64,000 nucleotides of DNA. Origin: Halorubrum salipaludis (GTDB taxonomy: Archaea; Halobacteriota; Halobacteria; Halobacteriales; Haloferacaceae). Shown here in pieces: positions 1-64,000 of the stretch. The notes beneath the pieces were generated by a model that worked only from the letters and a program-made list of their open reading frames with translations, ran no database searches and was not told where the DNA came from. The position numbers were made by a program, and so were the translations under genes. Numbering within the stretch: the first letter of the stretch is position 1; each line of letters begins with the position of its first letter. The stretch is taken from contig NZ_NSKC01000001.1 in assembly GCF_002286985.1 (NCBI RefSeq), positions 1 through 64,000 on the forward strand, read 5' to 3'.

Positions 1-243
1 CTCGCCGTACTTGTCGCGGGCGCTCTCGCCCGCGTAGACGCGCATCCACGCGATCGACCGGCCCGTGGCCTCGGCGGCCGCGTCCAGTACCTTCTGGGCG
101 GCCGGTCCCACGTCCGACCCGATCCCGTCGCCGTAAATGATCGGGATAATCGGGTTCTCCGGCACCGTCAGCTCTCCCGTCTCCTCGTCCGCCAGCTCGA
201 TCGCCTCGCCGTCCGCAGGGACGTCGACCTTCTCGTAGCTCAT
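1..243 (-). CDS. icd: Isocitrate dehydrogenase (NADP), N-terminal 81 codons
   Basis: The gene reads leftward out of the window, so only its first 81 codons are present. The visible N-terminus (MSYEKVDVPADGE, then NPIIPIIYGDGIGSDV and VLDAAAEATGRS) matches the conserved start of haloarchaeal NADP-dependent isocitrate dehydrogenase. That enzyme converts isocitrate to 2-oxoglutarate in the TCA cycle. GDGIG is the family's substrate/cofactor-proximal glycine motif. The ATG at 241-243 lies about 30 nt from a TATA box (GATTTTTAT on the minus strand, 271-280), which fits a leaderless transcript. It is probably housekeeping, but it sits beside a carboxylate-oxidation island whose products could enter the same cycle. 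Confidence 0.93.
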   Translation of the reverse strand, partial: MSYEKVDVPADGEAIELADEETGELTVPENPIIPIIYGDGIGSDVGPAAQKVLDAAAEATGRSIAWMRVYAGESARDKYGE

Positions 244-397
244 GAACGTTCGGTGGGTCGCTTCGGGCCGATAAAAATCTGCCCGTTCGGGGTTCGACGA
301 GCCCGCTTCCGGTCGCCCGATCCGCCGTCTCCGTCGATCGAGCGTCTCCTCCGATTCGTCGAGCTCGTCGCTCTCGTGGGAGAGCCCGTCGACGCGA

Positions 398-1825
398 TCA
401 GTCGTCGGCCGATTGGGGCGGTGCCTCCGAGACGTACTCGGCCGCGGTGTCCGCAGAGACGCGGCCGTAGACCGCCGCGTTCGTCAGCCCGGACCCGCCG
501 GGGTAGTTGTCGTAGAACAGTCCGCCCGTGACGTTGCCGGCCGCGAACAGGCCGGGGATGACGCTGTCGGTGGTGTCCAGCACCTCGCCGTCCGGCGTGA
601 TCGCGACCCCGCCGAAGGCGAACGTCATGCCGCCGGTGACCGGATAGCCGGTGAACGGCGGCTCGTCGAGGGGAAGCGCCCAGTTCGACTTGGGCGGCTC
701 GACGCCGGTCGCCGCGTTCCCGTCTAAGGCGTCCGGGTCGTAGGTCGACGCGGCGTCGTCGGCGCACGCGTCGTTGTACGCCTCGACGGTCTCGACCGCC
801 CGTTCCGGGTTCTCGATGTCGAGCCGCCGCACCAGCGCCTCGATCGAGTCCGCGGTGATCGCGCGGGAGGGCCCCATGTGCGCCACGTCGTCGACGACCT
901 TCGAGTCGACGACGATGAACGCCTCGTGGTACGGCTGTTCGAAGATCCGGCGACCAAACTTCGCGTACGTGTGCGCCCGCGAGTCCTCGCCCTCGTCGAC
1001 GAACCGCTCGCCGTCGTGGTTGAGGATGAGCCCGTACTGATACCCGTCGATCCGGGTGATTCCCCCCTCGACGTCGGGCGAGCCGGCGTCGATGATCGCC
1101 ATGTGGGCGTCGCCCCACTCGCCGTCGGACTTCGCGCCGGCGTCCATCGCGGAGTCGATCACCTCGCCGGTGTTGTACCGGCTCCCGCGGACCTTCATGT
1201 TCCCGTAGCCGGGGCCGAAGTACCGCGTCCGCTTCTCCTTGCTGGAGCCGTAATCGCCGGCGGCGAGGACGACGGCGTCGGCCTCGAACCGAACCCGGCG
1301 CCCGTCGACGAACCCGGACACCCCGGAGACGGAGCCGTCGTCGGCCCTGATCACGTCCTGTACCATCGCGTCGTACCGCACCTCCCCGCCGAGCGACTCG
1401 TAGTGCTCGACCAGGTCGTCGATCATCGTTTCGCCGTCGAGCCAGACGCGCCCCGCCGTGTATCCGGGATGGGGCGCCTGATACTCCCAGTCGAGGCCCA
1501 TCTCGGTGAGCCACTCGAAGGTGTCCGCGGCCTCCTCGGTGACCGTGCGGGCCAACTCGTTGTCGGCCCGGTAGTTCGTCGTCTTCATCAGGTCCGAGTA
1601 GAAGTCCGCGGCGGTGTAGTCCTCGACGTTGAACTCGACGTCGAGGTCGATGTCCGCCGTCGGGATCCGGAACGATTCGGTGAAGCGCGTGTGACCGCCT
1701 CGATGCGCTTCCGGAGACTTCTCGAGAACGATCACGGACTGGTCGCGTTCCGCGAGACGGATCCCCGCGGCGAGCCCGGCGATCCCGCAGCCGACGACGA
1801 CCGCGTCGTACTGTTCGGTAGACAT
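398..1825 (-). CDS. FAD-dependent dehydrogenase, TcuA / fumarate-reductase flavoprotein type
   Basis: This 475-aa protein has an N-terminal dinucleotide-binding motif ([13 protein letters not shown], about residues 9-21), the acidic end of beta-2 (VLEKSPEA), a GGHTRFTESFR segment, and the C-terminal FAD contact GGLFYDNYPGGSG. These are hallmarks of the fumarate reductase/succinate dehydrogenase flavoprotein family, nearest to the tricarballylate dehydrogenase branch. Members oxidise or reduce a C-C bond next to carboxylates. The substrate cannot be read from sequence. It is clearly paralogous to the protein at 12606-14015. No membrane anchor or haem motif is seen, so it is probably a soluble cytoplasmic enzyme. 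A TATA-like GGTATAAATATCC (minus strand) near 1891-1905 suggests a transcript with a short leader. Confidence 0.9.
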   Translation of the reverse strand: MSTEQYDAVVVGCGIAGLAAGIRLAERDQSVIVLEKSPEAHRGGHTRFTESFRIPTADIDLDVEFNVEDYTAADFYSDLMKTTNYRADNELARTVTEEAADTFEWLTEMGLDWEYQAPHPGYTAGRVWLDGETMIDDLVEHYESLGGEVRYDAMVQDVIRADDGSVSGVSGFVDGRRVRFEADAVVLAAGDYGSSKEKRTRYFGPGYGNMKVRGSRYNTGEVIDSAMDAGAKSDGEWGDAHMAIIDAGSPDVEGGITRIDGYQYGLILNHDGERFVDEGEDSRAHTYAKFGRRIFEQPYHEAFIVVDSKVVDDVAHMGPSRAITADSIEALVRRLDIENPERAVETVEAYNDACADDAASTYDPDALDGNAATGVEPPKSNWALPLDEPPFTGYPVTGGMTFAFGGVAITPDGEVLDTTDSVIPGLFAAGNVTGGLFYDNYPGGSGLTNAAVYGRVSADTAAEYVSEAPPQSADD

Positions 1826-1927
1826 GGATCTCTGTGACCGTCTCCGACTGGACCGCGAACCGCCGAAACGATTCCGCCGAACATGTGAAGGGATATTTAT
1901 ACCGGACGGTGGCGTCCCGATCGGTCG

Positions 1928-1973
1928 GCGGGGGGTGCGGCGGGATCCGGCGGGGGGGTGCGGCGGGATCCGG
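1928..1973. repeat. Tandem duplication of a ~23-nt G-rich unit
   Basis: Two adjacent copies of a unit containing GGGGTGCGGCGGGATCCGG lie between the hydroxyacid dehydrogenase stop and the FAD dehydrogenase promoter. The copies differ by one G in the G-run. It is one of several short post-gene tandem duplications in the window. Confidence 0.7.
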
Positions 1974-1984
1974 CGCGTAGAGCG

Positions 1985-2998
1985 TCAGTTCTCCTCGGGG
2001 TCGGCGGCCGCGTCGGAGCGCGTTCCCTTGCGCGGGTCGATCGCGACGAACCGCTCCGGGAGGGTGTCGCCGTCGAGGAACGCGAACGCACACTCCACGA
2101 GCGTCTCGATGATCGCCGAGCGCGCTCGGACCGACGACGCCGCGATGTGCGGCGTCGTCACGACGTTCTCGAAGTCGTGCAGCGGGGAGTCGGCCGGCAG
2201 CGGCTCGGTCTCGAACACGTCGAGGCCGGCACCGCCGATCGTCCCGGCCGCGAGCGCGTCGACGAGCGCCCCGGTGTCGACGATCGGTCCGCGGGCCGTG
2301 TTCACCAGCACGGCGTCGTCGTCCATCGCCGCGAGGGCCCGTTCGTCTATCATCCCCCGCGTCTCGGGAGTGTGCTCGGCGGTGACCACCACGGCATCGG
2401 GCTCCGAGAGCACGGTCTCGAAGTCGGTGAGCGTCGCGCCGGTGACCTGCGTGTCGATGTCGTGGACGTACGGGTCGTGGGCGTACACGTCGACGTTGAA
2501 CCCGTCGAGAAGCCCCGCGAGCCGGGACCCGACGTTGCCGAAGCCCACGATGCCGACGGACGTGCCGGCGACCGCGCTGGCGTTCGGCACCTCGTCGCGC
2601 CACTTCCCGGCCTCCAGCGCGCGCTGACCGATCAGGACGTTCCGCTTGACCGCCAGCAGCAGCGTCAGCGCGTGCTCGGCGACCGAGAGCGCGTTCATCC
2701 CCGGGGTGTACACGACCGTCACGCCCTCGTCCGCGGCGGCGTCGAGGTCGATCGTGTCGATCCCCGTCCCGATCTTCGCCACCAGCCGCAGCGAGTCGGC
2801 GTTCTCGAGCACCCGTCGCGTGACCGGGAGCCGGGACGTGGTAAAGAGGATCTCGACGCCGTCGAGCGCCTCGATCAGCGCCTCCTCGGTCGGCTCGACG
2901 CCGACTTCGAGCGCGAGGACATCGCCGACCTCGCGCTCGAGCACGTCTCGCGGCTTCACGTCCTGATCGACGAGCGCTCGCGGCGCTCCGCCGGTCAT
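1985..2998 (-). CDS. D-isomer-specific 2-hydroxyacid dehydrogenase (NAD)
   Basis: This 337-aa protein is of the D-3-phosphoglycerate / D-2-hydroxyacid dehydrogenase family, which reversibly oxidises a D-2-hydroxy acid to a 2-keto acid with NAD(P). The Rossmann motif GFGNVGS is near residues 152-158. The catalytic Arg is in NTARGPIVD and the catalytic His in TTPHIAASS, with the Glu in between in the usual order. The start is ATG 2998 because it overlaps the upstream uspA stop as ATGA; a start at 3034 would overlap uspA much further. It forms a two-gene operon with uspA, driven by the TATA box at 3461-3470. Its place in the carboxylate island suggests it handles a hydroxy-acid intermediate. It lacks the C-terminal ACT extension of true SerA, so serine synthesis is unlikely. 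Confidence 0.92.
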   Translation of the reverse strand: MTGGAPRALVDQDVKPRDVLEREVGDVLALEVGVEPTEEALIEALDGVEILFTTSRLPVTRRVLENADSLRLVAKIGTGIDTIDLDAAADEGVTVVYTPGMNALSVAEHALTLLLAVKRNVLIGQRALEAGKWRDEVPNASAVAGTSVGIVGFGNVGSRLAGLLDGFNVDVYAHDPYVHDIDTQVTGATLTDFETVLSEPDAVVVTAEHTPETRGMIDERALAAMDDDAVLVNTARGPIVDTGALVDALAAGTIGGAGLDVFETEPLPADSPLHDFENVVTTPHIAASSVRARSAIIETLVECAFAFLDGDTLPERFVAIDPRKGTRSDAAADPEEN

Positions 2999-3432
2999 TT
3001 CTCGTCCGGCCGAACGTGGGTGACGACCGGACACTCCGCGTTCAACAGCACGTCCTGAGTGACGCTGCCGAACAGTGCTTTGCCGACCGCGGACCGACGG
3101 CGACCGCCGACGCAGATGTAGCTGGCGTCCTGCTCGTTCGCGTACCGGACGAGCTCGTCGCCGGCGTCGCCGACGAGGCCGACGGCCTCGAAGTCGTCGG
3201 TCGTGCGGCTCGCGACCTCGTCGGCCGTCTCCTCGGCGAACGCCCGAACGTCGTCGACGGGGACGGTCTTGCCCGTGTCGCTGAGGCTGTCCTGTTCGAG
3301 ATCGCGGAACGCGGACTGGCTCAGCACGTGGACGACGTGGAGGTCCTCACCGAACGCGTCGGCGTGTTTCCGTCCCTCGATCACGGCGTTGCTCTCCCGG
3401 TCGAGCCGTTCGACTCCAGCGACGATTGTCAT
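2995..3432 (-). CDS. Universal stress protein, UspA family
   Basis: This 145-aa single-domain UspA protein carries the C-terminal nucleotide-binding signature (GGRRRSAVGKALFGSVTQ, then CPVVTHV), which indicates an ATP-binding type. The start is set at ATG 3430-3432, where MTIVAGVERLDRES begins the fold. An upstream in-frame start exists, but the TATA box at 3461-3470 is placed for a leaderless start at 3432. It is the first gene of an operon with the hydroxyacid dehydrogenase. Haloarchaea often pair Usp proteins with transporters or metabolic genes; a specific role here is not evident. Confidence 0.9.
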   Translation of the reverse strand: MTIVAGVERLDRESNAVIEGRKHADAFGEDLHVVHVLSQSAFRDLEQDSLSDTGKTVPVDDVRAFAEETADEVASRTTDDFEAVGLVGDAGDELVRYANEQDASYICVGGRRRSAVGKALFGSVTQDVLLNAECPVVTHVRPDEK

Positions 3433-3460
3433 GGTTGCCAATCCATGCGTGACGAGCACC

Positions 3461-3470
3461 CTTATAGTTT
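3461..3470 (-). promoter_or_regulatory. TATA box for the uspA operon
   Basis: The minus strand reads AAACTATAAG about 30 nt upstream of the ATG at 3432. This is the spacing of an archaeal TATA box serving a leaderless transcript. It lies in the 136-nt divergent region between uspA and the DASS transporter. Confidence 0.65.
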
Positions 3471-3568
3471 TCAGTGGATCCCGGCCGCCGCCGGGCTCAC
3501 GTGTTGCTCACCGTCGAGTTTGCTTGCTCCGTCGCGTTTTTGAGGTGTACCCGCGTTGGTTGGGAGAC

Positions 3569-5098
3569 ATGCCTGCCTCCAAGGGCGGATCGCGCGCGTC
3601 CATCGCCGGTTTGTCGCTCCCGAGCTTCGCCGTCGCGGGGATCTGGGTCTCGATCGCCGTGCTCGTTGGCGGCGCCCTCGCGCCGCCGCTCGGCGGTCTC
3701 GAGCGAGAGATGCAGCTCGTGCTCGCCGTCTTCCTCTTCGCGCTCGTGTTGTGGCTGACCGAAGCCGTCCCCTACGTGGTGTCGAGCACGGCCGCGTCGG
3801 TCCTGCTGTTCGCTCTCGACCTCGTCCCGACGTTCGGTGACGCGGTCAGCGGGTTCGCCTCGACGCTCGTGTTCTTCCTGCTGCTGCTGTTGCTCCTCGG
3901 CGGGGCGATCTCCGAGGTCGGACTGGGGAAGGTCGTCGCCGGGCGGATGCTCTCGACCCGGAGCACACCGCGGACGAGCGTTCGCTCGCTCGCGGCCCAC
4001 ATGTTCGGGCTCTCGCTTTTGATGCCGTCGGCGGTCGCTCGGACCGTGACGTTCATCCCCGTCGTCAACCGGATGACGGACGCGTACGGGCTTCCGGACG
4101 ACGGGACGTTCCGCAAGGCCTGCTTCATCGTGCTCGGCCACATCAACCCGATCGGGTCGATGATGCTGATGACCGGCGGGGGGATGGCGATCATCACCTC
4201 ACAGCTGATCAACGAGTCCGTCCGGACGGTCACCTGGGTCCAGTGGGCCGTGTACATGATCCCGCCGATGATCCTCCTGTTCTGGCTGTCGACGGTCAGC
4301 GCGCTCGTCGTGTACGGCGTCGACGACGACCTGACGCTCGAGTCGAACGGCTCCGACGGGGACGCCGGAAACGGGGAGCACGCGGAACGCGACGGCGATG
4401 ACGCGCTCAACGCGACCGGAGGCGATGACGCGCTCGACGCGAACGGGATCGGCGATCGGAGCGGCGGCGGAGTCACGCTGACGCGGGATCAGCGGATCGT
4501 CAGCGTCGTCATGCTCGGCGCGGTGGTGGCGTGGATCGCCGGCTCCTTCGTCGGGCTTCCGACCATCGTCCCGGCGGCCGCGGCGGTCGCGGTCCTCTCG
4601 GTCCCGGGCGTGGGCATCGTCGACCGGGACCTGATCGCCGACGTCAGCTGGGGCATCCTCTTCCTCATCGGCGCGATGTTCTCCATCCTCGACGCGATGG
4701 AGACGACCGGAACGCTCGATTACGTCGTCGAGACGCTCATCGAGGTTGTCCCGTTCGCGGCGATGGCGCCCTGGCTGGTGATCGGGACCCTCCTCGCGCT
4801 CGCCGTCTTCATCCGCTCGTGGTTCTCGACGGCGTCGGCCGCGATCGTGGTCGCCCTGCCGATCATCATGGAGTTCGCGACCGTCCTCGGCCTCAACCGG
4901 CTCTACCTGGCGCTGTCGGTGCTGATCGCCGTCGGCTCGACGACCTTCTTCCCGTTCAACACGACCTCGGTGCTGCTCTCGTACGACAAGGGACCGCTGG
5001 GGCTCCGGGAGGTGCTCGTCTTCGGGCTCGTGACGATGGTCCACGGCGTCGTCGTGATCGCGCTGTCGTGGCTCTTCTACTGGCCGCTCGTCGTGTGA
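3569..5098 (+). CDS. DASS/SLC13-family carboxylate or sulfate transporter
   Basis: This 509-aa polytopic membrane protein of the divalent anion:sodium symporter (DASS, CitT/SLC13) family has two homologous halves of hydrophobic helices. Family elements include LWLTEAVPYVV, the MLMTGGGMA region and SSTFFPFNTT-like sequence near the C-terminus (GSTTFFPFNTTSVLL). Members take up succinate, malate, citrate or sulfate with sodium. Between the halves, about residues 262-297, is a hydrophilic Asp/Asn/Gly-rich loop (repeats of GDDALNA / GDDALDA) that looks haloarchaea-specific. The start at 3569 is chosen because the family begins there and longer reading enters the uspA gene on the other strand. It is divergent from the uspA/hydroxyacid dehydrogenase operon, which suggests shared control. 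Confidence 0.9.
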   Translation: MPASKGGSRASIAGLSLPSFAVAGIWVSIAVLVGGALAPPLGGLEREMQLVLAVFLFALVLWLTEAVPYVVSSTAASVLLFALDLVPTFGDAVSGFASTLVFFLLLLLLLGGAISEVGLGKVVAGRMLSTRSTPRTSVRSLAAHMFGLSLLMPSAVARTVTFIPVVNRMTDAYGLPDDGTFRKACFIVLGHINPIGSMMLMTGGGMAIITSQLINESVRTVTWVQWAVYMIPPMILLFWLSTVSALVVYGVDDDLTLESNGSDGDAGNGEHAERDGDDALNATGGDDALDANGIGDRSGGGVTLTRDQRIVSVVMLGAVVAWIAGSFVGLPTIVPAAAAVAVLSVPGVGIVDRDLIADVSWGILFLIGAMFSILDAMETTGTLDYVVETLIEVVPFAAMAPWLVIGTLLALAVFIRSWFSTASAAIVVALPIIMEFATVLGLNRLYLALSVLIAVGSTTFFPFNTTSVLLSYDKGPLGLREVLVFGLVTMVHGVVVIALSWLFYWPLVV

Positions 5099-5538
5099 CG
5101 TTCGCCTCGGGGCGGCACCGTAGGCGGCCCTCCCTCCGGTCGGATCGGTAGACGGACCGAGACCCCGGAGCCCATCGCGTTCTCGCGTGGGTTCGAGACC
5201 GTCGGGTCAGCGGTGGCTCCGAGCGGACACCAGAGCGATCGGCGAACGCGACTGGAAGAACGACTCGGACGGGACACGAACGGGGTGCACACTGCGGTCG
5301 TCGACAGCGTCGACACGCCGATCCCCTGACGGATGGCACAGACGGACCGTCGGGATCGGCGGCGGAACGCTCCCCCGCACGCCGTCCGGAACCGCCACGA
5401 TCCGGGCGAGCGGATCGCGAGAGCCGGTCGAGAAGCGCGTCTGATAACGGAGAAGGGTGTGACGAAGAACCGCGTCCAGACCGGAGAAGGGCGGTGACGA
5501 AGAGGTGCGGCGGAACGCGAAACGCGCCCGAACCGCGG
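5099..5538. other. Intergenic region, 440 nt, no convincing gene
   Basis: This lies between the 3' ends of two convergent genes. Open frames here (for example 5187-5444) show no family features or promoter and have arginine-rich out-of-frame composition. The only structure I see is an imperfect direct repeat: CGGAGAAGGG followed by GTGACGAAGA, at 5448-5468 and again at 5482-5503. Confidence 0.6.
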
Positions 5539-7029
5539 CTAGCCGAGCCGCCGTTCGAGCGCGGGCTTGACGTACGGTCCGAGGAGGATCACGAGGATCC
5601 CCGCCGTGATGAGCAGCGACAGCGGCTTGGTCACGAAGATGTCGTAGGAGCCGCCGGATATCTGCAGCGACCGCATGAGGTTCTCCTCGGCGATCGGCCC
5701 CAGAACGACCCCGAGCACGAACGCGATGATCGAGTAGTTCTTCCGGACCATGATGTACCCGAGGAACCCGAGGACGAGGACGGTGATCACGTCGACCCAG
5801 TTGGACCGGAGGGTGTAGCCGCCGACCATCGATAACACGAGGATCAGCGGGATGATGACGTGGGTGTCGACCTGGGTGAGCTTCGCCAGGCGCGTCACGA
5901 CGAGCACGCCGATCAGGACGATGAAGATGTTACCGACCAGCAGCGCGATCAGGAACGCGTACGTGATGTGGAGGTCGGCCTCGAACAGCTGCGGACCGGG
6001 GCGCAGCCCGTGCATCAGCAGGCCGCCGAGCAGCACGGCGGTCGAGCCGCTGCCGGGGATCCCGAACGAGATGGTCGGGATCAGCGACCCGCCGATGGTG
6101 CCGTTGTTCGACGCCTCGCTGGAGATGACGCCGAGGGGCTCGCCGTTGCCGAACAGGCCGGGGTTGTCGGAGCTCCGCATCGCCTCGCCGTACGCGAGGA
6201 AGTTCGAGACGGTCGCGCCGGCGCCCGGAATCGCGCCGATGAACATCCCGATGTAGCCGGATTTGATGATTTGCCACGGGTGCGAGAGCGTCTCGCGAAC
6301 GCCGGAGAGCGTGTTTCCGGACAGGTCGATCTCGGCGTCGGCGATCCCGCCCTCCTGGCCGGCGAGCTTCAGCATTTCCGCGACCGCGAACATCCCGATG
6401 AGCGCCGCGATGAAGTCGATCCCGTCGTAGAGCCCGAGGCTCCCGAAGGTGTACCGGAGCTCCGGGGAGTTCGGAGCGATGCCGACGGTCGTGATCAGCA
6501 GGCCGGCCGCGCCGGCGACGAGCCCCTTGACCATGGACCCCTCGGCGACGATGGTGATCATCGAGAGCCCGAGGATGGCCATCAGGAAGTACTCTGGCGA
6601 GCCGAACAGCAGCACGACCTCGATCAGGATCGGCGAGATGAGAAGCAGCGTGAGCACCGAGAGGAACCCGGCGGTCGCGGACGCGGTCGCGGACATCGAG
6701 AGCGCGTCGACCGCGCGGCCCTGTTTCGCCATCGGATACCCGTCGAACGTCGTCGCGGCCGCTCCGCCCGTCCCCGGGACGTTCACGAGGATGGCGGAGA
6801 TGCTGCCGCCGTACATCGCGCCGCTGTACATGCTGACGAGGAGGATGATCGCGTTGATCGGCCCCAGCGGAAGCGTCAGGGGCAAAACGATCGCCATCCC
6901 GAGGGAAGAGCCGATCCCCGGGAGCGCGCCGCCGATCATGCCGAGCGTCAGCCCAATCACTACCCAGATCGGCGTGGGCCAGCTGAAGACGATCGAGAGC
7001 GCCTCCGAGAAGGCGGCGAGCGCCGCCAT
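5539..7029 (-). CDS. tctA: Tripartite tricarboxylate transporter, large membrane subunit TctA
   Basis: This 496-aa, roughly 12-helix TctA (DUF112) protein forms the transport channel of the tripartite tricarboxylate transporter. The two diagnostic glycine-rich motifs are present: GALPGIGSSLGMA near residues 34-46, and YGGSISAILVNVPGTGG followed by FDGYPMAKQGRA near residues 73-107. Its ATG (7027-7029) abuts the tctB stop directly (TAGATG), so the two are translationally coupled. With TctB and the binding protein TctC it would take up a di- or tricarboxylate driven by ion gradient. The substrate is not determined by sequence. Confidence 0.96.
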   Translation of the reverse strand: MAALAAFSEALSIVFSWPTPIWVVIGLTLGMIGGALPGIGSSLGMAIVLPLTLPLGPINAIILLVSMYSGAMYGGSISAILVNVPGTGGAAATTFDGYPMAKQGRAVDALSMSATASATAGFLSVLTLLLISPILIEVVLLFGSPEYFLMAILGLSMITIVAEGSMVKGLVAGAAGLLITTVGIAPNSPELRYTFGSLGLYDGIDFIAALIGMFAVAEMLKLAGQEGGIADAEIDLSGNTLSGVRETLSHPWQIIKSGYIGMFIGAIPGAGATVSNFLAYGEAMRSSDNPGLFGNGEPLGVISSEASNNGTIGGSLIPTISFGIPGSGSTAVLLGGLLMHGLRPGPQLFEADLHITYAFLIALLVGNIFIVLIGVLVVTRLAKLTQVDTHVIIPLILVLSMVGGYTLRSNWVDVITVLVLGFLGYIMVRKNYSIIAFVLGVVLGPIAEENLMRSLQISGGSYDIFVTKPLSLLITAGILVILLGPYVKPALERRLG

Positions 7030-7647
7030 CTAGAACACCCCGCTCGTGACGAGCAGTTGACCGCGGTCGAGCGGGACGCCGAGCACCGACATGAATCCGT
7101 ACGCGATCGCGAACCCGACGACGGCGAGCACCGCCGTGAGGTACCGGGGGAGCTTGAACCAGTAGCCGTACACGGCGACGAAGATCGGCGTCGCCCAGAG
7201 GATGCCGATCGCGAAGCCGAGCGCGGCGTATCCGGTCGCGATGAGGCCGGTGAACACCGAGTCGTGGATCGGGCGTCCGACGGTGGACAGCTCGTTCCGG
7301 TCCGCGTCGGGCTCCGTCGCGCCGGATTCCGTCGCGTCGTCTCCCGACTGTTGGCGCCCTTCGACCTCCTGTTGCCGCTTCTCGAACTCCTCGTCGGCCT
7401 CGAAGACGCCCGCCGACTCCTCCACGGCGGCGCGGAGCGGCCCCGGGAGGTACTTCGAGAAGAACAGCAGGAGCGCACCGACGAACACGACCGATCCCGT
7501 CAGCCGCGGGAACCGCGCGGCTGAGCTGATGTCGAACCGGAACGTTTCGGCGAGCGCGAGACCGGATCCGAGAATGAGGACGATCAGGAGGAACCGCTCC
7601 TGATCGAACCGCTCGGACAGTCGTCGGTACAGCGATTTACTTGACAT
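7030..7647 (-). CDS. tctB: Tripartite tricarboxylate transporter, small membrane subunit TctB
   Basis: This 205-aa TctB protein has four predicted hydrophobic helices in two pairs, separated by a long acidic cytoplasmic segment (about residues 75-120, rich in E, Q and D). The segment is longer than in bacterial TctB (about 150 aa in total), as is common in haloarchaea. It is the first gene of the tctBA pair and has its own TATA box (7674-7683) about 27 nt upstream of ATG 7647. It can therefore be transcribed separately from the binding-protein gene that precedes it. Confidence 0.92.
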   Translation of the reverse strand: MSSKSLYRRLSERFDQERFLLIVLILGSGLALAETFRFDISSAARFPRLTGSVVFVGALLLFFSKYLPGPLRAAVEESAGVFEADEEFEKRQQEVEGRQQSGDDATESGATEPDADRNELSTVGRPIHDSVFTGLIATGYAALGFAIGILWATPIFVAVYGYWFKLPRYLTAVLAVVGFAIAYGFMSVLGVPLDRGQLLVTSGVF

Positions 7648-7673
7648 GCTTGCGTGGTACTGGAGCGTGGGTG

Positions 7674-7683
7674 ATATTAATAC
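7674..7683 (-). promoter_or_regulatory. TATA box for tctBA
   Basis: The minus strand reads TGTATTAATATCAC, centred about 30 nt before the tctB ATG, inside the 96-nt gap after tctC. The position implies a leaderless tctBA transcript independent of tctC, so binding protein and channel can be made in different amounts. Confidence 0.65.
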
Positions 7684-7743
7684 ACATGGTCTCGACTGGT
7701 GGTGTGGCGGACGACAACTCCGCGGCGGGAAAGCGAGGGAGGT

Positions 7744-8775
7744 CTACTCGTCCGCGGCCTCGCGGACCGCTTCGAGGTCGACCTGTTCGGGGATCTGTTC
7801 GAACGCGTCGGCGACCGCCTGGGACGCGCTCTCGGGCCCGCCGTACTCGACGACGTTGCCGGTCTCTTCGGACCAGCTCTGCACCTCGTCCGCCTGAAGG
7901 GCGGCTTCGAGGGCCTCGGTCAGCACCTGGATCTGGTCCTCGGAGGTCCCCTCCGGAGCGAAGATGCCGCGAACGAGCTGCCCGAGGAAGTCGATGTTGT
8001 CGTATCCGAGTTCCGTGGTGCTCGGAACGTCCGGGAAGACCTCAGACCCCTGGCTCGACAGACACGCGATCACGTCGAGGCGGTCGTCCTCGACCGCGCC
8101 GGCGGCGCCGGTGTCGGTGGCGATCGCGGCCGGCACCTCGTCGGAGATGGTCGCCTGTACCGCCGGGCCGGTCCCGTCGTAGCCGACGTACCGGTCCCAC
8201 TGGAAGTCGTAGCTGTCGTTCCCCTGCATCAGGAGGGCGAGCACGTGGTCGACGCCCCCGCGCTCCTTGCCCGAGAAGATCTCCAGTTCACCGTCGGCGT
8301 ACCGGCTCAGCAAGTCGTCGAAGTCCTCGATCTCGTAGCTGGGGTTGGCGACGACGACGAACGGCGTCCGGGCGTACGTCCCGACGCCCTCGAGTTCGGT
8401 CATGTCGTACTCCGGCGGGTTGACCATGGCCGAGACCGGGGTCGACGGCGGGTTGAACCCCCCGATCGTGTAGCCGTCGGGGTCGGCGTTGTACAGCTGG
8501 CCGGTGCCGCGGAGCGACGCCGCGCCGGGGACGTTCTCGATCGCGATGTTGGTCCCGAGCTCGTCCGCCATGTGGCTGATGAACTGGCGCGCGTACGTGT
8601 CGGTCCCGCCGCCCTCCGAGAAGGGGATGATGTACGTGATGTCCCCGTCGGGGTACTCGCCGTCGCCCCCACCGGAACAGCCCGCGAGGCCGGTCATCGC
8701 CGCTGCGGACGCGGCGCCGGCGTACTTGACGTAGTCTCGACGTGACACAGACGATCGATCGTGATTGTCTCCCAT
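7744..8775 (-). CDS. tctC: Tripartite tricarboxylate transporter substrate-binding lipoprotein TctC
   Basis: This 343-aa protein has a Tat signal (SRRDYVKYAG) followed by a lipobox (LAGC, Cys about 33) and a Ser/Gly/Asp linker. It is therefore a lipid-anchored extracellular binding protein, as usual for haloarchaea. The mature part follows the TctC/Bug family: the opening ITYIIPFSEGGGTDTYAR contacts the ligand carboxylate and is followed by ENVPGAASLRGT. Bug proteins bind carboxylates and some aromatic acids such as nicotinate, so the ligand stays open. A weak TATA-like stretch (TTCAAATAGG, minus strand) lies near 8800-8810. The order is tctC, tctB, tctA on one strand. Confidence 0.95.
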   Translation of the reverse strand: MGDNHDRSSVSRRDYVKYAGAASAAAMTGLAGCSGGGDGEYPDGDITYIIPFSEGGGTDTYARQFISHMADELGTNIAIENVPGAASLRGTGQLYNADPDGYTIGGFNPPSTPVSAMVNPPEYDMTELEGVGTYARTPFVVVANPSYEIEDFDDLLSRYADGELEIFSGKERGGVDHVLALLMQGNDSYDFQWDRYVGYDGTGPAVQATISDEVPAAIATDTGAAGAVEDDRLDVIACLSSQGSEVFPDVPSTTELGYDNIDFLGQLVRGIFAPEGTSEDQIQVLTEALEAALQADEVQSWSEETGNVVEYGGPESASQAVADAFEQIPEQVDLEAVREAADE

Positions 8776-8943
8776 ACAACCGATATGAACGTCGGACCCC
8801 TATTTGAATCTTCCGGTACACGAGGCCCGTGGGAAATCGAGTTTATTTACGAACTCGTCGTGAGGGGGCTAGAATATCCCACATCGAGGATTAAAAGCCG
8901 CGTATCGTCGGAGAAGTGCGTTTCTTACAAAAACACGGGAGAA

Positions 8944-9921
8944 TCAGAAGAACGTGAACTCCCCGTCCTCGACGACGACCTCGCCGTCGAGCTCGAGCGT
9001 CGGCTCGGCCATCATCGCGTCGAAGTGAACCGGCGCGCGGGTGGTGCCGCCGAGGTTGCTGCTCGTTCCGATCCCGAAGTGGACGTTGCCGTAGCGGCCG
9101 TGATCGTTCGAGAACCAGCCGTTGAACTCGGGGCACTCGGGGTTCATGCCGACCGCGAGCTGGGCGATGTTGTAGACCGCCGGATCGTCGTGTTCCGCCC
9201 AGACGCGCTCGATCTTCTTCGCCTCCTTGCCTCCCTCGACGGAGGTGACCGCGCCGTCCTCGATCTCCATCCGGACCGGCTCCTCCAGGACGCCGATGTC
9301 GAGGTTCGGGATCGCGCCGTCGAAGACGACGGTCCCGTCGGTCGTTCCCTCGACCGGGGAGATGTTCGCCTCGATGTGCACCAGCGCCGTGAACTCGCCG
9401 GGTTCGTCCGCGATCCCCGGGTGCGCGTTGCCGTCGCGCCCCTCGAGGCCGACAGTCACGTCGGTCCCCTGCGGGGAGGTGACGCGCGCCTCGCTCGCCT
9501 CGGAGAACTTCCGCGCCATCTCCTCGCAGTGGGGGCGCATCCCCTCGTAGTCGGCGTACAGCCCGCCGCGGACGAGCTGTTCGTCGGTGAACTTCACCAT
9601 GCTGATGACGCGCGCGCCGTTCGCCTTCGCCTCGGCGGTCGCGCTGGAGTGCGTGATCGACCGGTGGACCGGCGTGATGATCACGTCGGCCTCCATCATC
9701 GCCGCCGCGACCGTGTCCTCGGGCTCGTTGCCGTCGTACTCGCGCGGCTCCATCATCGTCATCGTCACGTTGGCGTCGCGCTCGTTGGCCGCCGCGGCGA
9801 CGCGCTCCGCCACGTCCGCGACCTGCCAGTCGGTCACGACCAACACGTCCTCGCCGGCCTCGATCGCGGCGCAGGTGTCGACGACGATACTCGCACCTTT
9901 CATCTCTTGGATTGAGTCCAT
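8944..9921 (-). CDS. M29 aminopeptidase / NicX-like metalloenzyme, paralogue 1
   Basis: This 325-aa protein belongs to the M29 leucyl aminopeptidase superfamily, which also contains 2,5-dihydroxypyridine 5,6-dioxygenase (NicX). Visible family features are a TSPQGTDVTVGLEG substrate segment, AVTSVEGG, YGNVHFGIG (His about 281), and the C-terminal H-x-D in APVHFDAMM (His 299, Asp 301). Where M29 peptidases have a metal-binding Glu (in GE.AL) and NicX has His, this protein has Gln (IAQLAVG, about residue 254). The altered ligand argues against ordinary peptidase activity. A minus-strand TATA (CGTATTTGTAAC, near 9943-9954) supports the ATG at 9921. It is divergent from its paralogue at 10240. The neighbouring carboxylate genes suggest ring cleavage or amide hydrolysis in one pathway; this is inference. 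Confidence 0.82.
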   Translation of the reverse strand: MDSIQEMKGASIVVDTCAAIEAGEDVLVVTDWQVADVAERVAAAANERDANVTMTMMEPREYDGNEPEDTVAAAMMEADVIITPVHRSITHSSATAEAKANGARVISMVKFTDEQLVRGGLYADYEGMRPHCEEMARKFSEASEARVTSPQGTDVTVGLEGRDGNAHPGIADEPGEFTALVHIEANISPVEGTTDGTVVFDGAIPNLDIGVLEEPVRMEIEDGAVTSVEGGKEAKKIERVWAEHDDPAVYNIAQLAVGMNPECPEFNGWFSNDHGRYGNVHFGIGTSSNLGGTTRAPVHFDAMMAEPTLELDGEVVVEDGEFTFF

Positions 9922-10239
9922 ACACGGAGAACGGACAGCCGGTTACAAATACGTTCCTGAAACGGTCGAATTCGATCGTGTAGGTTACGAGGTCCCGTCC
10001 GCCGGTCGGGGGTCGCCGACCGCAGAACGACATCGGCGCCCGCACCGGGCTCGACCTCTCGCGCTCCACGACTGAACGAGCCTCACCGAGCCTGCGGTGC
10101 AGACGGTCCGGCGACCGTATAGCAACAACTGATTGAAACGGGAAATCAGTTTAATTCTTCATATTAAATCATTGGAGACTGTCGGCGGGATCCTTCACCG
10201 GTGTGTTTATTATATCCGAACGAATCTGGTAAATCGTTC
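9922..10239. promoter_or_regulatory. Divergent intergenic region between the two M29/NicX-like genes
   Basis: The 318-nt stretch holds back-to-back promoters. On the minus strand CGTATTTGTAAC near 9943-9954 serves paralogue 1. On the plus strand TTTATTATATCC (10205-10216) lies about 27 nt before ATG 10240 of paralogue 2. The plus-side 100 nt is markedly AT-richer than its surroundings (around 10120-10170). No gene is seen. Confidence 0.6.
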
Positions 10240-11214
10240 ATGTTAGACGTCGAAATGGCGGCGGCAGCACGGGGTATCGTCGAGGACTGTCTCGACGTCC
10301 AGCCCGGCGAGGAGGTCCTCGTCATCGCGGACGCGAGGAAGGAGCGAGTCGCGCGGAGCATCGCGCGCGCCGCGTCGGGCGCGGGCGCCGAAGCGATCAC
10401 GACGACCATGCCGCTGTTAGAGAGCCACGGCAACGAGCCGCCGGAGACGGTGGCCGAAGCGATGGCCGCCGCGGACGTGGCGTTCACCTGTACGAGCCAC
10501 GCGATCACGCACACGCGGTCGCGGCTGGCGGCCGCGGAGGCCGGCACGCGGTTCGGCATCCTCCGAAGCGTCACCGAGGACATGATGGTCGAGGGCGCGA
10601 TGAGCGTCGACTTCGAGGAGCTCCGCCGACGGACCGAGGCGGTCCGCGACGTGCTCGACGCGGCCACCGAGGCCCACGTCACGAGCGACAAGGGGACGGA
10701 CGTCTCCTTCAGCCTGGAGGGCTGCTCGGCGTTCTCGCTGGACGGCTACTACCACGAGAACTACGGCTTCGCGACGCTCCCGCCGGGAGAGTCGCCGACC
10801 CACCCGGCGGAGGGGACCGCGAACGGCGAGATCGTGATCGACGTCTCGATGGACAACCTCGGGCAGGTCGACGAGCCGATCACCCTCCACGTCGAGGACG
10901 GCTTCGTCACCGACGTCACCGGCGGCGAGGACGCCGACGAGCTCCGTCGCATCATCGACGAGAACGACGAGAACGCCGGGAACATCGCGGAGTTCGCGAT
11001 CGGCACCAACCCCGAGGCGAAGCTCATCGGCAACCTCGCGGAGGACAAGAAGAAGGCGGGGACCGTCCACTTCGCGGTCGGCGACAACGAGTCGCTCGGG
11101 GGCACGCTCAAAAGCGACATCCACCTCGACGGGGTCGTCCGGACGCCGACCGTCCGGCTCGACGGCGAGGTCGTCGTCGACGACGGCGAGCTCGTCGAAT
11201 CGCTGTTCGACTGA
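10240..11214 (+). CDS. M29 aminopeptidase / NicX-like metalloenzyme, paralogue 2
   Basis: This is a 324-aa paralogue of the divergent gene at 8944-9921. It has TSDKGTDVSFSLEG, then IAEFAIGTNPEAK with Glu (about 251) at the position that is Gln in paralogue 1, GTVHFAVGDNESLGG (His about 277), and IHLDG (His about 295, Asp about 297). It therefore keeps the fuller M29-type metal set. The start is taken at ATG 10240, not at the upstream in-frame start at 10201, because the TATA box at 10205-10216 would lie inside the longer form and places transcription start at about 10240. A strong hairpin plus T-run terminator follows at 11226-11249. Whether it is a peptidase, amidase or ring-cleavage dioxygenase cannot be settled from sequence. 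Confidence 0.85.
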   Translation: MLDVEMAAAARGIVEDCLDVQPGEEVLVIADARKERVARSIARAASGAGAEAITTTMPLLESHGNEPPETVAEAMAAADVAFTCTSHAITHTRSRLAAAEAGTRFGILRSVTEDMMVEGAMSVDFEELRRRTEAVRDVLDAATEAHVTSDKGTDVSFSLEGCSAFSLDGYYHENYGFATLPPGESPTHPAEGTANGEIVIDVSMDNLGQVDEPITLHVEDGFVTDVTGGEDADELRRIIDENDENAGNIAEFAIGTNPEAKLIGNLAEDKKKAGTVHFAVGDNESLGGTLKSDIHLDGVVRTPTVRLDGEVVVDDGELVESLFD

Positions 11215-11225
11215 CCGACGCGGTC

Positions 11226-11249
11226 GGACGCCGCGGCGTCCGCGTTTTT
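11226..11249 (+). terminator. Hairpin and T-run terminator after M29-like paralogue 2
   Basis: GGACGCC and GGCGTCC pair across a 2-nt loop and are followed, after GCG, by TTTTT at 11245-11249. It begins 12 nt after the stop codon at 11214. T-runs are typical archaeal termination signals; the hairpin makes the call stronger. Confidence 0.7.
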
Positions 11250-11341
11250 CGGGGCCGAGAGCAGGGAGAGCGTTCGTCGCGCGCCGACGGCGTCTGGCGC
11301 CGGCGACCTCAGTCGAGAACGTCAGTCGGGAATCGAGAACG

Positions 11342-12448
11342 TCAGTCGAGGACGATCTGCGCGGGGCCGAGCGCGTCGTGTGCGCCCTTGTCGAGCGTGA
11401 CGTCGACGACGGTTCCGAACGAGTCGAGGCCGTCGAACTCGTGGGTGACGTACTCGCCGATGGGGACCGCGCCGCTCGCGACGAGCTCGCCCGCGAGCGT
11501 CCCCGTGTCGGTCCCCGGGCCGAGGTCGGCGACCCCCTTCCGCGGGTTCTCCCAGCGGACGGCCTTCGATCTGGCTGATCGGGGGGTCATCTCGACGTCG
11601 CCGGAGATGTGACCGACCTGCAGCACCGTCCCGCCCCGGCGGGCCGCCCGGAACGCCTGTGCCAGGGGGTCGTCCCCCTCGGTCGCGTGCGTCTGATCGC
11701 CGCCGACCGCCTCGATGACCACGTCGGCCCCGAGGCCGCCGGTGGCCTCGCGGACCGCGTCGACCGGGTCGGTCTCGGTCGCGTCGATCGGGACCGCGCC
11801 GTTGGCCGCCGCGATCTCCAGCGGGCGGTCGCGGACGTCCGCGGCGTACACCGTCGCGGCCCCGAACCGCTCCGCGAGCAGGGCGCACTGGAACCCCATG
11901 ACGCCGGCGCCGACGACGAGCACGTCGTCGCCGGGGTCGATCTCGGCGTCCGCCACGCACAGCACGGAGCTCGCGAGGGGCTGGAGCGCGGCCCCCTCCG
12001 CGTCCGAGACGCCCTCGGGGACCGGCCGGAGGGGCTCGGTAGGGAGCCGGACGGACTCCGCGAGCGCGCCCGGCCGGTCGTACCCGATCGCCTCGGTGTC
12101 CGGACAGTAGTTCTCGTAGCCGGACCGGCAGTACGGGCACTCCCCGCAGTGGATCTTGCCGGGCGCGTACACGCGGTCGCCGACCTCGTAACCCTCGACG
12201 CCCGGACCGCACTCGGCGACGACTCCGCAGAACTCGTGGCCGAACAGCCTCGCGCCGGGCTCCTCGTCCCGGATCCGCCGTCTCACAGCGTCGTAGTGCG
12301 CGACCGACTCGCCGCGGTAGAGCAGGCACTCGGTCACGCTCAGCTGGACCCGCGACACGTCGATCAGGACCTCTCCCGGACCGGGCTCCGGGCGGGGGAC
12401 GTCGATCACGTCGAACGACTCGAACTCGTCTATGACGACTGCGTCCAT
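11342..12448 (-). CDS. Zinc-dependent medium-chain alcohol dehydrogenase
   Basis: This 368-aa protein is of the zinc MDR family. Catalytic zinc ligands are visible as Cys about 41 (TECLLYRG) and GHEF (His 71, Glu 72). The structural zinc site is CGECPYC...YC (Cys 101, 104, 107, 115). The NAD(P)-binding motif is VVGAGVMG, about residues 175-182. Such enzymes oxidise alcohols or polyols to aldehydes or ketones. The start is ATG 12446-12448 because a minus-strand TATA box (GGATATATTCG, near 12472-12481) lies 27 nt upstream. It is divergent from the FAD dehydrogenase-prpF pair, which suggests co-regulation. Confidence 0.92.
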   Translation of the reverse strand: MDAVVIDEFESFDVIDVPRPEPGPGEVLIDVSRVQLSVTECLLYRGESVAHYDAVRRRIRDEEPGARLFGHEFCGVVAECGPGVEGYEVGDRVYAPGKIHCGECPYCRSGYENYCPDTEAIGYDRPGALAESVRLPTEPLRPVPEGVSDAEGAALQPLASSVLCVADAEIDPGDDVLVVGAGVMGFQCALLAERFGAATVYAADVRDRPLEIAAANGAVPIDATETDPVDAVREATGGLGADVVIEAVGGDQTHATEGDDPLAQAFRAARRGGTVLQVGHISGDVEMTPRSARSKAVRWENPRKGVADLGPGTDTGTLAGELVASGAVPIGEYVTHEFDGLDSFGTVVDVTLDKGAHDALGPAQIVLD

Positions 12449-12605
12449 ACCGCCCACCTCGACGGCCGCACGAATATATCCTCTGGCGGGAACGGGGCGT
12501 TCCCCGACGACGGCGAATTCCCCCGACGGCGGCAGTGCATGCGGCTGACGACGACGGCGAAGGGACGAAACGTCTATGTCCGTTCATCATAGATAATCAG
12601 TGGAG

Positions 12606-14015
12606 ATGCAAATCGTCACCGACCAGGATGTCGTCGTCGTAGGCTGTGGGATCGCCGGACTGAGCGCGGCCAACCGCGCGGTCGAGCAGGGGTTAGACGT
12701 CACCGTTCTGGAGAAGTCGCCGAAGGACAAGCGAGGGGGGCACACGCGGTACAGCGAGTCGTTCCGGGTCGCGTCGTCGGACTCTGACCTCGAGGAGTAC
12801 GGCTACGAGTACAACATCGACGACTACACGCCCGACGACTTCTACGCGGACATCATGAAGCAGACGAACGGGCGGGCCGACGAGGACCTGGCCCGGACCA
12901 TCGTCGACAACATCGGCCCCACGGTCGACTGGCTCACCGAGCGCGGCGTGAGCTGGGACATGGAGCCGCTCAACGTCGGGTACACGGTCGCGCGGACGTT
13001 CTTCGACGGCGAGGAGCTCGTCGCGGACCTCGTGGAGGCCGCCGAGGAGCAGGGCGCGACGTTCGAGTACCGCACCGAGGCCCGCGAGATCCTGTTCGAC
13101 GACGGGGCGGTGTCCGGGCTCCGCGCCCGCAACGACGACGGCGACGTCGAGTACCGCGCCGACGCCGTGGTCGTCGCCGCCGGCGGCTACGAGTCGAGCG
13201 AGGAGAAGCGGACCCGGTACTACGGCTCCGACTACGACGCGATGAAGGTCCGCGGCAGCCGGTACAACACCGGCGAGGGGATCGAGATGGTCCTCGACGC
13301 GGGCGCCCGCGCGGACGGGCAGTGGGGCGGGGCCCACATGGCGCTCATCGACAGCGAGTCGCCCGACTACGAGGGCGGCGCGAACCGTGTCGACGGGTAC
13401 CAGTACGGCGTGCTGTTGAACAACGACGGCGAGCGCTTCTTCGACGAGGGCGAGGACGCCCGCGCCCACACGTACGCCAAGCTCGGCCGGATCATCTTCG
13501 AGGAGCCCGGTCACGAGGCGTTCATCGTCATCGACGACCCCCTGAAAGAGCACATGCGCGCGACCGGACCGGGCGGCTGGGTGACCGGCGACACGGTCGA
13601 GGAGGTGCTCTCCGAGCTCGGCTGCGAGGAGCCCGAGGAGGGGGCCGCGACCGTGGACGCGTTCAACGCGGCGACGGACCCCGGGGAGTTCGACCCCGAC
13701 TCGCTCGACGGGAACCACACGGACGGACTCGATCTCGAGAAGTCCAACTGGGCGCTGCCGCTCGACGAGCCGCCGTACCACGGGTACCGCGTCACCGGCG
13801 GGATCACGTTCGGCTTCGGCGGCGCGGCGACGGACGACCGCGCCCGCGCGCTCGACACGATCGGCCGTCCGATCCCCGGGCTGTACGTCGCGGGCAACAC
13901 CACCGGCGGGCTGTTCTTCGACAACTACCCGGGCGGGACCGGTCTCGCCAACGGGGCCGTGTTCGGGAAGATCGCCGCCGAAGAGACGGCCGAGTACATC
14001 GAGGGAGCAGAATGA
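12606..14015 (+). CDS. FAD-dependent dehydrogenase, TcuA-like, paralogue 2
   Basis: This is a 469-aa paralogue of the protein at 398-1825, with the same motif order: [16 protein letters not shown] at the N-terminus, [43 protein letters not shown], and [18 protein letters not shown] at the C-terminus. The family is fumarate reductase/tricarballylate dehydrogenase-like. A GTG at 12600 could also start it, adding two residues; ATG 12606 is preferred. Its stop overlaps the ATG of the prpF-like gene (ATGA), so the two products are made together and probably act in sequence. One attractive reading is FAD-dependent desaturation of a carboxylate followed by isomerisation of the new double bond. That is inference from context. 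Confidence 0.9.
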
Positions 14016-15157
14016 GCGGCGAACGAGTCGGCGACCAGCGCGCGATCGAGTGTTCCATCGTCCGCGGCGGCACGAGCAAGGGCGTGTTCATCCCCCGAGA
14101 GAACCTGCCGACGGAGGACCAGGACGAGGCGATCCTCTCGCTGTTCGGCAGCCCCGACGACAGACAGATCGACGGGCTCGGCGGCGCGACGTCGACGACG
14201 TCGAAGCTGATGGTCGTCTCCGAGAGCGACCGCGAGGGGATCGAGATCGACTACACGTTCGGACAGGTGGCCGTCGAGGACGCGGTCGTCGACTACGGCG
14301 GCAACTGCGGGAACCTCACCTGCGCGATCGGGTCGTTCGCCGTCGACGAGGGGATGGTCCCGGTCGATCCGGACGACGACACGGTGACGGTGGAGCTGTA
14401 CAACACGAACACCGGCGCGGAGATCACCCAGACCGTGCCGCTGTGCGACGGCCGCGCGGCGAGCGTCGGCGACTTCAAGATCCACGGCGTCCCCGGCACC
14501 GGCGCGAAGATCGACACGACGTTCCACGACCCGGCCGGCGCGATGACCGACGGGCTGTTCCCGCTCGGCGGCCCGACGATCGAGATCGACGTCGACGGGG
14601 AGACGATCGAGACGACCGTGCTCGACGTGACGACGCCGATCGCCTTCGTCCGCGCGGCGGACATCGGGCTCACGGCCACCGAGGGTCGCGCGGAGATCGA
14701 CGGCGACGCGGACCTCCTCGAACGGCTCGAACGGATTCGGGGGACGGTGGCCGTCGAACTCGGCTTCGTCGACGACCCCGACGAGGCCTCGATCGAGACG
14801 CCCGGCTACCCGAAGCTCGTCTTCGTGGCGCCGCCGACGGACTACACGACGCCGGAGGGAGGCGACGTCTCGGCCGAGGAGATCGACCTGACGGCGAGGT
14901 ACATGAGCATGGGGAAGCTCCATCCGGTGTACGCCGTCACCGGCGTCTCCTGTACCGCGGCGGCCGCGCAGATCCCCGGAACGATCCCCAACGAGGTCGC
15001 CTCGGACCCCGGTTCGACGGTCACGCTCGGGCATCCGAAGGGCACGATGGCCGCGACCGCCGAGGTCGATCGGTCGGTCCCCGCGGTCGAGTCGGTGACC
15101 GTCTACCGGACGCAGCGTCGCCTGATGGAAGGGACCGGCTACTACCGGCCGGAGTGA
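14012..15157 (+). CDS. PrpF-family aconitate/methylaconitate-type isomerase
   Basis: This 381-aa PrpF (DUF453) protein has the diaminopimelate-epimerase-like fold. It shows [12 protein letters not shown] near residues 17-27 and two candidate acid/base residues: Lys about 65 (TSKLMVV) and Cys about 99 ([11 protein letters not shown]). The C-terminal half has the GHPKGTM element. Relatives isomerise double bonds in 2-methyl-aconitate, trans-aconitate or 4-oxalomesaconate. The start at 14012 gives an ATGA overlap with the FAD dehydrogenase; reading further upstream would run through that gene in another frame. Pairing with a TcuA-like dehydrogenase and a Tct transporter points to breakdown of an unsaturated or branched tricarboxylate. 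Confidence 0.93.
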
Positions 15158-15273
15158 GGGCGTTCGCCTCACGGCTCACCTGACGACGCGCGGTTGGGGA
15201 CCGGATCGACCGCGGTCCGAGTTCGATCGACTCGATCTCCGAGCGAACCGGCCGCGGAATCGGCCACTTCTCA

Positions 15274-15288
15274 TCCCGCGATGCGGGA
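15274..15288. promoter_or_regulatory. Palindrome upstream of the iclR TATA box, copy 1 (candidate IclR operator)
   Basis: TCCCGCGATGCGGGA has six-base inverted arms around GAT. It ends immediately before the TATA box (ACCATTATTACC, 15288-15299) of the iclR gene, where a bound protein would block TFB/TBP. The identical 15-mer recurs at 16168-16182 and a close variant at 16307-16321. Confidence 0.6.
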
Positions 15289-15320
15289 CCATTATTACCC
15301 CCGGTATCGTCAGTGGGCAC

Positions 15321-16073
15321 ATGGAACACACGCCGGATCGCGGGCGGGTCAAGGCGGTCGACACGACGCTCGACGTCGTCCAATTTCTGCACCGGGCGGG
15401 ATCGGCGAGCATCGAGGAGGTCGCCGAGGCCGTCGGGGTCGGGACCAGCACGGCGCATCGTCACCTCACGACGCTTCACGAGCGGGGATACATCGTTCGC
15501 GAGGGGAACGAATACGAGCTGAGCCTCCGGTTCCTGACGCACGGCGGACGGCGACGGGAGACGCTGCCGGCGAACGAGCTGATACACAGGAAGGTCAGAC
15601 AGCTGAGCGGGGACACCTCCGAACGCGTCCAGTTCATCACGGAGGAGCACGGCGAGCGCGTGTACATGTACACCCACGCGGGCCCGGACGCGGTCAAGAC
15701 GGACGCGACGATCGGCAAGCGCGGGCCGCTTCACGTGAGCGCGGCCGGAAAGGCGATCCTAGCGAACCTCCCGACCGAGCGCCGGGAGCGGATCCTCGAC
15801 GGGGTCGCCGCGAACGGAACCGCCGAACGGGAGGCGCTCGACGAGGAGCTCGAAGCGGTCAGGGAGCGGGGATACGCGTTCAACGACGAGGAGTCGACAT
15901 CCGGGCTCCGCGCGGTCGGCGTCCCGGTCCGGTACGAGAGCGACACGGTGCTCGGGGCGATCAGCGTGTCGGGACCCGCCAACCGGCTGACCGGCGAGTA
16001 CTTCCGCGAGGAACTGCCGAACCTCCTCTTGGGCACGGTCAACGAGATCGAGCTGAACATCGAGTACCTGTAA
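15321..16073 (+). CDS. IclR-family transcriptional regulator
   Basis: This 250-aa protein has an N-terminal winged helix (about residues 8-70; the recognition region is GVGTSTAHRHLTTLHERGY) and a C-terminal IclR effector domain. Effector-domain landmarks include KRGPLHVSAAGKAILA, EALDEELEAVRERGYAFNDEES and VGVPVRY...LGAISVSGP. IclR proteins usually sense small carboxylates or aromatic intermediates and control adjacent catabolic genes. The TATA box ends about 22 nt before ATG 15321, so the mRNA should be leaderless. Identical palindromes sit before and after the gene, which suggests autoregulation. It is the only dedicated regulator in the island. Confidence 0.94.
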   Translation: MEHTPDRGRVKAVDTTLDVVQFLHRAGSASIEEVAEAVGVGTSTAHRHLTTLHERGYIVREGNEYELSLRFLTHGGRRRETLPANELIHRKVRQLSGDTSERVQFITEEHGERVYMYTHAGPDAVKTDATIGKRGPLHVSAAGKAILANLPTERRERILDGVAANGTAEREALDEELEAVRERGYAFNDEESTSGLRAVGVPVRYESDTVLGAISVSGPANRLTGEYFREELPNLLLGTVNEIELNIEYL

Positions 16074-16167
16074 TCGGCTCGGAGACGCCTCCCTCCGACC
16101 GATCTCGTTCTGTCCGCGGTCGATCCGCGACGCCACCGACAAAGGGCTTCGCGTATCCCGAACACGC

Positions 16168-16182
16168 TCCCGCGATGCGGGA
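16168..16182. promoter_or_regulatory. Palindrome TCCCGC-GAT-GCGGGA, copy 2
   Basis: It is identical over 15 nt to the palindrome before the iclR promoter, located about 95 nt after the iclR stop. Exact recurrence around a regulator gene supports an operator role. No gene start follows closely. Confidence 0.55.
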
Positions 16183-16306
16183 CGGAACCGATCGGAACCG
16201 ACCGACATGTACGGCGACCGACGAGGTCATCTCCGCATTCCGGCCGATATTCGGCGATCGCATCGACGGAAGTAACGCGGATCGAACGATTCGACTGCGC
16301 TCGGTA

Positions 16307-16321
16307 TCCCGCGTCGCGGGA
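16307..16321. promoter_or_regulatory. Palindrome TCCCGC-GTC-GCGGGA, copy 3 (variant spacer)
   Basis: The six-base arms match copies 1 and 2, with GTC replacing GAT in the centre. This is what is expected if only the arms are read by a dimeric regulator. Confidence 0.5.
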
Positions 16322-16445
16322 CAGATCAGAGATGATCGTTACTGATCGTAGCCGTGCGGGAGAGTCGGTCCCACGAGAGATACCCGGCGCGCGGGCCGAG
16401 AGACAGCGATCGCATCGGGAAGCCGACAGCGGACAAAGAATCCTA

Positions 16446-16465
16446 TTACAGACATAGTTCTGTAA
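16446..16465. promoter_or_regulatory. Inverted repeat TTACAGA-6-TCTGTAA
   Basis: Perfect seven-base arms surround CATAGT at the left border of the AT-rich block. No adjacent gene start explains it. It could be an operator or a remnant terminal repeat. Confidence 0.4.
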
Positions 16466-16531
16466 AGTCATTCAGACCATTGGGACCCGAATTCGGCGAA
16501 CGTCGAGAAGCCGATCGACCCGCTATCTTCA

Positions 16532-16860
16532 TAATGATAAGAAACCATATATTTTAATAATTATACCAGAATTCTGTTATTAATTCCAGATCTCTCTTTT
16601 CTGAGTTTATCTCAACATTTTTTGTTTATATGATCTATTACACCCAATATTTATGCTGAATACATATTTATTTGGCAAATATAGTCTCTTTTTGGTTTTA
16701 TACTCATTTTAAACCAGACAGCTATTTGATCAGGCCTAATACAATCTAAACGCACCTATTGGGGGCCTATAGGCGGTTTTTTCTAGCATCCGCTTCGATC
16801 CGGTTCTCTAAGATCACAGAACTACCAATTTTAAATAATACATTGATAATCTATACTTCT
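16532..16860. other. AT-rich block in a GC-rich genome
   Basis: By eye, GC falls to about one third over ~330 nt, with sharp borders to DNA of roughly two thirds GC. It holds many TATA-like runs, the palindrome CAGAATTCTG (about 16567-16576) and GCCTATAGGC followed by a T-run (16765-16782). No open frame has haloarchaeal codon use. Possible origins are a mobile-element scar, viral DNA or a regulatory/attachment region. Confidence 0.6.
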
Positions 16861-17063
16861 CGGTGATCGAACGCGATCGGGGCAGTTCGTTCGACATCGC
16901 GTCGACCCGTCCGAGATCGCGTCCGGCGGTTCGGTCGTGACGTGTCGGGGCGCGGCGCCCCGAACGCAACCGCTTTCGGCCGGGGCGGCGACGTGGGGCG
17001 TATGCACGCGGACGGAGCGAAGGAGAGAGGCGAGCGACGATCGCGGAGCGCGGGTGGTCGACG

Positions 17064-17963
17064 GTGACCGCGCCCGCGGGCGACTGGCGGCTGATCCGGG
17101 AGGAGGCGCGGCCGGGGCCGATGCAGATGGCGCTCGACGAGGTCGCGGCGGAGACGGCGGCCGCCGGCGGGCCCGCCACCGTGCGGACGTACCGGTGGGA
17201 CCCGAGCTGTCTCACTCTCGGGTACCGACAGGACCCGGAGACGGTGGACTGGGCGTTCTGCGAGCGCGAGGGGATCGACGTGACCCGGCGCCAGACCGGC
17301 GGCGGCGGGATCTACCACGACGGCTTCGGGGACGTCGCCTACTCGATCGCCGTCCCGGCGGCCGACGTGCCGGGCGAACTGCTCGACTGCTACCACCTGC
17401 TCTGCGAGCCCGTCCTCGACGCGTTCGACCGGCTCGGGATCGACGCGGACTACGTCGAGGAGTCGGTGCCGGAGCTGTACCACCCGGCGTGTTACCTGCG
17501 GGAGCTTCACCCGGCGCACGACGTGGTGGCGGGCGGCGGGAGGGACGGCGTCGCCGAGGAGCGGCGGAAGATCGCCGGCAACGCCCAGTACCGGAAGCGG
17601 GACGCCGTCATCCAGCACGGCTCGCTGACGTTCTCGGTCGAGGCGGAGCGACACCTCGGGACGTTCGCGGACCCGCCGGTGACCGCGAGCGCGTTCCGCG
17701 ACCGGGTCGTCGGGATGGACGAGCTTGCCGCGATCGATCGGGCGGACGCGGTGGCGGCGGTGGAGGCGGCGCTCGTCGCGTGGGTGGTCGGAGAGGGCGA
17801 CGCCGGAGAGGGCGGCGACCGCGGGGACGTCGACATCGATCGGGACGCGTCGTGGACCGACGAGGAGCTCCGGCGCGCGGCAGAGCTCGTCGAGACGAAG
17901 TACCGGGACGACGGCTGGGTCCGGACCCGTCCCGGGAACAGTGGCGGGGGCGCGGACGGATAG
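17064..17963 (+). CDS. Lipoate-protein ligase A family protein
   Basis: This 299-aa protein of the biotin/lipoate ligase fold would attach lipoate, or octanoate, to lipoyl domains of 2-oxoacid dehydrogenase or glycine-cleavage complexes via an acyl-AMP. Motifs include [16 protein letters not shown] (about residues 75-90, the acyl-adenylate loop) and the reactive-site Lys about 169 in [11 protein letters not shown]. The start is GTG 17064, which places WRLIREEA at the family's usual N-terminus. A short frame starting at ATG 17002 ends in a TGA that overlaps this GTG. After about residue 250 the sequence is Gly/Asp-rich and variable. Confidence 0.9.
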
Positions 17964-18051
17964 CACCGCTGACGGTTCTTCGACGGAAGCGGACGACGGG
18001 ACTCCCGCCCGGTTCCGAAGGGGCTTTTTCCGGCGCTCGCGTGGAGACGGT

Positions 18052-18888
18052 ATGAGTCTCAAGGTCGGCGCGCACGTCTCGATCGCGGGCGGCGTGGACA
18101 ACGCGGTCGAGAACCAGGTAGAGGTCGGGGGCAACTGCGGACAGATATTCACCCACTCCCCGCAGGTGTGGCAGGACCCGAACATCGGCGACGAGGAGGC
18201 CGAGCGGTTCCGCGAGGGCACCGCGCGCGAGCTGGAGGGACCGTGGGTGATCCACACCTCCTACCTCGTCAACCTCTGTACGCCCAAGGAGGGGCTCCGC
18301 GAGAAGTCGCTCGACTCGATGCAGAAGGAGGTCGACGCGGCCGACAAGCTCGGCATTCCGTACGTCAACGTCCACCTCGGCGCACACACGGGCGCGGGCG
18401 TCGAGGGCGGGCTCGACAACGCGGCGTCGGTGATCGACGACATCGACGTGCCGGACGGCGTCACGATCCTGATCGAGAGCGACGCGGGCGCCGGCACGAA
18501 GCTCGGCGGCGAGTTCGAGCACCTGGCCGGGATCATCGACCGCACCGAGACCGACATCGACGTCTGTATCGACACCGCCCACGCGTTCGCGGCGGGCTAC
18601 GACCTCTCGACGCCCGAGGCGGTCGATCAGACGATCGGGGAGTTCGACGACGTGGTCGGGTTAGAGCACCTCGAGTACGTCCACCTCAACGACTCGAAGC
18701 ACGCCTGCGGCACCAACAAGGACGAGCACGCCCACATCGGCGAGGGACTGATCGGCGAAGCGGGGATGGAGCGGTTCCTGAACCACCCGGATCTGGCGGA
18801 CGTGCCCCTCGCGCTGGAGACGCCGACGGAGGACGGCAAGAGCTTCGCGTGGAACATCGACCGCGTCCGCGAGCTGCGGGCGGACTGA
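18052..18888 (+). CDS. nfo: Endonuclease IV (deoxyribonuclease IV)
   Basis: This 278-aa TIM-barrel AP endonuclease cleaves 5' to abasic sites in base-excision repair. All expected metal ligands can be placed: His in WVIHTSY, His in VNVHLGAH, Glu in ILIESDAG, Asp and His in CIDTAHAF, His in YVHLNDSK, Asp and His in KDEHAHIG, and Glu in LALETPT. That completes the three-zinc site. The start is ATG 18052; longer reading enters the lipoate ligase gene in another frame. It probably has its own promoter, since an 88-nt gap precedes it. Length and motif order are normal. Confidence 0.97.
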
Positions 18889-18953
18889 GGGTCAGGCGGA
18901 GTGACGGACGACTGAGGCTCGGGCGGAGTGACGGACGACTGAGGCTCGGACGG
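18882..18953. repeat. 27-nt tandem repeat overlapping the nfo stop codon
   Basis: Units are read at 18906-18932 and 18933-18953 (start GGACGACTGAGGCTCGG, then CGGAGTGAC). A degenerate first unit at 18882-18905 includes the nfo stop. It seems to have grown by duplication of the gene's 3' end. A GGGGACT...AGTCCCC hairpin (18956-18978) follows and may help terminate transcription. Confidence 0.7.
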
Positions 18954-19046
18954 ACGGGGACTCGCACGGGGAGTCCCCGGAAATGCGTTGAATCGCTTAA
19001 GAGTGTCCGACGCGCCTTTATGTACCCGGAGCTGTGATCCACGGAC

Positions 19047-19514
19047 ATGACCACCACGAGAGCGCTGCTCATCGGGCAGCGGCGTCGGTTGGCCCTCACG
19101 ATGGTCGTGGGATTCGCCGGCCTCGTGGCGCTGGCGGTGGCGTTGGCAGTCGTCGCCGAGCTCGCGGACATCCGGGCCGCGGCGGCGGTGACCGACCGGC
19201 TCGTCCCGCTGTTGGTGTTCTACGCGCCGGCGCCGATCGCCGCGGCGGGCGCGTACGCGCGTTGCGGCGGCCCGGCGTGCCTGACGGTGGGCGTCGTGCC
19301 CGCCCTCGTGTTCGCCGCGCTCGTGGTCGTCGGGACCGTGTTCGGCGTCCCCGGCGTGGGCGGCGGCGACGCGCCGCTGGGCGGGGTGACGATGTCGTTC
19401 GCCCTCGTCGGACTGAGCGGGGCGTTCGTCGGCTACTGCGCCGGAGTCACCGCCGCGCTCCTCGCGGACCTGGCGGGGATCGGGGGCGGTGACGAGACGG
19501 ACGACGCCGAGTGA
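19047..19514 (+). CDS. Haloarchaeal four-helix membrane protein, function unknown
   Basis: This 155-aa protein is dominated by four hydrophobic stretches (about residues 17-40, 50-68, 76-97 and 112-136), with a short positively charged N-terminus and an acidic tail (GGGDETDDAE). There are no catalytic motifs. A TATA box (CCTTTATGTACC, near 19013-19026) lies about 27 nt before ATG 19047, so the start and expression are well supported. It precedes a methyltransferase gene that has its own promoter. I do not recognise a named family. Confidence 0.8.
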   Translation: MTTTRALLIGQRRRLALTMVVGFAGLVALAVALAVVAELADIRAAAAVTDRLVPLLVFYAPAPIAAAGAYARCGGPACLTVGVVPALVFAALVVVGTVFGVPGVGGGDAPLGGVTMSFALVGLSGAFVGYCAGVTAALLADLAGIGGGDETDDAE

Positions 19515-19599
19515 GGCGGCGCCGGCGGCGAGGGCGCCGACGGCAGCGAGCGGGACCGAGTTCCGTACGTTTATTCTCCCCTGCGCCGAACGCGGGGAC

Positions 19600-20406
19600 G
19601 TGCGACGCTTCTCCGCGGAGTACCTCGAACACACCCGGCGCGGGATGTGGGCCGACGACCGGGAGGCCCTCGCGGACCTCGACCTGCCGAGCCGCCGCCG
19701 CGTCCTCGACGCCGGCTGCGGCACCGGGGAGCTGACCCGCGTCCTCGACGCCGAGACCCCGCCCGACGCGGCCGTGCTCGGGATCGACGCGGACCCGGAG
19801 CTCCTGCGCGTCGCCCGCGAGGAGACCGGGCTTCCGTACGTCGCCGGCGACGCGACGCGGCTCCCGCTCCCGGACGACGCCGTCGATCTGGCGGTCTGTC
19901 AGGCCCTCCTCATCAACCTCCCCGACCCCGCCGCCGCGGTCCGAGAGTTCGCGCGAGTCTCTTCCGACCTGGTCGCCGCGATCGAGCCCGACAACGCCGA
20001 CGTGACGGTGACCTCCACCGTCGACGCCGAGGAGCGATTAGAGCGGGAGGCGCGGGAGGCGTACCTACGGGGAGTCGACACCGACGTGGCGCTCGGCGAC
20101 CGCGTCCGCGAGGCGTTCGAAGCGGCGGGGGTCGACGACGTGCGGACCGGCCGGTACGTCCACGAGAAGCGGGTCGCGGCGCCGTACGCGGAGCCGGACC
20201 TGACCGCCGCGGCGCGGAAGGCCTCCGGCGCGGGGCTGGCCGACCACCGCGCGGAGCTGATCGCGGCGACCTCCGAGCGCGCGTACGACGACCTGCGGCG
20301 GCGCTGGCGCGAGATGGGGCGCGAAGTGGTCGACGCCATCGGGAACGACGAGTACGAGCGCGTCGAGCGCGTCCCCTTCGACGTGACCGTGGGACGGGTT
20401 CGGTAG
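19600..20406 (+). CDS. Class I SAM-dependent methyltransferase
   Basis: This 268-aa protein has the Rossmann methyltransferase core: motif I VLDAGCGTGELTR (about residues 35-47), the acidic beta-2 end GIDADPELL, YVAGDATRLPLPDDAVD (motif II region) and AVCQALLINLPD. The start is put at GTG 19600 because the TATA-like GTTTATTC (19568-19576) is 27 nt upstream and the sequence before it does not look like protein. The substrate is not evident; the fold resembles UbiE/small-molecule methyltransferases rather than RNA or DNA enzymes. Confidence 0.87.
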   Translation: MRRFSAEYLEHTRRGMWADDREALADLDLPSRRRVLDAGCGTGELTRVLDAETPPDAAVLGIDADPELLRVAREETGLPYVAGDATRLPLPDDAVDLAVCQALLINLPDPAAAVREFARVSSDLVAAIEPDNADVTVTSTVDAEERLEREAREAYLRGVDTDVALGDRVREAFEAAGVDDVRTGRYVHEKRVAAPYAEPDLTAAARKASGAGLADHRAELIAATSERAYDDLRRRWREMGREVVDAIGNDEYERVERVPFDVTVGRVR

Positions 20407-20408
20407 CG

Positions 20409-20450
20409 GGTCGGGAGAGCGTGACGCGAGGTCGAGAGAGCGTGACGCGG
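20409..20450. repeat. 21-nt tandem duplication after the methyltransferase gene
   Basis: GGTCGGGAGAGCGTGACGCG is followed by GGTCGAGAGAGCGTGACGCG with one internal mismatch, starting three bases after the stop codon. Confidence 0.7.
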
Positions 20451-20499
20451 ATCGCAGACGGTCCCGCGGCCCACGCCACACGGTCGTTCAAAAAGCCCG

Positions 20500-21456
20500 C
20501 TACCGATTGATCCCGCCTTCGCCGCCGACGACGCTTTCGACGTCGTCGGGCGTGATCACCGCGAGGTCGCCGTCGACGGTGCGCTTCAGCGCGGCGGCCG
20601 CGGCGGCCCACTCCAGCGCGTCGGCCACGTCGCCGCCGTCGGTCCGCTTCGCGAGGTAGCCGGCGACGAACGCGTCGCCGGTGCCGATCGCGTCGAACGT
20701 GTCGGCCTCGAACACGCCCTGCTCGTACACCTCGCCGTTCCGGAGCGCGACCGCGCCCTCCGTGCCGCGGGTGACGACCACCGTCTCGAAGCCGAACGCG
20801 GACGCGAGCCCGTGGGCGATCTCAACCGCGTCTCCCTCCCGATCCAGCACCTCGCGGGCGTCTCTCCGGGGGACGAACAGGGTGTCGACGTGCTCGAACA
20901 GCCCCTCGTAGGCGGCGCGGGCGGTCTCGGGGTCCCAGAGCTTCGCCCGGTAGTTGAGGTCAAGCGAGCGCGTCGCGCCGGCCTCGCCCGCGGCGCGGAG
21001 CAGGGCCGTCGTCGTCTCCGCGGCCCGGTCCGAGAGCGCGGGCGTGATCCCGGTCGTGTGGAAGCGGTCGGCCGACTCCAGCGCCCCGGTCGGCAGCTCC
21101 GCGGGCGTGACCGTCGTGATCGCGGCGTCCGCGCGGTCGTAGATCACGTTCGTCCCGCGCGGCTCCCCGCCGTGTTCGAGGTAGTACGTCCCCAGCCGGC
21201 TCGTCTCGGGGTCGGCCCACGAGACGCCGGTCCGGACGCCGTGGCTCCGGAGCTCGCCGACGATCCGACGCCCGAGCGGCGACTCCGGGAGCTTCGAGAG
21301 CCAGACGGCGTCGGCGCCGAGCCGCGCGGCGCCGACCGCCACGTTGCTCTCCGCGCCGCCCGCCTGCACGCCGAGGCTGTCGGTGGTCTCCAGCCGCTCG
21401 CCGCGCGGCGGCGAGAGCCGGAGCATCGTCTCGCCGAACGTCACGAGGTCCGTCAC
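20500..21456 (-). CDS. kdgK: PfkB-family sugar kinase, probable 2-keto-3-deoxygluconate kinase
   Basis: This 318-aa ribokinase-family enzyme begins [14 protein letters not shown] and has [15 protein letters not shown] (substrate lid and sugar-binding region). The C-terminal catalytic motif [17 protein letters not shown] supplies the anion hole and catalytic Asp. Haloarchaeal relatives of this length phosphorylate 2-keto-3-deoxygluconate in the semiphosphorylative Entner-Doudoroff pathway; another ketose substrate is possible. The start is GTG 21454-21456, since upstream sequence adds a Pro/Arg-rich segment not found in the family. The neighbouring genes are unrelated. Confidence 0.85.
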
Positions 21457-21603
21457 GCCGACCACCCCGCGGGGACGGTCGCCGGGGGCTCCGCGGTCGA
21501 TCCGGTGACTACGGTGTGCATACCGGAGCGTCGGCGAGGGAGTACAAAAGGACCCGCGATCGGCGGCGGGTCGCGCGGGCCGACGGTCACCCACTACCGA
21601 CGG

Positions 21604-22173
21604 TCACCGCACCGCCGACGCCAGCGCGACCGCCCCGAACAGGAGCAGCGCGAGCGCCGCGACCGGCTGGCTGCCCGCGGCGGCCAGATACGCCCCGTAG
21701 ACGACCGCGATCGAGAGTCCGCCCGCGAGCAGGTTCGTCCCGGCGTGGACCGCGACGTTCCGGCGCGTCCGCGCCTCCCGGCCGACCTGCTCGCCGAGCG
21801 AGACCCCGTGGTCCGCGAGGTCCCACGCGAGCGCGAGCGCGACGCCGGCCGCGAGCAGGGGCTCGACCGCGCCGCCGCGGTACCCCGCGACCGCGATCCC
21901 GACCGCGCCGATCCCCGCCGCCCACGAGAGGAGCCGGTGGGACCGCCGGAGCGACCCGGCGAGGAGGCCGAGCGCCGCGAGCCCGACGAGCGCCCCGCCG
22001 ATCGGGGCGGCGAGGAGCGCGGCCAGCGCCGCGACCGCGCCGGCGACGAGGCTCCCGACGACCGCGAGCGTCGGGGGGCGAGCGTCGCGCTCGCGGTCGC
22101 TGGCGTCGAGGGAGTCCGCGTCGATGGGGTCCGCCTCGTCCCCGTCGCCGGCAGTCGCCTCTCGCCGGCTCAC
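21604..22173 (-). CDS. Small membrane protein, last gene of the DUF4129-DUF58 operon
   Basis: This 189-aa protein has an acidic N-terminal tail (about 35 residues) followed by hydrophobic helices in pairs, with AAAL-type repeats and a charged loop (GREARTRRNVAV). No catalytic motif is visible. Its GTG start (22171-22173) overlaps the DUF58 stop as GTGA, so it belongs to the same translation unit. Proteins like it close this operon type in haloarchaea and have only DUF-level annotation. A role in assembling the membrane complex is conjecture. Confidence 0.8.
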   Translation of the reverse strand: MSRREATAGDGDEADPIDADSLDASDRERDARPPTLAVVGSLVAGAVAALAALLAAPIGGALVGLAALGLLAGSLRRSHRLLSWAAGIGAVGIAVAGYRGGAVEPLLAAGVALALAWDLADHGVSLGEQVGREARTRRNVAVHAGTNLLAGGLSIAVVYGAYLAAAGSQPVAALALLLFGAVALASAVR

Positions 22174-23540
22174 CGCGACCACCTCCCGGTGGCCCGCGCG
22201 ACCGCGACGGGGAACGACCGGTCGCCCCACTCGACCGCGCGGATCCCCGCCCCGCGCAGGTCGCGGAGCCGCTCGCGGCGCTCGAACGCGACCAGCCGCG
22301 TCCCGGGGGTGTCGCCGGCGGGATCGTCGCGGTCGTCGCCGGCGGTCACGTCGGGCGAGAGGACGGTGACGAGGTGGCCGCGGGCGTCGATCCGGCGCGC
22401 GAGCGACGCCGCGAAGTCGTCCAGGAGGGGGGTGAAGAAGAGCACCTGCGCGTCGGCGGGGAGCCGCCGCCGGAACCGGCGGAGCCACAGCGACCCGTAG
22501 AACCGCCCCTCGCTCGGCGTCGGCGCCAGCGCGGGGTCGGTGGCCAGCGTCTCGCGCCCGCGGGCCGCGTGCGCGGTGCCCGCGCCCGGCCGGAGCCAGC
22601 AGTCGCGCGGGCCGAGCGCTGCGATCCCGACCCGGTCCCCGCCGTCGAGCAGCGCGGTGAACGCCTGCCCGGCGGCCTCGACGCTCGCCTCCACGGCGGT
22701 GTCGGCGTCCGGTTCGGTCGCGGCGTACGCCGACTCGCGCGCGTCGATCAGGAGCACGACGGTCGCGGCGCGCTCCTCGCGGAGGTCGAGCGTCGCCAGC
22801 TCCCCCGTCCGCGCCCGCCGATTCCAGTCGATCCGCTTGATCGGGTCGCCGCGGCGGTACTCCCGGGTGGCGTGGAACTCGACGCCGGCGCCGCCGACGT
22901 CGGTGGGGACGCGGCCGTGGTAGACGGTCGTCAACCCCCGCAGGGGGAGGTCGCCGCCCGCGGACAGCTCGGGGGTGCAGGCGATCCGCGTGGGGGTCGC
23001 GAGCCCGGTGGTGCGCTCCCGAGAGCCGGCCGGGTCCCGCGTGATCGCCCGCGCCGGTCCCCACTCGTGTTCGCCACGGGTCGCCCGGACGGTGTACTCG
23101 AAGGCCGCCGTCGCCCCCGGGCGGAGCGCGGTCGCGATCCGCGCGGGGCCGTCGACGACCTCCAGCCCGGGCGGCACCCCGTCGACGAGCCGGAGGTCCG
23201 GCAGGGGGGCGTCGCCGACGTTGCGCGCGCGGACCGCGACGACCACCTCGTCGCCCGGCTCGGGCGCGTCGTCGCTCACGGTCCGTTCGAGCTCGACCGT
23301 CGCCTCGCGCGCCTCGCCGACCCGGGCGTAGACGACGTACCCCACGCCGACGGCACCGGTCAGCACGAGCCCGGGCTGCCGGGCGACGACCCCGACCCCG
23401 ACGAGCGCGAGCGCGACCCCGGCGATCCCGTCCCACCGGCCCGTCTCGGACCTGCGGAGGGGCGTGCGCTCGGTCGTCGGCTCCGCCCCGCGGTTCGCCG
23501 GCTCACGGGTCGCGTCGCCGCGCTCCGTCTCGGCGGTCAT
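22170..23540 (-). CDS. DUF58 domain protein (vWA-like, membrane-anchored)
   Basis: This 456-aa protein has a hydrophilic N-terminus, two adjacent hydrophobic helices (about residues 38-75) and an extracellular beta-rich region with repeated-domain features. It then has the DUF58 signature EYRRGDPIKRIDWNRRAR and a vWA-like fold (VVLLIDARES, a MIDAS-like DxRxS variant). DUF58 proteins usually work with a MoxR AAA+ ATPase and transglutaminase/DUF4129 partners in envelope or protein-complex maturation. The ATG (23538-23540) overlaps the stop of the preceding gene (ATGA). No MoxR gene is in this window, although DUF58 operons commonly carry one. Confidence 0.9.
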   Translation of the reverse strand: MTAETERGDATREPANRGAEPTTERTPLRRSETGRWDGIAGVALALVGVGVVARQPGLVLTGAVGVGYVVYARVGEAREATVELERTVSDDAPEPGDEVVVAVRARNVGDAPLPDLRLVDGVPPGLEVVDGPARIATALRPGATAAFEYTVRATRGEHEWGPARAITRDPAGSRERTTGLATPTRIACTPELSAGGDLPLRGLTTVYHGRVPTDVGGAGVEFHATREYRRGDPIKRIDWNRRARTGELATLDLREERAATVVLLIDARESAYAATEPDADTAVEASVEAAGQAFTALLDGGDRVGIAALGPRDCWLRPGAGTAHAARGRETLATDPALAPTPSEGRFYGSLWLRRFRRRLPADAQVLFFTPLLDDFAASLARRIDARGHLVTVLSPDVTAGDDRDDPAGDTPGTRLVAFERRERLRDLRGAGIRAVEWGDRSFPVAVARATGRWSR

Positions 23541-24160
23541 CGCGTCGCCTCCGCCGAATCGGGGCTCGAAGCCGACTCGTGATCCGAGGACGGCCCGCGA
23601 CCGGGAGACCCGCGCTCCCCGCCGTCGAGCCGCCCGATCGCGTCGATCGCCGCGCGGAGCCCGTATCCGTACCGCGAACGCCCCCGGACCGCGGCTCGGA
23701 GCCGGACCCGGATCGGGTACGACGCGTCGCCCGCGAAGAACGCGGCCGCGGTCCGGTCGTCCGTCCACGTCCCGACGTCGACGGCCCGCTCGGCCGCCGC
23801 GGTCGAACAGTTTCGCTCTCTGGCGACCGCCGCGACCGCGACGGCCCGGACCCGCTCGCGAAGCTCGCGCCGGGAGGCGTACGCACCGGGCGAGGCGGCG
23901 GTCATCCGGGCGATCCGCTCGTCGAGGTCGGCCCCGGGCACGGTCGCGGGCGCCCGCCGCTCCGGCTCGCCGGGGTCGGCGGTCCGCCGGTCCCGGCCGC
24001 GGCGCTCGTTCGCGTACCGGACCCCCTGCACGACGGCGAGCGCGCCGATCAGGGTGACGACGACGGTCGAGGGGTCGATCGCGGCGGCGACGCCCCGGTT
24101 CGCGACGGCGACGAACCCGACCGCGATCGCCGCGACGCCGACGAGCGCGAGGGGACGCAC
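23537..24160 (-). CDS. Membrane protein between DUF4129 and DUF58 genes
   Basis: This 207-aa protein has two N-terminal hydrophobic helices (about residues 3-20 and 30-47) and a soluble alpha-helical remainder containing RELRERVRAVAVAAVARE. Genes of this shape regularly separate the DUF4129 and DUF58 genes in Halobacteria. Starting at GTG 24158-24160, it overlaps the upstream stop by one base, and its own stop overlaps the DUF58 start. No enzyme motif is visible. Its constant position suggests a structural partner of the DUF58/DUF4129 pair. Confidence 0.82.
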   Translation of the reverse strand: MRPLALVGVAAIAVGFVAVANRGVAAAIDPSTVVVTLIGALAVVQGVRYANERRGRDRRTADPGEPERRAPATVPGADLDERIARMTAASPGAYASRRELRERVRAVAVAAVARERNCSTAAAERAVDVGTWTDDRTAAAFFAGDASYPIRVRLRAAVRGRSRYGYGLRAAIDAIGRLDGGERGSPGRGPSSDHESASSPDSAEATR

Positions 24161-25197
24161 TACCGGTCACCCCCGGAGCGCGTCGGGTGGTCTGGGGGGT
24201 CCGCGTCTCCGCGCCTCCCGTCCCAGTGCCCCTCGCTGCCACCGTTCCCCTCGCCGTCCCCGTGCCGCGCTTCGATCCGGCGCAGCGCCTCGACGGCCCT
24301 GCGCTCGCGGTCGTCGGTCGCGTCCGCGCCGCCGTACCGGACTCGCTCGAACACGTCGGTGAGCGCCGCGACGGGCTCCTCGTCGACGCCCGCGTCGACC
24401 GCCGCGGCCGCGAACTCCGCGGGCGTCGAGGAGGCGGGGCGGTCCACGTCGAGCACGGCCGTCATGTCGCGCCAGGCCCGGTACACCTCGTTGTCGGCGT
24501 CGGACGACTCGATCCGGTCCGCGGCTTCGCCGGCGGTCCGGCCGACCGCGGCGAGGTCGGGCGTCGGCTCCTCGGGGTCCTCCTCGGCCGCGGCACTGGC
24601 GCCCGGCGTCGCGTCGTCGTCGCCGCCGGCGAGGAGGAGCACCCCGACGCTGGCGACGAGCGCGGCGACCACGACGAGCGCGAACAGGAGCTCCGGCGCC
24701 GACGCCGCCCCCTCGCCCCCGCCGGCTCCCGCGCCGCCGGCCGCTCCCTCCGGCACGATTCCGTCGTCCGGGCCGGCGATGCCGAACTCGAACTCGCTCC
24801 CGGTCTGGGTCGCGCCGCAGGTCGTCAGCGCCGTCCACAGCAGCCAGATCGGGACGCCGACCGCGGCGGCGGCCGCGAGGGCGGCGAGCGGCGAGCGCGT
24901 GTCGCGGTAGGCGATCGCCGCGATCCCGACGACGAGCCCGGAGAGGAGGAGCACGGCCGGCGGCTCGCGGAGGGACTCGTAACACAGCGGCTGCGTCGCG
25001 AGCGTCGTCTCGCCGCCCGGCGACGGGGAGAGCCCCGGATCGCCCGGGCCGTCGCCGGCGCTCGGCGCGTCGCCCTGGGCCCCGCCGAACCCGCCGCCGT
25101 CGAGGCTGACGGCGGAGTCGAGCGTGGCGGCGGCGACGCCGAGCGCGACGACCGCGAGGAGGGCGAGGGCGACCGCGAGGAGGGCGTCCCGCTTCAC
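24160..25197 (-). CDS. DUF4129 domain membrane protein
   Basis: This 345-aa protein is the first gene of the four-gene operon. It has an N-terminal hydrophobic helix (signal or anchor), a Gly/Asp-rich extracellular loop, three more hydrophobic helices and a cytoplasmic C-terminal DUF4129 domain (EVYRAWRDMTAVLDVDRP, then SSTPAEFAAAAVDAG and ERVRYGG). DUF4129 commonly forms the C-terminus of transglutaminase-like proteins; here the protease-like part is absent. The start is GTG 25195-25197, placed about 30 nt after a minus-strand TATA-like AAGCTATTCC (25222-25232). Confidence 0.87.
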   Translation of the reverse strand: MKRDALLAVALALLAVVALGVAAATLDSAVSLDGGGFGGAQGDAPSAGDGPGDPGLSPSPGGETTLATQPLCYESLREPPAVLLLSGLVVGIAAIAYRDTRSPLAALAAAAAVGVPIWLLWTALTTCGATQTGSEFEFGIAGPDDGIVPEGAAGGAGAGGGEGAASAPELLFALVVVAALVASVGVLLLAGGDDDATPGASAAAEEDPEEPTPDLAAVGRTAGEAADRIESSDADNEVYRAWRDMTAVLDVDRPASSTPAEFAAAAVDAGVDEEPVAALTDVFERVRYGGADATDDRERRAVEALRRIEARHGDGEGNGGSEGHWDGRRGDADPPDHPTRSGGDR

Positions 25198-25274
25198 GTC
25201 CGTGGATACGCCGTCCCGCGGGAATAGCTTTCGGCGGGAGAACGAGCGACGGAGCGTGGGGGGTCGGATTGGGA

Positions 25275-25324
25275 GGTCGGATCGTGGGTTGGAGTGGGAG
25301 GTCGGATCGGGGGTTGGAGTGGGA
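25275..25324. repeat. 25-nt tandem repeat before the DUF4129 operon promoter
   Basis: Two near-identical units (GGTCGGATCGTGGGTTGGAG / GGTCGGATCGGGGGTTGGAG, each followed by TGGGA) are preceded by a partial third unit (about 25261-25274). They lie between the MBL hydrolase stop and the DUF4129 promoter. Confidence 0.7.
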
Positions 25325-25334
25325 GGGTCGCCGC

Positions 25335-26381
25335 CTACCCCTCCGAGCCGTCGACCGCGTCGTCGAGGGGGGTCGTCGGGAACAGCGCGTCGACGTCCGG
25401 CTCCGGGTCGACCAGTCGGTACGCGGTCCCGTCGCGCTCGACGACGCCGGCGTCCGCGAGGTGATCGAGGTGCGCGAACGCCTCGCCCGGCCCGTGGAGG
25501 ACGTGGATCTCCGAGAGCTCGCCGAACAGCGCGGCCGACACCTCCCACGCGGTCGCCGGTCCCCCGTCGGCGAGCACGTCGAGCACCCGCCGCGTGCGGT
25601 GCCGGTGGTGGTCGAGGATCGTCGCGGCCCGCAGGCCCGGCTCGTCGATCCGCTCGCGGTGACCGGGGTGGGCCGCGTCGAAGTCGCGGGCGACGATCTG
25701 CGCGAGGCTCTCCGCGTAGGCGGCCAGCGGCGCGTCGACCCGCACGTCGGCGCCGCCGACGTTCGGGGTGTACCGCGGGAGGAGCGCATCGCCGGCGAAC
25801 AGCTCTTCGGTCGCGTCCGCGCCCCCGACCGGCTCGTGGCCGGTGACCGCTCGCGGGTCGAACGCGAACCCGGTGAGTCCGGCGGTGTGGCCCGGCAGGT
25901 GGACCGCCTCGAGTTCGACGCCCCCGACCTCGATCGCGTCCCCGTCGCCGAACGTGGTTACGTCGGCGGGGCGGCCGCTGAGGTCGGCGCTCACCGCGTC
26001 GAAGAAGGCGGTCAGTCGCTCCCGGTCCGGCTCGGGCATCCCCCACCGGTCGAACGTCTCGCGCTGGAGGTCGCGGTCGAGGAACAGCGGGGGCTCGCTC
26101 CCGTCGACGAGCGGCGCGTCCGCCGCGTGGACGTACACGTCCGCGCCGCCTTCGGCCTGTATCTCGCCGGCCAACCCGGCGTGGTCGGGGTGCCAGTGGG
26201 TGAGCGCGACCGCGTCCACGTCGGCGAAGGAGTACCCGTGCTCGGCGAGGCCGGCCTCCAGCTCCGCGCGCACGTCGGAGAGCGCGACCCCGGTGTCGAC
26301 GAGCGCGGTCGTCTCGCCGTCGAGCAGGTACGCGTCGTTTTCGCCCTCGAAGACGGTGTTGCCGAGCTGGATCCGTTTCAC
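25335..26381 (-). CDS. Metallo-beta-lactamase fold hydrolase with C-terminal winged helix
   Basis: This 348-aa protein has the zinc-binding THWHPDHAG (HxHxDH), then HLPGHTAG and a C-terminal HPGH. It is therefore a two-metal MBL hydrolase, most like the hydroxyacylglutathione-hydrolase/LACTB2 branch (thioesterase or nuclease). About 60 C-terminal residues (SEIHVLHGPGEAFAHLDHL, VERDGTAYRL) form a winged-helix-like domain typical of the LACTB2-like group. The start is GTG 26379-26381, placing VKRIQLGNTVFEG at the N-terminus, with TATA-like CTCAAAAGGG (minus strand) near 26402-26411. It probably hydrolyses a thioester or other small ester; the substrate is unknown. Confidence 0.88.
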   Translation of the reverse strand: MKRIQLGNTVFEGENDAYLLDGETTALVDTGVALSDVRAELEAGLAEHGYSFADVDAVALTHWHPDHAGLAGEIQAEGGADVYVHAADAPLVDGSEPPLFLDRDLQRETFDRWGMPEPDRERLTAFFDAVSADLSGRPADVTTFGDGDAIEVGGVELEAVHLPGHTAGLTGFAFDPRAVTGHEPVGGADATEELFAGDALLPRYTPNVGGADVRVDAPLAAYAESLAQIVARDFDAAHPGHRERIDEPGLRAATILDHHRHRTRRVLDVLADGGPATAWEVSAALFGELSEIHVLHGPGEAFAHLDHLADAGVVERDGTAYRLVDPEPDVDALFPTTPLDDAVDGSEG

Positions 26382-26509
26382 ACGGGAGGGTCGTCGGGAG
26401 CCCTTTTGAGGGTTGTCACCGCGGAAAGCGACGGCGAGCGCGACGGCGGGGGCGACGGCGCGGGCGATCCAGTGGAGGCGATCCGGCGCGAGCGGTCCGG
26501 CGCGCGGAC

Positions 26510-27553
26510 TCAGTCGAGCACGTCGACACCGGCGAACTCGAACCGGGCGCCGCCGCCCGCGGCGTCGGTGAGGCGCACGTCCCAGCCGTGGGCGTCCGCG
26601 ACGGACTCGACGATTTCGAGGCCGAACCCGGTCCCGTCGTCGCTCGTGGTGTACCCCGCCTCGAACACCGCCTCGCGGTCGATCTCGGGGATCCCCGGAC
26701 CGTCGTCGGCGACGTAGAAGCCGTCGCCGTCGTCCAGGTCCCCGACCGTCACCGTGACGCCCTCGCCGGCGTGCTCCACGCTGTTTCGCAGGAGGTTCTC
26801 GAAGAGCTGTCTGAGGCGGCTCCGGTCCGCGCGGACCGCGGCGTCGGTCTCGACCCGAAGCGAGGCCGACCCGGTCTCGACGCCCTCCCAGCACGACTCG
26901 ACGAACTCCCGGAGGGGGACCCGCTCCGTCTCCTCGTTCCCGTCGCCGTCGCGGGCGAGCGTCAGGAGGTCGTCGATGAGCGTCGCCATCCGCTCGTGGG
27001 CGTCGGCGACGCCCGCGAGGTGCTCGGAGTCGTGCTCCTCGCGAGCGAGTTCCAACCGCCCTTGGGCGACGTTGAGCGGGTTCCGGAGGTCGTGCGAGAC
27101 GATGTTCGCGAACTCCTCGAGTCGCTCGTTCTTCTCTTTGAGGGCCTCCTCGCGTTGCTTCCGTTCGCGGACGTCTCGGATGACGCCGACGCGGTCGAGT
27201 TTGGACGCGTCCTCCCCGCCCAGTCCCTCGACGAGCCGATTGAACCGCATCTCCACCGGGAACCGGTCGCCGTCGGCGGTGAGGAACTCGTACTCGACCG
27301 CGCCGGCCTCCCGCTCCCCGGCCTCGATCTCGCGGCGCACCTCCCTCGCCCTCTCCGCGGCCTCCTCGGTCACCCAGTCGTAGATCTGGGTCCCGATCAG
27401 CTCCTCGCGGGTCACGCCCTTCATCTCGGCGTAGCGAGCGTTGACGTACGCGATGGTCCCGTCGGGACGCACGGCGTAGACCGCGTCGTCGAGCGAGTCG
27501 AGAATGGTCTCGTACCGCCGTAGCTCCCTGTCCCGAGGCGACTCATCCGTCAT
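26510..27553 (-). CDS. PAS-domain sensor histidine kinase
   Basis: This 347-aa soluble kinase has an N-terminal PAS domain (about residues 12-130, with AVRPDGTIAYVNARYAEMKG and a PAC end VGVIRDVRERK). A helical linker follows, then the H-box FANIVSHDLRNPL (phospho-acceptor His about 154) and an HATPase_c domain (N-box FENLLRNSVEH, G1 DDGPGIPE, G2 GTGFGLEIV). There is no membrane segment or receiver domain, so it senses a cytoplasmic cue and must signal to a separate partner. A minus-strand TATA (CCATTTATAACC, 27584-27595) supports the ATG at 27553. No response regulator is adjacent. Confidence 0.95.
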   Translation of the reverse strand: MTDESPRDRELRRYETILDSLDDAVYAVRPDGTIAYVNARYAEMKGVTREELIGTQIYDWVTEEAAERAREVRREIEAGEREAGAVEYEFLTADGDRFPVEMRFNRLVEGLGGEDASKLDRVGVIRDVRERKQREEALKEKNERLEEFANIVSHDLRNPLNVAQGRLELAREEHDSEHLAGVADAHERMATLIDDLLTLARDGDGNEETERVPLREFVESCWEGVETGSASLRVETDAAVRADRSRLRQLFENLLRNSVEHAGEGVTVTVGDLDDGDGFYVADDGPGIPEIDREAVFEAGYTTSDDGTGFGLEIVESVADAHGWDVRLTDAAGGGARFEFAGVDVLD

Positions 27554-27685
27554 GGCTCTTCTCGGACGTTCCTTTCGGCCGTTCGGTTATAAATGGGCCG
27601 TCGAAAGCGCCGTTCCGGGGGACGAAACGCGCCGACCCCCGCGCCGATCCGGACCCTTTTGGAACGCGGACCCCGTGGGATCGGT

Positions 27686-28063
27686 ATGGAGTATCAACCG
27701 GGCGTGTGCAACATCGGACCAGCCCAGCAGCGGCGGCGGCTCCTCCTCGGCGTCGGGTCGCTGCTGCTCGCGGTCGTCACCGTCGCCGCGGTCCTCGCGA
27801 TGGGGTGGCCGCAATGGGCGCTGTTGGCCTCGCTGTTCCCGCTGTACGGCGCTGCGATGGGCTACTTCCAGTACCGCGAGCGGTTCTGCGTCGGGTTCGC
27901 CGGGATCGGCGTCTTCGACACCGGCGAGGGGACACAGGAGGTGGCCGACGCAGAGGCGCTCGCGGCGGACCGCCGGCGCGCGGTCCGGCTGAACGCGAAG
28001 TCGCTGGCCGTCGGCGCGGTCGGAGCGATAGTGATCTACGGGGCGTCGATCGTACTGGCGTAG
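27686..28063 (+). CDS. Small haloarchaeal membrane protein (MEYQPGVCNIG type)
   Basis: This 125-aa protein starts with a conserved-looking, cysteine-containing MEYQPGVCNIGPAQ segment and a basic patch (QQRRR). It then has two hydrophobic helices, a short loop with YFQYRERFCVGFAGIG, an Arg/Ala-rich stretch and a C-terminal helix. Two Cys residues (about positions 8 and 69) could bind metal or pair. A TATA-like CCCTTTTGG about 27 nt upstream supports ATG 27686. I recognise the type as widespread in Halobacteria but know no function. Confidence 0.8.
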   Translation: MEYQPGVCNIGPAQQRRRLLLGVGSLLLAVVTVAAVLAMGWPQWALLASLFPLYGAAMGYFQYRERFCVGFAGIGVFDTGEGTQEVADAEALAADRRRAVRLNAKSLAVGAVGAIVIYGASIVLA

Positions 28064-28121
28064 CGGTCCGTTTGATCGCGGATCGACGGCGGTGAACACC
28101 GCCAAAGCCCCGCCCTCGTCG

Positions 28122-28216
28122 ACCGGCATTTATAAGCGCCGGCCGTCAGAGAGAGCATCGGTCTCTCACTACTCGCGCCCGTATCAGGGCGCTCGGAGGC
28201 ACGCGCCGCCGCAGAG
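28122..28216 (-). repeat. Dispersed hairpin repeat, copy D (internally deleted)
   Basis: Read on the minus strand, this begins TGCGGCGGCGCGTGCC and forms GGCGGC-GCGT-GCCTCC (28195-28210). The second hairpin GCGCCC-6-GGGCGC (28175-28192) follows, and the copy ends at CGCTTATAA (28130-28138), which sits in the loop of a CCGGC/GCCGG hairpin (28123-28142). It lacks the conserved ~100-nt core found in the other three copies. Confidence 0.65.
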
Positions 28217-28312
28217 GCGTTCGTGTCGGCGTGCCGTGCTGGTCGCCGCGGCCGATTCCTCGCTGGGAACGTTGTAAACCCTTATCAGCGCGCGGGTGGG
28301 AGAAGCGGTCGT

Positions 28313-29008
28313 ATGAGCGATCTCCCGGACGACTTCGACTGCACTCTGACCAACTGGGAGTACATCTACGGGCTCTGCCGCAACGTGTCGAACGCGGTGA
28401 AGCGCGCCGACTTCGAGCCGGACGTGGTCGTCGCGCTGGCCCGCGGCGGCTGGTTCGCCGGGCGGTGTATCTGCGACTTCCTCGGGCTCAACGACCTGAC
28501 GAGCCTGAAGATGGAACACTACGTCGGCGCCGCCGAGAAGAGCGACGAGCCCCAGATCCGCTACCCGATGCCGGAGGGGAGCGTCGAGGGGAAGAACGTC
28601 CTGATCATCGACGATATCGCGGACACAGGCGGTTCGATCCGCCGCGCCGAGGAGTACGTCGAGGACCGCGACGCGGGGGAGGTCCGGACCGCCACGCTCC
28701 AGCTGTTGGGCACCTCCGAGTTCCAGCCCGACTTCGTCGGCGAGCGACTCGAGCAGTGGACGTGGGTCGTCTACCCGTGGAACTTCCTCGAAGACATGAT
28801 CGACCTCACCGAGGGCGCGATGGAGCGCGCCGACAAGAACGTGTTCGACCGCGAGGACGTCCGACACTACCTCGAGGAGTACCACGGCATCGGCCGCATC
28901 GAGATGGAGGTCGCACAGCCCGACCGCCTCGACGAGGTACTCGACGAGATGGTCCGGCGCGACGTGGCCGACCGCGCCGGCGGGGACGCCTGGACGCTCG
29001 CGGAGTAG
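28313..29008 (+). CDS. Phosphoribosyltransferase, purine/xanthine type
   Basis: This 231-aa type I phosphoribosyltransferase has the PRPP-binding loop NVLIIDDIADTGGS (about residues 95-108). An upstream VVALARGGWFAGR supplies the pyrophosphate loop. The long C-terminal region (TWVVYPWNFLEDMIDL and beyond) resembles archaeal proteins annotated as xanthine/hypoxanthine phosphoribosyltransferases. It would salvage a purine base to its monophosphate. A TATA box (CCTTATCAG, about 28280-28288) gives a leaderless start at ATG 28313. Nine nucleotides later comes an HD nucleotidase, so a nucleotide-salvage operon is likely. Confidence 0.9.
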   Translation: MSDLPDDFDCTLTNWEYIYGLCRNVSNAVKRADFEPDVVVALARGGWFAGRCICDFLGLNDLTSLKMEHYVGAAEKSDEPQIRYPMPEGSVEGKNVLIIDDIADTGGSIRRAEEYVEDRDAGEVRTATLQLLGTSEFQPDFVGERLEQWTWVVYPWNFLEDMIDLTEGAMERADKNVFDREDVRHYLEEYHGIGRIEMEVAQPDRLDEVLDEMVRRDVADRAGGDAWTLAE

Positions 29009-29017
29009 CCCCTCGCG

Positions 29018-29680
29018 ATGGTCGGAGACGAATCGGGCCCGGATCCGGATCCGGACCCGGACGACGCCGCCCCCGCCCTCGACGCCCTCCTCGACGCCTA
29101 CGCCCTGAAAGACGAGCGGCGCACGGGCTGGCAGCTCCGCGGCGTCGACGCCCCCGAGTCGGTCGCCGCGCACGCGTGGGGCGTCGCGTACCTCGTCTTA
29201 GCGCTCGGCGACCGGTTCCGCGGGGACCTGCCCGGCGTCGACCTCGACCGCGCGCTCCGGCTCGCGGTCGTCCACGACGTCGCGGAGGCCGAGACCGGCG
29301 ATATCGCGACGCGCGCCGATTCGACCGCGGACTCGGTGGACCCGAACGCCAAGGAGGCCGCCGAGCGCGAGGCGATGGGGGACCTCGCGGGCCCGCTCCC
29401 CGACCGGGTCCGCGACGCGTGGGAGGCGTACGAGGCCCGCGAGTCGCCGGAGGCGGTCCTCGTCAAGGAGTGCGACCTGCTCGACGTCTGTCTGCAGGCG
29501 GTAATCTACGAGCGCGGCGACCGGTACGACCCCGCCGACGGCGACCCGGAGGCGTTCCGCGAGTACGACGACCTCGACGAGTTCTTCGCGACGACCGAAC
29601 CCCGCCTCCGGACCGAGACCGGGCGGGCGCTGTTCGATCGACTCCGCGAACGGTACCGGGCGGCCCGCGACGGGAGGTAG
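29018..29680 (+). CDS. HD-domain 5'-nucleotidase (YfbR/HDDC2 type)
   Basis: This 220-aa protein begins with an Asp/Pro tail and then the HD fold: ESVAAHAWG (His about 52), LAVVHDVAEAETGDI (His-Asp about 86-87) and KECDLLD (distal Asp about 152). This pattern is that of HDDC2/YfbR enzymes, which dephosphorylate (deoxy)nucleoside monophosphates using a divalent metal. It follows the phosphoribosyltransferase by 9 nt and is probably cotranscribed, which suggests purine turnover. The N-terminal ~20 acidic residues are probably a disordered haloadaptive extension. Confidence 0.9.
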   Translation: MVGDESGPDPDPDPDDAAPALDALLDAYALKDERRTGWQLRGVDAPESVAAHAWGVAYLVLALGDRFRGDLPGVDLDRALRLAVVHDVAEAETGDIATRADSTADSVDPNAKEAAEREAMGDLAGPLPDRVRDAWEAYEARESPEAVLVKECDLLDVCLQAVIYERGDRYDPADGDPEAFREYDDLDEFFATTEPRLRTETGRALFDRLRERYRAARDGR

Positions 29681-29823
29681 CGAGTCCGACACCTCGCCCC
29701 ATACGACATCTGTCGAACCTCAAAAACGACGACTGTAGGTCCTCTCCCGGCCGATCAGCGGCGAGAGATAGCAAGAACGTTAACGGCCGAGTTCGTTTCG
29801 GGGAGTGAGAGCTTTCACCACGC

Positions 29824-31281
29824 ATGTCTGAGAACACTGATCTGATTATCGTCGGCGGGGGAATCAGCGGGGCGTCGCTTCTGTACACGGTCGCGAAGTT
29901 CACCGACGTCGACGACGTGACGCTGATCGAGAAGGAGCGGGAGATCGCGGCGATCAACTCCCACCGGACGAACAACTCCCAGACGCTGCACTTCGGCGAC
30001 ATCGAGACGAACTACACCTTAGAGAAGGCCGAGGAGGTCAAGGAGGGCGCCGAGCTGCTCGCGGGCTACCTCGAGGGGACGGACCCGGACCGGGAGATGC
30101 ACAGCAAGCGCAGCAAGATGGTGCTCGGCGTCGGCGATGAGGAGGTCGCCAAGCTAGAGGAGCGCTACCGCGAGAACGGGTTCGGCGACCTCTTCCCGAA
30201 GCTGCGCGAGATCGGCCGCGAGGAGATCGCGGAGCTGGAGCCGAAGGTCGTCGAGGGCCGCGACCCCGACACGGAGCTCAAGGCGCTCCAGACGCCCGAC
30301 GGCTACGTCGTCGACTACGGCGCGGTCGCGAAGTCGTTCGTCGACGCCGCCCGCGAGGAGGAGGGCGTGGGCGTCCACCTCGGTACCGAAGTCGAGAACG
30401 TCGACGAGGGCCGCGACGGGTTCACCGTCGAGACCGACGACGGCGACTTCGAGGCCGACGCGGTCGTCGTCGCCGCCGGCTCCCACAGCCTCCAGTTCGC
30501 GAAGGAGATGGGGTACGGTGAGCACATGTCGCTGCTCCCGGTCGCGGGGAGCTTCTTCCTCGCCGACGACCTGCTGAACGGGAAGGTGTACACGCTCCAG
30601 ATGAAGAAGCTCCCGTTCGCCGCGGTCCACGGCGACGCCGACGTGCACGACCAGGGCGTCACCCGCTTCGGACCCACCGCGAAGCTCGTCCCGGCGCTCG
30701 AACGCGGTCGGCTTTCCACCGTGGGCGACTTCGCCGACGTGTTCGGCTTCTCGCCCGCGTCGGTCCTGAGCTACGTCAACATCCTCTCGGACCGCATCCT
30801 GTTCCCCTACGTCGTGCGCAACCTCGTGTACGACCTCCCCGAGGTCGGGAAGCGCGCGTTCCTCCCGAACGTCCAGAAGGTCGTCCCGTCGGTCGACGTC
30901 GACGACATCGAGCGCGCGAAGGGGTACGGCGGCGTGCGCCCGCAGATCGTCAACACGGAGACCAAGGAGCTCGACATGGGCGAAGCGAAGATCACCGGCG
31001 ACGGGGTCTTATTCAACATCACGCCCTCGCCGGGCGCCTCGACCGCGCTGAAGAACGCGATGACCGACGTGCGGACGGTCCTCGACTTCTTCGACGAGGA
31101 CCACGAGTTCGACGAGGCGGCCTTCCGCGAGGCGACGATCGAGAACTTCCCGCGGGTCGACGACGTCGACGGTGACGGCGACGCGGAGGCGGACGCCGAC
31201 GAGGACGAGACGGAGGGAGACGCTGCCGACGACGACTCCGACGACTCCGACGACCGCGTCCCCGCCGAAGCCGACGACTGA
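29824..31281 (+). CDS. FAD-dependent oxidoreductase, malate:quinone oxidoreductase-like
   Basis: This 485-aa flavoprotein has an N-terminal GGGISGASLLY dinucleotide fold. It continues with EKEREIAAINSHRTNNSQTLHFGDIETNYT, broken here as EREIAAINSHR and TNNSQTLHFGD, which corresponds to the Mqo active-site region. VVVAAGSHSLQFAKEMG and a late GYGGVRPQIV segment follow. It probably oxidises malate or a related 2-hydroxy acid and passes electrons to menaquinone at the inner membrane face. About 50 C-terminal residues are almost purely Asp/Glu/Ala, a typical acidic tail. No canonical TATA box is obvious in the 143-nt upstream gap. Confidence 0.85.
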   Translation: MSENTDLIIVGGGISGASLLYTVAKFTDVDDVTLIEKEREIAAINSHRTNNSQTLHFGDIETNYTLEKAEEVKEGAELLAGYLEGTDPDREMHSKRSKMVLGVGDEEVAKLEERYRENGFGDLFPKLREIGREEIAELEPKVVEGRDPDTELKALQTPDGYVVDYGAVAKSFVDAAREEEGVGVHLGTEVENVDEGRDGFTVETDDGDFEADAVVVAAGSHSLQFAKEMGYGEHMSLLPVAGSFFLADDLLNGKVYTLQMKKLPFAAVHGDADVHDQGVTRFGPTAKLVPALERGRLSTVGDFADVFGFSPASVLSYVNILSDRILFPYVVRNLVYDLPEVGKRAFLPNVQKVVPSVDVDDIERAKGYGGVRPQIVNTETKELDMGEAKITGDGVLFNITPSPGASTALKNAMTDVRTVLDFFDEDHEFDEAAFREATIENFPRVDDVDGDGDAEADADEDETEGDAADDDSDDSDDRVPAEADD

Positions 31282-31468
31282 TCCCGTCAGATCGACGCGC
31301 GCGCCGGGACTCGAGTCGCGTTTTCTCTCGATACCGGCCGCCGCCGCCACACGGCGTCGCTATCCGTGTTGAGTCGGATACAGCCGGATTAACTCGGCTC
31401 AAATCGGGTCCAAACCGGCTGCAGGGCCGTCGTCCCTTTTATCCAATCACCCGCTAGGCCGAATCGCA

Positions 31469-31753
31469 ATGTTCGAAGCAGATCCGCTCACGACGGCAAC
31501 GCTCGCAACCGACGCGGCCCGAACCGCCCTGCAGGTCGGCCCGCCGGCCGACGCCGCCTCGCAGGCGCCCGCGTTCGTCCAGGAGATCCTCGCCGAGGTC
31601 GGCTCCTCGGCCGGCGACGCCGCGGGCGGGCTCGGCGAGACGATCAGCGAGCTGACGCCCGGCGGGAGCGGCGTCGCCGAAGCCGGGAGCGACGCGGCCG
31701 AAGGCGCGAGCGACGCCGCGAACGGCGCCGCGGGGAATGCCCCCGGCCGATAA
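31469..31753 (+). CDS. Small Ala/Gly-rich protein, function unknown
   Basis: This 94-aa protein is rich in Ala, Gly and Asp. A first part (about residues 1-45) could form amphipathic helices, followed by a low-complexity tail (GSDAAEGASDAANGAAG). There is no signal sequence or motif. The gene call rests on a clear TATA box (CCTTTTATCCAA, about 31434-31445) spaced 27 nt before ATG 31469 and on haloarchaeal codon use. It might be an intrinsically disordered protein. Confidence 0.6.
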   Translation: MFEADPLTTATLATDAARTALQVGPPADAASQAPAFVQEILAEVGSSAGDAAGGLGETISELTPGGSGVAEAGSDAAEGASDAANGAAGNAPGR

Positions 31754-31809
31754 CGCGCCTCTCACGACCGGTCCCGCTCGCCACGTAGACGCCCCTCGCT
31801 GACTCGTTT

Positions 31810-33237
31810 TCACGCCGGCGTTTCTTCGCCGACCTCCCGCTCGAACGCCTCGCGGAGCACGCGGATCGCCCGCCGTTTCGCCCCGTCGGGCACGAACACG
31901 AAGGGGATCGGCACGTCGAACGCGCGGTCGCCGTACAGCCCCCAGTCGCCGACGGACCGAGTCGTCCCGCCGTACGCGATGGGGATGTCCTCCAGCTCGT
32001 CGGGGTCGTAGGCGGGCACGTACGACCGGTCGATCCACACCTCGTGGACCGGCACGTCGAGGGCGTCGGCGAGGAGCGCTTCGAGGCGGTCGTCGTTCGC
32101 GGTGAGCCACGTCGTGAACTCGTCTAAGCGGGGACCGCGACCCTTCTCGCTATCGCCGCCGAGGTCGCCTCCCACCCGGTCGGCCAAGGCGATCCGGTGT
32201 TTCCAGCAGGTGGCCGGGAAGCGCCGCCCGCGGAAGCGGTCGTGCATCGACGCCAGCGTCGAGTCGGGGCGCTCGCGGGCGGCGAGCTTGAGGCGTTCGA
32301 GCACCGCGTTGTCGTCCAGCTCGCGGTCGAGTATCCCGTCGACCGTGACCGGGCTCTCCCCGGTCTCGGCCGCGTACTCGCCGAGCATCGCCTGTAAGAG
32401 TCGGTTCGCGTACACCGACTTGTGGTGTTGGGTGACCCACATGTATAACGCGATCCGGCCTTCGAGGTAGTTGCCGATGGTCGATAACGCCTTCTCCGAG
32501 AGCGCCAGTCCCTCCTCGGGGTGGGCGGTGTAGGCGTCGACCATGCGCTCGACGTCGAAGCTCAACACGCCCGCGCCGGTCATCTCGTTGTCCCGGGTGA
32601 TGTAGTCGAGCCGGTCCACGTCGATGGGGGAGTGGAGCAGCTGGGCGCCGACCCCGTACTGCCACGGCTCGCCGCGCTCGTACGCGAGGCTGTAGCCGAG
32701 CACGTACGCGCACACCTCGAAGGGGTCCACGTCGAACGCGCGGAGCGCGTCGCCGTACTCCTCGACGACGATCACGCAGCCGAGCAGTTCGTGGGGGTTC
32801 GCCGACCGAAGCGGGGCGCCCCCGACGCCGGCCCGATCGAAGGCGTCGACCAGCCCGGCCTCCGCGACGCGGTCCCGGAGGACCCCCTCGTCGAGGAACC
32901 GCTCGGAGAGGTGCGAGAAGGGCGGGTGCCCCACGTCGTGGAGCAGGCAGGCGCACTCCAGCGTGCGCTGGATCTCCTCCAGCTCGTCGGTCGTCGCGTC
33001 CCGCGTGAAGTACGACTGCTGCCGGAGGTTCTCGAAGACGGTCCGGCCGAGGTGGTAGACGCCCAGCGAGTGCTCGAACCGGGTGTGGTTCGCGCCCGGG
33101 TACACGAGGTGCGTCGCCGAGAGCTGGCGGACGTACCGCAGCCGCTGGAACGGTCGGGTGTCGACGACGCCCTCGACGAGCGCGTCCGGCAGCTCGACGT
33201 AGCCGTGGACGGGGTCTTTGATCTGGGTGGTGGGCAT
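31810..33237 (-). CDS. HD-superfamily phosphohydrolase (dNTPase-like)
   Basis: This 475-aa protein starts MPTTQIKDPVHGYVEL and carries the full HD metal set: TRFEHSLGVYHLG (His about 56), LLHDVGHPPFSH (His-Asp about 100-101) and the distal Asp in SPIDVDRLDYITRD. The C-terminal half contains basic and aromatic segments typical of the archaeal/bacterial YdhJ-like proteins related to SAMHD1 and dGTPase. It may hydrolyse deoxynucleoside triphosphates. The start at 33235-33237 matches the family's N-terminus; longer reading runs antisense through yeiH. It is convergent with the small gene at 31469. Confidence 0.92.
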   Translation of the reverse strand: MPTTQIKDPVHGYVELPDALVEGVVDTRPFQRLRYVRQLSATHLVYPGANHTRFEHSLGVYHLGRTVFENLRQQSYFTRDATTDELEEIQRTLECACLLHDVGHPPFSHLSERFLDEGVLRDRVAEAGLVDAFDRAGVGGAPLRSANPHELLGCVIVVEEYGDALRAFDVDPFEVCAYVLGYSLAYERGEPWQYGVGAQLLHSPIDVDRLDYITRDNEMTGAGVLSFDVERMVDAYTAHPEEGLALSEKALSTIGNYLEGRIALYMWVTQHHKSVYANRLLQAMLGEYAAETGESPVTVDGILDRELDDNAVLERLKLAARERPDSTLASMHDRFRGRRFPATCWKHRIALADRVGGDLGGDSEKGRGPRLDEFTTWLTANDDRLEALLADALDVPVHEVWIDRSYVPAYDPDELEDIPIAYGGTTRSVGDWGLYGDRAFDVPIPFVFVPDGAKRRAIRVLREAFEREVGEETPA

Positions 33238-33341
33238 CGATTGTCGACACGACACCGCCCCGCGACGTGCGTCTTTCGGTCCGAGCCCTCCGGTTCGCCC
33301 GCGGTCACGTCCTATAAGTGCGAGCGTGACGACGCACGTCC

Positions 33342-33524
33342 ATGGTATCGGACGCCGCCGGCACGGGCGACGGGACGGACGCCGCAGACGACGCGGGCCC
33401 CGCAGCAACCGGTTCCCCGCTCGTCGACCGGTGGACCGCGCTCGACCGCGGCTGGCAGGCGCTCGCGCTCGGACTGGGGATCGTCGCCGCCCACGCCGCG
33501 GCGCAGGCCGCGGGCCGCTTCTGA
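33342..33524 (+). CDS. 60-aa single-helix membrane protein coupled to yeiH
   Basis: This is a short protein with an acidic N-terminal half (DGTDAADDAG) and one C-terminal hydrophobic helix (about residues 39-57). It has its own TATA box (CCTATAAGTG, 33311-33320) at leaderless distance. Its TGA overlaps the ATG of the downstream YeiH-family gene (TGATG). The layout implies co-expression. It could be a small subunit or regulator of the exporter, or simply a leader for translational coupling. Confidence 0.65.
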   Translation: MVSDAAGTGDGTDAADDAGPAATGSPLVDRWTALDRGWQALALGLGIVAAHAAAQAAGRF

Positions 33525-34519
33525 TGGGCGTCGCCGCCGCGGCTCGGCCGTACCTCCCCGGTCTCGCGCTCCTTTCCGCCGGGGCGCTCCTCTCACAGCT
33601 CGTCGCCGGCGCGGTCGACGGGCTGCAGCCCCTCGTCGTCGCGGTCGCGGTCGGCGCGCTCGTCGGCAACACGGTCGGGACGCCCGAGGCGGCCGCGCCC
33701 GGCGTCGGCGTCGACAAGCTGTTCTTGGAGACCGGGATCGTCCTGCTGGGCGCGGCGGTCGTCGTCGAGGAGTTCCTCGCCGCGGGGCCGACCGTGCTCG
33801 GGCTCGTCGTCGCGACGGTCGCCGGCGGGCTCCTGCTCGCCGAACTGATCGCCCGAGGGCTGTTTCGACTCGACGGGACGACGCCCTCGCTGCTGGCCGC
33901 AGGCGCGAGCGTCTGCGGGGTCTCCGCGGTCGTCGCGATCGGGCGCGTGCTCGACGCGCGCGGGTCGGCGATCACGTTCGCGGCGGCGACGGTCCTCCTC
34001 TTCGACGCCGTCACGCTCGTGGCGTTCCCGGTCGCCGGCGAGTGGCTCGGGCTCACCGGCCGGCAGTTCGGCGTCTGGGCCGGCGTGAGCATGTTCTCGA
34101 CCGGTCCGGTCGCGGCCGCGGGGTTCGCGCACTCGCCCGAGGCGGGCCAGTGGGCGACCGTGACGAAGCTCGCGCGCAACTCCCTTTTGGGGGGTGTCGC
34201 GGTCGCCTACTCGCTGGCGTACACCGCGCGCTCGGCGACGGACCCCGGCGTGCGCCGGCTGTGGGCGGAGTTCCCGAAGTTCCTCCTCGGCTTCCTCGCG
34301 GTCGCCGCGGTGGCGAACACCGGGCTCCTCTCGCCGGCCGCGTTGGCGTCGATCGGGCGGGTCTCCGACGCCCTGTTCACGCTGGCGTTCGTCGGCCTCG
34401 GACTCTCGATCCGACTCCGCGAGATGCGCGCGGTCGGCGGGGCCGCCGTCGGCGCGGTCCTCGTCCACCTGCTCGTCGTGAGCGCGCTCGCGCTGGCGGC
34501 GGTGCGATGGCTGCTGTAA
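33524..34519 (+). CDS. YeiH/UPF0324-family putative sulfate exporter
   Basis: This 331-aa protein has about ten hydrophobic helices in two pseudo-repeated halves. It shows GTPEAAAPGVGVDKLFLETGI (glycine-rich first repeat, split here as GVGVDKLFLETGIVLLGAA), LLAAGASVCGVSAVVAIG and the KLARNSLLG segment of the UPF0324 family. Family members are annotated as putative sulfate exporters or permeases; firm biochemistry is lacking. Its ATG 33524 shares a base with the stop of the preceding 60-aa gene. The mtnP gene follows after 55 nt with its own promoter. Confidence 0.9.
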   Translation: MGVAAAARPYLPGLALLSAGALLSQLVAGAVDGLQPLVVAVAVGALVGNTVGTPEAAAPGVGVDKLFLETGIVLLGAAVVVEEFLAAGPTVLGLVVATVAGGLLLAELIARGLFRLDGTTPSLLAAGASVCGVSAVVAIGRVLDARGSAITFAAATVLLFDAVTLVAFPVAGEWLGLTGRQFGVWAGVSMFSTGPVAAAGFAHSPEAGQWATVTKLARNSLLGGVAVAYSLAYTARSATDPGVRRLWAEFPKFLLGFLAVAAVANTGLLSPAALASIGRVSDALFTLAFVGLGLSIRLREMRAVGGAAVGAVLVHLLVVSALALAAVRWLL

Positions 34520-34574
34520 CCCCCGTCTCGGTCCGCTTCAGTCCGTATAAGTAGCGGGCGGGCGCACTTCGGGT

Positions 34575-35441
34575 ATGAGCACCATCGGCTTCATCGGCGG
34601 CAGCGGCATCTACGAGGCGCTGCCCCTCAACGACGTGCGCGAGGTTGAGTACGACACGCCCTACGGCGAGCCCAGCGACGCGATCACGATCGGCGAGTTC
34701 GCGGACACCGGCAAGGAGGTCGCCTTCCTCCCCCGGCACGGCTCGGACCACGGCGTCTCGCCCACGGACCTCCCGTACCGCGCGAACATGTACGCGCTGA
34801 AGCAGGCGGGCGTCACCCACGTCTTCGCGTCGAACGCGGTCGGGAGCTTAAAAGAGGAGCTGGAGCCCGGCACGCTCGTCGTGCCCGACCAGATCTACGA
34901 CCGGACGAAGCACCGCGATCTGTCCTTCTACGGCGACGGCGTCGTCGTCCACCAGCCGTTCGCCGATCCGTACAGCCCGGAGCTGGTCGACCACCTCACC
35001 GAGGCCGCGGAGGCCTCCACCTCCCCCGACACGGACGTCGTGAAGGGCGGCACCTACGTCTGCATCGAGGGCCCGCAGTACTCCACGCGCGCGGAGTCGG
35101 AGTTTTATAAGGCCCAAGGGTGGGACCTGGTCGGCATGACCGCGATCCCGGAGGCGAAGCTCGCCCGCGAGGCCGAGATCGCGTACGCGACGATCGCCGG
35201 CGTCACCGACTACGACGTGTGGAAGGAGGACAGCGAGGTGACGCTCGAAGAGGTGCTGGAGAACGCCGAGCAGAACCAGAAAGCGATCAAGGCCGCCGTC
35301 GAGGAGGCCGTCCGGTCGCTCCCGGACGACTTAGAGTGCGAGGCGCACACCTCGCTGGAAGGGACGGTCAACACGCCCACCGAGGCGATCCCGGAGGCGA
35401 CGCGCGACCGCGTCGAGCCGCTTCTGGGTGACTACTTATAA
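34575..35441 (+). CDS. mtnP: S-methyl-5'-thioadenosine phosphorylase
   Basis: This 288-aa purine phosphorylase (PNP/MTAP family) cleaves methylthioadenosine to adenine and 5-methylthioribose-1-phosphate for methionine salvage. It has IGFIGGSGIYEA at the N-terminus, FLPRHGSDHGVSPTDLPYRAN (phosphate/ribose site, abbreviated FLPRHG...PYRAN), SNAVGSL, CIEGPQYSTRAES, and GMTAIPEAKLAREAEIAYA (base site). A TATA box (CGTATAAGTAG, about 34544-34553) gives a leaderless start at 34575. The last Leu codon and the stop (TTATAA) form part of a CTTATAA box that borders dispersed repeat copy A. Confidence 0.96.
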   Translation: MSTIGFIGGSGIYEALPLNDVREVEYDTPYGEPSDAITIGEFADTGKEVAFLPRHGSDHGVSPTDLPYRANMYALKQAGVTHVFASNAVGSLKEELEPGTLVVPDQIYDRTKHRDLSFYGDGVVVHQPFADPYSPELVDHLTEAAEASTSPDTDVVKGGTYVCIEGPQYSTRAESEFYKAQGWDLVGMTAIPEAKLAREAEIAYATIAGVTDYDVWKEDSEVTLEEVLENAEQNQKAIKAAVEEAVRSLPDDLECEAHTSLEGTVNTPTEAIPEATRDRVEPLLGDYL

Positions 35442-35443
35442 AC
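35435..35443 (+). promoter_or_regulatory. TATA-like box overlapping the mtnP stop codon
   Basis: ACTTATAAAC spans the final Leu-stop codons of mtnP. It lies 16-20 nt before dispersed repeat copy A, near the distance expected for transcription start within the first hairpin. The same arrangement precedes copy C at 63729-63738. Confidence 0.5.
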
Positions 35444-35450
35444 TGAACCC

Positions 35451-35762
35451 GCGATGCGGCGGCGCGTGCCGCCGAGCGCCCGACGGGCGCGAGGTGCACG
35501 CGCGAGGGAGCGGTGAGCGCTCGGAGAGCGCGAACCACGAGGCTGGGGAGGTATGAGGTGCGGTGCTGTGCGGGGCGGGTGGGACTCAAAGGGGCAGCCG
35601 CGAGGACGACGCTTGGCGACGCAAGCACCGCAGGGAGCGAGTGAAACGAGCGACCGAGGAGCGCAGCGAGCCACGCGAGTCGTCGCGGCTGGGGCTCTGG
35701 AGGTGTTCACTGTCGATCCGCCGTGACCGACCGCTTATAACCGAGCGGCTGCGGATCTGGAG
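35451..35762 (+). repeat. Dispersed hairpin repeat, copy A
   Basis: Order of elements: GGCGGC-GCGT-GCCGCC hairpin (35458-35473); GCGCCC-GAC-GGGCGC (35476-35490); CACGCGCGAGG; one variable hairpin GCGCTC-GGA-GAGCGC with outer GGT/ACC (35512-35536); conserved core GAGGCTGGGGAGG ... GACTCAAAGGGGCAG ... AAGCACCGCA (35539-35632); GTCGTCGCGGCTGGGGCT; and a CGCTTATAACCGAG box (35733-35746). The copy fills the gap between mtnP and the convergent scpA. No reading frame in it resembles a protein family. Confidence 0.8.
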
Positions 35763-35785
35763 ACGACTGTAACCTCGAAAACGTA

Positions 35786-36754
35786 CTAGTCCGCGATCGC
35801 CTCAGATTCCCCGGCCATCGCCGCGGGGTCTTTCACCCACAGGTCGCCGAACAGGTCGTCCTGCTGGAGCCGCACCGAGCCGCGGTGGGCCATGAACAGC
35901 AGCGCGAGGTACGTCATGAACGGGCGCCCGCCGGCGGCCTCGATCTCGGCGAACAGCACCTCCGTCCGCCCGCGGTCGAAGTGGGTCCGGAGGACGTTGT
36001 CGATCTCCACGATCACCTCCTCGATGTCCTCGTCGTGGGTGCGGTCGGTCGCCTCGCCCGCGGTCGGCTCGCCGTCCTGCCGGAACTCGTCGCCCGCGTG
36101 GTAGTCGAGCGTCTGGGTGCCGCGGGCGTGGCCGTGCGGCGACTCGGAGGTGTCGTACTCACGGGAGTCCTTCCACCACGAGCCGCGCTCGGCCTCGCGG
36201 AGCTCCCGGACCAGCTCGTCGAGCGTCTCCGGCGAGCCCCGGGTGTTCTTCCGGTCGAGCCGGCGGTCCATCTCGGCCTCCAGCTCGTCGACGGGGTCGA
36301 AGTCGCCGTCTGCGGGGTCGGGCGCGCCGCCCTCCATCGCGACCTCCCACGGCTCCGGCTCGGGCTCGTCGTCCTCGTCGTCGTCGTCGGCCAGCATGCC
36401 GTCGCTTTTCATCCGGAGCAGGACGCTGGCGTAGAAGAGGGCGCGTCCGGTCGTCCGGAGGTCCGTCTCGTCGAGCTTCTCTAAGAACGCGTCGGTCACC
36501 TGCACGATGTCGATGTCCCACGGCTCGATCTCGCCCTCCTCGGCGAGCTGGACGAGGAGCTCGACGGGCTCGACCTCGCCGTCTTCGCCGGGCGCGTCGT
36601 CGGACTCTCCGTCGGTCCCAGCGTCGTCCGCGTCGCGCTCGGGCGCCCCCTCGCCGCCGGGGGTCTCGGGAAGCGACCCGCCCTGCGACCCGCCGCCGCG
36701 CTCGCTCGTGAGGTCCAAGTCCGGGACGCCTCCGGACTCCGGCGGCTCAGTCAT
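35786..36754 (-). CDS. scpA: ScpA, segregation and condensation protein A (kleisin)
   Basis: This 322-aa kleisin partner of SMC bridges the SMC head domains. It has an acidic disordered N-terminus (about 60 residues), the N-terminal kleisin segment ELLVQLAEEGEIEPWDIDIV, then ALFYASVLLRMKSD. An acidic insert follows, and a C-terminal winged-helix part ends in PFMTYLALLFMAHRGSVRLQQDDLFGDLWV. Its start overlaps the smc stop by 8 nt, so stoichiometric production with SMC is likely. No scpB gene is seen here. Confidence 0.93.
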   Translation of the reverse strand: MTEPPESGGVPDLDLTSERGGGSQGGSLPETPGGEGAPERDADDAGTDGESDDAPGEDGEVEPVELLVQLAEEGEIEPWDIDIVQVTDAFLEKLDETDLRTTGRALFYASVLLRMKSDGMLADDDDEDDEPEPEPWEVAMEGGAPDPADGDFDPVDELEAEMDRRLDRKNTRGSPETLDELVRELREAERGSWWKDSREYDTSESPHGHARGTQTLDYHAGDEFRQDGEPTAGEATDRTHDEDIEEVIVEIDNVLRTHFDRGRTEVLFAEIEAAGGRPFMTYLALLFMAHRGSVRLQQDDLFGDLWVKDPAAMAGESEAIAD

Positions 36755-39700
36755 CCGCGGTCACCTCCGGTTCCTCCTCGCCGTCGCCGCCGTCGCCGAA
36801 CTGCATCCCCGTCACGGCGGAGAGGTTGTCGCCCTGCATCGTGACGCCGATGGCGCGGTCGGAGCGCTCCAACAGCGCCGAGCGGTGGCCGACGACGACG
36901 AACTGGGCCTCCTCGGCCAGCTCCTCGATCATCTCGCCGACGCGCTCAGCGTTGACCGCGTCGAGGAACGCGTCGATCTCGTCGAGCGCGTAGAACGGCG
37001 CGGGGTTGTGCCGCTGGATCGCGAAGATGAAGGAGAGCGCGGTCAGCGACTTCTCGCCGCCGCTCATCGCGTCGAGCCGCTGGACCGGCTTGTCGGCGGG
37101 CTGCGCCTTCATCGTCAGCCCCTCCTCGAAGGGGTCCTCGGGGTTCTCCAACAGGAGCTCACCGCTGCCAGCTGAGAGGCGCGCGAAGATCTCCTCGAAG
37201 TGGTCGTTGATCGACTCGAACGTCTCCATGAACGTCCGCTTCTTCTCGGCCTCGTACCCCTCGATGCGCTCCTCGATCGCGTCCCGCTCCTCGACCAAGA
37301 CGTCGCGGCGCTCCTGGAGCGTCTCCAGCTTCTCCTCGACCTCGTCGTACTCGTCGATCGCGAGCATGTTGACGGGCTCGAGCGCCTCCATCTCCGCCTC
37401 CAGATCCTCGATGCGCGACTCCACCTCGTCGAGGTCCGGGATCTCCTCGGCGTCGTACTCGCCGACCTGCGACTCCAGCTCGTCGATCTCCCACGCCAGC
37501 CGGTCGCGGCGGTCGGTCAGGTCCTCGAGGTCCGACTCCGCCTCGGAGACGAGCGAGCGCTGCTCGTCGCGCTCGCGGGTCGCCTCGGTGATCTCCTCGC
37601 GGAGGTCCTCGCGGTCGGCCTTCAGCTCCTCGAGTTCCTCCTCCAGGTCGGCGATCGCCTCGCGTTTCTCCGCCAGCGTCCCCTCCTTCTCGTCGATCGC
37701 CGCCTCGTGCTCGGCGATCGCCTCCTCGGCCTCGGCCTTCCGGTTCTGCGCCGTCTCGACCGTGTCGTGTAGGTCGTCGACCGCGTCCTCGGCGTACCCC
37801 TTCTCTAACTCCAGCTCGTTTTGCCGCCCGTCGAGCGAGCTCATCCGGTCTTCAAGATCCGAGATCTCGCCGCGGATCTCGTCGGCGCGCTCCGAGAGCT
37901 CCGGGATCTTCGAGTCGGCCAGCTCCGCCTCGATGTCGTCGATCTCGGCGTCCAGCTCGTCGATCTCCGCGTTCAGCCCGTCGATCTCGGCGTCCAGCTC
38001 GCTCATCTCCGCGTCGACCGACTCGCGTTCCGCCTCCAGCTCCTCGAGCTCGGTCTCCAGCTCGCCGATGCGGTCCTCGGCGTCCGCCAGCTCGTCTTCG
38101 GCGCGCTCCACGTCGGCCTCCAGCGACCGGACGCGCTCGGCGGCGTCCGCCTTCCGGTCCCGGGCGTCGTCGATGTCGTCTTCGAGCGCGTCGATCTCCG
38201 CCTGGAGCGCCTGCCGCTCGTCCTCCAGCTCCGAGATCTCGGTCGCGAGCCGTTCGAGCTTCCCGCCGCCGGACTTCGTGAACGCGTACCGGGAGCCGCC
38301 GCCCGACCCGCCGGTCATCGCGCCGGACTTCTCGACGAGGTCGCCGTCGAGCGTCACCATCCGGTAGTCGCCCATCAGGTCGCGGGCGGTGTCCATGTCC
38401 TCGACGACCAGCGTGGAGCCGAGCACGTACGAGAAGATCCCCTCGTACGCGGCGTCGTAGTCGACGAGGTTGCGCGCGAAGCCGACGACGCCGGGCATCG
38501 AGGGCTTCCGCGGGAGGCTCCGGTCGTCCATCTCCGTGATCGGGAGGAACGTCGCCCGGCCCGCGTTCCGCCGCTTGAGGTAGTCGATACACGTCGACCC
38601 CACGCCGTCGTCGTCGACGACGACGTTGGCGAGCCGCCCGCCGGCCGCCGTCTCGCAGGCCTCGGCGTACTCGGCCTCGACGGAGCCGAGCTCGCCGACC
38701 GCGCCGTGGACCCCGTCGATCCCGCCGTTCTTCACCTCGGTCACCGCGCGCGGCCACGAGGCGTCGCCGCGCTCGTCGGCGGCGGCCTCCAGCTTGGCGT
38801 ACTCGTTCTGCTTCTCGCGGAGGTCCTCCTCGACCGCCTCCAGCTCCTCGCTCTTCTCGGCCTTCTCCGCGAACAGGTCCGCGACCGCGTCCTCGATCGT
38901 CGCCTCGTTCTTCTCGGCCTTGTCGAGCTCGCTCTTCAGCTCGGAGACTCGCGCCTTGTGTTCGGGGACCGACTCGCGGGCCTCCTCGAGGTCCTCGCGG
39001 GCCTCGCTCACCGCGTTCGACCGCCGGCGGGCCTCGTCGAGCAGGCGGTCCTTCTCGCGTTGCAGCTCGTTTTTCTCCTCGCGTAGCGACTCGATCGACT
39101 CCTTCTTCTCCGCGAGATCGGCTTTCAGCTCGTCGAACTCGGTGTCGGCGCCCTCGATCTCGGCCTCCACGTCGGCGAGCTCGGAGCGCTTCGTGGCGAT
39201 TTCCGATTTGACCGAGGCCTTCTCGACTTTCGCCTCGCGGATCTCCTCGTCGAGCTCCTCGATCGTCTCCTCTTTGCGATCGATCTGGACGAACGCGTCG
39301 CGCCGCTCGGTCTCGGCCTCCGCGGCGCGCTCCTCGGCGGCCTCGATCTTGTCCTCCAACCGCGAGATCTCGCCTTTCACCTCCTCGATCTCCGAGCGGA
39401 TCTCGATCTGCTCGTCCTCGCCTTTGGTCTCGATCTCGTGGTTGAGGTCGGCTAAGTCCTCCTCCAGCCGCGTGAGCTTGCCCTGTCTGGCGTCGAGCTC
39501 GGCGCGGAGCTCCTCCAGCTCGGCCTCCGCGTCGTCGATGCCGTCCTCGACGCCCGCGAGCGTCTCGCGCTTCTCCTCCAGCTCGGACGCCTTGAGGAAG
39601 CCGCGGTACTCCTCTAACTCGTCGCGGAACTGTTGGTACTGGAGGGCGGTCTCGCGTTCGTCGGCGAGCTGGTCGAGCCGGTCCTGCTTCTCGCCGATCC

Positions 39701-40340
39701 GGAGGTCGGCCTCCTCGATCCGGTCCTCGACGGTCTCTAACTCCTCGTAGGCGGCCTCCTTCTTCTCGTCGAACTCGGCGACCCCCGCGATCTCGTCGAC
39801 GATCCCCCGGCGCTGGTAGGGGGTCATGTTGATGATCTCGGTCACGTCGCCCTGCATCACGACGTTGTACCCCTCCGGCGTGACGCCGGCGGCCGCGAGC
39901 AGGTCCTGCACGTCCGAGAGGTTCACCGACCGCCCGTTGAGGTAGTAGTACGAGTAGTAGTTGTCCTCGGTCTCCTTGACGCGGCGCTTGATCGTGATCT
40001 CCGAGACGTCGCCGACGTTCTCCGTGCCGGCGGCGGAGACGACCTGCGACCGGTCGAGGGTCCCGTCCTCGTTGGAGAGCACGACCGTCACCGACGCCTC
40101 GTTCGGGCCGCCGGACCCCTCGCCGTCGTCGTGGCCGGGGTTGTAGATCAGGTCCGTGAGCTTCTTCGCCCGGATCCCACGGGTGCGGGCTAGCCCGAGC
40201 GCGAAGAGGACCCCGTCGATGATGTTCGACTTCCCGGAGCCGTTCGGTCCGGTGACGACCGTGAAGTCGTCATAAAAGGGGATCCTCGTCGTTCGTCCGA
40301 AGCTCTTGAACCCGTCTAAGACCACTTCTGTGATGTGCAT
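36747..40340 (-). CDS. smc: Chromosome segregation ATPase SMC
   Basis: This 1197-aa SMC protein is the ring-forming ATPase that organises chromosomes. Walker A is GPNGSGKS (residues 31-38). Two long Glu/Arg/Lys-rich coiled coils (about 165-500 and 690-1030) flank a hinge containing DGVGSTCIDYLKRRNAGRA. The C-terminal head has the signature SGGEKS (1093-1098) and Walker B PFYALDEIDAFLD (1115-1127). Length and layout are normal. Order on the minus strand is coiled-coil protein, smc, scpA, with small gaps or overlaps, so a single condensin operon is likely. Confidence 0.98.
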   Translation of the reverse strand: MHITEVVLDGFKSFGRTTRIPFYDDFTVVTGPNGSGKSNIIDGVLFALGLARTRGIRAKKLTDLIYNPGHDDGEGSGGPNEASVTVVLSNEDGTLDRSQVVSAAGTENVGDVSEITIKRRVKETEDNYYSYYYLNGRSVNLSDVQDLLAAAGVTPEGYNVVMQGDVTEIINMTPYQRRGIVDEIAGVAEFDEKKEAAYEELETVEDRIEEADLRIGEKQDRLDQLADERETALQYQQFRDELEEYRGFLKASELEEKRETLAGVEDGIDDAEAELEELRAELDARQGKLTRLEEDLADLNHEIETKGEDEQIEIRSEIEEVKGEISRLEDKIEAAEERAAEAETERRDAFVQIDRKEETIEELDEEIREAKVEKASVKSEIATKRSELADVEAEIEGADTEFDELKADLAEKKESIESLREEKNELQREKDRLLDEARRRSNAVSEAREDLEEARESVPEHKARVSELKSELDKAEKNEATIEDAVADLFAEKAEKSEELEAVEEDLREKQNEYAKLEAAADERGDASWPRAVTEVKNGGIDGVHGAVGELGSVEAEYAEACETAAGGRLANVVVDDDGVGSTCIDYLKRRNAGRATFLPITEMDDRSLPRKPSMPGVVGFARNLVDYDAAYEGIFSYVLGSTLVVEDMDTARDLMGDYRMVTLDGDLVEKSGAMTGGSGGGSRYAFTKSGGGKLERLATEISELEDERQALQAEIDALEDDIDDARDRKADAAERVRSLEADVERAEDELADAEDRIGELETELEELEAERESVDAEMSELDAEIDGLNAEIDELDAEIDDIEAELADSKIPELSERADEIRGEISDLEDRMSSLDGRQNELELEKGYAEDAVDDLHDTVETAQNRKAEAEEAIAEHEAAIDEKEGTLAEKREAIADLEEELEELKADREDLREEITEATRERDEQRSLVSEAESDLEDLTDRRDRLAWEIDELESQVGEYDAEEIPDLDEVESRIEDLEAEMEALEPVNMLAIDEYDEVEEKLETLQERRDVLVEERDAIEERIEGYEAEKKRTFMETFESINDHFEEIFARLSAGSGELLLENPEDPFEEGLTMKAQPADKPVQRLDAMSGGEKSLTALSFIFAIQRHNPAPFYALDEIDAFLDAVNAERVGEMIEELAEEAQFVVVGHRSALLERSDRAIGVTMQGDNLSAVTGMQFGDGGDGEEEPEVTADD

Positions 40341-40363
40341 GTCGCGGGAGGGTGAACGGCGGG

Positions 40364-40816
40364 TTACGCGACGATGATGTCGCTGTCCGACTCCTCGTCG
40401 CCCTCTCCGTCGGCGTCCGCCCCGTCGGCCGCCTCGGCGTCGGGCGTCGTCGCCTCGCGCTCGGGGACGATCACGTCGTCGCCCTCGGACGCCTCGGCCT
40501 CGCTCTCGTCGGCCGCGGACCCGTCGTCGGTCCGCTCGACGACGTCGACGTGGTCGTCGGAGTGGGTGCGTCGCTCGCCGCCGGTCGCCTCGGACTCAGC
40601 GGCGGCCGCCTCGTCCGACTCGGCCGACGCCTGCGCTGACTCGGCCGCCTGCGCCGACTCCGCCGAGGCGGTGGCGTCGGCATCGACGGACACCTCCTGA
40701 GCGTCTTCCACCTGTCGGACGCGCTCTTTCATCTCCACGAGCTCCTCGGTGAGCCCGTTGACCGCCGCCTGTAGCTCCGCGACCTGTCGTTCGAGGTCCT
40801 CGACGCGGTTACTCAT
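40364..40816 (-). CDS. Coiled-coil acidic protein upstream of smc
   Basis: This 150-aa protein has a short N-terminal heptad coiled coil (SNRVEDLERQVAELQAAV, then LTEELVEMKERVRQVED) and a long Ala/Glu/Asp/Ser low-complexity tail. There is no DNA-binding basic region, so bZIP-type annotations would be misleading. The ATG 40814-40816 is placed by a TATA box on the minus strand (GATTTATACGG, 40841-40850). It lies 23 nt before smc and is probably the first gene of the smc-scpA operon. Function is unknown; a condensin-associated role is inferred only from position. Confidence 0.82.
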   Translation of the reverse strand: MSNRVEDLERQVAELQAAVNGLTEELVEMKERVRQVEDAQEVSVDADATASAESAQAAESAQASAESDEAAAAESEATGGERRTHSDDHVDVVERTDDGSAADESEAEASEGDDVIVPEREATTPDAEAADGADADGEGDEESDSDIIVA

Positions 40817-40840
40817 TATACACACGTATGCCCACGCGGG

Positions 40841-40850
40841 CCGTATAAAT
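40841..40850 (-). promoter_or_regulatory. TATA box of the smc operon
   Basis: The minus strand reads AGATTTATACGGCC, about 27 nt before ATG 40816. It is the only strong TATA box before smc, which supports one transcript for the three genes. Confidence 0.7.
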
Positions 40851-40903
40851 CTGCGTCAGACATGTGTGTGCGTGCCACACGGATCGCCGAGGGAGCCGGA
40901 AAC

Positions 40904-40929
40904 ACACGTTTCAGCGGTGTGAAACGTGT
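40904..40929. promoter_or_regulatory. Inverted repeat upstream of cdrL
   Basis: ACACGTTTCA and TGAAACGTGT form perfect ten-base arms around GCGGTG. The site is 60 nt upstream of cdrL ATG 40989 and just above its TATA-like GATACTTGTAG (about 40955-40965). It is a candidate operator for control of cdrL. It could also act on the divergent smc operon, about 90 nt away. Confidence 0.55.
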
Positions 40930-40988
40930 CTGTCGATCGTCGGACACGAGGAGAAGATACTTGTAGTGGGGGTTGATACCGGTTCGGT

Positions 40989-41600
40989 ATGAGCAAGATC
41001 ACCTTCCGGGCCGACGACGACCTCGTCGAGCGGCTGGAAGCGTGTGACGCCTCCAAAAGCGAGGTGATGCGGGAGGCACTCCGGACCCACCTCGACGGCG
41101 CGGTCGACGGGGACGCGACCGGCGACGGCGCGGGCGGGTCCGACGCGACGGTCGACGACGCGCTGGCCGATCGGATAGACGACCTCATCGCCGATCGGCT
41201 CGACGCGGCGTTGGACGAGCGGCTCGGCGATCGAGGGGCGCCGTCGCCGGCGTCTCACGCGGCGTATACGCCCGGAAACGCCGGTGAGATCAACGTAAAC
41301 GTCACGCTCGACGCTCCGGGCGCCGATGAGGACGACGCGCGTGTAACGCGTGAGACGGCGACGGACGACGAGACGCAGACGCGTAAGACGCCAGCGGAAC
41401 CGGACGTGCAAACGCGGGAAAACGTCTGTGGCGGATGCGGCGAAAACGTGCCCTCTGACCACGTTTACTGCCCGAACTGCGGAGAGAAACAGTCCCATAG
41501 AGCGTTCTGTGAGTGCGGCGACGAGCTCCGGACCGACTGGGCGTTCTGCCCCGGCTGCGGGCGTCGAACCCCTGCTGCGGACGTGTTGAAGGATCGATAA
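40989..41600 (+). CDS. cdrL: CdrL: ribbon-helix-helix protein with C-terminal zinc ribbons
   Basis: This 203-aa protein has an N-terminal RHH domain (KITFRADDDLVERLEACDAS, about residues 3-22, then KSEVMREALRTHL), an Asp/Ala-rich linker, and two zinc ribbons. The first is CGGCGENVPSDHVYCPNCG and the second CECGDELRTDWAFCPGCG, giving eight Cys as four CxxC or CxC knuckles. Position upstream of cdrS-ftsZ2 matches the described haloarchaeal CdrSL cell-division regulators, where CdrL controls the cdrS-ftsZ2 promoter. GTAAGAC sites in the intergenic region downstream are candidate targets. Confidence 0.9.
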   Translation: MSKITFRADDDLVERLEACDASKSEVMREALRTHLDGAVDGDATGDGAGGSDATVDDALADRIDDLIADRLDAALDERLGDRGAPSPASHAAYTPGNAGEINVNVTLDAPGADEDDARVTRETATDDETQTRKTPAEPDVQTRENVCGGCGENVPSDHVYCPNCGEKQSHRAFCECGDELRTDWAFCPGCGRRTPAADVLKDR

Positions 41601-41817
41601 ACGCTGTCTGAGTGCCTGTATACGCCAAAATTCGGGCGTTTTCACGATCTGTCTTACAGCGTCCGATAGTTTTATAATGGTAGCCTCGGTGACTACATCT
41701 GCGTAAGACGGTCGTCTTACAGCGACCGTCCGCGTCGGGGTGACCCTCCGTCGTCGGGCGATTCGTCGCTGTAAGACACACGCGTCGCGTGGTCGCCGTC
41801 TTACCGGGGGAATACCA
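41601..41817 (+). promoter_or_regulatory. cdrS-ftsZ2 promoter region with five GTAAGAC sites
   Basis: The TATA box TTTATAATGG (41671-41680) predicts a start near 41705 and a ~110-nt leader. GTAAGAC or its complement occurs at 41651-41657, 41703-41709, 41714-41720, 41771-41777 and 41798-41804. Three of these share the longer CGCTGTAAGAC. The second and third form an inverted pair with a 4-nt spacer right at the predicted start site. A sixth copy lies in cdrL (41383-41389). Confidence 0.7.
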
Positions 41818-41997
41818 ATGGAGCGTGTGACACTACGAATCCCGAAACAGCAGATCGACGAGGTCGAACAGATGGTCGAGACGGGCGAGTTCCCGAACCG
41901 GAGCGAGGCGATCCGGTCGGCCGTCCGCGACATGTTGAACGAACAGGACGGCGAGCGCGACGAGCGCGGCCGCAACCGCAACTGGGCGAAGGTGTAA
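41818..41997 (+). CDS. cdrS: CdrS: short ribbon-helix-helix cell-division regulator
   Basis: This 59-aa RHH protein consists of the beta strand [20 protein letters not shown] (first 20 residues), then [20 protein letters not shown] and a basic/acidic tail ending NRNWAKV. It begins at ATG 41818; a longer frame starting at 41740 would run through the operator-rich leader. Four nucleotides separate it from ftsZ2, so they are cotranscribed. In Halobacterium and Haloferax, CdrS regulates ftsZ2 and cell division. Confidence 0.94.
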
Positions 41998-42001
41998 ACT
42001 G

Positions 42002-43219
42002 ATGCAGGACCTCGTTCAGGACGCCCTCGACAACGCGGAAGCGGAGAAGCGCGACATGGACGTCGACATGGACGACGACGAGTTCGGGGACCCCCGAATC
42101 GTCATCGTCGGTGCCGGCGGCGCCGGCAACAACACGGTCAACCGGCTGTACAACATCGGCGTCGACGGCGCCGACACCGTCGCGATCAACACGGACAAAC
42201 AGCACCTCAAGATGATCGAGGCCGACACCAAGATCCTCGTGGGCAAGTCGCTCACGCAGGGGCTCGGCGCCGGCGGCGACCCCAAGATGGGCGAGCGCGC
42301 CACCGAGATGGCTCAGGGCACGATCAAAGAGGTGCTCGGCGACGCCGACCTCGTCTTCGTCACCGCCGGGATGGGCGGCGGCACGGGCACCGGCGCGGCG
42401 CCGGTCGTCTCGAAGATCGCCAAAGAGCAGGGCGCCATCGTCGTCGGGATGGTCTCGACGCCGTTCAACGTCGAGCGCGCCCGCACGGTGAAGGCCGAGG
42501 AGGGTCTCGAAGACCTCCGCAACGAGGCCGACTCGATCATCGTCCTCGACAACAACCGGCTGCTCGACTACGTCCCGAACCTGCCGATCGGGAAGGCGTT
42601 CTCCGTGATGGACCAGATCATCGCGGAGACGGTCAAGGGGATCTCCGAGACGATCACCCAGCCGAGCCTCATCAACCTGGACTACGCCGACATGTCCACC
42701 ATCATGAACCAGGGCGGCGTGGCCGTAATGTTAGTCGGCGAGACTCAGGACAAGAACAAGACCCAAGAGGTGGTCAACGACGCGATGAACCACCCGCTCT
42801 TGGACGTCGACTACCGCGGCGCGAGCGGCGGGCTCGTCCACATCACGGGCGGCCCGGACCTGACGCTCAAGGAGGCCGAGGGCATCGCGAACAACATCAC
42901 CGAGCGGCTGGAGGCGAGCGCCAACGTCATCTGGGGCGCCCGCATCCAGGACGAGTACAAGGGGAAGGTCCGCGTCATGGCGATCATGACGGGCGTCCAG
43001 AGCGCGCAGGTGCTCGGCCCCTCGACGCAGAAGCAGGCGGACAAGTCCCGCGCCGCGGTGAACGGCGACGACCTCGGCGACTCGCGCTCGCGGGCGGCCG
43101 AGGCGAACGGCACCGCCGGCAACGCGGCGGTCTCGGGCGGCACCGACCAGGGCGCGTGGGAATCCGACGGCGGCAGCGACCCGACCGAGCAGAACAACGG
43201 GCTCGACGTCATCCGCTGA
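42002..43219 (+). CDS. ftsZ2: Cell-division tubulin FtsZ2
   Basis: This 405-aa FtsZ has [21 protein letters not shown] (about residues 33-53, given here as [13 protein letters not shown]), the tubulin signature GMGGGTGTG (123-131) and [23 protein letters not shown]- and C-terminal tails are acidic and low-complexity, with a C-terminal Gly/Asn-rich end. Sequence, cdrS upstream and ncsA downstream identify it as FtsZ2, the paralogue needed for constriction. It polymerises with GTP at the division site. Confidence 0.97.
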
Positions 43220-43363
43220 CGCCGGCTTCGCCCCGTCTCGGACCCGTCGCTCCCGGCGCTGCACCGATCTGCTGACCGCGGTTTTTCCGTCCGGTTCCTC
43301 TGTCCGACACACTTGTCAGACGCACTCGTTGGACGTACCCGTCCGACATCGCTACCGCCGGAA

Positions 43364-44344
43364 CTACGCCGCCTCGATCGAGTCGAGCAGGCGGCACTTC
43401 CGGCAGACGTCCCGGCTCGTCTTCGAGCCGCAGCGCTCGCACTCGCCGAGGTCCGGCGAGTCGGCGGCGGCGTCGCCACCCTCCCGGTACGCCTCGGCGG
43501 CGAGCGCCGACAGCTCCTCGTAGCCGGCCATGATCGAGTGGCGGGCGCCGGGGTGGTTCTCCTCGAGCTCGTGGATCGTCGACTGGATCTCGCCCCGGTA
43601 CGCCTCCGAGGAGTGGGGACACTCGGCCATGTGCGTCGGGAGGTCGCGGACGTGACAGTATAAGGCGATCTCCTTTTCGGGCACGTCCCGCAGGGGCTTG
43701 GCGCGCGGGACGAACGCGTCGGTCCCCTCGCGCTCGTCGAAGGGGCCGAGCGAGGCGTCGAAGTGTTTCGCCACCTGTCGCACGTCGCCCTCGAGGAAGT
43801 TCATCATCGCCGTCTGCGCCTCGTCGTCGAGGTTGTGGCCGGTGAGCAGCTTGTCGGCGTCGAACTCGGCGGCGTACTCCTCTAAGAGATCGCGCCGGAA
43901 CACGCCGCAGTACGCGCAGGCGGCCATGTTCTCGGGGTCGCTCTCGACCACGTCGTCCATCTGCACGTCGAACTCCTCCTCGTAGGAGACGACCTCGTGG
44001 CGGATCGACAGGTCCTCCGCGAGCTCGATCGTGGCGTCGATGCTCTCGTCGCGGTACCCCTCGATCCCCTCGTGGATCGTCAGGGCGAGCATCTCGACGC
44101 GAGGGTCCCGCCCGAACACGTCGTCTAAGATATGCGTCAGCGCGACGCTGTCTTTCCCGCCGGAGAGGCCGATCACCCAGCGGTCGGGGTCGTCGGGCGT
44201 CGCGTCCGGATCGAGCAAGTTGTCCTCGCGGACGCGGCGTTTCACGCGCTTCTCGACCGACTGTCGGAGGTGTTCGCCACAGAGGTGCGCCCCGGAGTAG
44301 GCGGCGTGGTGGATCGCGTCGTCGCCGCACCTGTCACACTCCAT
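43364..44344 (-). CDS. ncsA: NcsA, tRNA U34 2-thiolation enzyme
   Basis: This 326-aa PP-loop enzyme of the TtuA/Ncs6 family has an N-terminal zinc finger (MECDRCGD...AHLCGEH), the ATP-pyrophosphatase loop GLSGGKDSVAL (61-66), CAYCGVFRR plus TGHNLDDEAQT, and a C-terminal zinc finger (CERCGSKTSRDVCRKC). It thiolates wobble uridine of tRNA, with a SAMP ubiquitin-like protein as sulfur donor in haloarchaea. Start ATG 44342-44344 is the family N-terminus. It is convergent with ftsZ2. The nearest TATA box on its strand is CGCTTATAACC inside repeat copy B, which would give a leader of about 85-90 nt. Confidence 0.95.
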   Translation of the reverse strand: MECDRCGDDAIHHAAYSGAHLCGEHLRQSVEKRVKRRVREDNLLDPDATPDDPDRWVIGLSGGKDSVALTHILDDVFGRDPRVEMLALTIHEGIEGYRDESIDATIELAEDLSIRHEVVSYEEEFDVQMDDVVESDPENMAACAYCGVFRRDLLEEYAAEFDADKLLTGHNLDDEAQTAMMNFLEGDVRQVAKHFDASLGPFDEREGTDAFVPRAKPLRDVPEKEIALYCHVRDLPTHMAECPHSSEAYRGEIQSTIHELEENHPGARHSIMAGYEELSALAAEAYREGGDAAADSPDLGECERCGSKTSRDVCRKCRLLDSIEAA

Positions 44345-44439
44345 CGGTGTCGGGTTGCGGACGCGCGGGGATACCCGTTTCGGGCCGAGATGACGTGAGC
44401 GAAGTAGCACGGCAGGGCGTGGTCTCAGTGACTCTCACC

Positions 44440-44893
44440 GAAGCCCCAGCGGCTCGGTTATAAGCGGTTGCTCGTCGATCGAGGATGAACACCTACCTCC
44501 AAAGCCCCAGTCGCGACGACTCGCACGACTCGTTGCGCTCCTCAGTCGCTCGCGGTGCTCGCTCCTTGCGGTGCTTACGTCGTCGAGCTTCGTCCTCGCG
44601 ACTGCCCCTTTGAGTCCCGCCCCGCACGGCACCCGCACCTCACGCCTCCCCAGCCTCGTCACCGGACTACGTCCGGTTGCAAGCGAGAGCTTCGCTCTCG
44701 CCCTGTCGCTGGCGCCGACGGCGCCAGCGACTCCAGCGAGGGACCTCCGGTCCCTCTGGCAGCGAGGGACGGAGTCCCTCGGGCAACCGGGCTCCGCCCG
44801 GTGACAGCCGGAGCGTAGCGCCGGCGACCTCGCGCGTGCTCCTCACGGCCGCCCCCGGCGGCCGTTCGGAGGCACGCGCCACCGCAGTCGGTG
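44440..44893 (-). repeat. Dispersed hairpin repeat, copy B (longest, nine hairpins)
   Basis: It is oriented minus. From its 5' end: GG.GGC-GCGT-type hairpin (44868-44883), ACGGCCGCC-3-GGCGGCCGT (44845-44865), then seven more at 44807-44825, 44786-44802, 44763-44781, 44738-44756, 44705-44731, 44683-44701 and 44661-44677. Six of those seven have 3-nt loops. The conserved core (GAGGCTGGGGAGG, GACTCAAAGGGGCAG, AAGCACCGCA on the minus strand) occupies about 44560-44660. The CGCTTATAACCGAG box is at 44453-44466. It lies between divergent ncsA and DUF4442 genes. Confidence 0.8.
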
Positions 44894-44979
44894 GTCCGGA
44901 ACCGCCCGACACCGACAACACCGGGCGCGTTGTCGCCGGTTCCGACACGGGTTTGACTGCGGCTCCGTCTCCCTCGAAC

Positions 44980-45498
44980 GTGACCGACTCTCCGACCGGC
45001 GTCGACCGCGATCCCGACCCGTGTCCCCTCCGCGAGGACCCGCCGGCTGAGAGCCTCCGAACGCGGCTGTGGCGCCACGGGTTCAATCTCTTCCCCGCCT
45101 ACCGCGGCACCGGCGCCCGGGTCGACCACATCGCCGCGGACTGGCGGTACGTCCGGATCCGCGTCCCCTTCAACTGGCGCACCCGGAACGCGGTCGGCGC
45201 GATCTTCGGCGGCAGCCTCTACGGCGCGATCGACCCGGTGTACATGACGATGCTCCGCCGGATCCTCGGCGACGCGTTCACGGTCTGGGACAAGTCGGCC
45301 GCGCTGGAGTTCCTCGAGCCCGGCCGCGACACGCTGTACGCGGAGTTCGAACTCGCGGACGGGGAGGTCGAGGCGCTCCGGGAGGAGCTGGGTCCCGGCG
45401 AGTCGACCGACCGCGAGTACCTCGTCTCGCTGGTCGACGAAAGCGGAACGGTGCACGCGGTCTGCGAGAAGACGCTGTACGTGCGCCGCGACGAGTGA
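44980..45498 (+). CDS. DUF4442 hot-dog-like domain protein
   Basis: This 172-aa protein has SLRTRLWRHGFNLFPAYRGTG, broken as LWRHGFNLFPAYRG, and VRIRVPFNWRTRNAVGAIFGG, with FGGSLYGAIDPVYMTML. These are the DUF4442 signature, a family related to acyl-CoA thioesterase hot-dog folds. It might hydrolyse or bind acyl-CoA thioesters; no biochemical role is established to my knowledge. The start is GTG 44980, since upstream sequence belongs to repeat copy B and non-coding DNA. No clear TATA box is seen. Confidence 0.85.
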   Translation: MTDSPTGVDRDPDPCPLREDPPAESLRTRLWRHGFNLFPAYRGTGARVDHIAADWRYVRIRVPFNWRTRNAVGAIFGGSLYGAIDPVYMTMLRRILGDAFTVWDKSAALEFLEPGRDTLYAEFELADGEVEALREELGPGESTDREYLVSLVDESGTVHAVCEKTLYVRRDE

Positions 45499-45525
45499 GG
45501 GGGAGAGCGGCGGGGCGGATGACGA

Positions 45526-46314
45526 TCAGTCGTCCGCGCGCGCTCCCGGCGCCCCCGACGCGACCTCTTCGAACTCCGAGACGGAGATGACGAGCCGGTC
45601 GTCGCTCGTCGTCGTCACCATCTTCGACTCGGCGAAGGTGGACCCGTCCGCGCGGAGTCCGGTGCTCGTTCCGGTCCAGCGCTCGCCCGCCATCACCGCC
45701 GGGATGATGTGCGTGCGGATGTGCTCGACCTCCTCGGTCGGGTGGAGCCGCTGCCAGCGCTCCCCGACGAGCTCCTCGGGGTCGTAGCCGTACAGCTCGC
45801 CGTACTCCTCGCCGACGAACTCGAACGTGCCGTCGGGCGCGACGGTGCAGACCCCGTCGAGCGCGACCGCCGCGGACGGGTCGCCTCCCGACTCCCGGTT
45901 CGGCTCCGATTCGAAGCGTCCGCCGTCGCCCTCGACCGCGTGTTCGACCCGGCGCAGCAGGGCGGTGTAGCCGTCGGCGCCGCCGCGCTTGGTGACGTAG
46001 TCGCTGACGCCCGCGCGGACCATCTCGGCCGCGATGGCGTCCGGCTCCGTCGCCGAAAAGAGGAGGAACGGGAGGTCGGGACGGCTCTCTCTGGCGTCCG
46101 AGAGCAGTTCGACGCCCGTCCGGCCGGGCATGTCGTAGTCGCTGACCACGCAGTCGAACGGCTCGCGTTCGATCCGGTCGAGCGCGGCCGCGGGGTCAGT
46201 CTCGACGACCGTCTCGCAGTCGATCGCGTCGTCGCGTTCCAGATACGCCGCGACGAGCGCTGCGAGGCCCGGCTCGTCGTCGACGCAGAGCACTCGAAGC
46301 GGTGCGTCCGTCAT
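45526..46314 (-). CDS. Response-regulator receiver with PAS domain
   Basis: This 262-aa protein has an N-terminal receiver (RVLCVDDEPGLAALVA; phospho-acceptor Asp about 59 in CVVSDYDMPGRTG; Thr and Lys positions in LFSATEP and DYVTKRG) and a C-terminal PAS domain (VAPDGTFEFVGEEYGELYGY). There is no kinase or DNA-binding output. Such haloarchaeal Rec-PAS proteins probably act as signalling relays; the orphan kinase at 26510-27553 is a conceivable but unproven partner. The TATA box (minus strand CCGGTTTAATCG, 46335-46346) fixes ATG 46314. Confidence 0.92.
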   Translation of the reverse strand: MTDAPLRVLCVDDEPGLAALVAAYLERDDAIDCETVVETDPAAALDRIEREPFDCVVSDYDMPGRTGVELLSDARESRPDLPFLLFSATEPDAIAAEMVRAGVSDYVTKRGGADGYTALLRRVEHAVEGDGGRFESEPNRESGGDPSAAVALDGVCTVAPDGTFEFVGEEYGELYGYDPEELVGERWQRLHPTEEVEHIRTHIIPAVMAGERWTGTSTGLRADGSTFAESKMVTTTSDDRLVISVSEFEEVASGAPGARADD

Positions 46315-46400
46315 GCCCGGGACTCGGCGGCGTCCGATTAAACCGGTTACTCCCCGATGTTCAGAACTGATACCGGTCGCGCTCCCGAGAGCGACGACGC

Positions 46401-47357
46401 TTACGCCGTCGCGCCCGCGACGAGGCTCTCCTCGACGGTCTCGACGAACCGGTCCGGGTGTTCGACGTGCGGCAGCAACTTGGCGCGGTCGAAGACGACG
46501 AGGCGGGCGCCGGAGGCGTCGGCGAGCTCGCGCCCGTCGGCGAGGGGGCTCACCTCGGCCTCCCGCCCCCAGACGATCGTCGGCGCCGCGTCCATCTCCG
46601 CGAGCGCGGCCGCCAGATCGAGGTCGCTGTTGAGGTACCCCGAGACGAACGACGCGGGCGCGAACCGGGCGTTCTCGACGTGGGCCGTCCGCCACTCGTA
46701 GTCGGTCCACTCGTCGCTCGGGTTGGTCGGGTCGTCGTAGCCGTGGTCGGCGTTGAAGTACCGGATCGACGGCTTCGAGGCGATCGCGTTGAACAGCGCG
46801 TCGCCGACCAGCGGCGCCCGGATCAGTTCCCGCAGCCACGACTTCGGCGGGCTCGGCCCGGCGACCGTCGTCGGGCAGACGCCGACGAACCCGCGGATCG
46901 ACACGTCGTCGGCCGGGGAGCCGGCGTCGTCGACCGCCGCGGCCGCGTACGCCGCCGACAGCGACGAGGCGACGACGGCGGGGCGATCGAAGTCGGCGAG
47001 GAAGTCGCGGACGAAGTCCTCGTACAGCGCCGCGGAGTAGCGCAGCGGCGGGCGGTCGGAGCGGCCGAACCCCGGCAGGTCGGGGGCGACGACGTGGTGC
47101 TCGGCGGCCAGGTCGTCGAACACCTCGCGCCACTCGCCCGCGGAGCCGGCGGCGTTGACGCCGTGAAGGAGCACGAGGTCGGGGTCGTCCGGGTCGCCCG
47201 CCTCGGTGTAGGCCACGTCCATCCCGCGCCAGCGGAACGTCCCGTCGTCGCCGTCGAGCGGCGACTCCAATTCCCCCTCGTACCGGAGCCCGGTGTTGAG
47301 GGCGGCGATCGCGCCGACGCCGAGGAGGGCGGTCCCCGCGAGGTTCCTGAGCTTCAT
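46401..47357 (-). CDS. Alpha/beta hydrolase
   Basis: This 318-aa protein has an N-terminal hydrophobic anchor-like helix (NLAGTALLGVGAIAAL) and an alpha/beta hydrolase core: VLLHGVNAAG (oxyanion region), APDLPGFGRSDRP, and a nucleophile elbow VVASSLSAAYA in which both usual glycines of GxSxG are replaced by Ala and Ser. A catalytic acid region IVWGREAEVSPL and His in LLPHVEHPDRF are present. It probably hydrolyses an ester or lipid at the membrane; the substrate is unknown. A minus-strand TATA (GAGGTATAAGTCG, about 47379-47391) supports the start. Confidence 0.9.
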   Translation of the reverse strand: MKLRNLAGTALLGVGAIAALNTGLRYEGELESPLDGDDGTFRWRGMDVAYTEAGDPDDPDLVLLHGVNAAGSAGEWREVFDDLAAEHHVVAPDLPGFGRSDRPPLRYSAALYEDFVRDFLADFDRPAVVASSLSAAYAAAAVDDAGSPADDVSIRGFVGVCPTTVAGPSPPKSWLRELIRAPLVGDALFNAIASKPSIRYFNADHGYDDPTNPSDEWTDYEWRTAHVENARFAPASFVSGYLNSDLDLAAALAEMDAAPTIVWGREAEVSPLADGRELADASGARLVVFDRAKLLPHVEHPDRFVETVEESLVAGATA

Positions 47358-47463
47358 GGAGACCTGTTGGTCCGCTGGCGACTTATACCTCGTGGGCTCG
47401 CGGGCGCCTCTCGGTCCCGGGGTGGCGCGTCACGCGGAGGCCTTGTGATCCCGCGGTGGCGCC

Positions 47464-48546
47464 TCACGCCTCGTCGCCGTCGACACAGTCGGCGATCGGC
47501 TCGACGATCTCCGCGGCGAGGCTGTACGGGTCGGTCTCCCGCCGCCGCACCGAGTCGGCGAGCGCGTCGATCCCGCCTCGGCGCTCGATCTCCGCGGTCG
47601 CGAGCGCGCCCACGTCGGACCGGACCAGCGTGCGGATCTCCTCGGCGTAGCGCCGGCGCTTCGTCGACTCGATCGCGCCCGACTCGCGGAGGTGGGTCGC
47701 GTGGGCGTCGAACGTCTCGATCAGCTCCGCGACGCCCTCGCCGGTGTTCGCGACGGTGCGGAGGACCTCCGGGGTCCAGACGGTCTCGTCGTCATCGGGA
47801 TCTTCCTTCCCGTCGTCAGGGTGATCCGGCACCTCGAACCCGTGGTGGCCCCCGTCGAGCCCCTTCGTCGGGCCCTCGCGTCTGTGGACCATCTCCTCTA
47901 ACTCGGCGAGGGTGCGCTCCGCGCCGTCCATGTCGGCCTTGTTGACGACGAACACGTCGCCGATCTCCAGAATGCCGGCCTTCAGCGTCTGCACGTCGTC
48001 GCCGGAGCCGGGCTGGACCAGCACCGCGACGGTGTCGGCGGTGCGGACCACGTCGACCTCGTTCTGCCCGGCGCCGACCGTCTCGATAATGATCACGTCC
48101 TTCCCGAAGGCGTCGAGCGCCTTCACGGCGTCCGCGGTCGCCATCGAGAGCCCGCCGAGCTGACCGCGGGCGCTCATCGACCGGAAGAACACGTCCATGT
48201 CGCCGACGTTCGACGCCATCCGGATCCGGTCGCCGAGGACTGCGCCGCCGGTGTACGGCGAGGAGGGGTCGACGGCGACCACGCCGACGGTGTCCCCGTG
48301 GTCGCGGTAGGCGGCCGCGAGCTTGTCGACGAGCGTCGACTTCCCGGCGCCGGGCGCCCCGGTGATCCCGATCACGTCGGCGTCGCCGGTGTGCTCGTGG
48401 AGGGCGGCGACGATCCCGCGGTACCCCGGGGCGCGGTTCTCGATCCGGGTGATGACGCGGGCGAGCGCGCGGTGGCTCCCCGCGAGGAGGTCCTCGACGA
48501 GCGCGGCGTCGCCGTCGGCGAGCGCGGTTGCGTCCGTCCGGCCCAT
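47464..48546 (-). CDS. meaB: MeaB/ArgK GTPase, methylmalonyl-CoA mutase chaperone
   Basis: This 360-aa G3E-type GTPase has Walker A GAPGAGKST (63-71), VDPSSPYTGGAVLGDRIRM, the switch/Walker B region IIIETVGAGQNEVDV and the G4 motif NKAD. MeaB protects and reloads adenosylcobalamin in methylmalonyl-CoA mutase. Its ATG directly follows the stop of the B12-binding mutase subunit (TAGATG), as expected. It has an acidic insert (HPDDGKEDPDDDE) typical of halophiles. The large catalytic mutase subunit is not in this window. Confidence 0.95.
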   Translation of the reverse strand: MGRTDATALADGDAALVEDLLAGSHRALARVITRIENRAPGYRGIVAALHEHTGDADVIGITGAPGAGKSTLVDKLAAAYRDHGDTVGVVAVDPSSPYTGGAVLGDRIRMASNVGDMDVFFRSMSARGQLGGLSMATADAVKALDAFGKDVIIIETVGAGQNEVDVVRTADTVAVLVQPGSGDDVQTLKAGILEIGDVFVVNKADMDGAERTLAELEEMVHRREGPTKGLDGGHHGFEVPDHPDDGKEDPDDDETVWTPEVLRTVANTGEGVAELIETFDAHATHLRESGAIESTKRRRYAEEIRTLVRSDVGALATAEIERRGGIDALADSVRRRETDPYSLAAEIVEPIADCVDGDEA

Positions 48547-48966
48547 CTACGCGCGCTCCGGGAGGTTGTTCCGGATGAACTCGATCGTCTCCTCCATCGG
48601 CGTGCCGGGCCCGAACACCTCGGCGACGCCGAGCTCCTTGAGGTCGTCCTCGTCGTCGTCGGGGATGATCCCGCCGACGAGGATCAGGGTGTCCTCGAAC
48701 GCGTCGTACTCTTTGAGCCCCTCGATCACCTTCGGGACGAGGGTGTTGTGCGCCCCCGAGAGGATCGAGATGCCGAGCACGTCCACGTCCTCTTGGACCG
48801 CCGCCTGTACGATCTCTTCGGGCGCGCGGTGGAGCCCGGAGTAGACCACCTCGAAGCCGGCGTCCCGGAACGCCCGCGCGATCACGTGTGCTCCGCGGTC
48901 GTGGCCGTCGAGCCCGACCTTCGCAACCAGACAGCGGACGGCTCGCGTCTCCTGTTCGGCGCTCAT
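48547..48966 (-). CDS. Methylmalonyl-CoA mutase, B12-binding subunit
   Basis: This 139-aa stand-alone cobalamin-binding domain has the DxHxxG motif KVGLDGHDRGAHVIA (Asp 20, His 22, Gly 25; His is the lower axial ligand). GLHRAPEEIV, LGISILSGAH and LVGGIIPDDD follow in the order of the family. With the separate catalytic subunit it interconverts methylmalonyl-CoA and succinyl-CoA, the last step of propionate and branched-chain/odd-chain breakdown. It is the first gene of a two-gene operon with meaB. Confidence 0.95.
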   Translation of the reverse strand: MSAEQETRAVRCLVAKVGLDGHDRGAHVIARAFRDAGFEVVYSGLHRAPEEIVQAAVQEDVDVLGISILSGAHNTLVPKVIEGLKEYDAFEDTLILVGGIIPDDDEDDLKELGVAEVFGPGTPMEETIEFIRNNLPERA

Positions 48967-49095
48967 ACCCGACTCTCGGTCGCGTGACCGTTTGATTCTA
49001 ACGGACGTTCAGGAGGTTCCGGCGCGGCAGAGACGATCGTCCGGTGCGCTTCCGGGACCGACGCGTTCAACGCTCCGGGGACGGTACCGAATCGC

Positions 49096-50037
49096 ATGGA
49101 CACCGACGATCCCGACGCGCCCGGCGCCCCCGACTCCCCCGACGCCCCCGACGACCGGCTCCCCGCCGGGACGCGGATCGGTCGCGCCGCGCTCCGGGTC
49201 GCCGACCTCGACGAGACGACCGCGTTCTACCGCGACGTCGTCGGCCTCGCGGTGCTCGACCGCGACGCCGGAGACCGGCCGACCGCGGTCCTCGGCGTCG
49301 ACGGGACGCCCCTGCTCGTGTTGGAGGAGACGCCCGACCGCCCGGAGCGAGGCCGGACCGAGGCCGGCCTCTTTCACACCGCGTTCCGGGTCCCCACCCG
49401 CGCCGCGCTCGGCGAGGCGCTGGCCCGGGTTCGCGACCGGTGGCGGCTCGACGGCGCCTCCGATCACCTCGTCAGCGAGGCGCTGTACCTCGACGACCCC
49501 GAGGGCAACGGCGTGGAGATCTACCGGGACCGCCCCCGCGAGGAGTGGCCGGTCGACGACGACGGAACGGTCCGGATGGCGACCGACCCGCTCGACGTGC
49601 AGGGCGTCGCCGCGGCGGCGGGCGCCGATTCCGCCGGTTCCGCCGCGGTCGTCGACCGCGCCCCGCCCGGCACCGACGTGGGGCACGTGCACCTCGAAGT
49701 CACGTCGCTGGCGGCGTTCGAGGCGGTGTACGTCGACGGCCTCGGGTTCGAGGTCGGCATGTCCGGCCCGAACGTCCGGTTCGTCGCGGCCGGCGGCTAC
49801 CACCACCACCTCGGCGCGAACACGTGGCGGGGGCGGACGACGCCCGCCGCGGGGCGCGGGCTCGCGTGGTTCGAGGTCGTGGTCCCCGACGAGGCCGCGC
49901 TGGACGCCGTGATCGACCGACTCGACGCGGTCGCGGCCGAGGGCGACGCCGAGTTCGCGGTCAAGGAGCGGGACGGCGGGATCGCGGTCACCGACGGCGA
50001 CGGGATCGAGGTCCGGGTCCGGATGGAGCCGGCGTAA
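49096..50037 (+). CDS. Two-domain glyoxalase/VOC-fold protein
   Basis: This 313-aa protein has a Pro/Asp-rich tail and two vicinal-oxygen-chelate halves. The first half has RAALRVADLDETTAFYRDVVG and LYLDDPEGNGVEIYRDRP, the latter supplying the metal-ligand Glu. The second half has VGHVHLEVTSLAAFEAVYVDG, a His-rich GGYHHHLGANTW and a late Glu in GDGIEVRVRM. This resembles the CatE-like branch of extradiol dioxygenase/ring-cleavage proteins. It could be a dioxygenase, isomerase or resistance protein; sequence alone does not choose. No neighbour clarifies the pathway. Confidence 0.87.
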   Translation: MDTDDPDAPGAPDSPDAPDDRLPAGTRIGRAALRVADLDETTAFYRDVVGLAVLDRDAGDRPTAVLGVDGTPLLVLEETPDRPERGRTEAGLFHTAFRVPTRAALGEALARVRDRWRLDGASDHLVSEALYLDDPEGNGVEIYRDRPREEWPVDDDGTVRMATDPLDVQGVAAAAGADSAGSAAVVDRAPPGTDVGHVHLEVTSLAAFEAVYVDGLGFEVGMSGPNVRFVAAGGYHHHLGANTWRGRTTPAAGRGLAWFEVVVPDEAALDAVIDRLDAVAAEGDAEFAVKERDGGIAVTDGDGIEVRVRMEPA

Positions 50038-50154
50038 CCGCCGACTATCGCGGGTAGCGCGTCGCTCCGTCCGACTCTCAACTTCGAACGCTCCGTATGT
50101 TGTAGGTCTATTTTTGAGTAAAAAATATATGTCATTAAAATGTATTGGATAGTT

Positions 50155-50173
50155 GTCCTGTCTAGCGCAGGAC
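50155..50173 (+). promoter_or_regulatory. Hairpin in the leader of the HhH protein gene
   Basis: GTCCTG and CAGGAC pair across a 7-nt loop, 15 nt before ATG 50188. An AT-rich stretch just upstream (AAAAAATATA, about 50121-50130) is the probable TATA box. The hairpin would therefore lie at the start of the mRNA. Confidence 0.45.
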
Positions 50174-50187
50174 GGGCGGTGCCAGCA

Positions 50188-52446
50188 ATGTCAACAAACG
50201 ATACAATCGAACTGGAGAAGATCCCTGGAATCGGCCCCAAGCGAGCGAAGGCGCTCCGCGTTGCTGGCTACGAGACGCTCGACGACCTGGAGGCGGCCAC
50301 GGAAGACGACCTCCGGGACGTCGCGATGTTCGACGACATCCTCGCTCGTGACATCAAAGCGACGGTCAGTCCGGACGACGAGCGCGTTGCGGTGAAACAG
50401 CCCAACGCCGTCACGCCGGACGACTGGCGAGTGACCAAGCGGCAACTGACCCACATCCGAACGTTGGCCGACGACGCCCCCCTGGAGCTGGACGCGGAGA
50501 CCGCGCTCGACCTCCGCGACCGGCTGGAGTTCGCCGTCGACCCCGACCTGCTCGACTTCCGGCGGGTCTGCGGACGCGTCGTCACCTACGACGCCGACAC
50601 CGACGAGTACCATCCCGTTCCGAACGCGACGGTCCACGTCGAGGACACCGACTGCTCGTTCCTCTCGCAGTTCCCGAGCGACTTGGGGTTGGGGTGGTTC
50701 TATCCGTACGACTGCACCCGCGAGACGATCGCGACGACGACGACCGACGAGTGCGGGGAGTTCTGCGTCTACGTCCCGACGTGGGACATCGACCGCGTAC
50801 TCTCCTTCCGGGAGGAGCGGCTCTGCCTGCCGGAGATCGCGAAGCCGCGGCTCCGAGACGTGTTGGAGCGGCCGGAGGTGTTCCCCGACCCGGTCCGTCC
50901 GCCGGACCTCCGACCGCGGCCGCGTCCGGACCCCCTCCCCGACCGGCTGTTCGACCCCGGCGTCCTCGAGCGGACCACCGAGCTGCTCGGCGACGCGGCC
51001 GTCCGCCGGCTCGGCGCGGGCACCGAGGGCGGCTCGTTCGGCGACCCGCGCCCGGACCTCGGGATCGACCTCGACCGGCCCGCCTTCCCCGACCCGCCGG
51101 AGCCGCCGACGCCGGAGGGGTTCCGGCGTCCGGAGCCGGACGAGCGGGTGGAGCTGCTCGGCGAGGAGCTCCCGGTCGACCGCGAGGTGCTCGGCGCGAT
51201 CGACCCCGACCGGTTCGTCGGCCCGTTCCTCGCGTGCACCGACGTGACCCTTCCGGAGTGGCGGACGATCGTCGACGTCCCCGACATCACGTTCCGCGTC
51301 ACGCAGGACGTCGACGGCGACGGCACCGAGGAGACGATCTACTCGGAGGGGTACTTCGACGTCCGCTGGGACGAGGCGGGCTCCGTCGACGTGGATCTCG
51401 TCGCGGACGACGAGGCAAACTCGATCCCGACCTGCGACGGGCTCACGCCCGAGAACGTCGAGTGCGACGGCCCGTCGATCGACTCCGTCGGCCTGATGCC
51501 GACGCGGGCCCCGATCTACGACGACGAGACGGGGTACGCGCGACGGATCAACCGCCCGAAACCGTCGGGGTCGACTAGCTCCCGGCCGGACGGCACCGCC
51601 CCGTTCTCCGGGACCCTCCAGCTGCACGGCTGCCACCGGTTCGAGGAAGCGGAGTACTACCGCGTGCTGTACTCCTACGAGGGCGGTCCCGAACAGCCGT
51701 TCACTGGCCACGAGTGGCACGCTCCCGCGATCGGCCGCGACCCGGTCCACGTCCAGCCGACGGGGTCCGACGGGTGGTACCCGATCCTCGATATCCCGTA
51801 CCTGGAGAGCTACTACGGCGAGTCGCTCGGCGACAACCCGCTGTTGTTCCCGTACTGGCTGTTGAACTGGAACACCCGCGGCTACCGGAACGGGACCTAC
51901 GAGGTGCGGCTCCAGCTCGGGGACGCGAACGGGGACCCGCTGTCGACGGCCTCCGCGAGGTACGCGATCGAGGTCGACAACCGGGCGCCGAACCTCGACA
52001 TCAGCCGACTCGCCTGGGGGAAGCTGTCGGATCCGGTCGAAAAATGGGACAACGACATCACGGAGTCGTGTCCGCAGATCAGACGGCCCGCCGGCGAGAA
52101 CATCGGGATCAAGGTGACGTTCAGAGCGTGGGGCGAACACTTCCGCAGCGTCCAAGCGAAGATGAACGGCTGTAACCGGAATCCGACGCTCTACCGTCCG
52201 TCGTCGGGGGGATCGAGCCAGTACTCGTACTGGCACGAGACGGTCGGCGACCGCAACCACCGGAAGACCGTCGCGTTCGAGGTGCCGTCGGGGTACCAGC
52301 AGGGCGCCTACCGGCTCCGACTGCGCGCCGTCAGCCGCGCGTTCAACCCGGCCGGCGGCAACAGCGGCCCGTCCACCAACTGGGAGTACGACAACGGCCG
52401 CATCGACACGTGGTTCACTCGGTCGATCAGCATCACGAACCAGTAA
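50188..52446 (+). CDS. Large HhH protein with beta-rich regulatory-like domain, function unknown
   Basis: This 752-aa protein begins with a helix-hairpin-helix module (EKIPGIGPKRAKALRVAGY, then LDDLEAATEDDL; about residues 8-60). A carboxypeptidase-regulatory-like beta domain follows (VCGRVVTYDADTDEYHPVPN, then NATVHVEDTDCSF and TTDECGEFCVYVPTWDIDRVL), and then a Pro/Arg/Asp-rich linker (about 230-330). Next comes ITFRVTQDVDGDGTEETIY, a calcium-like DxDGDG loop, and several further beta-rich segments to the C-terminus. I see no signal peptide or membrane helix. Similar HhH-plus-beta proteins occur in bacteria in large unstudied loci. A T-run (about 52493-52498) follows the stop. The start is ATG 50188 because it precedes the HhH module; an upstream in-frame ATG at 50140 is possible. 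Confidence 0.8.
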   Translation: MSTNDTIELEKIPGIGPKRAKALRVAGYETLDDLEAATEDDLRDVAMFDDILARDIKATVSPDDERVAVKQPNAVTPDDWRVTKRQLTHIRTLADDAPLELDAETALDLRDRLEFAVDPDLLDFRRVCGRVVTYDADTDEYHPVPNATVHVEDTDCSFLSQFPSDLGLGWFYPYDCTRETIATTTTDECGEFCVYVPTWDIDRVLSFREERLCLPEIAKPRLRDVLERPEVFPDPVRPPDLRPRPRPDPLPDRLFDPGVLERTTELLGDAAVRRLGAGTEGGSFGDPRPDLGIDLDRPAFPDPPEPPTPEGFRRPEPDERVELLGEELPVDREVLGAIDPDRFVGPFLACTDVTLPEWRTIVDVPDITFRVTQDVDGDGTEETIYSEGYFDVRWDEAGSVDVDLVADDEANSIPTCDGLTPENVECDGPSIDSVGLMPTRAPIYDDETGYARRINRPKPSGSTSSRPDGTAPFSGTLQLHGCHRFEEAEYYRVLYSYEGGPEQPFTGHEWHAPAIGRDPVHVQPTGSDGWYPILDIPYLESYYGESLGDNPLLFPYWLLNWNTRGYRNGTYEVRLQLGDANGDPLSTASARYAIEVDNRAPNLDISRLAWGKLSDPVEKWDNDITESCPQIRRPAGENIGIKVTFRAWGEHFRSVQAKMNGCNRNPTLYRPSSGGSSQYSYWHETVGDRNHRKTVAFEVPSGYQQGAYRLRLRAVSRAFNPAGGNSGPSTNWEYDNGRIDTWFTRSISITNQ

Positions 52447-52572
52447 CGCGCCGGGGCGTCCGGTCCGCGGTCGGCCGGCGAGGACGGCGCCGATTTTTTC
52501 CGAGGGGGAAGGGAGGGGAGAGGAGAGAGGAGACCGAAGCGACGCCCTACCGATCGCCGCCGTCAGTCGCGC

Positions 52573-53280
52573 TCAGTAGATCAGCTCGTCGTCGTTCTCG
52601 ACCATGTACAGCGTCCGGGCGGCGACGTTGACCGCGTGGTCGGCGACCCGTTCGAGGTCGCGGACCGCGAGCAGCGCGCGGGACACCTCGTCGAGCGAGG
52701 CCTCCAGCGCCTCGGCGTCGGCGTCTGCGCCGGTCTCGTCGGGCGCTCCCTCGTTGCGGGCGCGGTCGGCCTCCAGCAGCTCGCGGACGACCGCCTCGCT
52801 CGCGCGCCGACACCGCTCGTCGAAGTCGTCGTCGCGGGCCGCGATCTCGCGGCAGGCCTCGGCGTCGCCCGCCTCGTAGGCCGCGACCGCGTCGGCGACC
52901 ATCTCGCCCGCGTCCTCGCCCAGCTCGCGGAACTCCACGGCGGGGTGGACACCCCCGTCGGGGCCGCCGTAGCCCGCGAGGTTCGTCGCCAGATCGGCGA
53001 CGCGCTCGAGGTCGGTGATCACCTTGAACGAGGAGGTCACCAGCCGGAGGTCGCCCGCGACGGGCTGCTGGAGCGCGAGCAGCTCGGTGCACTCGTCCTC
53101 TAAGGCGAGGTACGTCTCGTTCACCTCGTAGTCGCCCTCGATGACTTCCTCGGCGAGCGCGTCGTCGCCGGTCGCGGCCGCCTCGATCGCGGACGCGTAC
53201 CGCTCGCCCACCAGTTCGCCCATCGCGACCACGTCGGCCCGGAGTTCGTCGAGCCGCTTCTGGTAGTTCTCGCGCGGCAT
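52573..53280 (-). CDS. phoU: PhoU phosphate-signalling protein
   Basis: This 235-aa protein has two tandem three-helix PhoU repeats. In each, the metal-contact helix reads like DLERVADLATNLAG (first repeat) or DLERVADHAVNVAA (second repeat), matching the E/DxxxD pattern. It dampens the Pst transporter and its signalling when phosphate is ample. Its ATG (53278-53280) directly precedes the pstB stop, so it is the last gene of the pstSCAB-phoU operon, the classical order. The middle carries an acidic insert (GAPDETGADADAEA). Confidence 0.95.
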   Translation of the reverse strand: MPRENYQKRLDELRADVVAMGELVGERYASAIEAAATGDDALAEEVIEGDYEVNETYLALEDECTELLALQQPVAGDLRLVTSSFKVITDLERVADLATNLAGYGGPDGGVHPAVEFRELGEDAGEMVADAVAAYEAGDAEACREIAARDDDFDERCRRASEAVVRELLEADRARNEGAPDETGADADAEALEASLDEVSRALLAVRDLERVADHAVNVAARTLYMVENDDELIY

Positions 53281-54111
53281 CTATCCGAACTTCCCCGTGA
53301 TGTAGTCCTCGACGCGCTGTTCCTCGGGGTCCTCGAAGATCTTCGTGGTGTCGTCGTACTCCACGAGCCGGCCGCCGGTGAGGAACACCGCGGTCCGGTC
53401 GGAGATCCGGGCCGCCTGCTGCATGTTGTGGGTGACGATGATCACGGTGTACTCCTCGGCGAGGTCGTCGATGAGGTCCTCGATCTTCGAGGCCGCGACG
53501 GGGTCGAGCGCGGAGGTCGGCTCGTCCATCAGGATGACCTCCGGGTCGGGCGCGATGGCGCGGGCGATACAGAGCCGCTGTTGCTGGCCGCCAGACAGCT
53601 CGAGCCCCGAGGAATCGAGCTGGTCTTTCACCTCGTCCCACAGCGCCGCGCCCTTCAGCGACTCCTTGACGCGGGCGTCGACATCGCCGTCGAACCCCTG
53701 GATCTTCAGGCCGTACGCGACGTTGTCACGGATCGACTTCGGGAACGGGTTCGGCTTCTGGAACACCATTCCGATCTTCCGCCGTAAGGCGACCGGGTCC
53801 ACGTCCGCGTCGTACACGTTCTTGCCGCCGAACTCGACGTCGCCCTCGACCCGGCAGATGTCGATCATGTCGTTCATCCGGTTGATACACCGGAGGAACG
53901 TCGACTTGCCGCAGCCCGACGGGCCGATCAGCGCGGTCACCCGGTTTTCGGGGATCTCCATCGACACGTCGTCGATCGCCTGTTCGTCGCCGTAGTAGAC
54001 GTTCAGGTCGCGCGCGGCGACCGCCGTCCGATCGGGCGCCACGGCGTGTTCGTCCGATCCGGTCTCTACATCCGTCGTGATGAGCGAGTCGCTCGATTCT
54101 GTGTTACTCAT
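53281..54111 (-). CDS. pstB: Phosphate ABC transporter ATPase PstB
   Basis: This 276-aa ABC ATPase has Walker A GPSGCGKS (63-70), Q-loop [10 protein letters not shown], signature LSGGQQQRL (172-180), Walker B VILMDEP (192-198) and the H-loop VTHNMQQ. It powers phosphate import with PstA and PstC. The first ~30 residues are an acidic haloarchaeal extension. One nucleotide separates its start from the pstA stop. Confidence 0.98.
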
Positions 54112-54112
54112 G

Positions 54113-55897
54113 TTAGGTCCCCCGCTCCGCGCGGTTCCGCAGCAGTATCGCCGTGCCGTTCATGCCGACCAGGATGATTAACAGCGTGATCACGCCGGCC
54201 GCGACGACCCCGTACCGGAAGTCCGCCTGCGGGAAGCCGGCCCACGCGTAGATCTGCATCGGCATCGCGCTGTACTTATCGAAGAGGCTGTTCGGCGCGC
54301 TGAACACGGTCGTCGCCGCGCCGACCATGATGAGCGGCGCGGTCTCGCCGATCGCCCGCCCGAGCGCGAGGATCGTCCCGGTCAGGATCCCGGGGAACGC
54401 CTCCGGGAGGACGACGTTCTTCGTCGTCTGCCAGCGGGTCGCGCCCATCGCGTCCGACCCCCGCCGCAGGTCGTCCGGCACCGACCGGATCGCCTCCTGC
54501 GCGGAGATGATCGTGATCGGGAGGATGAGCAGCGACAGCGTCAGCGACACGGTCACCGCCGTCCCGTACCCCAGCCCGAGGAGGTTCGCGAACAGCCCGA
54601 GCCCGAGCAGTCCGTAGACCACCGACGGGATCGCGGCGAGGTTCGCGATGTTGATCTGGAGGAGCCGCGTCAGCGCGCCCACGATGCCGCTGTTGGCGGT
54701 GTACTCTTCGAGGAAGACGGAAGTGCCGACCCCGAGGAGGAACGACAGGACCGCCACCATCGCGATGATGATGACCGATCCGACGATCGCCGGGTACAGT
54801 CCGGCGTCCGCGGGCGTCCGCGACGGCGCCTCGGTGATGAACGAGCCGTCGATCCACGGGTCCGGCGCCGGAAAGCCGAACGCCTCGACGACGAGTGCGC
54901 CGACGAGCGCGCCGACGACGAGAAGCACCGGGAGGCCCAGCCCGATCACGCCGTCGCCGGCGTCGAAGACACGCTGGAGGTAGACGGCCGTCGGGACGCC
55001 GGCCACGGCGATCACCAGCAGCGCGTTCGGGCCGCCGACGCCGAGTCCGAGAATGCCTCCGAAGAGTCCGACGACGGTCGCGAGCGCGAGCGGGACGCCG
55101 CCCGCGGCGATCGCTTCGGTCCGGCTCCCGCGCGCGCCGACGACGAGCGCCCCCGCGGCCGCGATCGGGATCGCCAGCGTCCAGAGGTAGATGAACGCCG
55201 TCGTTGGGTACGTATCGATAACGGGGCGCAGGAACACCGCGACGAGCACGCCGACGATCCCGACCGGGACCGCAGCCGTGCTCGCCCCCGGGCGCTCTCG
55301 GAACCGACCGTACGCGTACGAGGCCAGCGCCGGGACGATCCCGAGCGTGTACGCGAGGAACCACAGCCGCGCGTCGAACACGAGGAAGAGGACCGCGAGC
55401 GCGAGTCCGATCGCCGTGCCGCCGATCAGTCGCCCGACGAGTCCGAACCCGACCCCGCCGACCCGTCCGCTACTTCCGACGTACGTGACGTACCCCGTCA
55501 GCGGGAAGACGACCACGAAGAGGTAGGCAAGCTGCCAGGAGAGCCGCGGGATCTGCGTCACGAACGCCTCGATAGCGGTGAAAACGACGGCGACGGCGAC
55601 GAGCCCGCCGCCGAGCACGCCGGCGGCCCGTCGCGTCAGCTCCCGGTCGTTCGCGCTGTAGAGACAGAAGGCGAGGAACGGGACGACCAGCGTGAGGAAG
55701 TACGTCAGCAGCCACTCGGGGCTGGCGTTCGTCAGGTCGAAGGCGTCGATCGTGACGTACACCAAGAGCACCGCGAGCGCGAAGATCCCGAGAACGCTCG
55801 CGCCGAGCGAGAGGTACTCGAAGATGATCCCGCGGACCCGGCTCACCTCGCCGAATCCCTCAGCGCTCGCGGTTCCTGTGTCGGTATCGGTCGCCAT
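54113..55897 (-). CDS. pstA: Phosphate ABC transporter permease PstA with extended N-terminal membrane region
   Basis: This 594-aa permease is about twice the usual PstA length. The C-terminal ~300 residues are the standard permease, with the ABC EAA-type loop [16 protein letters not shown] and the [20 protein letters not shown] region. The N-terminal ~290 residues add several pairs of hydrophobic helices with Ala/Gly/Val-rich sequence, forming an extra membrane domain. The start is ATG 55897, sharing a base with the pstC stop (TGATG). The extension could be a sensing or assembly module. I cannot tell how widespread it is from the window alone. Confidence 0.95.
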
Positions 55898-56868
55898 CAA
55901 TACTCCTCCCGGTAGCGTTGTGCGATGATGTCGCTGAGTACGTTCATTACGAGTGTCACCACGAACAGCGTGAGTCCGAGCGCGAACATCGAGTCGTACG
56001 GGATCGTCCCGCCGGTGAGGTCGCCGTTGGCGATCTGAACCATCGCGACGGTGATCGTCATCCCCGACTCCAAGAGCACGTCGGCCGGGTTGATGAAGGG
56101 GACTCCGAACGCCTCTTGGACCGCCGGCATCCGCGCCTGCGCACCCATCGCGACGACGACGATCATCGTCTCACCGATCGCACGCGACACCGCGAGGATG
56201 TATGAGGAGGCGATCCCGGAGATCGACGCGGGGACGACGATTCCCGTCGACACCTCGAACTTCGTCGCGCCGAGCCCGTAGCCGGCCTGTCGGAGGTCGT
56301 CGGGGACCGCGCTCATGGCGTCTTCGGATATCGACGACACCATCGGGATCGTCATGATCCCGACCATCAGCGCGGCCGACAGCGCGTTGAAGGTGCTCAT
56401 CTCCGGAAACAGGGTCGCTTTCAGCGCCGGCGTGATGTAGACCAGCGCGAAGTACCCGTACACGACCGTCGGGATTCCGGCGAGGATCTCCAAGAGCGGC
56501 TTGAGTATCGAGCGCGCGTTCGGCGTCGCGTACTCGCTCAGGTAGATCGCCGTGAGCGTCCCCACGGGAAGCGCGATGAACGCCGCCGTGATCGTCACGG
56601 TGATCGTTCCGATGACGAGCGGCACGATGCCGAACGACTGTCCGCCGCCCCGCGGATTCGGACTCCAGCTCGTGCTGGTCAGGAACTCGATGACCGGTAC
56701 CTCGGAGAAGAACACCACTGCGTCGTACAACAGCGTCGCGAAGATCGCGACCGTCGTGAGCAGGGTGACCGCCGCGCACGCGGCGAAGAGGCCACCGTAG
56801 GTTCCCTCCTTCAGTCGTGTGAGCCCGCTCTGGCGCTGGAGATCCGGACTCTCGGTACTCTCAGTCAC
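55897..56868 (-). CDS. pstC: Phosphate ABC transporter permease PstC
   Basis: This 323-aa inner-membrane permease has six predicted helices and a typical PstC layout. Landmarks are SPNPRGGGQSFGIVPLVIGT (split as GGGQSFGIVPLV), the GIPTVVYGYFAL segment, and the ABC loop AVSRAIGETMIVVVAMGAQ, which contacts PstB. It forms the channel with PstA. A gap of 57 nt separates it from pstS, so transcription from the pstS promoter or a weak internal one is possible. Confidence 0.97.
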   Translation of the reverse strand: MTESTESPDLQRQSGLTRLKEGTYGGLFAACAAVTLLTTVAIFATLLYDAVVFFSEVPVIEFLTSTSWSPNPRGGGQSFGIVPLVIGTITVTITAAFIALPVGTLTAIYLSEYATPNARSILKPLLEILAGIPTVVYGYFALVYITPALKATLFPEMSTFNALSAALMVGIMTIPMVSSISEDAMSAVPDDLRQAGYGLGATKFEVSTGIVVPASISGIASSYILAVSRAIGETMIVVVAMGAQARMPAVQEAFGVPFINPADVLLESGMTITVAMVQIANGDLTGGTIPYDSMFALGLTLFVVTLVMNVLSDIIAQRYREEY

Positions 56869-56925
56869 AACCAGTCGGGTATCGAACGCTGTCGTAAATC
56901 AATACACCGGTTCATGGCGCGGGCC

Positions 56926-57969
56926 TCAGCCCTGCGCCTGCTCGATCGCGTCCTCGAGGATCCCCATCTGCTCCTCCTGCGTCTCCTCGGTGGCGGGGAC
57001 GTACCCCACGTCGCCGGCGACGAGGTCCTCGTTCGTGGTCTGCTCGACGAAGTACCGGGCGAACTCCGCGACGTGTTCCTCCCCGAGCGACTCGATCGAG
57101 GGATAGGTGAACAGCGGCCGGGAGAGGGGAGTGTACTCGCCGCTCGATGCGGTCTCGAGGCTCGGCTCGACGGGCCCGTTGCCGTCGTCGATGCCGAGCG
57201 CCTTGAGCTGGTCGGGGTTCTGGAAGTAGTACGCGAAGCCGAAGTAGCCGATCGCGTACTCGCTGCCGGCGACCCCGGTGGCGATCTGGTTGTCCTGCTC
57301 CGTGGCCTGGTAATCGTCCGTGTGGCCGCGGTCCTCCAGGACGGACTCGATAAAGTAGTCGTACGTCCCCGATGTGTCGGCGGCGCCGAACCGCTCGATC
57401 TCCTCGTTCGGGAACTCGTCGCGGACCTGGTCCCACGTCTCGACGGCGTCCTCCTCCCAGATCGTCGCCAGCTCCTCGACGGTGAGCGAGTCGATCCAGT
57501 CCGCGTCGGGGTTGACGACCACCGTGAGCGCGTCGGTCGCGGCGATGAGCTCGACGTACTCGACGCCGTTGTCGGAACAGAGCTGCTGTTCCTCCTCCTT
57601 AATCGGGCGACTCGCGTTGTTGAAGTCGGTCTCGCCCACGCAGAAGAAGTTCGCGAATCCGCCGCCGGATCCCGTCGAGCTGATGTCTATAGAGACGTCC
57701 GCGTGGTCCGCGGAGAAGTCCTCGGCGACCGCGCTCATCAGCGGGAAGACGGTCGAGGAGCCGGCGATGTTGATCGAGCCGGACAGCGAGTCGGAGCCGT
57801 CGGAGCTACCGTCCGAACCGTCGGACCCGTCGGATCCACCGTCCGAACCGTCGCTTCCTTCGGTCTCCGTACACCCCGCGAGCGCCAGCGCGCCCGCGCC
57901 GGCGAGCGCCGTAAGTGATTTCCGACGAGTGATCCCCTCGGTATCCGCGTCGTGGCTTGATGCCATCAC
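56926..57969 (-). CDS. pstS: Phosphate-binding lipoprotein PstS
   Basis: This 347-aa periplasmic-type binding protein has a twin-arginine signal (TRRKSLTALAGAGALALAG) and a lipobox Cys about 33, followed by a GSDGSDGG linker. The mature part begins INIAGSSTVFPLMSAVAEDF, of which GSSTVFPL contacts phosphate, and continues with STGSGGGFANF and RPIKEEE. Phosphate is captured outside the membrane and passed to PstCA. A TATA box (57991-58000) fits a start at 57969. A TATA-containing palindrome lies upstream at 58042-58058. Confidence 0.97.
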   Translation of the reverse strand: MMASSHDADTEGITRRKSLTALAGAGALALAGCTETEGSDGSDGGSDGSDGSDGSSDGSDSLSGSINIAGSSTVFPLMSAVAEDFSADHADVSIDISSTGSGGGFANFFCVGETDFNNASRPIKEEEQQLCSDNGVEYVELIAATDALTVVVNPDADWIDSLTVEELATIWEEDAVETWDQVRDEFPNEEIERFGAADTSGTYDYFIESVLEDRGHTDDYQATEQDNQIATGVAGSEYAIGYFGFAYYFQNPDQLKALGIDDGNGPVEPSLETASSGEYTPLSRPLFTYPSIESLGEEHVAEFARYFVEQTTNEDLVAGDVGYVPATEETQEEQMGILEDAIEQAQG

Positions 57970-57990
57970 CTGACTGTGGGCGATTTCCGG

Positions 57991-58000
57991 TTAAATAGTA
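57991..58000 (-). promoter_or_regulatory. TATA box of the pst operon
   Basis: The minus strand reads TACTATTTAA, 22-31 nt before ATG 57969, which is leaderless spacing. It is the promoter of pstSCAB-phoU. Confidence 0.7.
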
Positions 58001-58041
58001 TGCTATGAGAGGTACGACTGACGCAGTATCGCTCCCCGGTG

Positions 58042-58058
58042 CTATATACACTATATAG
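58042..58058. promoter_or_regulatory. Palindrome CTATATA-CAC-TATATAG in the pstS divergent region
   Basis: Perfect 7-nt arms surround CAC, about 75 nt above the pstS start and 95 nt above the small gene at 58151. Each arm is itself TATA-like. It is a candidate phosphate-regulator site or a second bidirectional promoter. Confidence 0.5.
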
Positions 58059-58150
58059 ATCGCAGATCGCTCGGCGGCGGACCCGCGGGTGGACCGCCGC
58101 TCCGATCGTTCGGGCGTATTTTTAAGACCCTCCGGGCGAAGACCCCGACC

Positions 58151-58477
58151 ATGACCCCACCGACGGACCGGGACCGGATCCGGCTCTCGCTCTCCCGCGA
58201 GGAGGCGTGGATCGCCCACGACGCCCTCCTCGACGCGGGCGAGGCCGCGGCCGACGCCGGCGACGACGCCCCCGCGCAGTGCCGCCCGATCCGCCGCATC
58301 GAGTCCGGCCGCGCGCTCACCCCGGACGGCGCCGAACTCCTCCGCGACGCGCTGGTCGACTACCTCGGCGACGCTCCCGTCCGCGACCGTGCGCCGGGGC
58401 GAGCCCTGCTGGGGCGGGTGGACGACGCGGTCGAGTCGTCCGACCGCTCGGCGTCGGCCGCCGACTCGAACGCCTGA
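58151..58477 (+). CDS. Small acidic haloarchaeal protein, function unknown
   Basis: This 108-aa protein begins with RDRIRLSLSREEAWIAHDALL and is predicted mostly helical, with QCRPIRRIESG in the middle. It is soluble, with no motif I recognise. A TATA box (GTATTTTTAAGAC, about 58116-58128) gives leaderless expression from ATG 58151. Similar short proteins occur in other Halobacteria. It is divergent from pstS and might share its control, though that is only positional. Confidence 0.75.
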   Translation: MTPPTDRDRIRLSLSREEAWIAHDALLDAGEAAADAGDDAPAQCRPIRRIESGRALTPDGAELLRDALVDYLGDAPVRDRAPGRALLGRVDDAVESSDRSASAADSNA

Positions 58478-58505
58478 GTCGGGCGGACGGTCCGGTTCTC
58501 CCCGG

Positions 58506-60668
58506 CTACGAGTCCGCCTCCACCGCCTCGATCAACAGCTCCGCGACGTCGACGATCTCCACCTCGTCTTCGAAGTCCCCCGTCTTCCGCCCGTCTTCGA
58601 ACATCGTCGTGCACATCGGGCAGGCGACGACGAACTTCTCTATCGCGCCGCCGGCGTCCGTGTCCTCGACCGCCTCGCGGAGGCGCTCCTCGCTCGGCTT
58701 GACGTCCTCGTCGTGTTCGGTCCACAGGCCGCCCCCGCCGCCGCCACAGCAGAACGAGTCGTCCCGCGAGCGCGGCATCTCGTGGAGGTCGGCGCCGGTC
58801 GCTTCGATCAGCTCGCGGGGGGCCTCGTACTCGTCGTTGTACCGCCCGAGGTGACACGGGTCGTGGTAGGTGACGGTGTAGTCGAGCTCGTCGCCGGACA
58901 GGCCGAGCCGGCCCGCCTCGACCAGCTCCTCGACCACCTGCGTCCAGTGGAACACGTCGATCTCCCCCTCGGGGTTCCACGGCTCCTCGCGGTCGAACGG
59001 CATCATCGGGTCGTCCGCGAACTCCGCGAAGTCGACCTCGGGGTACTCGTTTTTGATGGTGTTATAGGAGTGCGGATCGGTACAGACGATCGAGTCGAAC
59101 TCGCAGTCCGCGAACGTCTCGACGTGGTGGCCCGCCAGCTCGAGGTAGAGGAACTCCTCGCCGATCCGCCGGATGTCGTTGCCGTCGGTCTTCTCGTCGT
59201 CGAATAAGATTCCGAACTCGACGCCCGCCTCGTCGAACAGCCGGGCCAGCGCCCGGGCGACCTTCCTGTTCCGGTCGTCGAAGCTCGGGTAGTCGCCGAC
59301 GTACCAGAGGTACTCCACCTCGCGCTCGCGGGCGTCCGGGACCTCCACGTCCTCGTCGAGGTCGTCTGCCCAGTCGCCGCGGGCCGACTGCGACTCGCCG
59401 AAGGTGTTCCCCTTCTGCATCACGTCCTGGAACACGTCCTGGAGGTTCGAGTCGACCGCCCCCTCGTCGACGAGCTGGCGGTTCATCTTGGTGAACGAGG
59501 TGAGGTGTTCGATGTCGACGGGGCAGGCGTCCATGCAGGCCATACACGACATACAGGACTCCATCGACTCGCTCGCGATGACGCCCCCCTCGTCGGCGAC
59601 GATGGGGACGGTTCCTCCATCAGTCGCGACCGCGTTCCCGTCCCCCGCACCCGCCACCGCGTCGTCGCTCACGGACTCGCGGTACGCCTTCAGGTCCAAG
59701 ATTACGTCCCGGGGGTCGAGGTTCCGGCCGACGGTCTCGGCGGGGCAGGCCGACGAGCACCGCCCGCACTTCGTGCAGGCGTCGCCGTCCATGAGCTCCT
59801 TCCAGGTGAAGTCCTCGATCGACTCGGCGTTGGTGTGATCGAGGTCGGCGGGGACGTTCGGGAGCCGCGCGCCCGCGTTCTCGTCGCGGGCGACGACGTT
59901 CGCGAACGAGGAGATCATGTGGAACGGCTTCGCGTACGGGATCCACGCGATGAACGCGAACGCCAGGAGCGAGTGGCTCCACCAGACGACGCCGTAGAGC
60001 GCCTCGGCGCCCGCGGGCGTGAGGCCCGCCGCCTCGAAGCCGGCCGCCATCGCCATGCCGACGAAGCTCACCGTCTCCGTCGCCCGCGCGGGCTGGCCGA
60101 CGATACCGAGCGCCTGCACGACGAAGCCGCCGACGCCGAGCGCGAAGAGCGTCCAGACGAACGCGTCGTCCTCCAGCGAGGTGTGTTTGCCCCACAGCCG
60201 TCCCTCTCGGTTCCGGTAGCGACGGACCATCGCCATCCCGACGCCGACGACGAACAGCAGGCCGAACGCGTCGACGACGAACTGGTAGGCCAGGTAGAAG
60301 TCGCCCACCCAGAACGACTCGCCCGCGATCGGGCGGTACACGTCGATGTCGAACCCGAGGATCGTCGTCGCGACGAGCAGGGTGAGGAACCCCCACAGCA
60401 CGAGCGTGTGCATCACCCCGGCGTACAGGTCCCGGTCGAACTGGTTCTCGTTCGAGAGCACCGTCTTCGTCGCCGCGACCGTCCGGGCGGGGAGGTCCGA
60501 CAGCCGGTCGCGGGGGTCCGCGCTCCCCCGCGCGTACGCCGCGAACCGGGCGTACACCCCGTACAGGAACACGAGGATCGCGACCGCCGCGAGCCAGTAG
60601 AACGCGGCCTTCCCGACCGGGCCGATCGTCCAGAACGTCTCCCGAGTGGCCGCCTGCATGGGAGTCAT
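58506..60668 (-). CDS. HdrD/GlpC-like membrane Fe-S oxidoreductase
   Basis: This 720-aa protein has about five or six N-terminal hydrophobic helices, including His-rich ones (GVMHTLVLWGF, WWSHSLLAF) suited to haem b. Two 4Fe-4S ferredoxin motifs follow (CTKCGRCSSACPAE about 296-309, CMSCMACMDACPVD about 376-389). The C-terminal part carries two CCG cysteine motifs (YHDPCHLGRYND; SFCCGGGGGG and CPMC). The layout resembles DUF3483/HdrD-type quinone-linked oxidoreductases that accept electrons from partners such as ETF or D-lactate dehydrogenase. No partner gene is adjacent. TATA-like CTTTAACC (minus strand, about 60693-60702) fits the start. Confidence 0.92.
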   Translation of the reverse strand: MTPMQAATRETFWTIGPVGKAAFYWLAAVAILVFLYGVYARFAAYARGSADPRDRLSDLPARTVAATKTVLSNENQFDRDLYAGVMHTLVLWGFLTLLVATTILGFDIDVYRPIAGESFWVGDFYLAYQFVVDAFGLLFVVGVGMAMVRRYRNREGRLWGKHTSLEDDAFVWTLFALGVGGFVVQALGIVGQPARATETVSFVGMAMAAGFEAAGLTPAGAEALYGVVWWSHSLLAFAFIAWIPYAKPFHMISSFANVVARDENAGARLPNVPADLDHTNAESIEDFTWKELMDGDACTKCGRCSSACPAETVGRNLDPRDVILDLKAYRESVSDDAVAGAGDGNAVATDGGTVPIVADEGGVIASESMESCMSCMACMDACPVDIEHLTSFTKMNRQLVDEGAVDSNLQDVFQDVMQKGNTFGESQSARGDWADDLDEDVEVPDAREREVEYLWYVGDYPSFDDRNRKVARALARLFDEAGVEFGILFDDEKTDGNDIRRIGEEFLYLELAGHHVETFADCEFDSIVCTDPHSYNTIKNEYPEVDFAEFADDPMMPFDREEPWNPEGEIDVFHWTQVVEELVEAGRLGLSGDELDYTVTYHDPCHLGRYNDEYEAPRELIEATGADLHEMPRSRDDSFCCGGGGGGLWTEHDEDVKPSEERLREAVEDTDAGGAIEKFVVACPMCTTMFEDGRKTGDFEDEVEIVDVAELLIEAVEADS

Positions 60669-60772
60669 GATCGATCACGCGGATACGGCGGGGTTAAAGC
60701 TTGCCACAACGCGGGGCGCGTCGTCGGCCGTTTCCGGGGCGATCCCGCCGCCTCCTCTCGGTCGGCGGCGAG

Positions 60773-61486
60773 CTACACGACGGTCGCCACGGCGGCCGCC
60801 GCCAACCCCCCGCCGACCGCGAGCGCCGGGAGGTCGGCGGGCCCGAGCGCCAGCCGCGGGAGCGTCGGATTCCACGCGAAACACCGGGCGTTCAGCGCGG
60901 TCCCCAGCCGGTCGGCCCGCCCGAACGCGCGATTGAGCCCCGCGACGGCGACGAGCCGCATCCGCTCGCGGACCGGGAGCGTCCCGCCGCCGCGCGCCCG
61001 GACCGCCTCGCGGGCGGTCAGCAGGTCCCGCCGGAGGAGCGGGAGGAACCGGAACACGAGCGCGACGCCGACCCCGAGGAACTGACCGGGTCTCCCCGGG
61101 ATCGCGCGCTGGATCGCCGCCCGCGAGTCCCGGACCGGGGTCGACCTGACGTAGCCGGCGGCGACGACGAGGATCAGCAGGACGCGGTAGCTCGCGAGCC
61201 CCGTGGCCGCGGCGCGCTCGACCCGGAACCACGGCGCCCCGAGCGTCGCACCGGCGATCAGGGGGGCGAGGAGGAGCACCGGGAACGCGGCCCGGTAGGT
61301 CCAGAGGTCCCGCGGTCCGCCCCCCGCGAGGAACAGGCAGGCGACGGCGAGGAGGGTGAGCGCGGCGAGCCCGCGGGGCGTCGTGTACGCGTACGCGGCG
61401 GCCGCGAACCCGGCCTGCACGAGGAGCTTCGACCGCGGGTCGAGCCGGTGGGCGAGCGAGTCGCCGGGGACGTACGAGAGGGTCAC
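60773..61486 (-). CDS. bioN: ECF transporter T component (BioN/CbiQ family)
   Basis: This 237-aa EcfT protein has four or five hydrophobic helices. The coupling-helix signature AREAVRARGG contains the Ala-Arg-Gly motif that binds the ATPase. It is the energy-coupling transmembrane part of an ECF importer. Starting at GTG 61484-61486, it overlaps the ATPase stop (GTGA). Adjacent bioY makes biotin the likely substrate, so the name BioN is inferred from context. Confidence 0.88.
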   Translation of the reverse strand: MTLSYVPGDSLAHRLDPRSKLLVQAGFAAAAYAYTTPRGLAALTLLAVACLFLAGGGPRDLWTYRAAFPVLLLAPLIAGATLGAPWFRVERAAATGLASYRVLLILVVAAGYVRSTPVRDSRAAIQRAIPGRPGQFLGVGVALVFRFLPLLRRDLLTAREAVRARGGGTLPVRERMRLVAVAGLNRAFGRADRLGTALNARCFAWNPTLPRLALGPADLPALAVGGGLAAAAVATVV

Positions 61487-62301
61487 TGGTCGGTGGGGCC
61501 GCCGGTCTCGTGCTCTGAGGGCTCGCCGGGCTCGCGCCCGGTGGGCCCGCCGGTCTCACCGAAGTCGAACGACGCCGGCACCCGCACGTCGAGCCCCGGC
61601 AGCTTCTCGGCCGCCGCCCGCGGCGCGTCGTCGACGGCGACGCGCCCCGCGGACAGCCCGACCACCCGGTCCGCGAGTCCGAGCACGTCGCGGAGGTCGT
61701 GAGTGACGGCGATCACGCTCGTCCCGGCCGCGTGCAGCTCGCGCAGGCGGTCGAGCACCGAGCGCCGGGCCGGCTCGTCGAGGCCGGTGAACGGCTCGTC
61801 TAAGACGAGGTGATCGGGCTCCATCGCGAGCGCGCCCGCGATCGCGACGCGCTCGCGCTCGCCCCCGGAGAGGCCCGCGATCCGGTCGTCTCCGCGCCCG
61901 GCCATGTTCACCGCCGCGAGCGCGTCCTCGACGCGCCGGTCGATCTCGGCGTGCGAGCACCCGAGGTTCTCCGGGCCGAACGCCACGTCGGCGCCGACGG
62001 TGGCGGCGACCAGCTGGTCGCGCGGGTCCTGGAACACCATGCCGACCGCCGAGCGCGCGGCGACGAGGTCGTCGCTCACGGGGGTTCCATTCACCGAGAC
62101 CGTCCCCGCGTCCGGCGTCACGAGCCCGTTGAAGGACCTGACAAGCGTCGTCTTGCCGGAGCCGTTCGCGCCGGCGACGACGAGGAACTCGCCGTCGGCG
62201 ACCGAGAGGGTCACGTCGTCGACCGCGACGACGCCGGCGTCGCCCTCCGCGCCTCCCGCGGCGCCGCCGAACCGGCAGGTGACGCCGTCGGCCTCGATCA
62301 C
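61483..62301 (-). CDS. bioM: ECF transporter ATPase (BioM/CbiO family)
   Basis: This 272-aa ABC ATPase has Walker A GANGSGKTTLV (about 42-52), Q-loop MVFQDPRDQLVA, signature LSGGERERV, Walker B LVLDEPF and the H-loop VTHDLRDVLG. There is only one ATPase gene, as in BioMNY systems, so it would homodimerise. It lies 30 nt after bioY on the same strand and overlaps the T-component gene. An acidic C-terminal tail (about 25 residues) is unconserved. Confidence 0.9.
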   Translation of the reverse strand: MIEADGVTCRFGGAAGGAEGDAGVVAVDDVTLSVADGEFLVVAGANGSGKTTLVRSFNGLVTPDAGTVSVNGTPVSDDLVAARSAVGMVFQDPRDQLVAATVGADVAFGPENLGCSHAEIDRRVEDALAAVNMAGRGDDRIAGLSGGERERVAIAGALAMEPDHLVLDEPFTGLDEPARRSVLDRLRELHAAGTSVIAVTHDLRDVLGLADRVVGLSAGRVAVDDAPRAAAEKLPGLDVRVPASFDFGETGGPTGREPGEPSEHETGGPTDQ

Positions 62302-62331
62302 GGGTTCGCCTCCTGAGCGATCACGGCGGCC

Positions 62332-62913
62332 TCACGCGGCCGCGACCGCGTCGGAGCGAACGATGCCGACCGCGGCCGCGACCTTCAGCGCCTCCGCGGG
62401 CAGGAACGCGACCGCGCCCACGGTCACCGCCTCGACGGGGCCGAGCGCGAGCACGTACGCGAGCCCGGCGACGCCGAGCGCGTAGATGACGACGGTGCCG
62501 AGGACCATCGCGCCCACAAGCGTCGGCAGCCCGACCGTGTCGAGGTCGCGGAGGGTCACGCCGCGGTGAACGACCGCGCCGACGGCGGCGGCGGCCAGCG
62601 GGTACGACCAGAGGTAGCCCGCCGACTGGCCGACGAGCGCGCCCACGCCCGCGGAGCCGCCCTCGAACACCGGGGCGCCGACCGCGCCCGCCGCGAGGTA
62701 GAGGACGAGGGACGCGGCCCCCCACACCGGACCGAGGTAGATCCCGGCGAGGAACACGCCGAGCACCTGGAGCGTCACCGAGACGGGCGAGACGGGATTC
62801 GGGAAGGTCACGTACGCGAACGCGCCGACGAGCGCGGCGAAGAGCGCCGCGCGAGCGAGGTTCGTCGCGGCCTCGTCGCCGACGAGATCCACCGACTCCG
62901 TGCTGGTTGCCAT
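62332..62913 (-). CDS. bioY: Biotin transporter S component BioY
   Basis: This 193-aa protein has six hydrophobic helices and typical BioY landmarks: AYVTFPNPVSPVSVTLQVLG, with PVSVTLQ in the biotin-contact region, and GGSAGVGALVGQSAGYLWSY (here SAGVGALVGQSAGYL). It binds biotin and docks on the T component. TATA-like GGTTTACGAG (minus strand, about 62928-62937) fits leaderless ATG 62913. Gene order bioY-bioM-bioN on one strand supports a complete importer. Confidence 0.95.
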   Translation of the reverse strand: MATSTESVDLVGDEAATNLARAALFAALVGAFAYVTFPNPVSPVSVTLQVLGVFLAGIYLGPVWGAASLVLYLAAGAVGAPVFEGGSAGVGALVGQSAGYLWSYPLAAAAVGAVVHRGVTLRDLDTVGLPTLVGAMVLGTVVIYALGVAGLAYVLALGPVEAVTVGAVAFLPAEALKVAAAVGIVRSDAVAAA

Positions 62914-63061
62914 GTCTCCGAGACCCTCGTAAACCGACTTGAAGGTACTGGTTGACGACGAGAGAAGGGGGGAGGGCTCCGTCGGTCGTCGATCGTCTCG
63001 CCGAAAGCCGGCTCGGGCCGGACGCGAGGCTTATTTGTCGTCGGCGCGTATCGCCCCGTCC

Positions 63062-63736
63062 ATGGACGAGAAGACCTCCGAGCTCCGCGATCTCTTCGTC
63101 GAGACCACCGGGTCCGAGACGGTGACCGAGCGGCAGGCGGAGTCGCGCGGGACGCTCACCGACCGCGACGAGGCGGCGGTCGACGAGCGGCTCCGCGAGC
63201 TCGTCGCCGCGATGCGCGAGCGCTACGACTTCTCGACCGACCTCGACGACGCGACCTACGTCCGGATCGCTCGCGGGCGCTTCGAGGAGGAGGACGACGA
63301 GGCGATCGCGACCGCGCTCGTCGAGGAGCGCGAGGCCGACGGGGACGGCGATGGGGCGGGAGGCGAGTCGGGCGCCCCGCCCGTCGTCGACCCCGGAACG
63401 GTCCGCGACGCCCGGCTCGACCTCCACCTCGTCCGCGAGGCCGACCGCGAGGTCGGCGACGCCGCGTTCGCGTACGACGACCTGAAGCAGTTGACCGCCG
63501 AGGGTCGCTCGATCCCGGAGTGCGCCGAGGCGCTCGACGCCGACCCCGACGCCGTCGCGAAACACGCCCGCGTCGCCCGCGTGGACCTGACCTCCACCCG
63601 CGCGAACGACCGCTTCCGCGACGAGTTCCGCGACCTCCTCACCGACGCCGAGATCGAGGGCTCACACGCCGAGACCGCCCGCGACGACGGCCTCGAAGAG
63701 GCGACCGAGGACATCGAGACCGACGTTTCCTTATAA
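63062..63736 (+). CDS. Conditioned-medium-induced protein 4-like haloarchaeal protein
   Basis: This 224-aa acidic protein starts MDEKTSELRDLFVETTGSE, the beginning shared by haloarchaeal proteins annotated conditioned medium-induced protein 4. It contains ERYDFSTDLDD, an acidic Gly linker (about residues 99-118) and helical segments with a possible HTH-like stretch (YDDLKQLTAEGRSIPECAE, DPDAVAKHARVAR). Function is not established; the annotation name reflects expression, not activity. TATA-like GGCTTATTTG (about 63028-63037) supports ATG 63062. The last codon and stop (TTATAA) are part of a CTTATAA box next to repeat copy C. Confidence 0.85.
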   Translation: MDEKTSELRDLFVETTGSETVTERQAESRGTLTDRDEAAVDERLRELVAAMRERYDFSTDLDDATYVRIARGRFEEEDDEAIATALVEEREADGDGDGAGGESGAPPVVDPGTVRDARLDLHLVREADREVGDAAFAYDDLKQLTAEGRSIPECAEALDADPDAVAKHARVARVDLTSTRANDRFRDEFRDLLTDAEIEGSHAETARDDGLEEATEDIETDVSL

Positions 63737-63739
63737 ACC

Positions 63740-64000
63740 GAACTGCGGTCGGCGCGTGCCGGCGAGCGGGCCATCGGCCCGCGAGCCGCACGCGCGAGGG
63801 AGTCGCTGGCGCCTTATAAGGCGCCAGCGACAGGGCGAGAGCGAAGCTCTCGCTTGCAACCGGACGTAGTCCGGTGACGAGGCTGGGGAGGCGTGAGGCT
63901 GCTGTGCGGGGTGGGACTCAAAGGGGCAGCCGGGAGGACGGCGCAGGCGACACAAGCACCGCAACGAGGGAGCGATAGCGACCGAGTGAGGAGCGTGGTT
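63740..64000 (+). repeat. Dispersed hairpin repeat, copy C (cut by the window end)
   Basis: Elements in order: CGGC-GCGT-GCCG (63750-63761); GCGGGCC-ATC-GGCCCGC (63766-63782); CACGCGCGAGG; a perfect 30-nt palindrome GTCGCTGGCGCCTTA plus its complement (63802-63831); GCGAGAGC-GAA-GCTCTCGC (63835-63853); ACCGGAC-GTA-GTCCGGT (63859-63875); then the core from GAGGCTGGGGAGG (63879) to AAGCACCGCA (about 63963). It starts four nucleotides after the stop codon of the preceding gene. Its 3' end lies outside the window. Confidence 0.8.

Follow-up and report, generated by a model that had tools for sequence, protein, structure and literature searches.

A glutamine at the bridging-glutamate position marks a multi-phylum branch of the M29/NicX superfamily, represented in a carboxylate gene cluster of Halorubrum salipaludis

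Two genes in the first 64,000 nucleotides of a contig of Halorubrum salipaludis (NZ_NSKC01000001.1; this whole stretch is called the window here) encode relatives both of the M29 metallo-aminopeptidases and of NicX, a 2,5-dihydroxypyridine 5,6-dioxygenase. In one of these, P1, a glutamine occupies the position where M29 enzymes have a glutamate that bridges two metals; the other, P2, has the glutamate (Table 1). We call homologs with the glutamine "Q-types" and those with the glutamate "E-types." P1 and P2 are best read, with a probability of roughly 0.55, as separate metalloenzymes of one catabolic cluster, with P1 a competent enzyme, though not a peptidase, whose metal centre is altered. This reading is built upon the mapping of the metal ligands, the fixation of the glutamine, a histidine that accompanies it, the separate ancestry of the two genes, their linkage, and the existence of Q-types that have no Glu relative.

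Table 1. Genes and codons of interest in the window
Feature	Coordinates	Strand	Remarks
P1, Q-type M29/NicX-superfamily metalloenzyme, 325 aa	8944..9921	-	ligands Glu184, Gln254, His281, His299, Asp301
P1 His299-Phe300-Asp301	9019..9027	-	equivalent of M29 His378/Asp380, NicX His318/Asp320 (metal B)
P1 His281 codon	9079..9081	-	equivalent of M29 His345 (metal A); Leu300 in NicX
P1 Gln254 codon CAG	9160..9162	-	position of M29 bridging Glu316/AmpS Glu319, NicX His265
P1 Glu184 codon	9370..9372	-	equivalent of M29 Glu250 (metal A)
P1 His167 codon CAC	9421..9423	-	Q-type-specific; position of NicX substrate-binding Glu177
P2, E-type relative	10201..11214	+	324 aa from ATG 10240, or 337 aa from GTG 10201; Glu184, Glu251, His277, His295, Asp297 (324-aa numbering)
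P2 Glu251 codon GAG	10990..10992	+	bridging position
D-2-hydroxyacid dehydrogenase family gene	1985..3034	-	
ORF with DASS/SLC13 family carboxylate transporter domain	3203..5098	+	real start probably further in
TctC-TctB-TctA tripartite carboxylate transporter genes	5539..8775	-	adjoin P1; conserved across loci
Zinc-type alcohol dehydrogenase family gene	11342..12457	-	
FAD dehydrogenase, TcuA-like	12600..14015	+	one NCBIfam TcuA model: 435.4 against cut-off 369; under another's cut-off
PrpF-family isomerase gene	14015..15157	+	Pfam; boundaries approximate
IclR-family regulator	15321..16073	+	

P1 and P2 share 38% identity across 322 positions, and two further family members lie on other contigs of the same genome. 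The nearest named match to P1 (97% identity) is from Halorubrum. Several orthologues of P2 start at the equivalent of its ATG, which is therefore probably the true start, rather than the upstream GTG.

To assign ligands, a profile built from 60 family members was aligned, using HMMER, to the solved structures of AmpT, PepS, AmpS, and NicX. In this alignment Glu184, Gln254, His281, His299, and Asp301 of P1 correspond to Glu250, Glu316, His345, His378, and Asp380 of AmpT. The motif IA[Q/E] falls upon AmpT Glu316 and NicX His265, the motif VHF upon AmpT His345, and the motif HxD upon AmpT His378/Asp380 and NicX His318/Asp320. This bears out the initial annotation, which placed Gln254 of P1 and Glu251 of P2 at the site that holds Glu in M29 peptidases and His in NicX; a structure-based check of this third-ligand position offered no alternative conserved residue. 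That annotation also had VHF and HxD kept as metal positions. Both are indeed kept in P1 and P2, but VHF is not common to NicX, which has Leu300 there. The ligands that it listed hold, but the list missed one, since M29 Glu250 is also present, as Glu184, in both proteins.

Thus, P2 has Glu at both Glu ligand positions and a complete M29 set of five metal ligands (E,E,H,H,D), while P1 has four of the five, with Gln at the bridge. Neither has the catalytic tyrosine of the M29 enzymes (Tyr352); P1 has Ser288 in its place, and P2 has Glu284. The six-residue M29 signature EEHYHD, consequently, is complete in neither; it reads E-Q-H-S-H-D in P1 and E-E-H-E-H-D in P2.

What each position does is known from the peptidases. 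In AmpS, Glu319 and a water bridge both metals, Glu253 and His348 hold one metal, and His381 and Asp383 hold the other (PMC7023490). These roles, together with the alignment, imply that in P1 the bridge is altered while both half-sites survive. NicX went further. It is described as a homologue of the metallo-aminopeptidases that presumably gave up one of its metal sites (PMC7356986); here, the bridge is changed and one half-site is gone (PMC7910607). The three NicX-type sequences compared have Phe at the position of M29 Glu250, and in NicX the histidine of VHF is replaced by Leu300. This loss of the metal A ligands is absent from P1, where Glu184 and His281 remain. Conversely, the set of NicX iron ligands (His265, Ser302, His318, Asp320) is incomplete in P1 (Gln254, Gly283, His299, Asp301) and in P2 (Glu, Ala, His, Asp).

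The predicted structures agree with the proposed relationship to both M29 and NicX. The models (pLDDT 96.0 for P1 and 95.0 for P2) share the NicX fold over their full length, with Z scores of 37.2 (317 residues, rmsd 2.4) and 35.3 (317 residues, rmsd 3.0), respectively, against about 22-25 for the M29 peptidases. NicX (7cn3, 7cup) is closest to both in fold and length. Both metal half-sites of AmpT, AmpS, and PepS (2ayi, 1zjc, 4icq) are also found in P1 and P2, and their bridging Glu is also found in P2. NCBIfam returned no match to either protein at E up to 1, and among the papers listed in literature searches on these genes and clusters none gave a function for the Q-type.

Is the glutamine more than an accident of one genome? 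A P1 orthologue (78% or more) is present in 13 of 292 haloarchaeal genomes surveyed, with Gln in every one. Gln254 is fixed in all 50 Q-types collected, and the other four ligands are retained in all 50. Sequencing error, chance, and local oddity are rejected by this fixation across the clade. The hosts are haloarchaea together with bins and isolates named Alphaproteobacteria, Nitrospinota, Nitrospirota, Methylomirabilota, Acidobacteria, and Armatimonadetes. Among 134 collected sequences, the five-ligand patterns were EEHHD (83), EQHHD (40), FHLHD (3, NicX-type), and others (8).

At least one M29-like match (E up to 1e-10) was found in all 292 haloarchaeal genomes; the common haloarchaeal form, for example L003 (G000:C27:35184-36092), shows E-E-H-A-H-D, and we found no function for it. 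Relatives in Neorhizobium (L072, 968-1951, minus strand) and Salipiger (L074, 9845-10837, plus strand) have R-x-E in place of HxD, changing the metal B ligands. One deltaproteobacterial bin has four M29-like genes in two tandem pairs (L112, 2216-4187 and 8090-10177) beside TRAP-type transporter genes. A different divergent M29-like pair (L025, 182-1192, minus strand, and 1438-2421, plus strand), from what is probably a Natribaculum breve plasmid (G137), has the full EEHYHD in both members.

A second residue accompanies Gln254. A scan of P1 positions found His at position 167 in 40 of 40 Q-types and in none of 94 other sequences. Among 25 sequences fetched later, many of them kin of the earlier ones, His was present in 10 of 10 Q-types and in 1 of 15 E-types. 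This gives 50 of 50 Q-types and 1 of 109 others, and in the final scan of P1's columns none apart from 254 itself separated the Q-types from the others better. The single exception (L182, 591-1571, minus strand) shares its locus with a Q-type and with hydantoinase A/B genes. In the haloarchaeal E-type clade nearest to P1, position 167 is Leu or Phe. His167 is predicted to lie in the pocket of P1, as is His91, which matches NicX His105; it aligns with NicX Glu177, which hydrogen-bonds the substrate and, when changed to Ala, leaves 2.7% of the activity (PMC7910607). The two residues changed jointly only two to three independent times on the tree (median p 0.5). Their association is thus suggestive, with too few independent changes for a significance test.

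The initial annotation had viewed P1 and P2 as a pair that diverged at one ligand. Their history argues otherwise. The tree used here has 71 rows, 14 of the original 85 having been omitted as long or odd, and position 254 was removed. In it, the 13 Q rows group with 3 E rows in one clade (support 100/98). A constrained clade of P1 with P2 is rejected (AU p 3.98e-06), and with it a recent duplication; P1 and P2 were therefore brought together, not split. The two come from separate, old subfamilies. Holding all Q rows in one unbroken clade is also rejected, if mildly (AU p 0.0208). A haloarchaeal E-type clade is placed beside P1, meaning either one gain of Q followed by a loss, or more than one gain.

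The two genes nevertheless keep company. P2 (E up to 1e-75) is found in 18 of the 292 haloarchaeal genomes, on the same contig as P1 in all 13 genomes that have P1, and without P1 in the other five. In the 23 haloarchaeal loci with P1 that have distinct sequences, P2 always lies within 9 kb. The divergent arrangement that the initial annotation emphasized holds as to orientation, which is opposite in 21 of 23, but not as to direct adjacency under one promoter region, which is rejected as a conserved feature, since the genes are less than 400 bp apart in only 5 of 23. Elsewhere PrpF, TcuA-like, and other genes lie between them. Linkage to P2 and to the TctABC, PrpF, and TcuA-like genes supports the suggestion that both belong to one catabolic cluster.

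Neighbours were typed from capped searches and crude gene calling, so that missing neighbours are weak evidence; with this in mind, TctA, TctC, PrpF, TcuA-like, and DASS genes were each seen in 9 of 10 haloarchaeal loci typed by clustering, and the 17 bacterial Q-type loci had TctA in 9, MmgE/PrpD in 8, and hydantoinase A and B in 6. Hydantoinase A and B are also near the Q-types of G550 and G514. The fetched flanks, some of them short, held no second family member in 16 of the 17 bacterial loci. In Neorhizobium, a second relative with a changed HxD lies some 10 kb from the Q-type; in G774 and G550, a Q-type and an E-type share one locus. These neighbours speak for a cluster that imports and degrades a small acid; in bacteria, genes close by suggest amide or ring-opening chemistry. 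On citrazinate/aconitamide as a pathway, the papers listed in a literature search included none.

Two observations on the edge of the neighbourhood may be added. The window has a second TcuA-like FAD dehydrogenase paralogue at 398-1825 (minus strand), in addition to that of Table 1. At the window edge (1-243, minus strand) is the N-terminal fragment of an isocitrate/isopropylmalate dehydrogenase family gene; a comparable fragment lies near the cluster in G105 (L056), where the top score is to an NADP isocitrate dehydrogenase.

What might these enzymes do? From this pattern we infer metal number, oligomer, reaction, and substrate only conditionally. The cluster would handle an imported small carboxylated compound using two metal-dependent enzymes. 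P2, because it retains the complete set of M29 metal ligands, is likely to hold two metals and to be a hydrolase acting on a small amide- or imide-like substrate, not on peptides. P1, its bridging Glu replaced by Gln, half-sites A (Glu184, His281) and B (His299, Asp301) retained, and a new His167 at the substrate site, would most likely form its own homo-oligomer having one metal or two unbridged metals. Its step would differ from that of P2, and may be a hydrolysis or a lyase-type bond breaking.

One alternative, which we consider unlikely, makes P1 an O2-dependent, single-iron, ring-cleaving enzyme of the NicX type, with Gln254 serving, next to His299 and Asp301, as a neutral ligand, and His167 in the place of Glu177 at the substrate. 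NicX is, after all, the closest solved fold (Foldseek E 3.8e-29), has a neutral ligand (His265) at the same position, and has its Glu177 at the site of the other changed residue. The hosts of Q-types include haloarchaea, Alphaproteobacteria, and Nitrospinota; several of the nearest bacterial E-types come from Synergistes and Desulfobacterales, which are anaerobic groups. However, the metal A ligands that NicX lost are retained in P1, and P1 lacks NicX Ser302 and the substrate residue His189 (Gly283 and Ala179 stand in their places). Further, true NicX genes have neighbours annotated as Asp/Glu racemase or maleate isomerase, deformylase or alpha/beta hydrolase, and amidohydrolase, and none of these was found among the Pfam-typed neighbours of P1.

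Somewhat less likely still is the heteromer with one active partner that the initial annotation offered, where P1 is the ligand-impaired member. This idea is kept because a related fold (Z 14-16) gives a precedent: CgnB and CgnE of crocagin biosynthesis (6zsv, 6zsu), two linked M29-like proteins in one cluster with differing metal sites, one of them broken, both of which are needed (PMC10070186). The tight linkage of P1 and P2 in haloarchaea, where P1 never occurs without P2, also fits a complex, and is a counter-point to the reading preferred here; so are the Q/E pairs of G774 and G550, the second relative at the Neorhizobium locus, and the one E-type with His167. But P1 is not eroded. Its other ligands are invariant and its Gln is fixed, unlike the differing losses in the second Cgn copies; no metal was seen in CgnE, whose losses fell on other ligands, while P1 retains four. 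Further, the Cgn copies were reported as duplications, while P1 and P2 come from distant subfamilies. Neither needs the other: P2 is without P1 in 5 of 18 genomes, and a Q-type is the only family member found (E up to 1e-10) in 8 of 17 bacterial genomes, seven of these being metagenome bins that are possibly incomplete and one an isolate, Aquamicrobium zhengzhouense. A Q-type, therefore, need not depend on a Glu partner. The other half of the original suggestion, that P1 and P2 catalyze two steps of one pathway, fares better.

That both are ordinary M29 aminopeptidases is very improbable: P2 does exceed the curated Pfam cut-off for M29 (PF02073; 63.8 against 27 bits), and its orthologue is annotated "aminopeptidase," but P1 (23.5) falls below it, both proteins have about 325 amino acids against about 400 for M29 and lie among carboxylate genes rather than genes for peptide use, and in LmAmpII a single change at any of the six EEHYHD residues abolishes activity (PMC7023490), where P1 lacks two and P2 one. 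The doubt cast earlier on the aminopeptidase label was, therefore, well placed.

Separate enzymes in one cluster being the preferred reading, a larger view may be offered, if tentatively. The Q-type branch could be an undescribed subfamily whose metal centre adds a third type to the M29/NicX superfamily, having lost the bridge, kept both half-sites, and gained a paired His in the substrate pocket. It would then stand, as a living intermediate, between two-metal peptidases and one-iron NicX, and would act by a chemistry of its own, perhaps with O2, on ring or amide compounds that are carboxylated. In NicX, a two-metal peptidase fold already serves a dioxygenase. A branch spread over several phyla in which only the bridging carboxylate is lost lets one study, in nature's own variants, how the site of a two-metal hydrolase can become something else, and residues 254 and 167 are a clear pair for swapping. 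For the family at large, this means that an "aminopeptidase" label on a short relative from a catabolic cluster is not to be relied on.

Follow-up and report, generated by a model that had tools for sequence, protein, structure and literature searches.

The array of nine hairpins at 44661–44883 of the window (the whole 64,000-nt stretch of Halorubrum salipaludis DNA that was analysed, with a haloarchaeal G+C content of 70%) probably arose because a mini-element of 45–51 bp, with the structure TC-hp1-TGCCA-hp2-GCTG (hp, hairpin), was inserted three times into one repeat, copy B, and one of these times inside an earlier insertion. By the same joint and equally probable reading, copy B itself belongs to an intergenic hairpin element that is class-wide in haloarchaea and is composed of domain I, a C-rich linker, a closing hairpin and domain III. 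Both the pairing of the hairpins as inserted 45–51-bp units and the start of the element at about 44500 lay outside the view of a preliminary description of this DNA, which had recognized the array.

We counted seven perfect stems in the array with a length of at least 6 bp; 300 first-order Markov sequences of matching composition gave 1.6 on average and never more than 5. Six of the seven have loops of 3 nt, which bears out the preliminary description of serial hairpins within 223 nt that mostly enclose three bases. The total reaches eight to nine hairpins when the imperfect hairpin at 44807–44825 and the outer helix at about 44829–44890 are added, and the loop of the closing hairpin (44705–44731) can be read as either 1 nt or 3 nt (GAC). 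In the entire window, stems of at least 8 bp with 3-nt loops occur only within 44683–44865 and at 63835–63853 and 21397. Unit U, the first of the three insertions (Table 1), reads TC-(ACCGGAC-TAC-GTCCGGT)-TGCAA-(GCGAGAGC-TTC-GCTCTCGC)-CCTG, and its right half is present in six identical copies in the host genome, all of them within elements. Unit D, once the nested unit is taken out, matches the unit of locus L244 except for one substitution and the inversion of a loop (GGA in place of TCC). The earlier comparison of the window's copies was correct in that copy A has the closing hairpin alone and copy C shares the first unit and the closing hairpin with copy B; the match of copy C to the 'last three' variable hairpins also stands, but their order does not, as they are the first three once the strand is counted.

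Table 1. Parts of copy B and positions of copies A and C in the window.
Feature	Position	Strand	Basis or remark
Upstream unit of about 57 bp with TTATAA box and diverged AAGCCCCAG start	44441–44499	+	Tandem in other copies (L014/L042, others); sequence
Terminal motif GAACACCTACCTCCAAAGCCCC	44487–44508	+	Other genera: matching motif at both ends of inverted pair
Domain I, long imperfect hairpin CAAAG-(CCC)-CAGTCGCGACGAC...GTCCTCGCGACTG-(CCC)-CTTTG	44500–44612	-	Inverted repeat; covariation; covariance model match 44496–44623
Conserved linker AGTCCCGCCC...CACCTCACGCCTCCCCAGCCTCG, C-rich (minus strand: G-rich)	44613–44658	+	Alignment of 68 copies
Twin-hairpin unit 1 (U), 47 bp	44659–44705	+	52 empty-site matches; insertion point CTCG^TCGCTGG
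Closing hairpin c, GTCGCTGGCGCC-GAC-GGCGCCAGCGAC	44705–44731		Present in ordinary copies
Twin-hairpin unit 2 (D), opposite orientation	44734–44827	-	49 bp without nested insert; L112, same locus, has D without nested unit
Twin-hairpin unit 3 (45 bp), inserted within unit 2 at its TG^CCA joint	44760–44804	-	Nine empty-site matches; sequence
Domain III, right conserved block, CCTCGCGCGTGC-hairpin (loop CCC)-GCACGCGCCACCGCA	44828–44890		40 matches in own genome
Copy A, closing hairpin only, between convergent genes	35435–35754	-	Sequence comparison; covariance model
Copy C, unit U and closing hairpin with TTATAA centre	63730–64000	-	Extends beyond window end

Across the fetched loci we found 53 units of 45–51 bp that follow the formula TC-(RCCGG..CCGGY)-TGCCA/TGCAA/TTCCA-(hp2)-(G)CTG. 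For 49 of them an exact empty site, that is the joined flanks intact with at most one mismatch, is present elsewhere, mostly in other copies of the element. The unit is preceded by a G in 50 of the 53 cases, and the boundaries given by the empty sites are exact with an ambiguity of at most 1 bp (this G); in principle, precise deletions could also leave such sites. Eight or more insertion positions were observed, including the site of unit D with its inverted orientation, the unit's own TG^CCA joint, the junction between linker and closing hairpin, the closing hairpin's loop, and two positions each in domain III and domain I. The length of the variable middle is discrete, with one closing hairpin in about 80 copies, one extra hairpin pair in about 25 and more in a few, and copy B has the most hairpins among the copies free of assembly gaps. 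When the host genome was searched with a pattern of hp1 and the joint, 35 matches were obtained compared with eight for the reversed control. Clean palindromic units account for 30 of the 35, of which 23 lie in elements detected by the covariance model, three in element remnants and four inside protein genes; the unit is nearly restricted to this element family and to in-frame copies in genes.

The intergenic site of copy B carries different alleles among the congeners, namely the closing hairpin only, a remnant, unit U with the closing hairpin (L117) or the closing hairpin with unit D (L112), besides the copy B allele with unit U, the closing hairpin and unit D with its nested unit. The element is absent from this site in L119, L129, L131, L133 and L140, and L139 has a different hairpin array inside domain I. 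Hence, where the preliminary description had proposed to compare copies across strains, one locus compared among Halorubrum species shows units gained and lost whole, which is not the behavior of ordinary drifting sequence. Its idea that whole hairpins come and go holds to the extent that alleles differ by units; the unit of gain is not the single hairpin, however, but a fixed pair with conserved joints. At the copy B locus, domain I is 81.4% identical between species compared with 82–83% for random elements, and since it is no more alike there than between random elements, the sequence of the element turns over with its position kept. L139 and L150, which come from species of different families, have a further type of twin-hairpin insert in the domain I loop (TCGTTC-hp-GTGATGAC-hp-GAACCACG).

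The element extends over about 400 bp, and its parts in plus-strand order are the TTATAA-bearing unit, domain I, the C-rich linker, the variable middle and domain III. In the host genome, a covariance model built on domain I detects at least 126 copies, which is a lower bound since only 150 candidates were scored, and it matches 109 of 145 Halobacteria genomes and 45 of 58 genera; all copy counts are lower bounds, and the sampling of loci is biased towards good matches. In the host genome nearly all matches fall on eight contigs (about 3.0 Mb in total), with one place in the remaining 0.5 Mb. Plasmids gave six weak matches, viral contigs one and the phage collection that was searched none, and the motif GCCCCTTTSAGTCCCRCCC matches almost exclusively Halobacteria. 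A literature search on the sequence motifs of the element returned unrelated papers only, and a tRNA/tmRNA scan found none. An ORF reading of the element was dropped because its stems covary without a codon pattern. A 450-bp version with terminal inverted repeats (TGATYGANNNCGGGAGTRRGT) makes up 20 of 154 Halorubrum copies and is amplified only in three Halorubrum species (G000, G015 and G003), indicating that the host element is mobile now or was so recently. Two motifs recur in the outer flanks of this MITE-like version (L040/L041), their order varying, as though insertion into another repeat had taken place both ways. Two further variations of the element were noted. The unit of about 57 bp upstream of domain I is repeated in tandem up to four times in L014, L042, L083 and L090, for which promoter-like, iteron-like or histone-scale spacing roles may be raised, and a structured insert of about 85 bp (CGGAAGACG...CGACTTCCG and a hairpin) is found in the linker in L114 and L124, from two species.

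Covariation in domain I is very strong, as 22–25 of 30 pairs change on both sides in two sets, none of 500 shuffles reached this level and sliding the partner abolishes it. Covarying secondary structure is what characterizes a structured non-coding RNA, and domain I might be read as such an RNA transcribed from the minus strand, with the extra hairpins as tolerated or functional expansion segments. We limited the strand test to base-paired columns, because a count of all isolated mismatches is dominated by fixed internal-loop mismatches and was rejected. In these columns the minus strand has about three times as many G.T as A.C (57:17, or 48:17 with strand-neutral alignments), the internal loops of domain I are purine-rich on the same strand and TATA-like boxes are present in the flanks. 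This minus-strand bias is suggestive only, and a per-column sign test on G.T versus A.C is not significant. In other genera, however, the usual form of domain I is an inverted pair with a spacing of 16–280 bp, and at these 21 loci each arm favours its own strand, so that no single transcript fits; the inverted pairs agree better with a DNA element than with one RNA. A given stem moreover carries a GNA loop in some cases and the inverted TNC loop in others, units are inserted in domain I helices, an Rfam scan of the window gave no match and in codirectional contexts the element shows no preference for the strand of the genes (16 versus 13). An RNA as the basis of the element thus appears unlikely to us.

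In Halorubrum itself the domain I arm is mostly single, and in L156, L170 and L240 a middle of the Halorubrum type sometimes lies between inverted domain I arms. The letters just outside the arms match the other end of their own element at 6.05 of 12 positions compared with 4.55 of 12 for other elements, which was reached in none of 2000 shuffles, with the relatedness of the species uncontrolled. In L149–L173, L183, L199, L215, L222 and L239 the outer variable letters of the inverted pairs match end to end, as if templated together.

In 38 of 75 and 33 of 97 cases (34–51%) the genes on either side of an element converge, an over-representation against the baseline of 20%, with the gene context taken from a simple home-made ORF caller. 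This placement, the near confinement to the chromosome and the inverted doublets in other genera would suit an element of the REP/BIME kind that the host retains, perhaps as a gyrase or supercoil sink where genes converge, with the hairpins adding cruciform capacity. We judge this no more probable than the RNA, given that the element is often missing at orthologous sites and has no detected match in 36 of the 145 genomes, and that tolerance alone suffices for the convergent placement; the data do not require a host function. REP, BIME and REPIN sequences are extragenic palindromes with more than 100 copies per genome that form inverted doublets with short spacers (PMC3116915, PMC2817692). The haloarchaeal element resembles them in its 126 copies in the host genome (a lower bound) and in the 21 inverted pairs of other genera, but it is archaeal, has arms of about 110 nt with covarying stems and carries the extra twin-hairpin units. 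A linked Y1 transposase (RAYT) was looked for next to the elements of the host genome and not found, the single Y1 transposase found in this genome being located on contig C3, which is without elements.

The four host ORFs that contain the unit encode two HisKA/HATPase histidine kinases, in which it follows the N-box (ENLFRNSVEHGSTGSRTKSGDSVEHGG), a CHY zinc-finger protein with units in tandem and a protein without a Pfam match. By peptide search, the in-frame 15-aa repeat SVEHGSTGSRTxSGD was found without internal stops in 36 of the 145 Halobacteria genomes, typically at the N-box of histidine kinases, and on plasmids the annotated genes that contain it are mostly those of sensor histidine kinases. 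Of 52 intervals between repeats, 40 measure 15 aa (45 bp) and most of the remainder 16 or 17 aa; units that lie between genes have for the most part 47 or 49 bp, so the frame is kept only where it is needed. The DNA that encodes the repeat retains many hairpins, of which 91 of 93 are closed by a C-G pair and 28 of 93 have GNA or TNC loops, a less strict loop class as expected where codons constrain the sequence. Homology between the units in kinases and those between genes is suggested by about 45 bp and a shared grammar consisting of the TC start, the RCCGGAC stem, the TGCCA joint and the GCTG end. Loci with the 15-aa repeat were noted at G000:C21:211924-212028, C27:53642-53746, C12:228887-228955 and L328–L357.

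Perfect hairpins with 3-nt loops occur at 1.90 per kb inside the elements and 0.30 per kb outside, a 6.4-fold difference. The loops are of the GNA/TNC class in two thirds of those inside (200 of 297) compared with 13% outside (36 of 276; p about 4e-42), and a C-G pair closes 97% (288 of 297) compared with 45% (124 of 276). DNA mini-hairpins of extraordinary stability, as described in PMC4686876, have C-(GNA)-G as their loop, and GCGAAGC is given a melting temperature of 78°C there. The d(GC-GNA-GC) hairpins that this paper cites from Hirao and Yoshizawa share the GNA loop closed by C-G with the haloarchaeal repeat; they are known as a structural motif in vitro, whereas the repeat uses this loop class systematically. 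Identical stems carry a loop or its reverse complement (TAC/GTA, GAA/TTC, GGA/TCC), and a change from GAA to TTC would amount to three substitutions. Inversion of the loop is a documented outcome of template switching (PMC8604942), by which arms are homogenised as well (PMC8604942; PMC8794818). Two copies at unrelated sites of the host genome, L040/L041 (G000:C26:215474-215929 and C23:117693-118148), are 98% identical over 400 bp, and their core differs only by two adjacent compensated pair flips (G-C to C-G) in the domain I stem. The near-identical copies L012/L047, L073/L090 and L085/L087 were likewise seen to differ mainly by compensated changes of both arms. Loop inversions and stem changes compensated on both sides make it likely that hairpins are processed at the DNA level, by template switching, on these stems, and hence covariation here need not mean RNA.

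The weakest reading is that local template switching at a fragile palindrome produces fold-back hairpins as a mere by-product of replication, without any mobile unit; it agrees with the loop inversions and both-arm changes, which are signatures of this process, and with the repetition of the gene's own SVEHG codons in some kinase hairpins, but three findings largely refute it as the origin of the array and leave it very improbable: one recurrent unit, its joints unchanged, is found at eight or more positions and also in unrelated genes, unit U is nearly identical in many species, and the empty sites are exact. The preliminary description had considered slippage at palindromes, and this part of it survives as a process that likely maintains the stems; local slippage is insufficient as an explanation since the same unit recurs at so many positions and in unrelated genes.

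To return to the inserted twin-hairpin unit, it would spread as DNA, folding into hyperstable mini-hairpins when single-stranded or extruded. It may be copied by hairpin-guided template switching or by a putative hairpin-recognising enzyme, and the same process would keep both arms complementary. As judged from sequence, movement as DNA is the mode we infer, and the unit is presumably selfish or near neutral, a palindromic mini-element for which the host element may serve as a safe landing site. More tentatively, and with odds that we place below even, it could represent a minimal mobile unit of about 45 bp made of two hyperstable mini-hairpins that combines enzyme-free hairpin-guided copying, self-nesting, a class-wide landing element and lengthening of the N-box in sensor kinases.

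Rickettsia palindromic elements are short palindromic DNA units of a sequence family of 100–150 bp in Rickettsia, which occur between genes and in frame inside protein-coding genes. The twin-hairpin unit is likewise found in frame in unrelated ORFs, but it differs from that family in being archaeal and 45–51 bp long, consists of two hairpins with C-GNA-G loops and is concentrated in a single family of intergenic elements and in the N-boxes of histidine kinases. Transposase-free haloarchaeal repeats, the PATEs and SMR-A, are described for Haloquadratum walsbyi in the part of PMC3119063 devoted to them. There, SMR-A are small repeats that insert mainly into other mobile elements without target duplication, and PATEs have near-terminal palindromes; copies in frame within genes do not figure in that part. 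PATEs are further marked by ends related to IS605-type transposons and by a lack of terminal inverted repeats. Our units resemble SMR-A in lying mostly within one element family, without target duplication and with exact empty sites, but terminal inverted repeats are not part of the unit, which starts with TC-RCCGG and ends with GCTG. The element as a whole, with hairpins near its ends in domains I and III, no transposase gene and about 400 bp, resembles a PATE; it differs in being class-wide and mostly chromosomal. As for terminal inverted repeats, they are present in the 450-bp version and, in imperfect form, in the inverted pairs. The twin-hairpin unit works like both Rickettsia palindromic elements and SMR-A, yet it is a member of neither because size, ends or sequence differ.

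If our reading is right, archaea possess in this unit a counterpart of in-frame palindromic elements that is smaller than the known ones and has defined empty sites, so that the mode of its movement becomes testable. It would then offer a natural case for tracing DNA hairpin stability (C-GNA-G), loop inversion and compensated stem changes, would mean that processes acting on DNA can produce strong 'RNA-like' covariation and would account for the repeated SVEHGSTGSRTxSGD peptides in haloarchaeal sensor kinases. Elsewhere in the window, positions 465–1801 and 12633–13966 form an inverted pair of stretches of about 1.35 kb that are 70% identical and have the appearance of paralogous genes.
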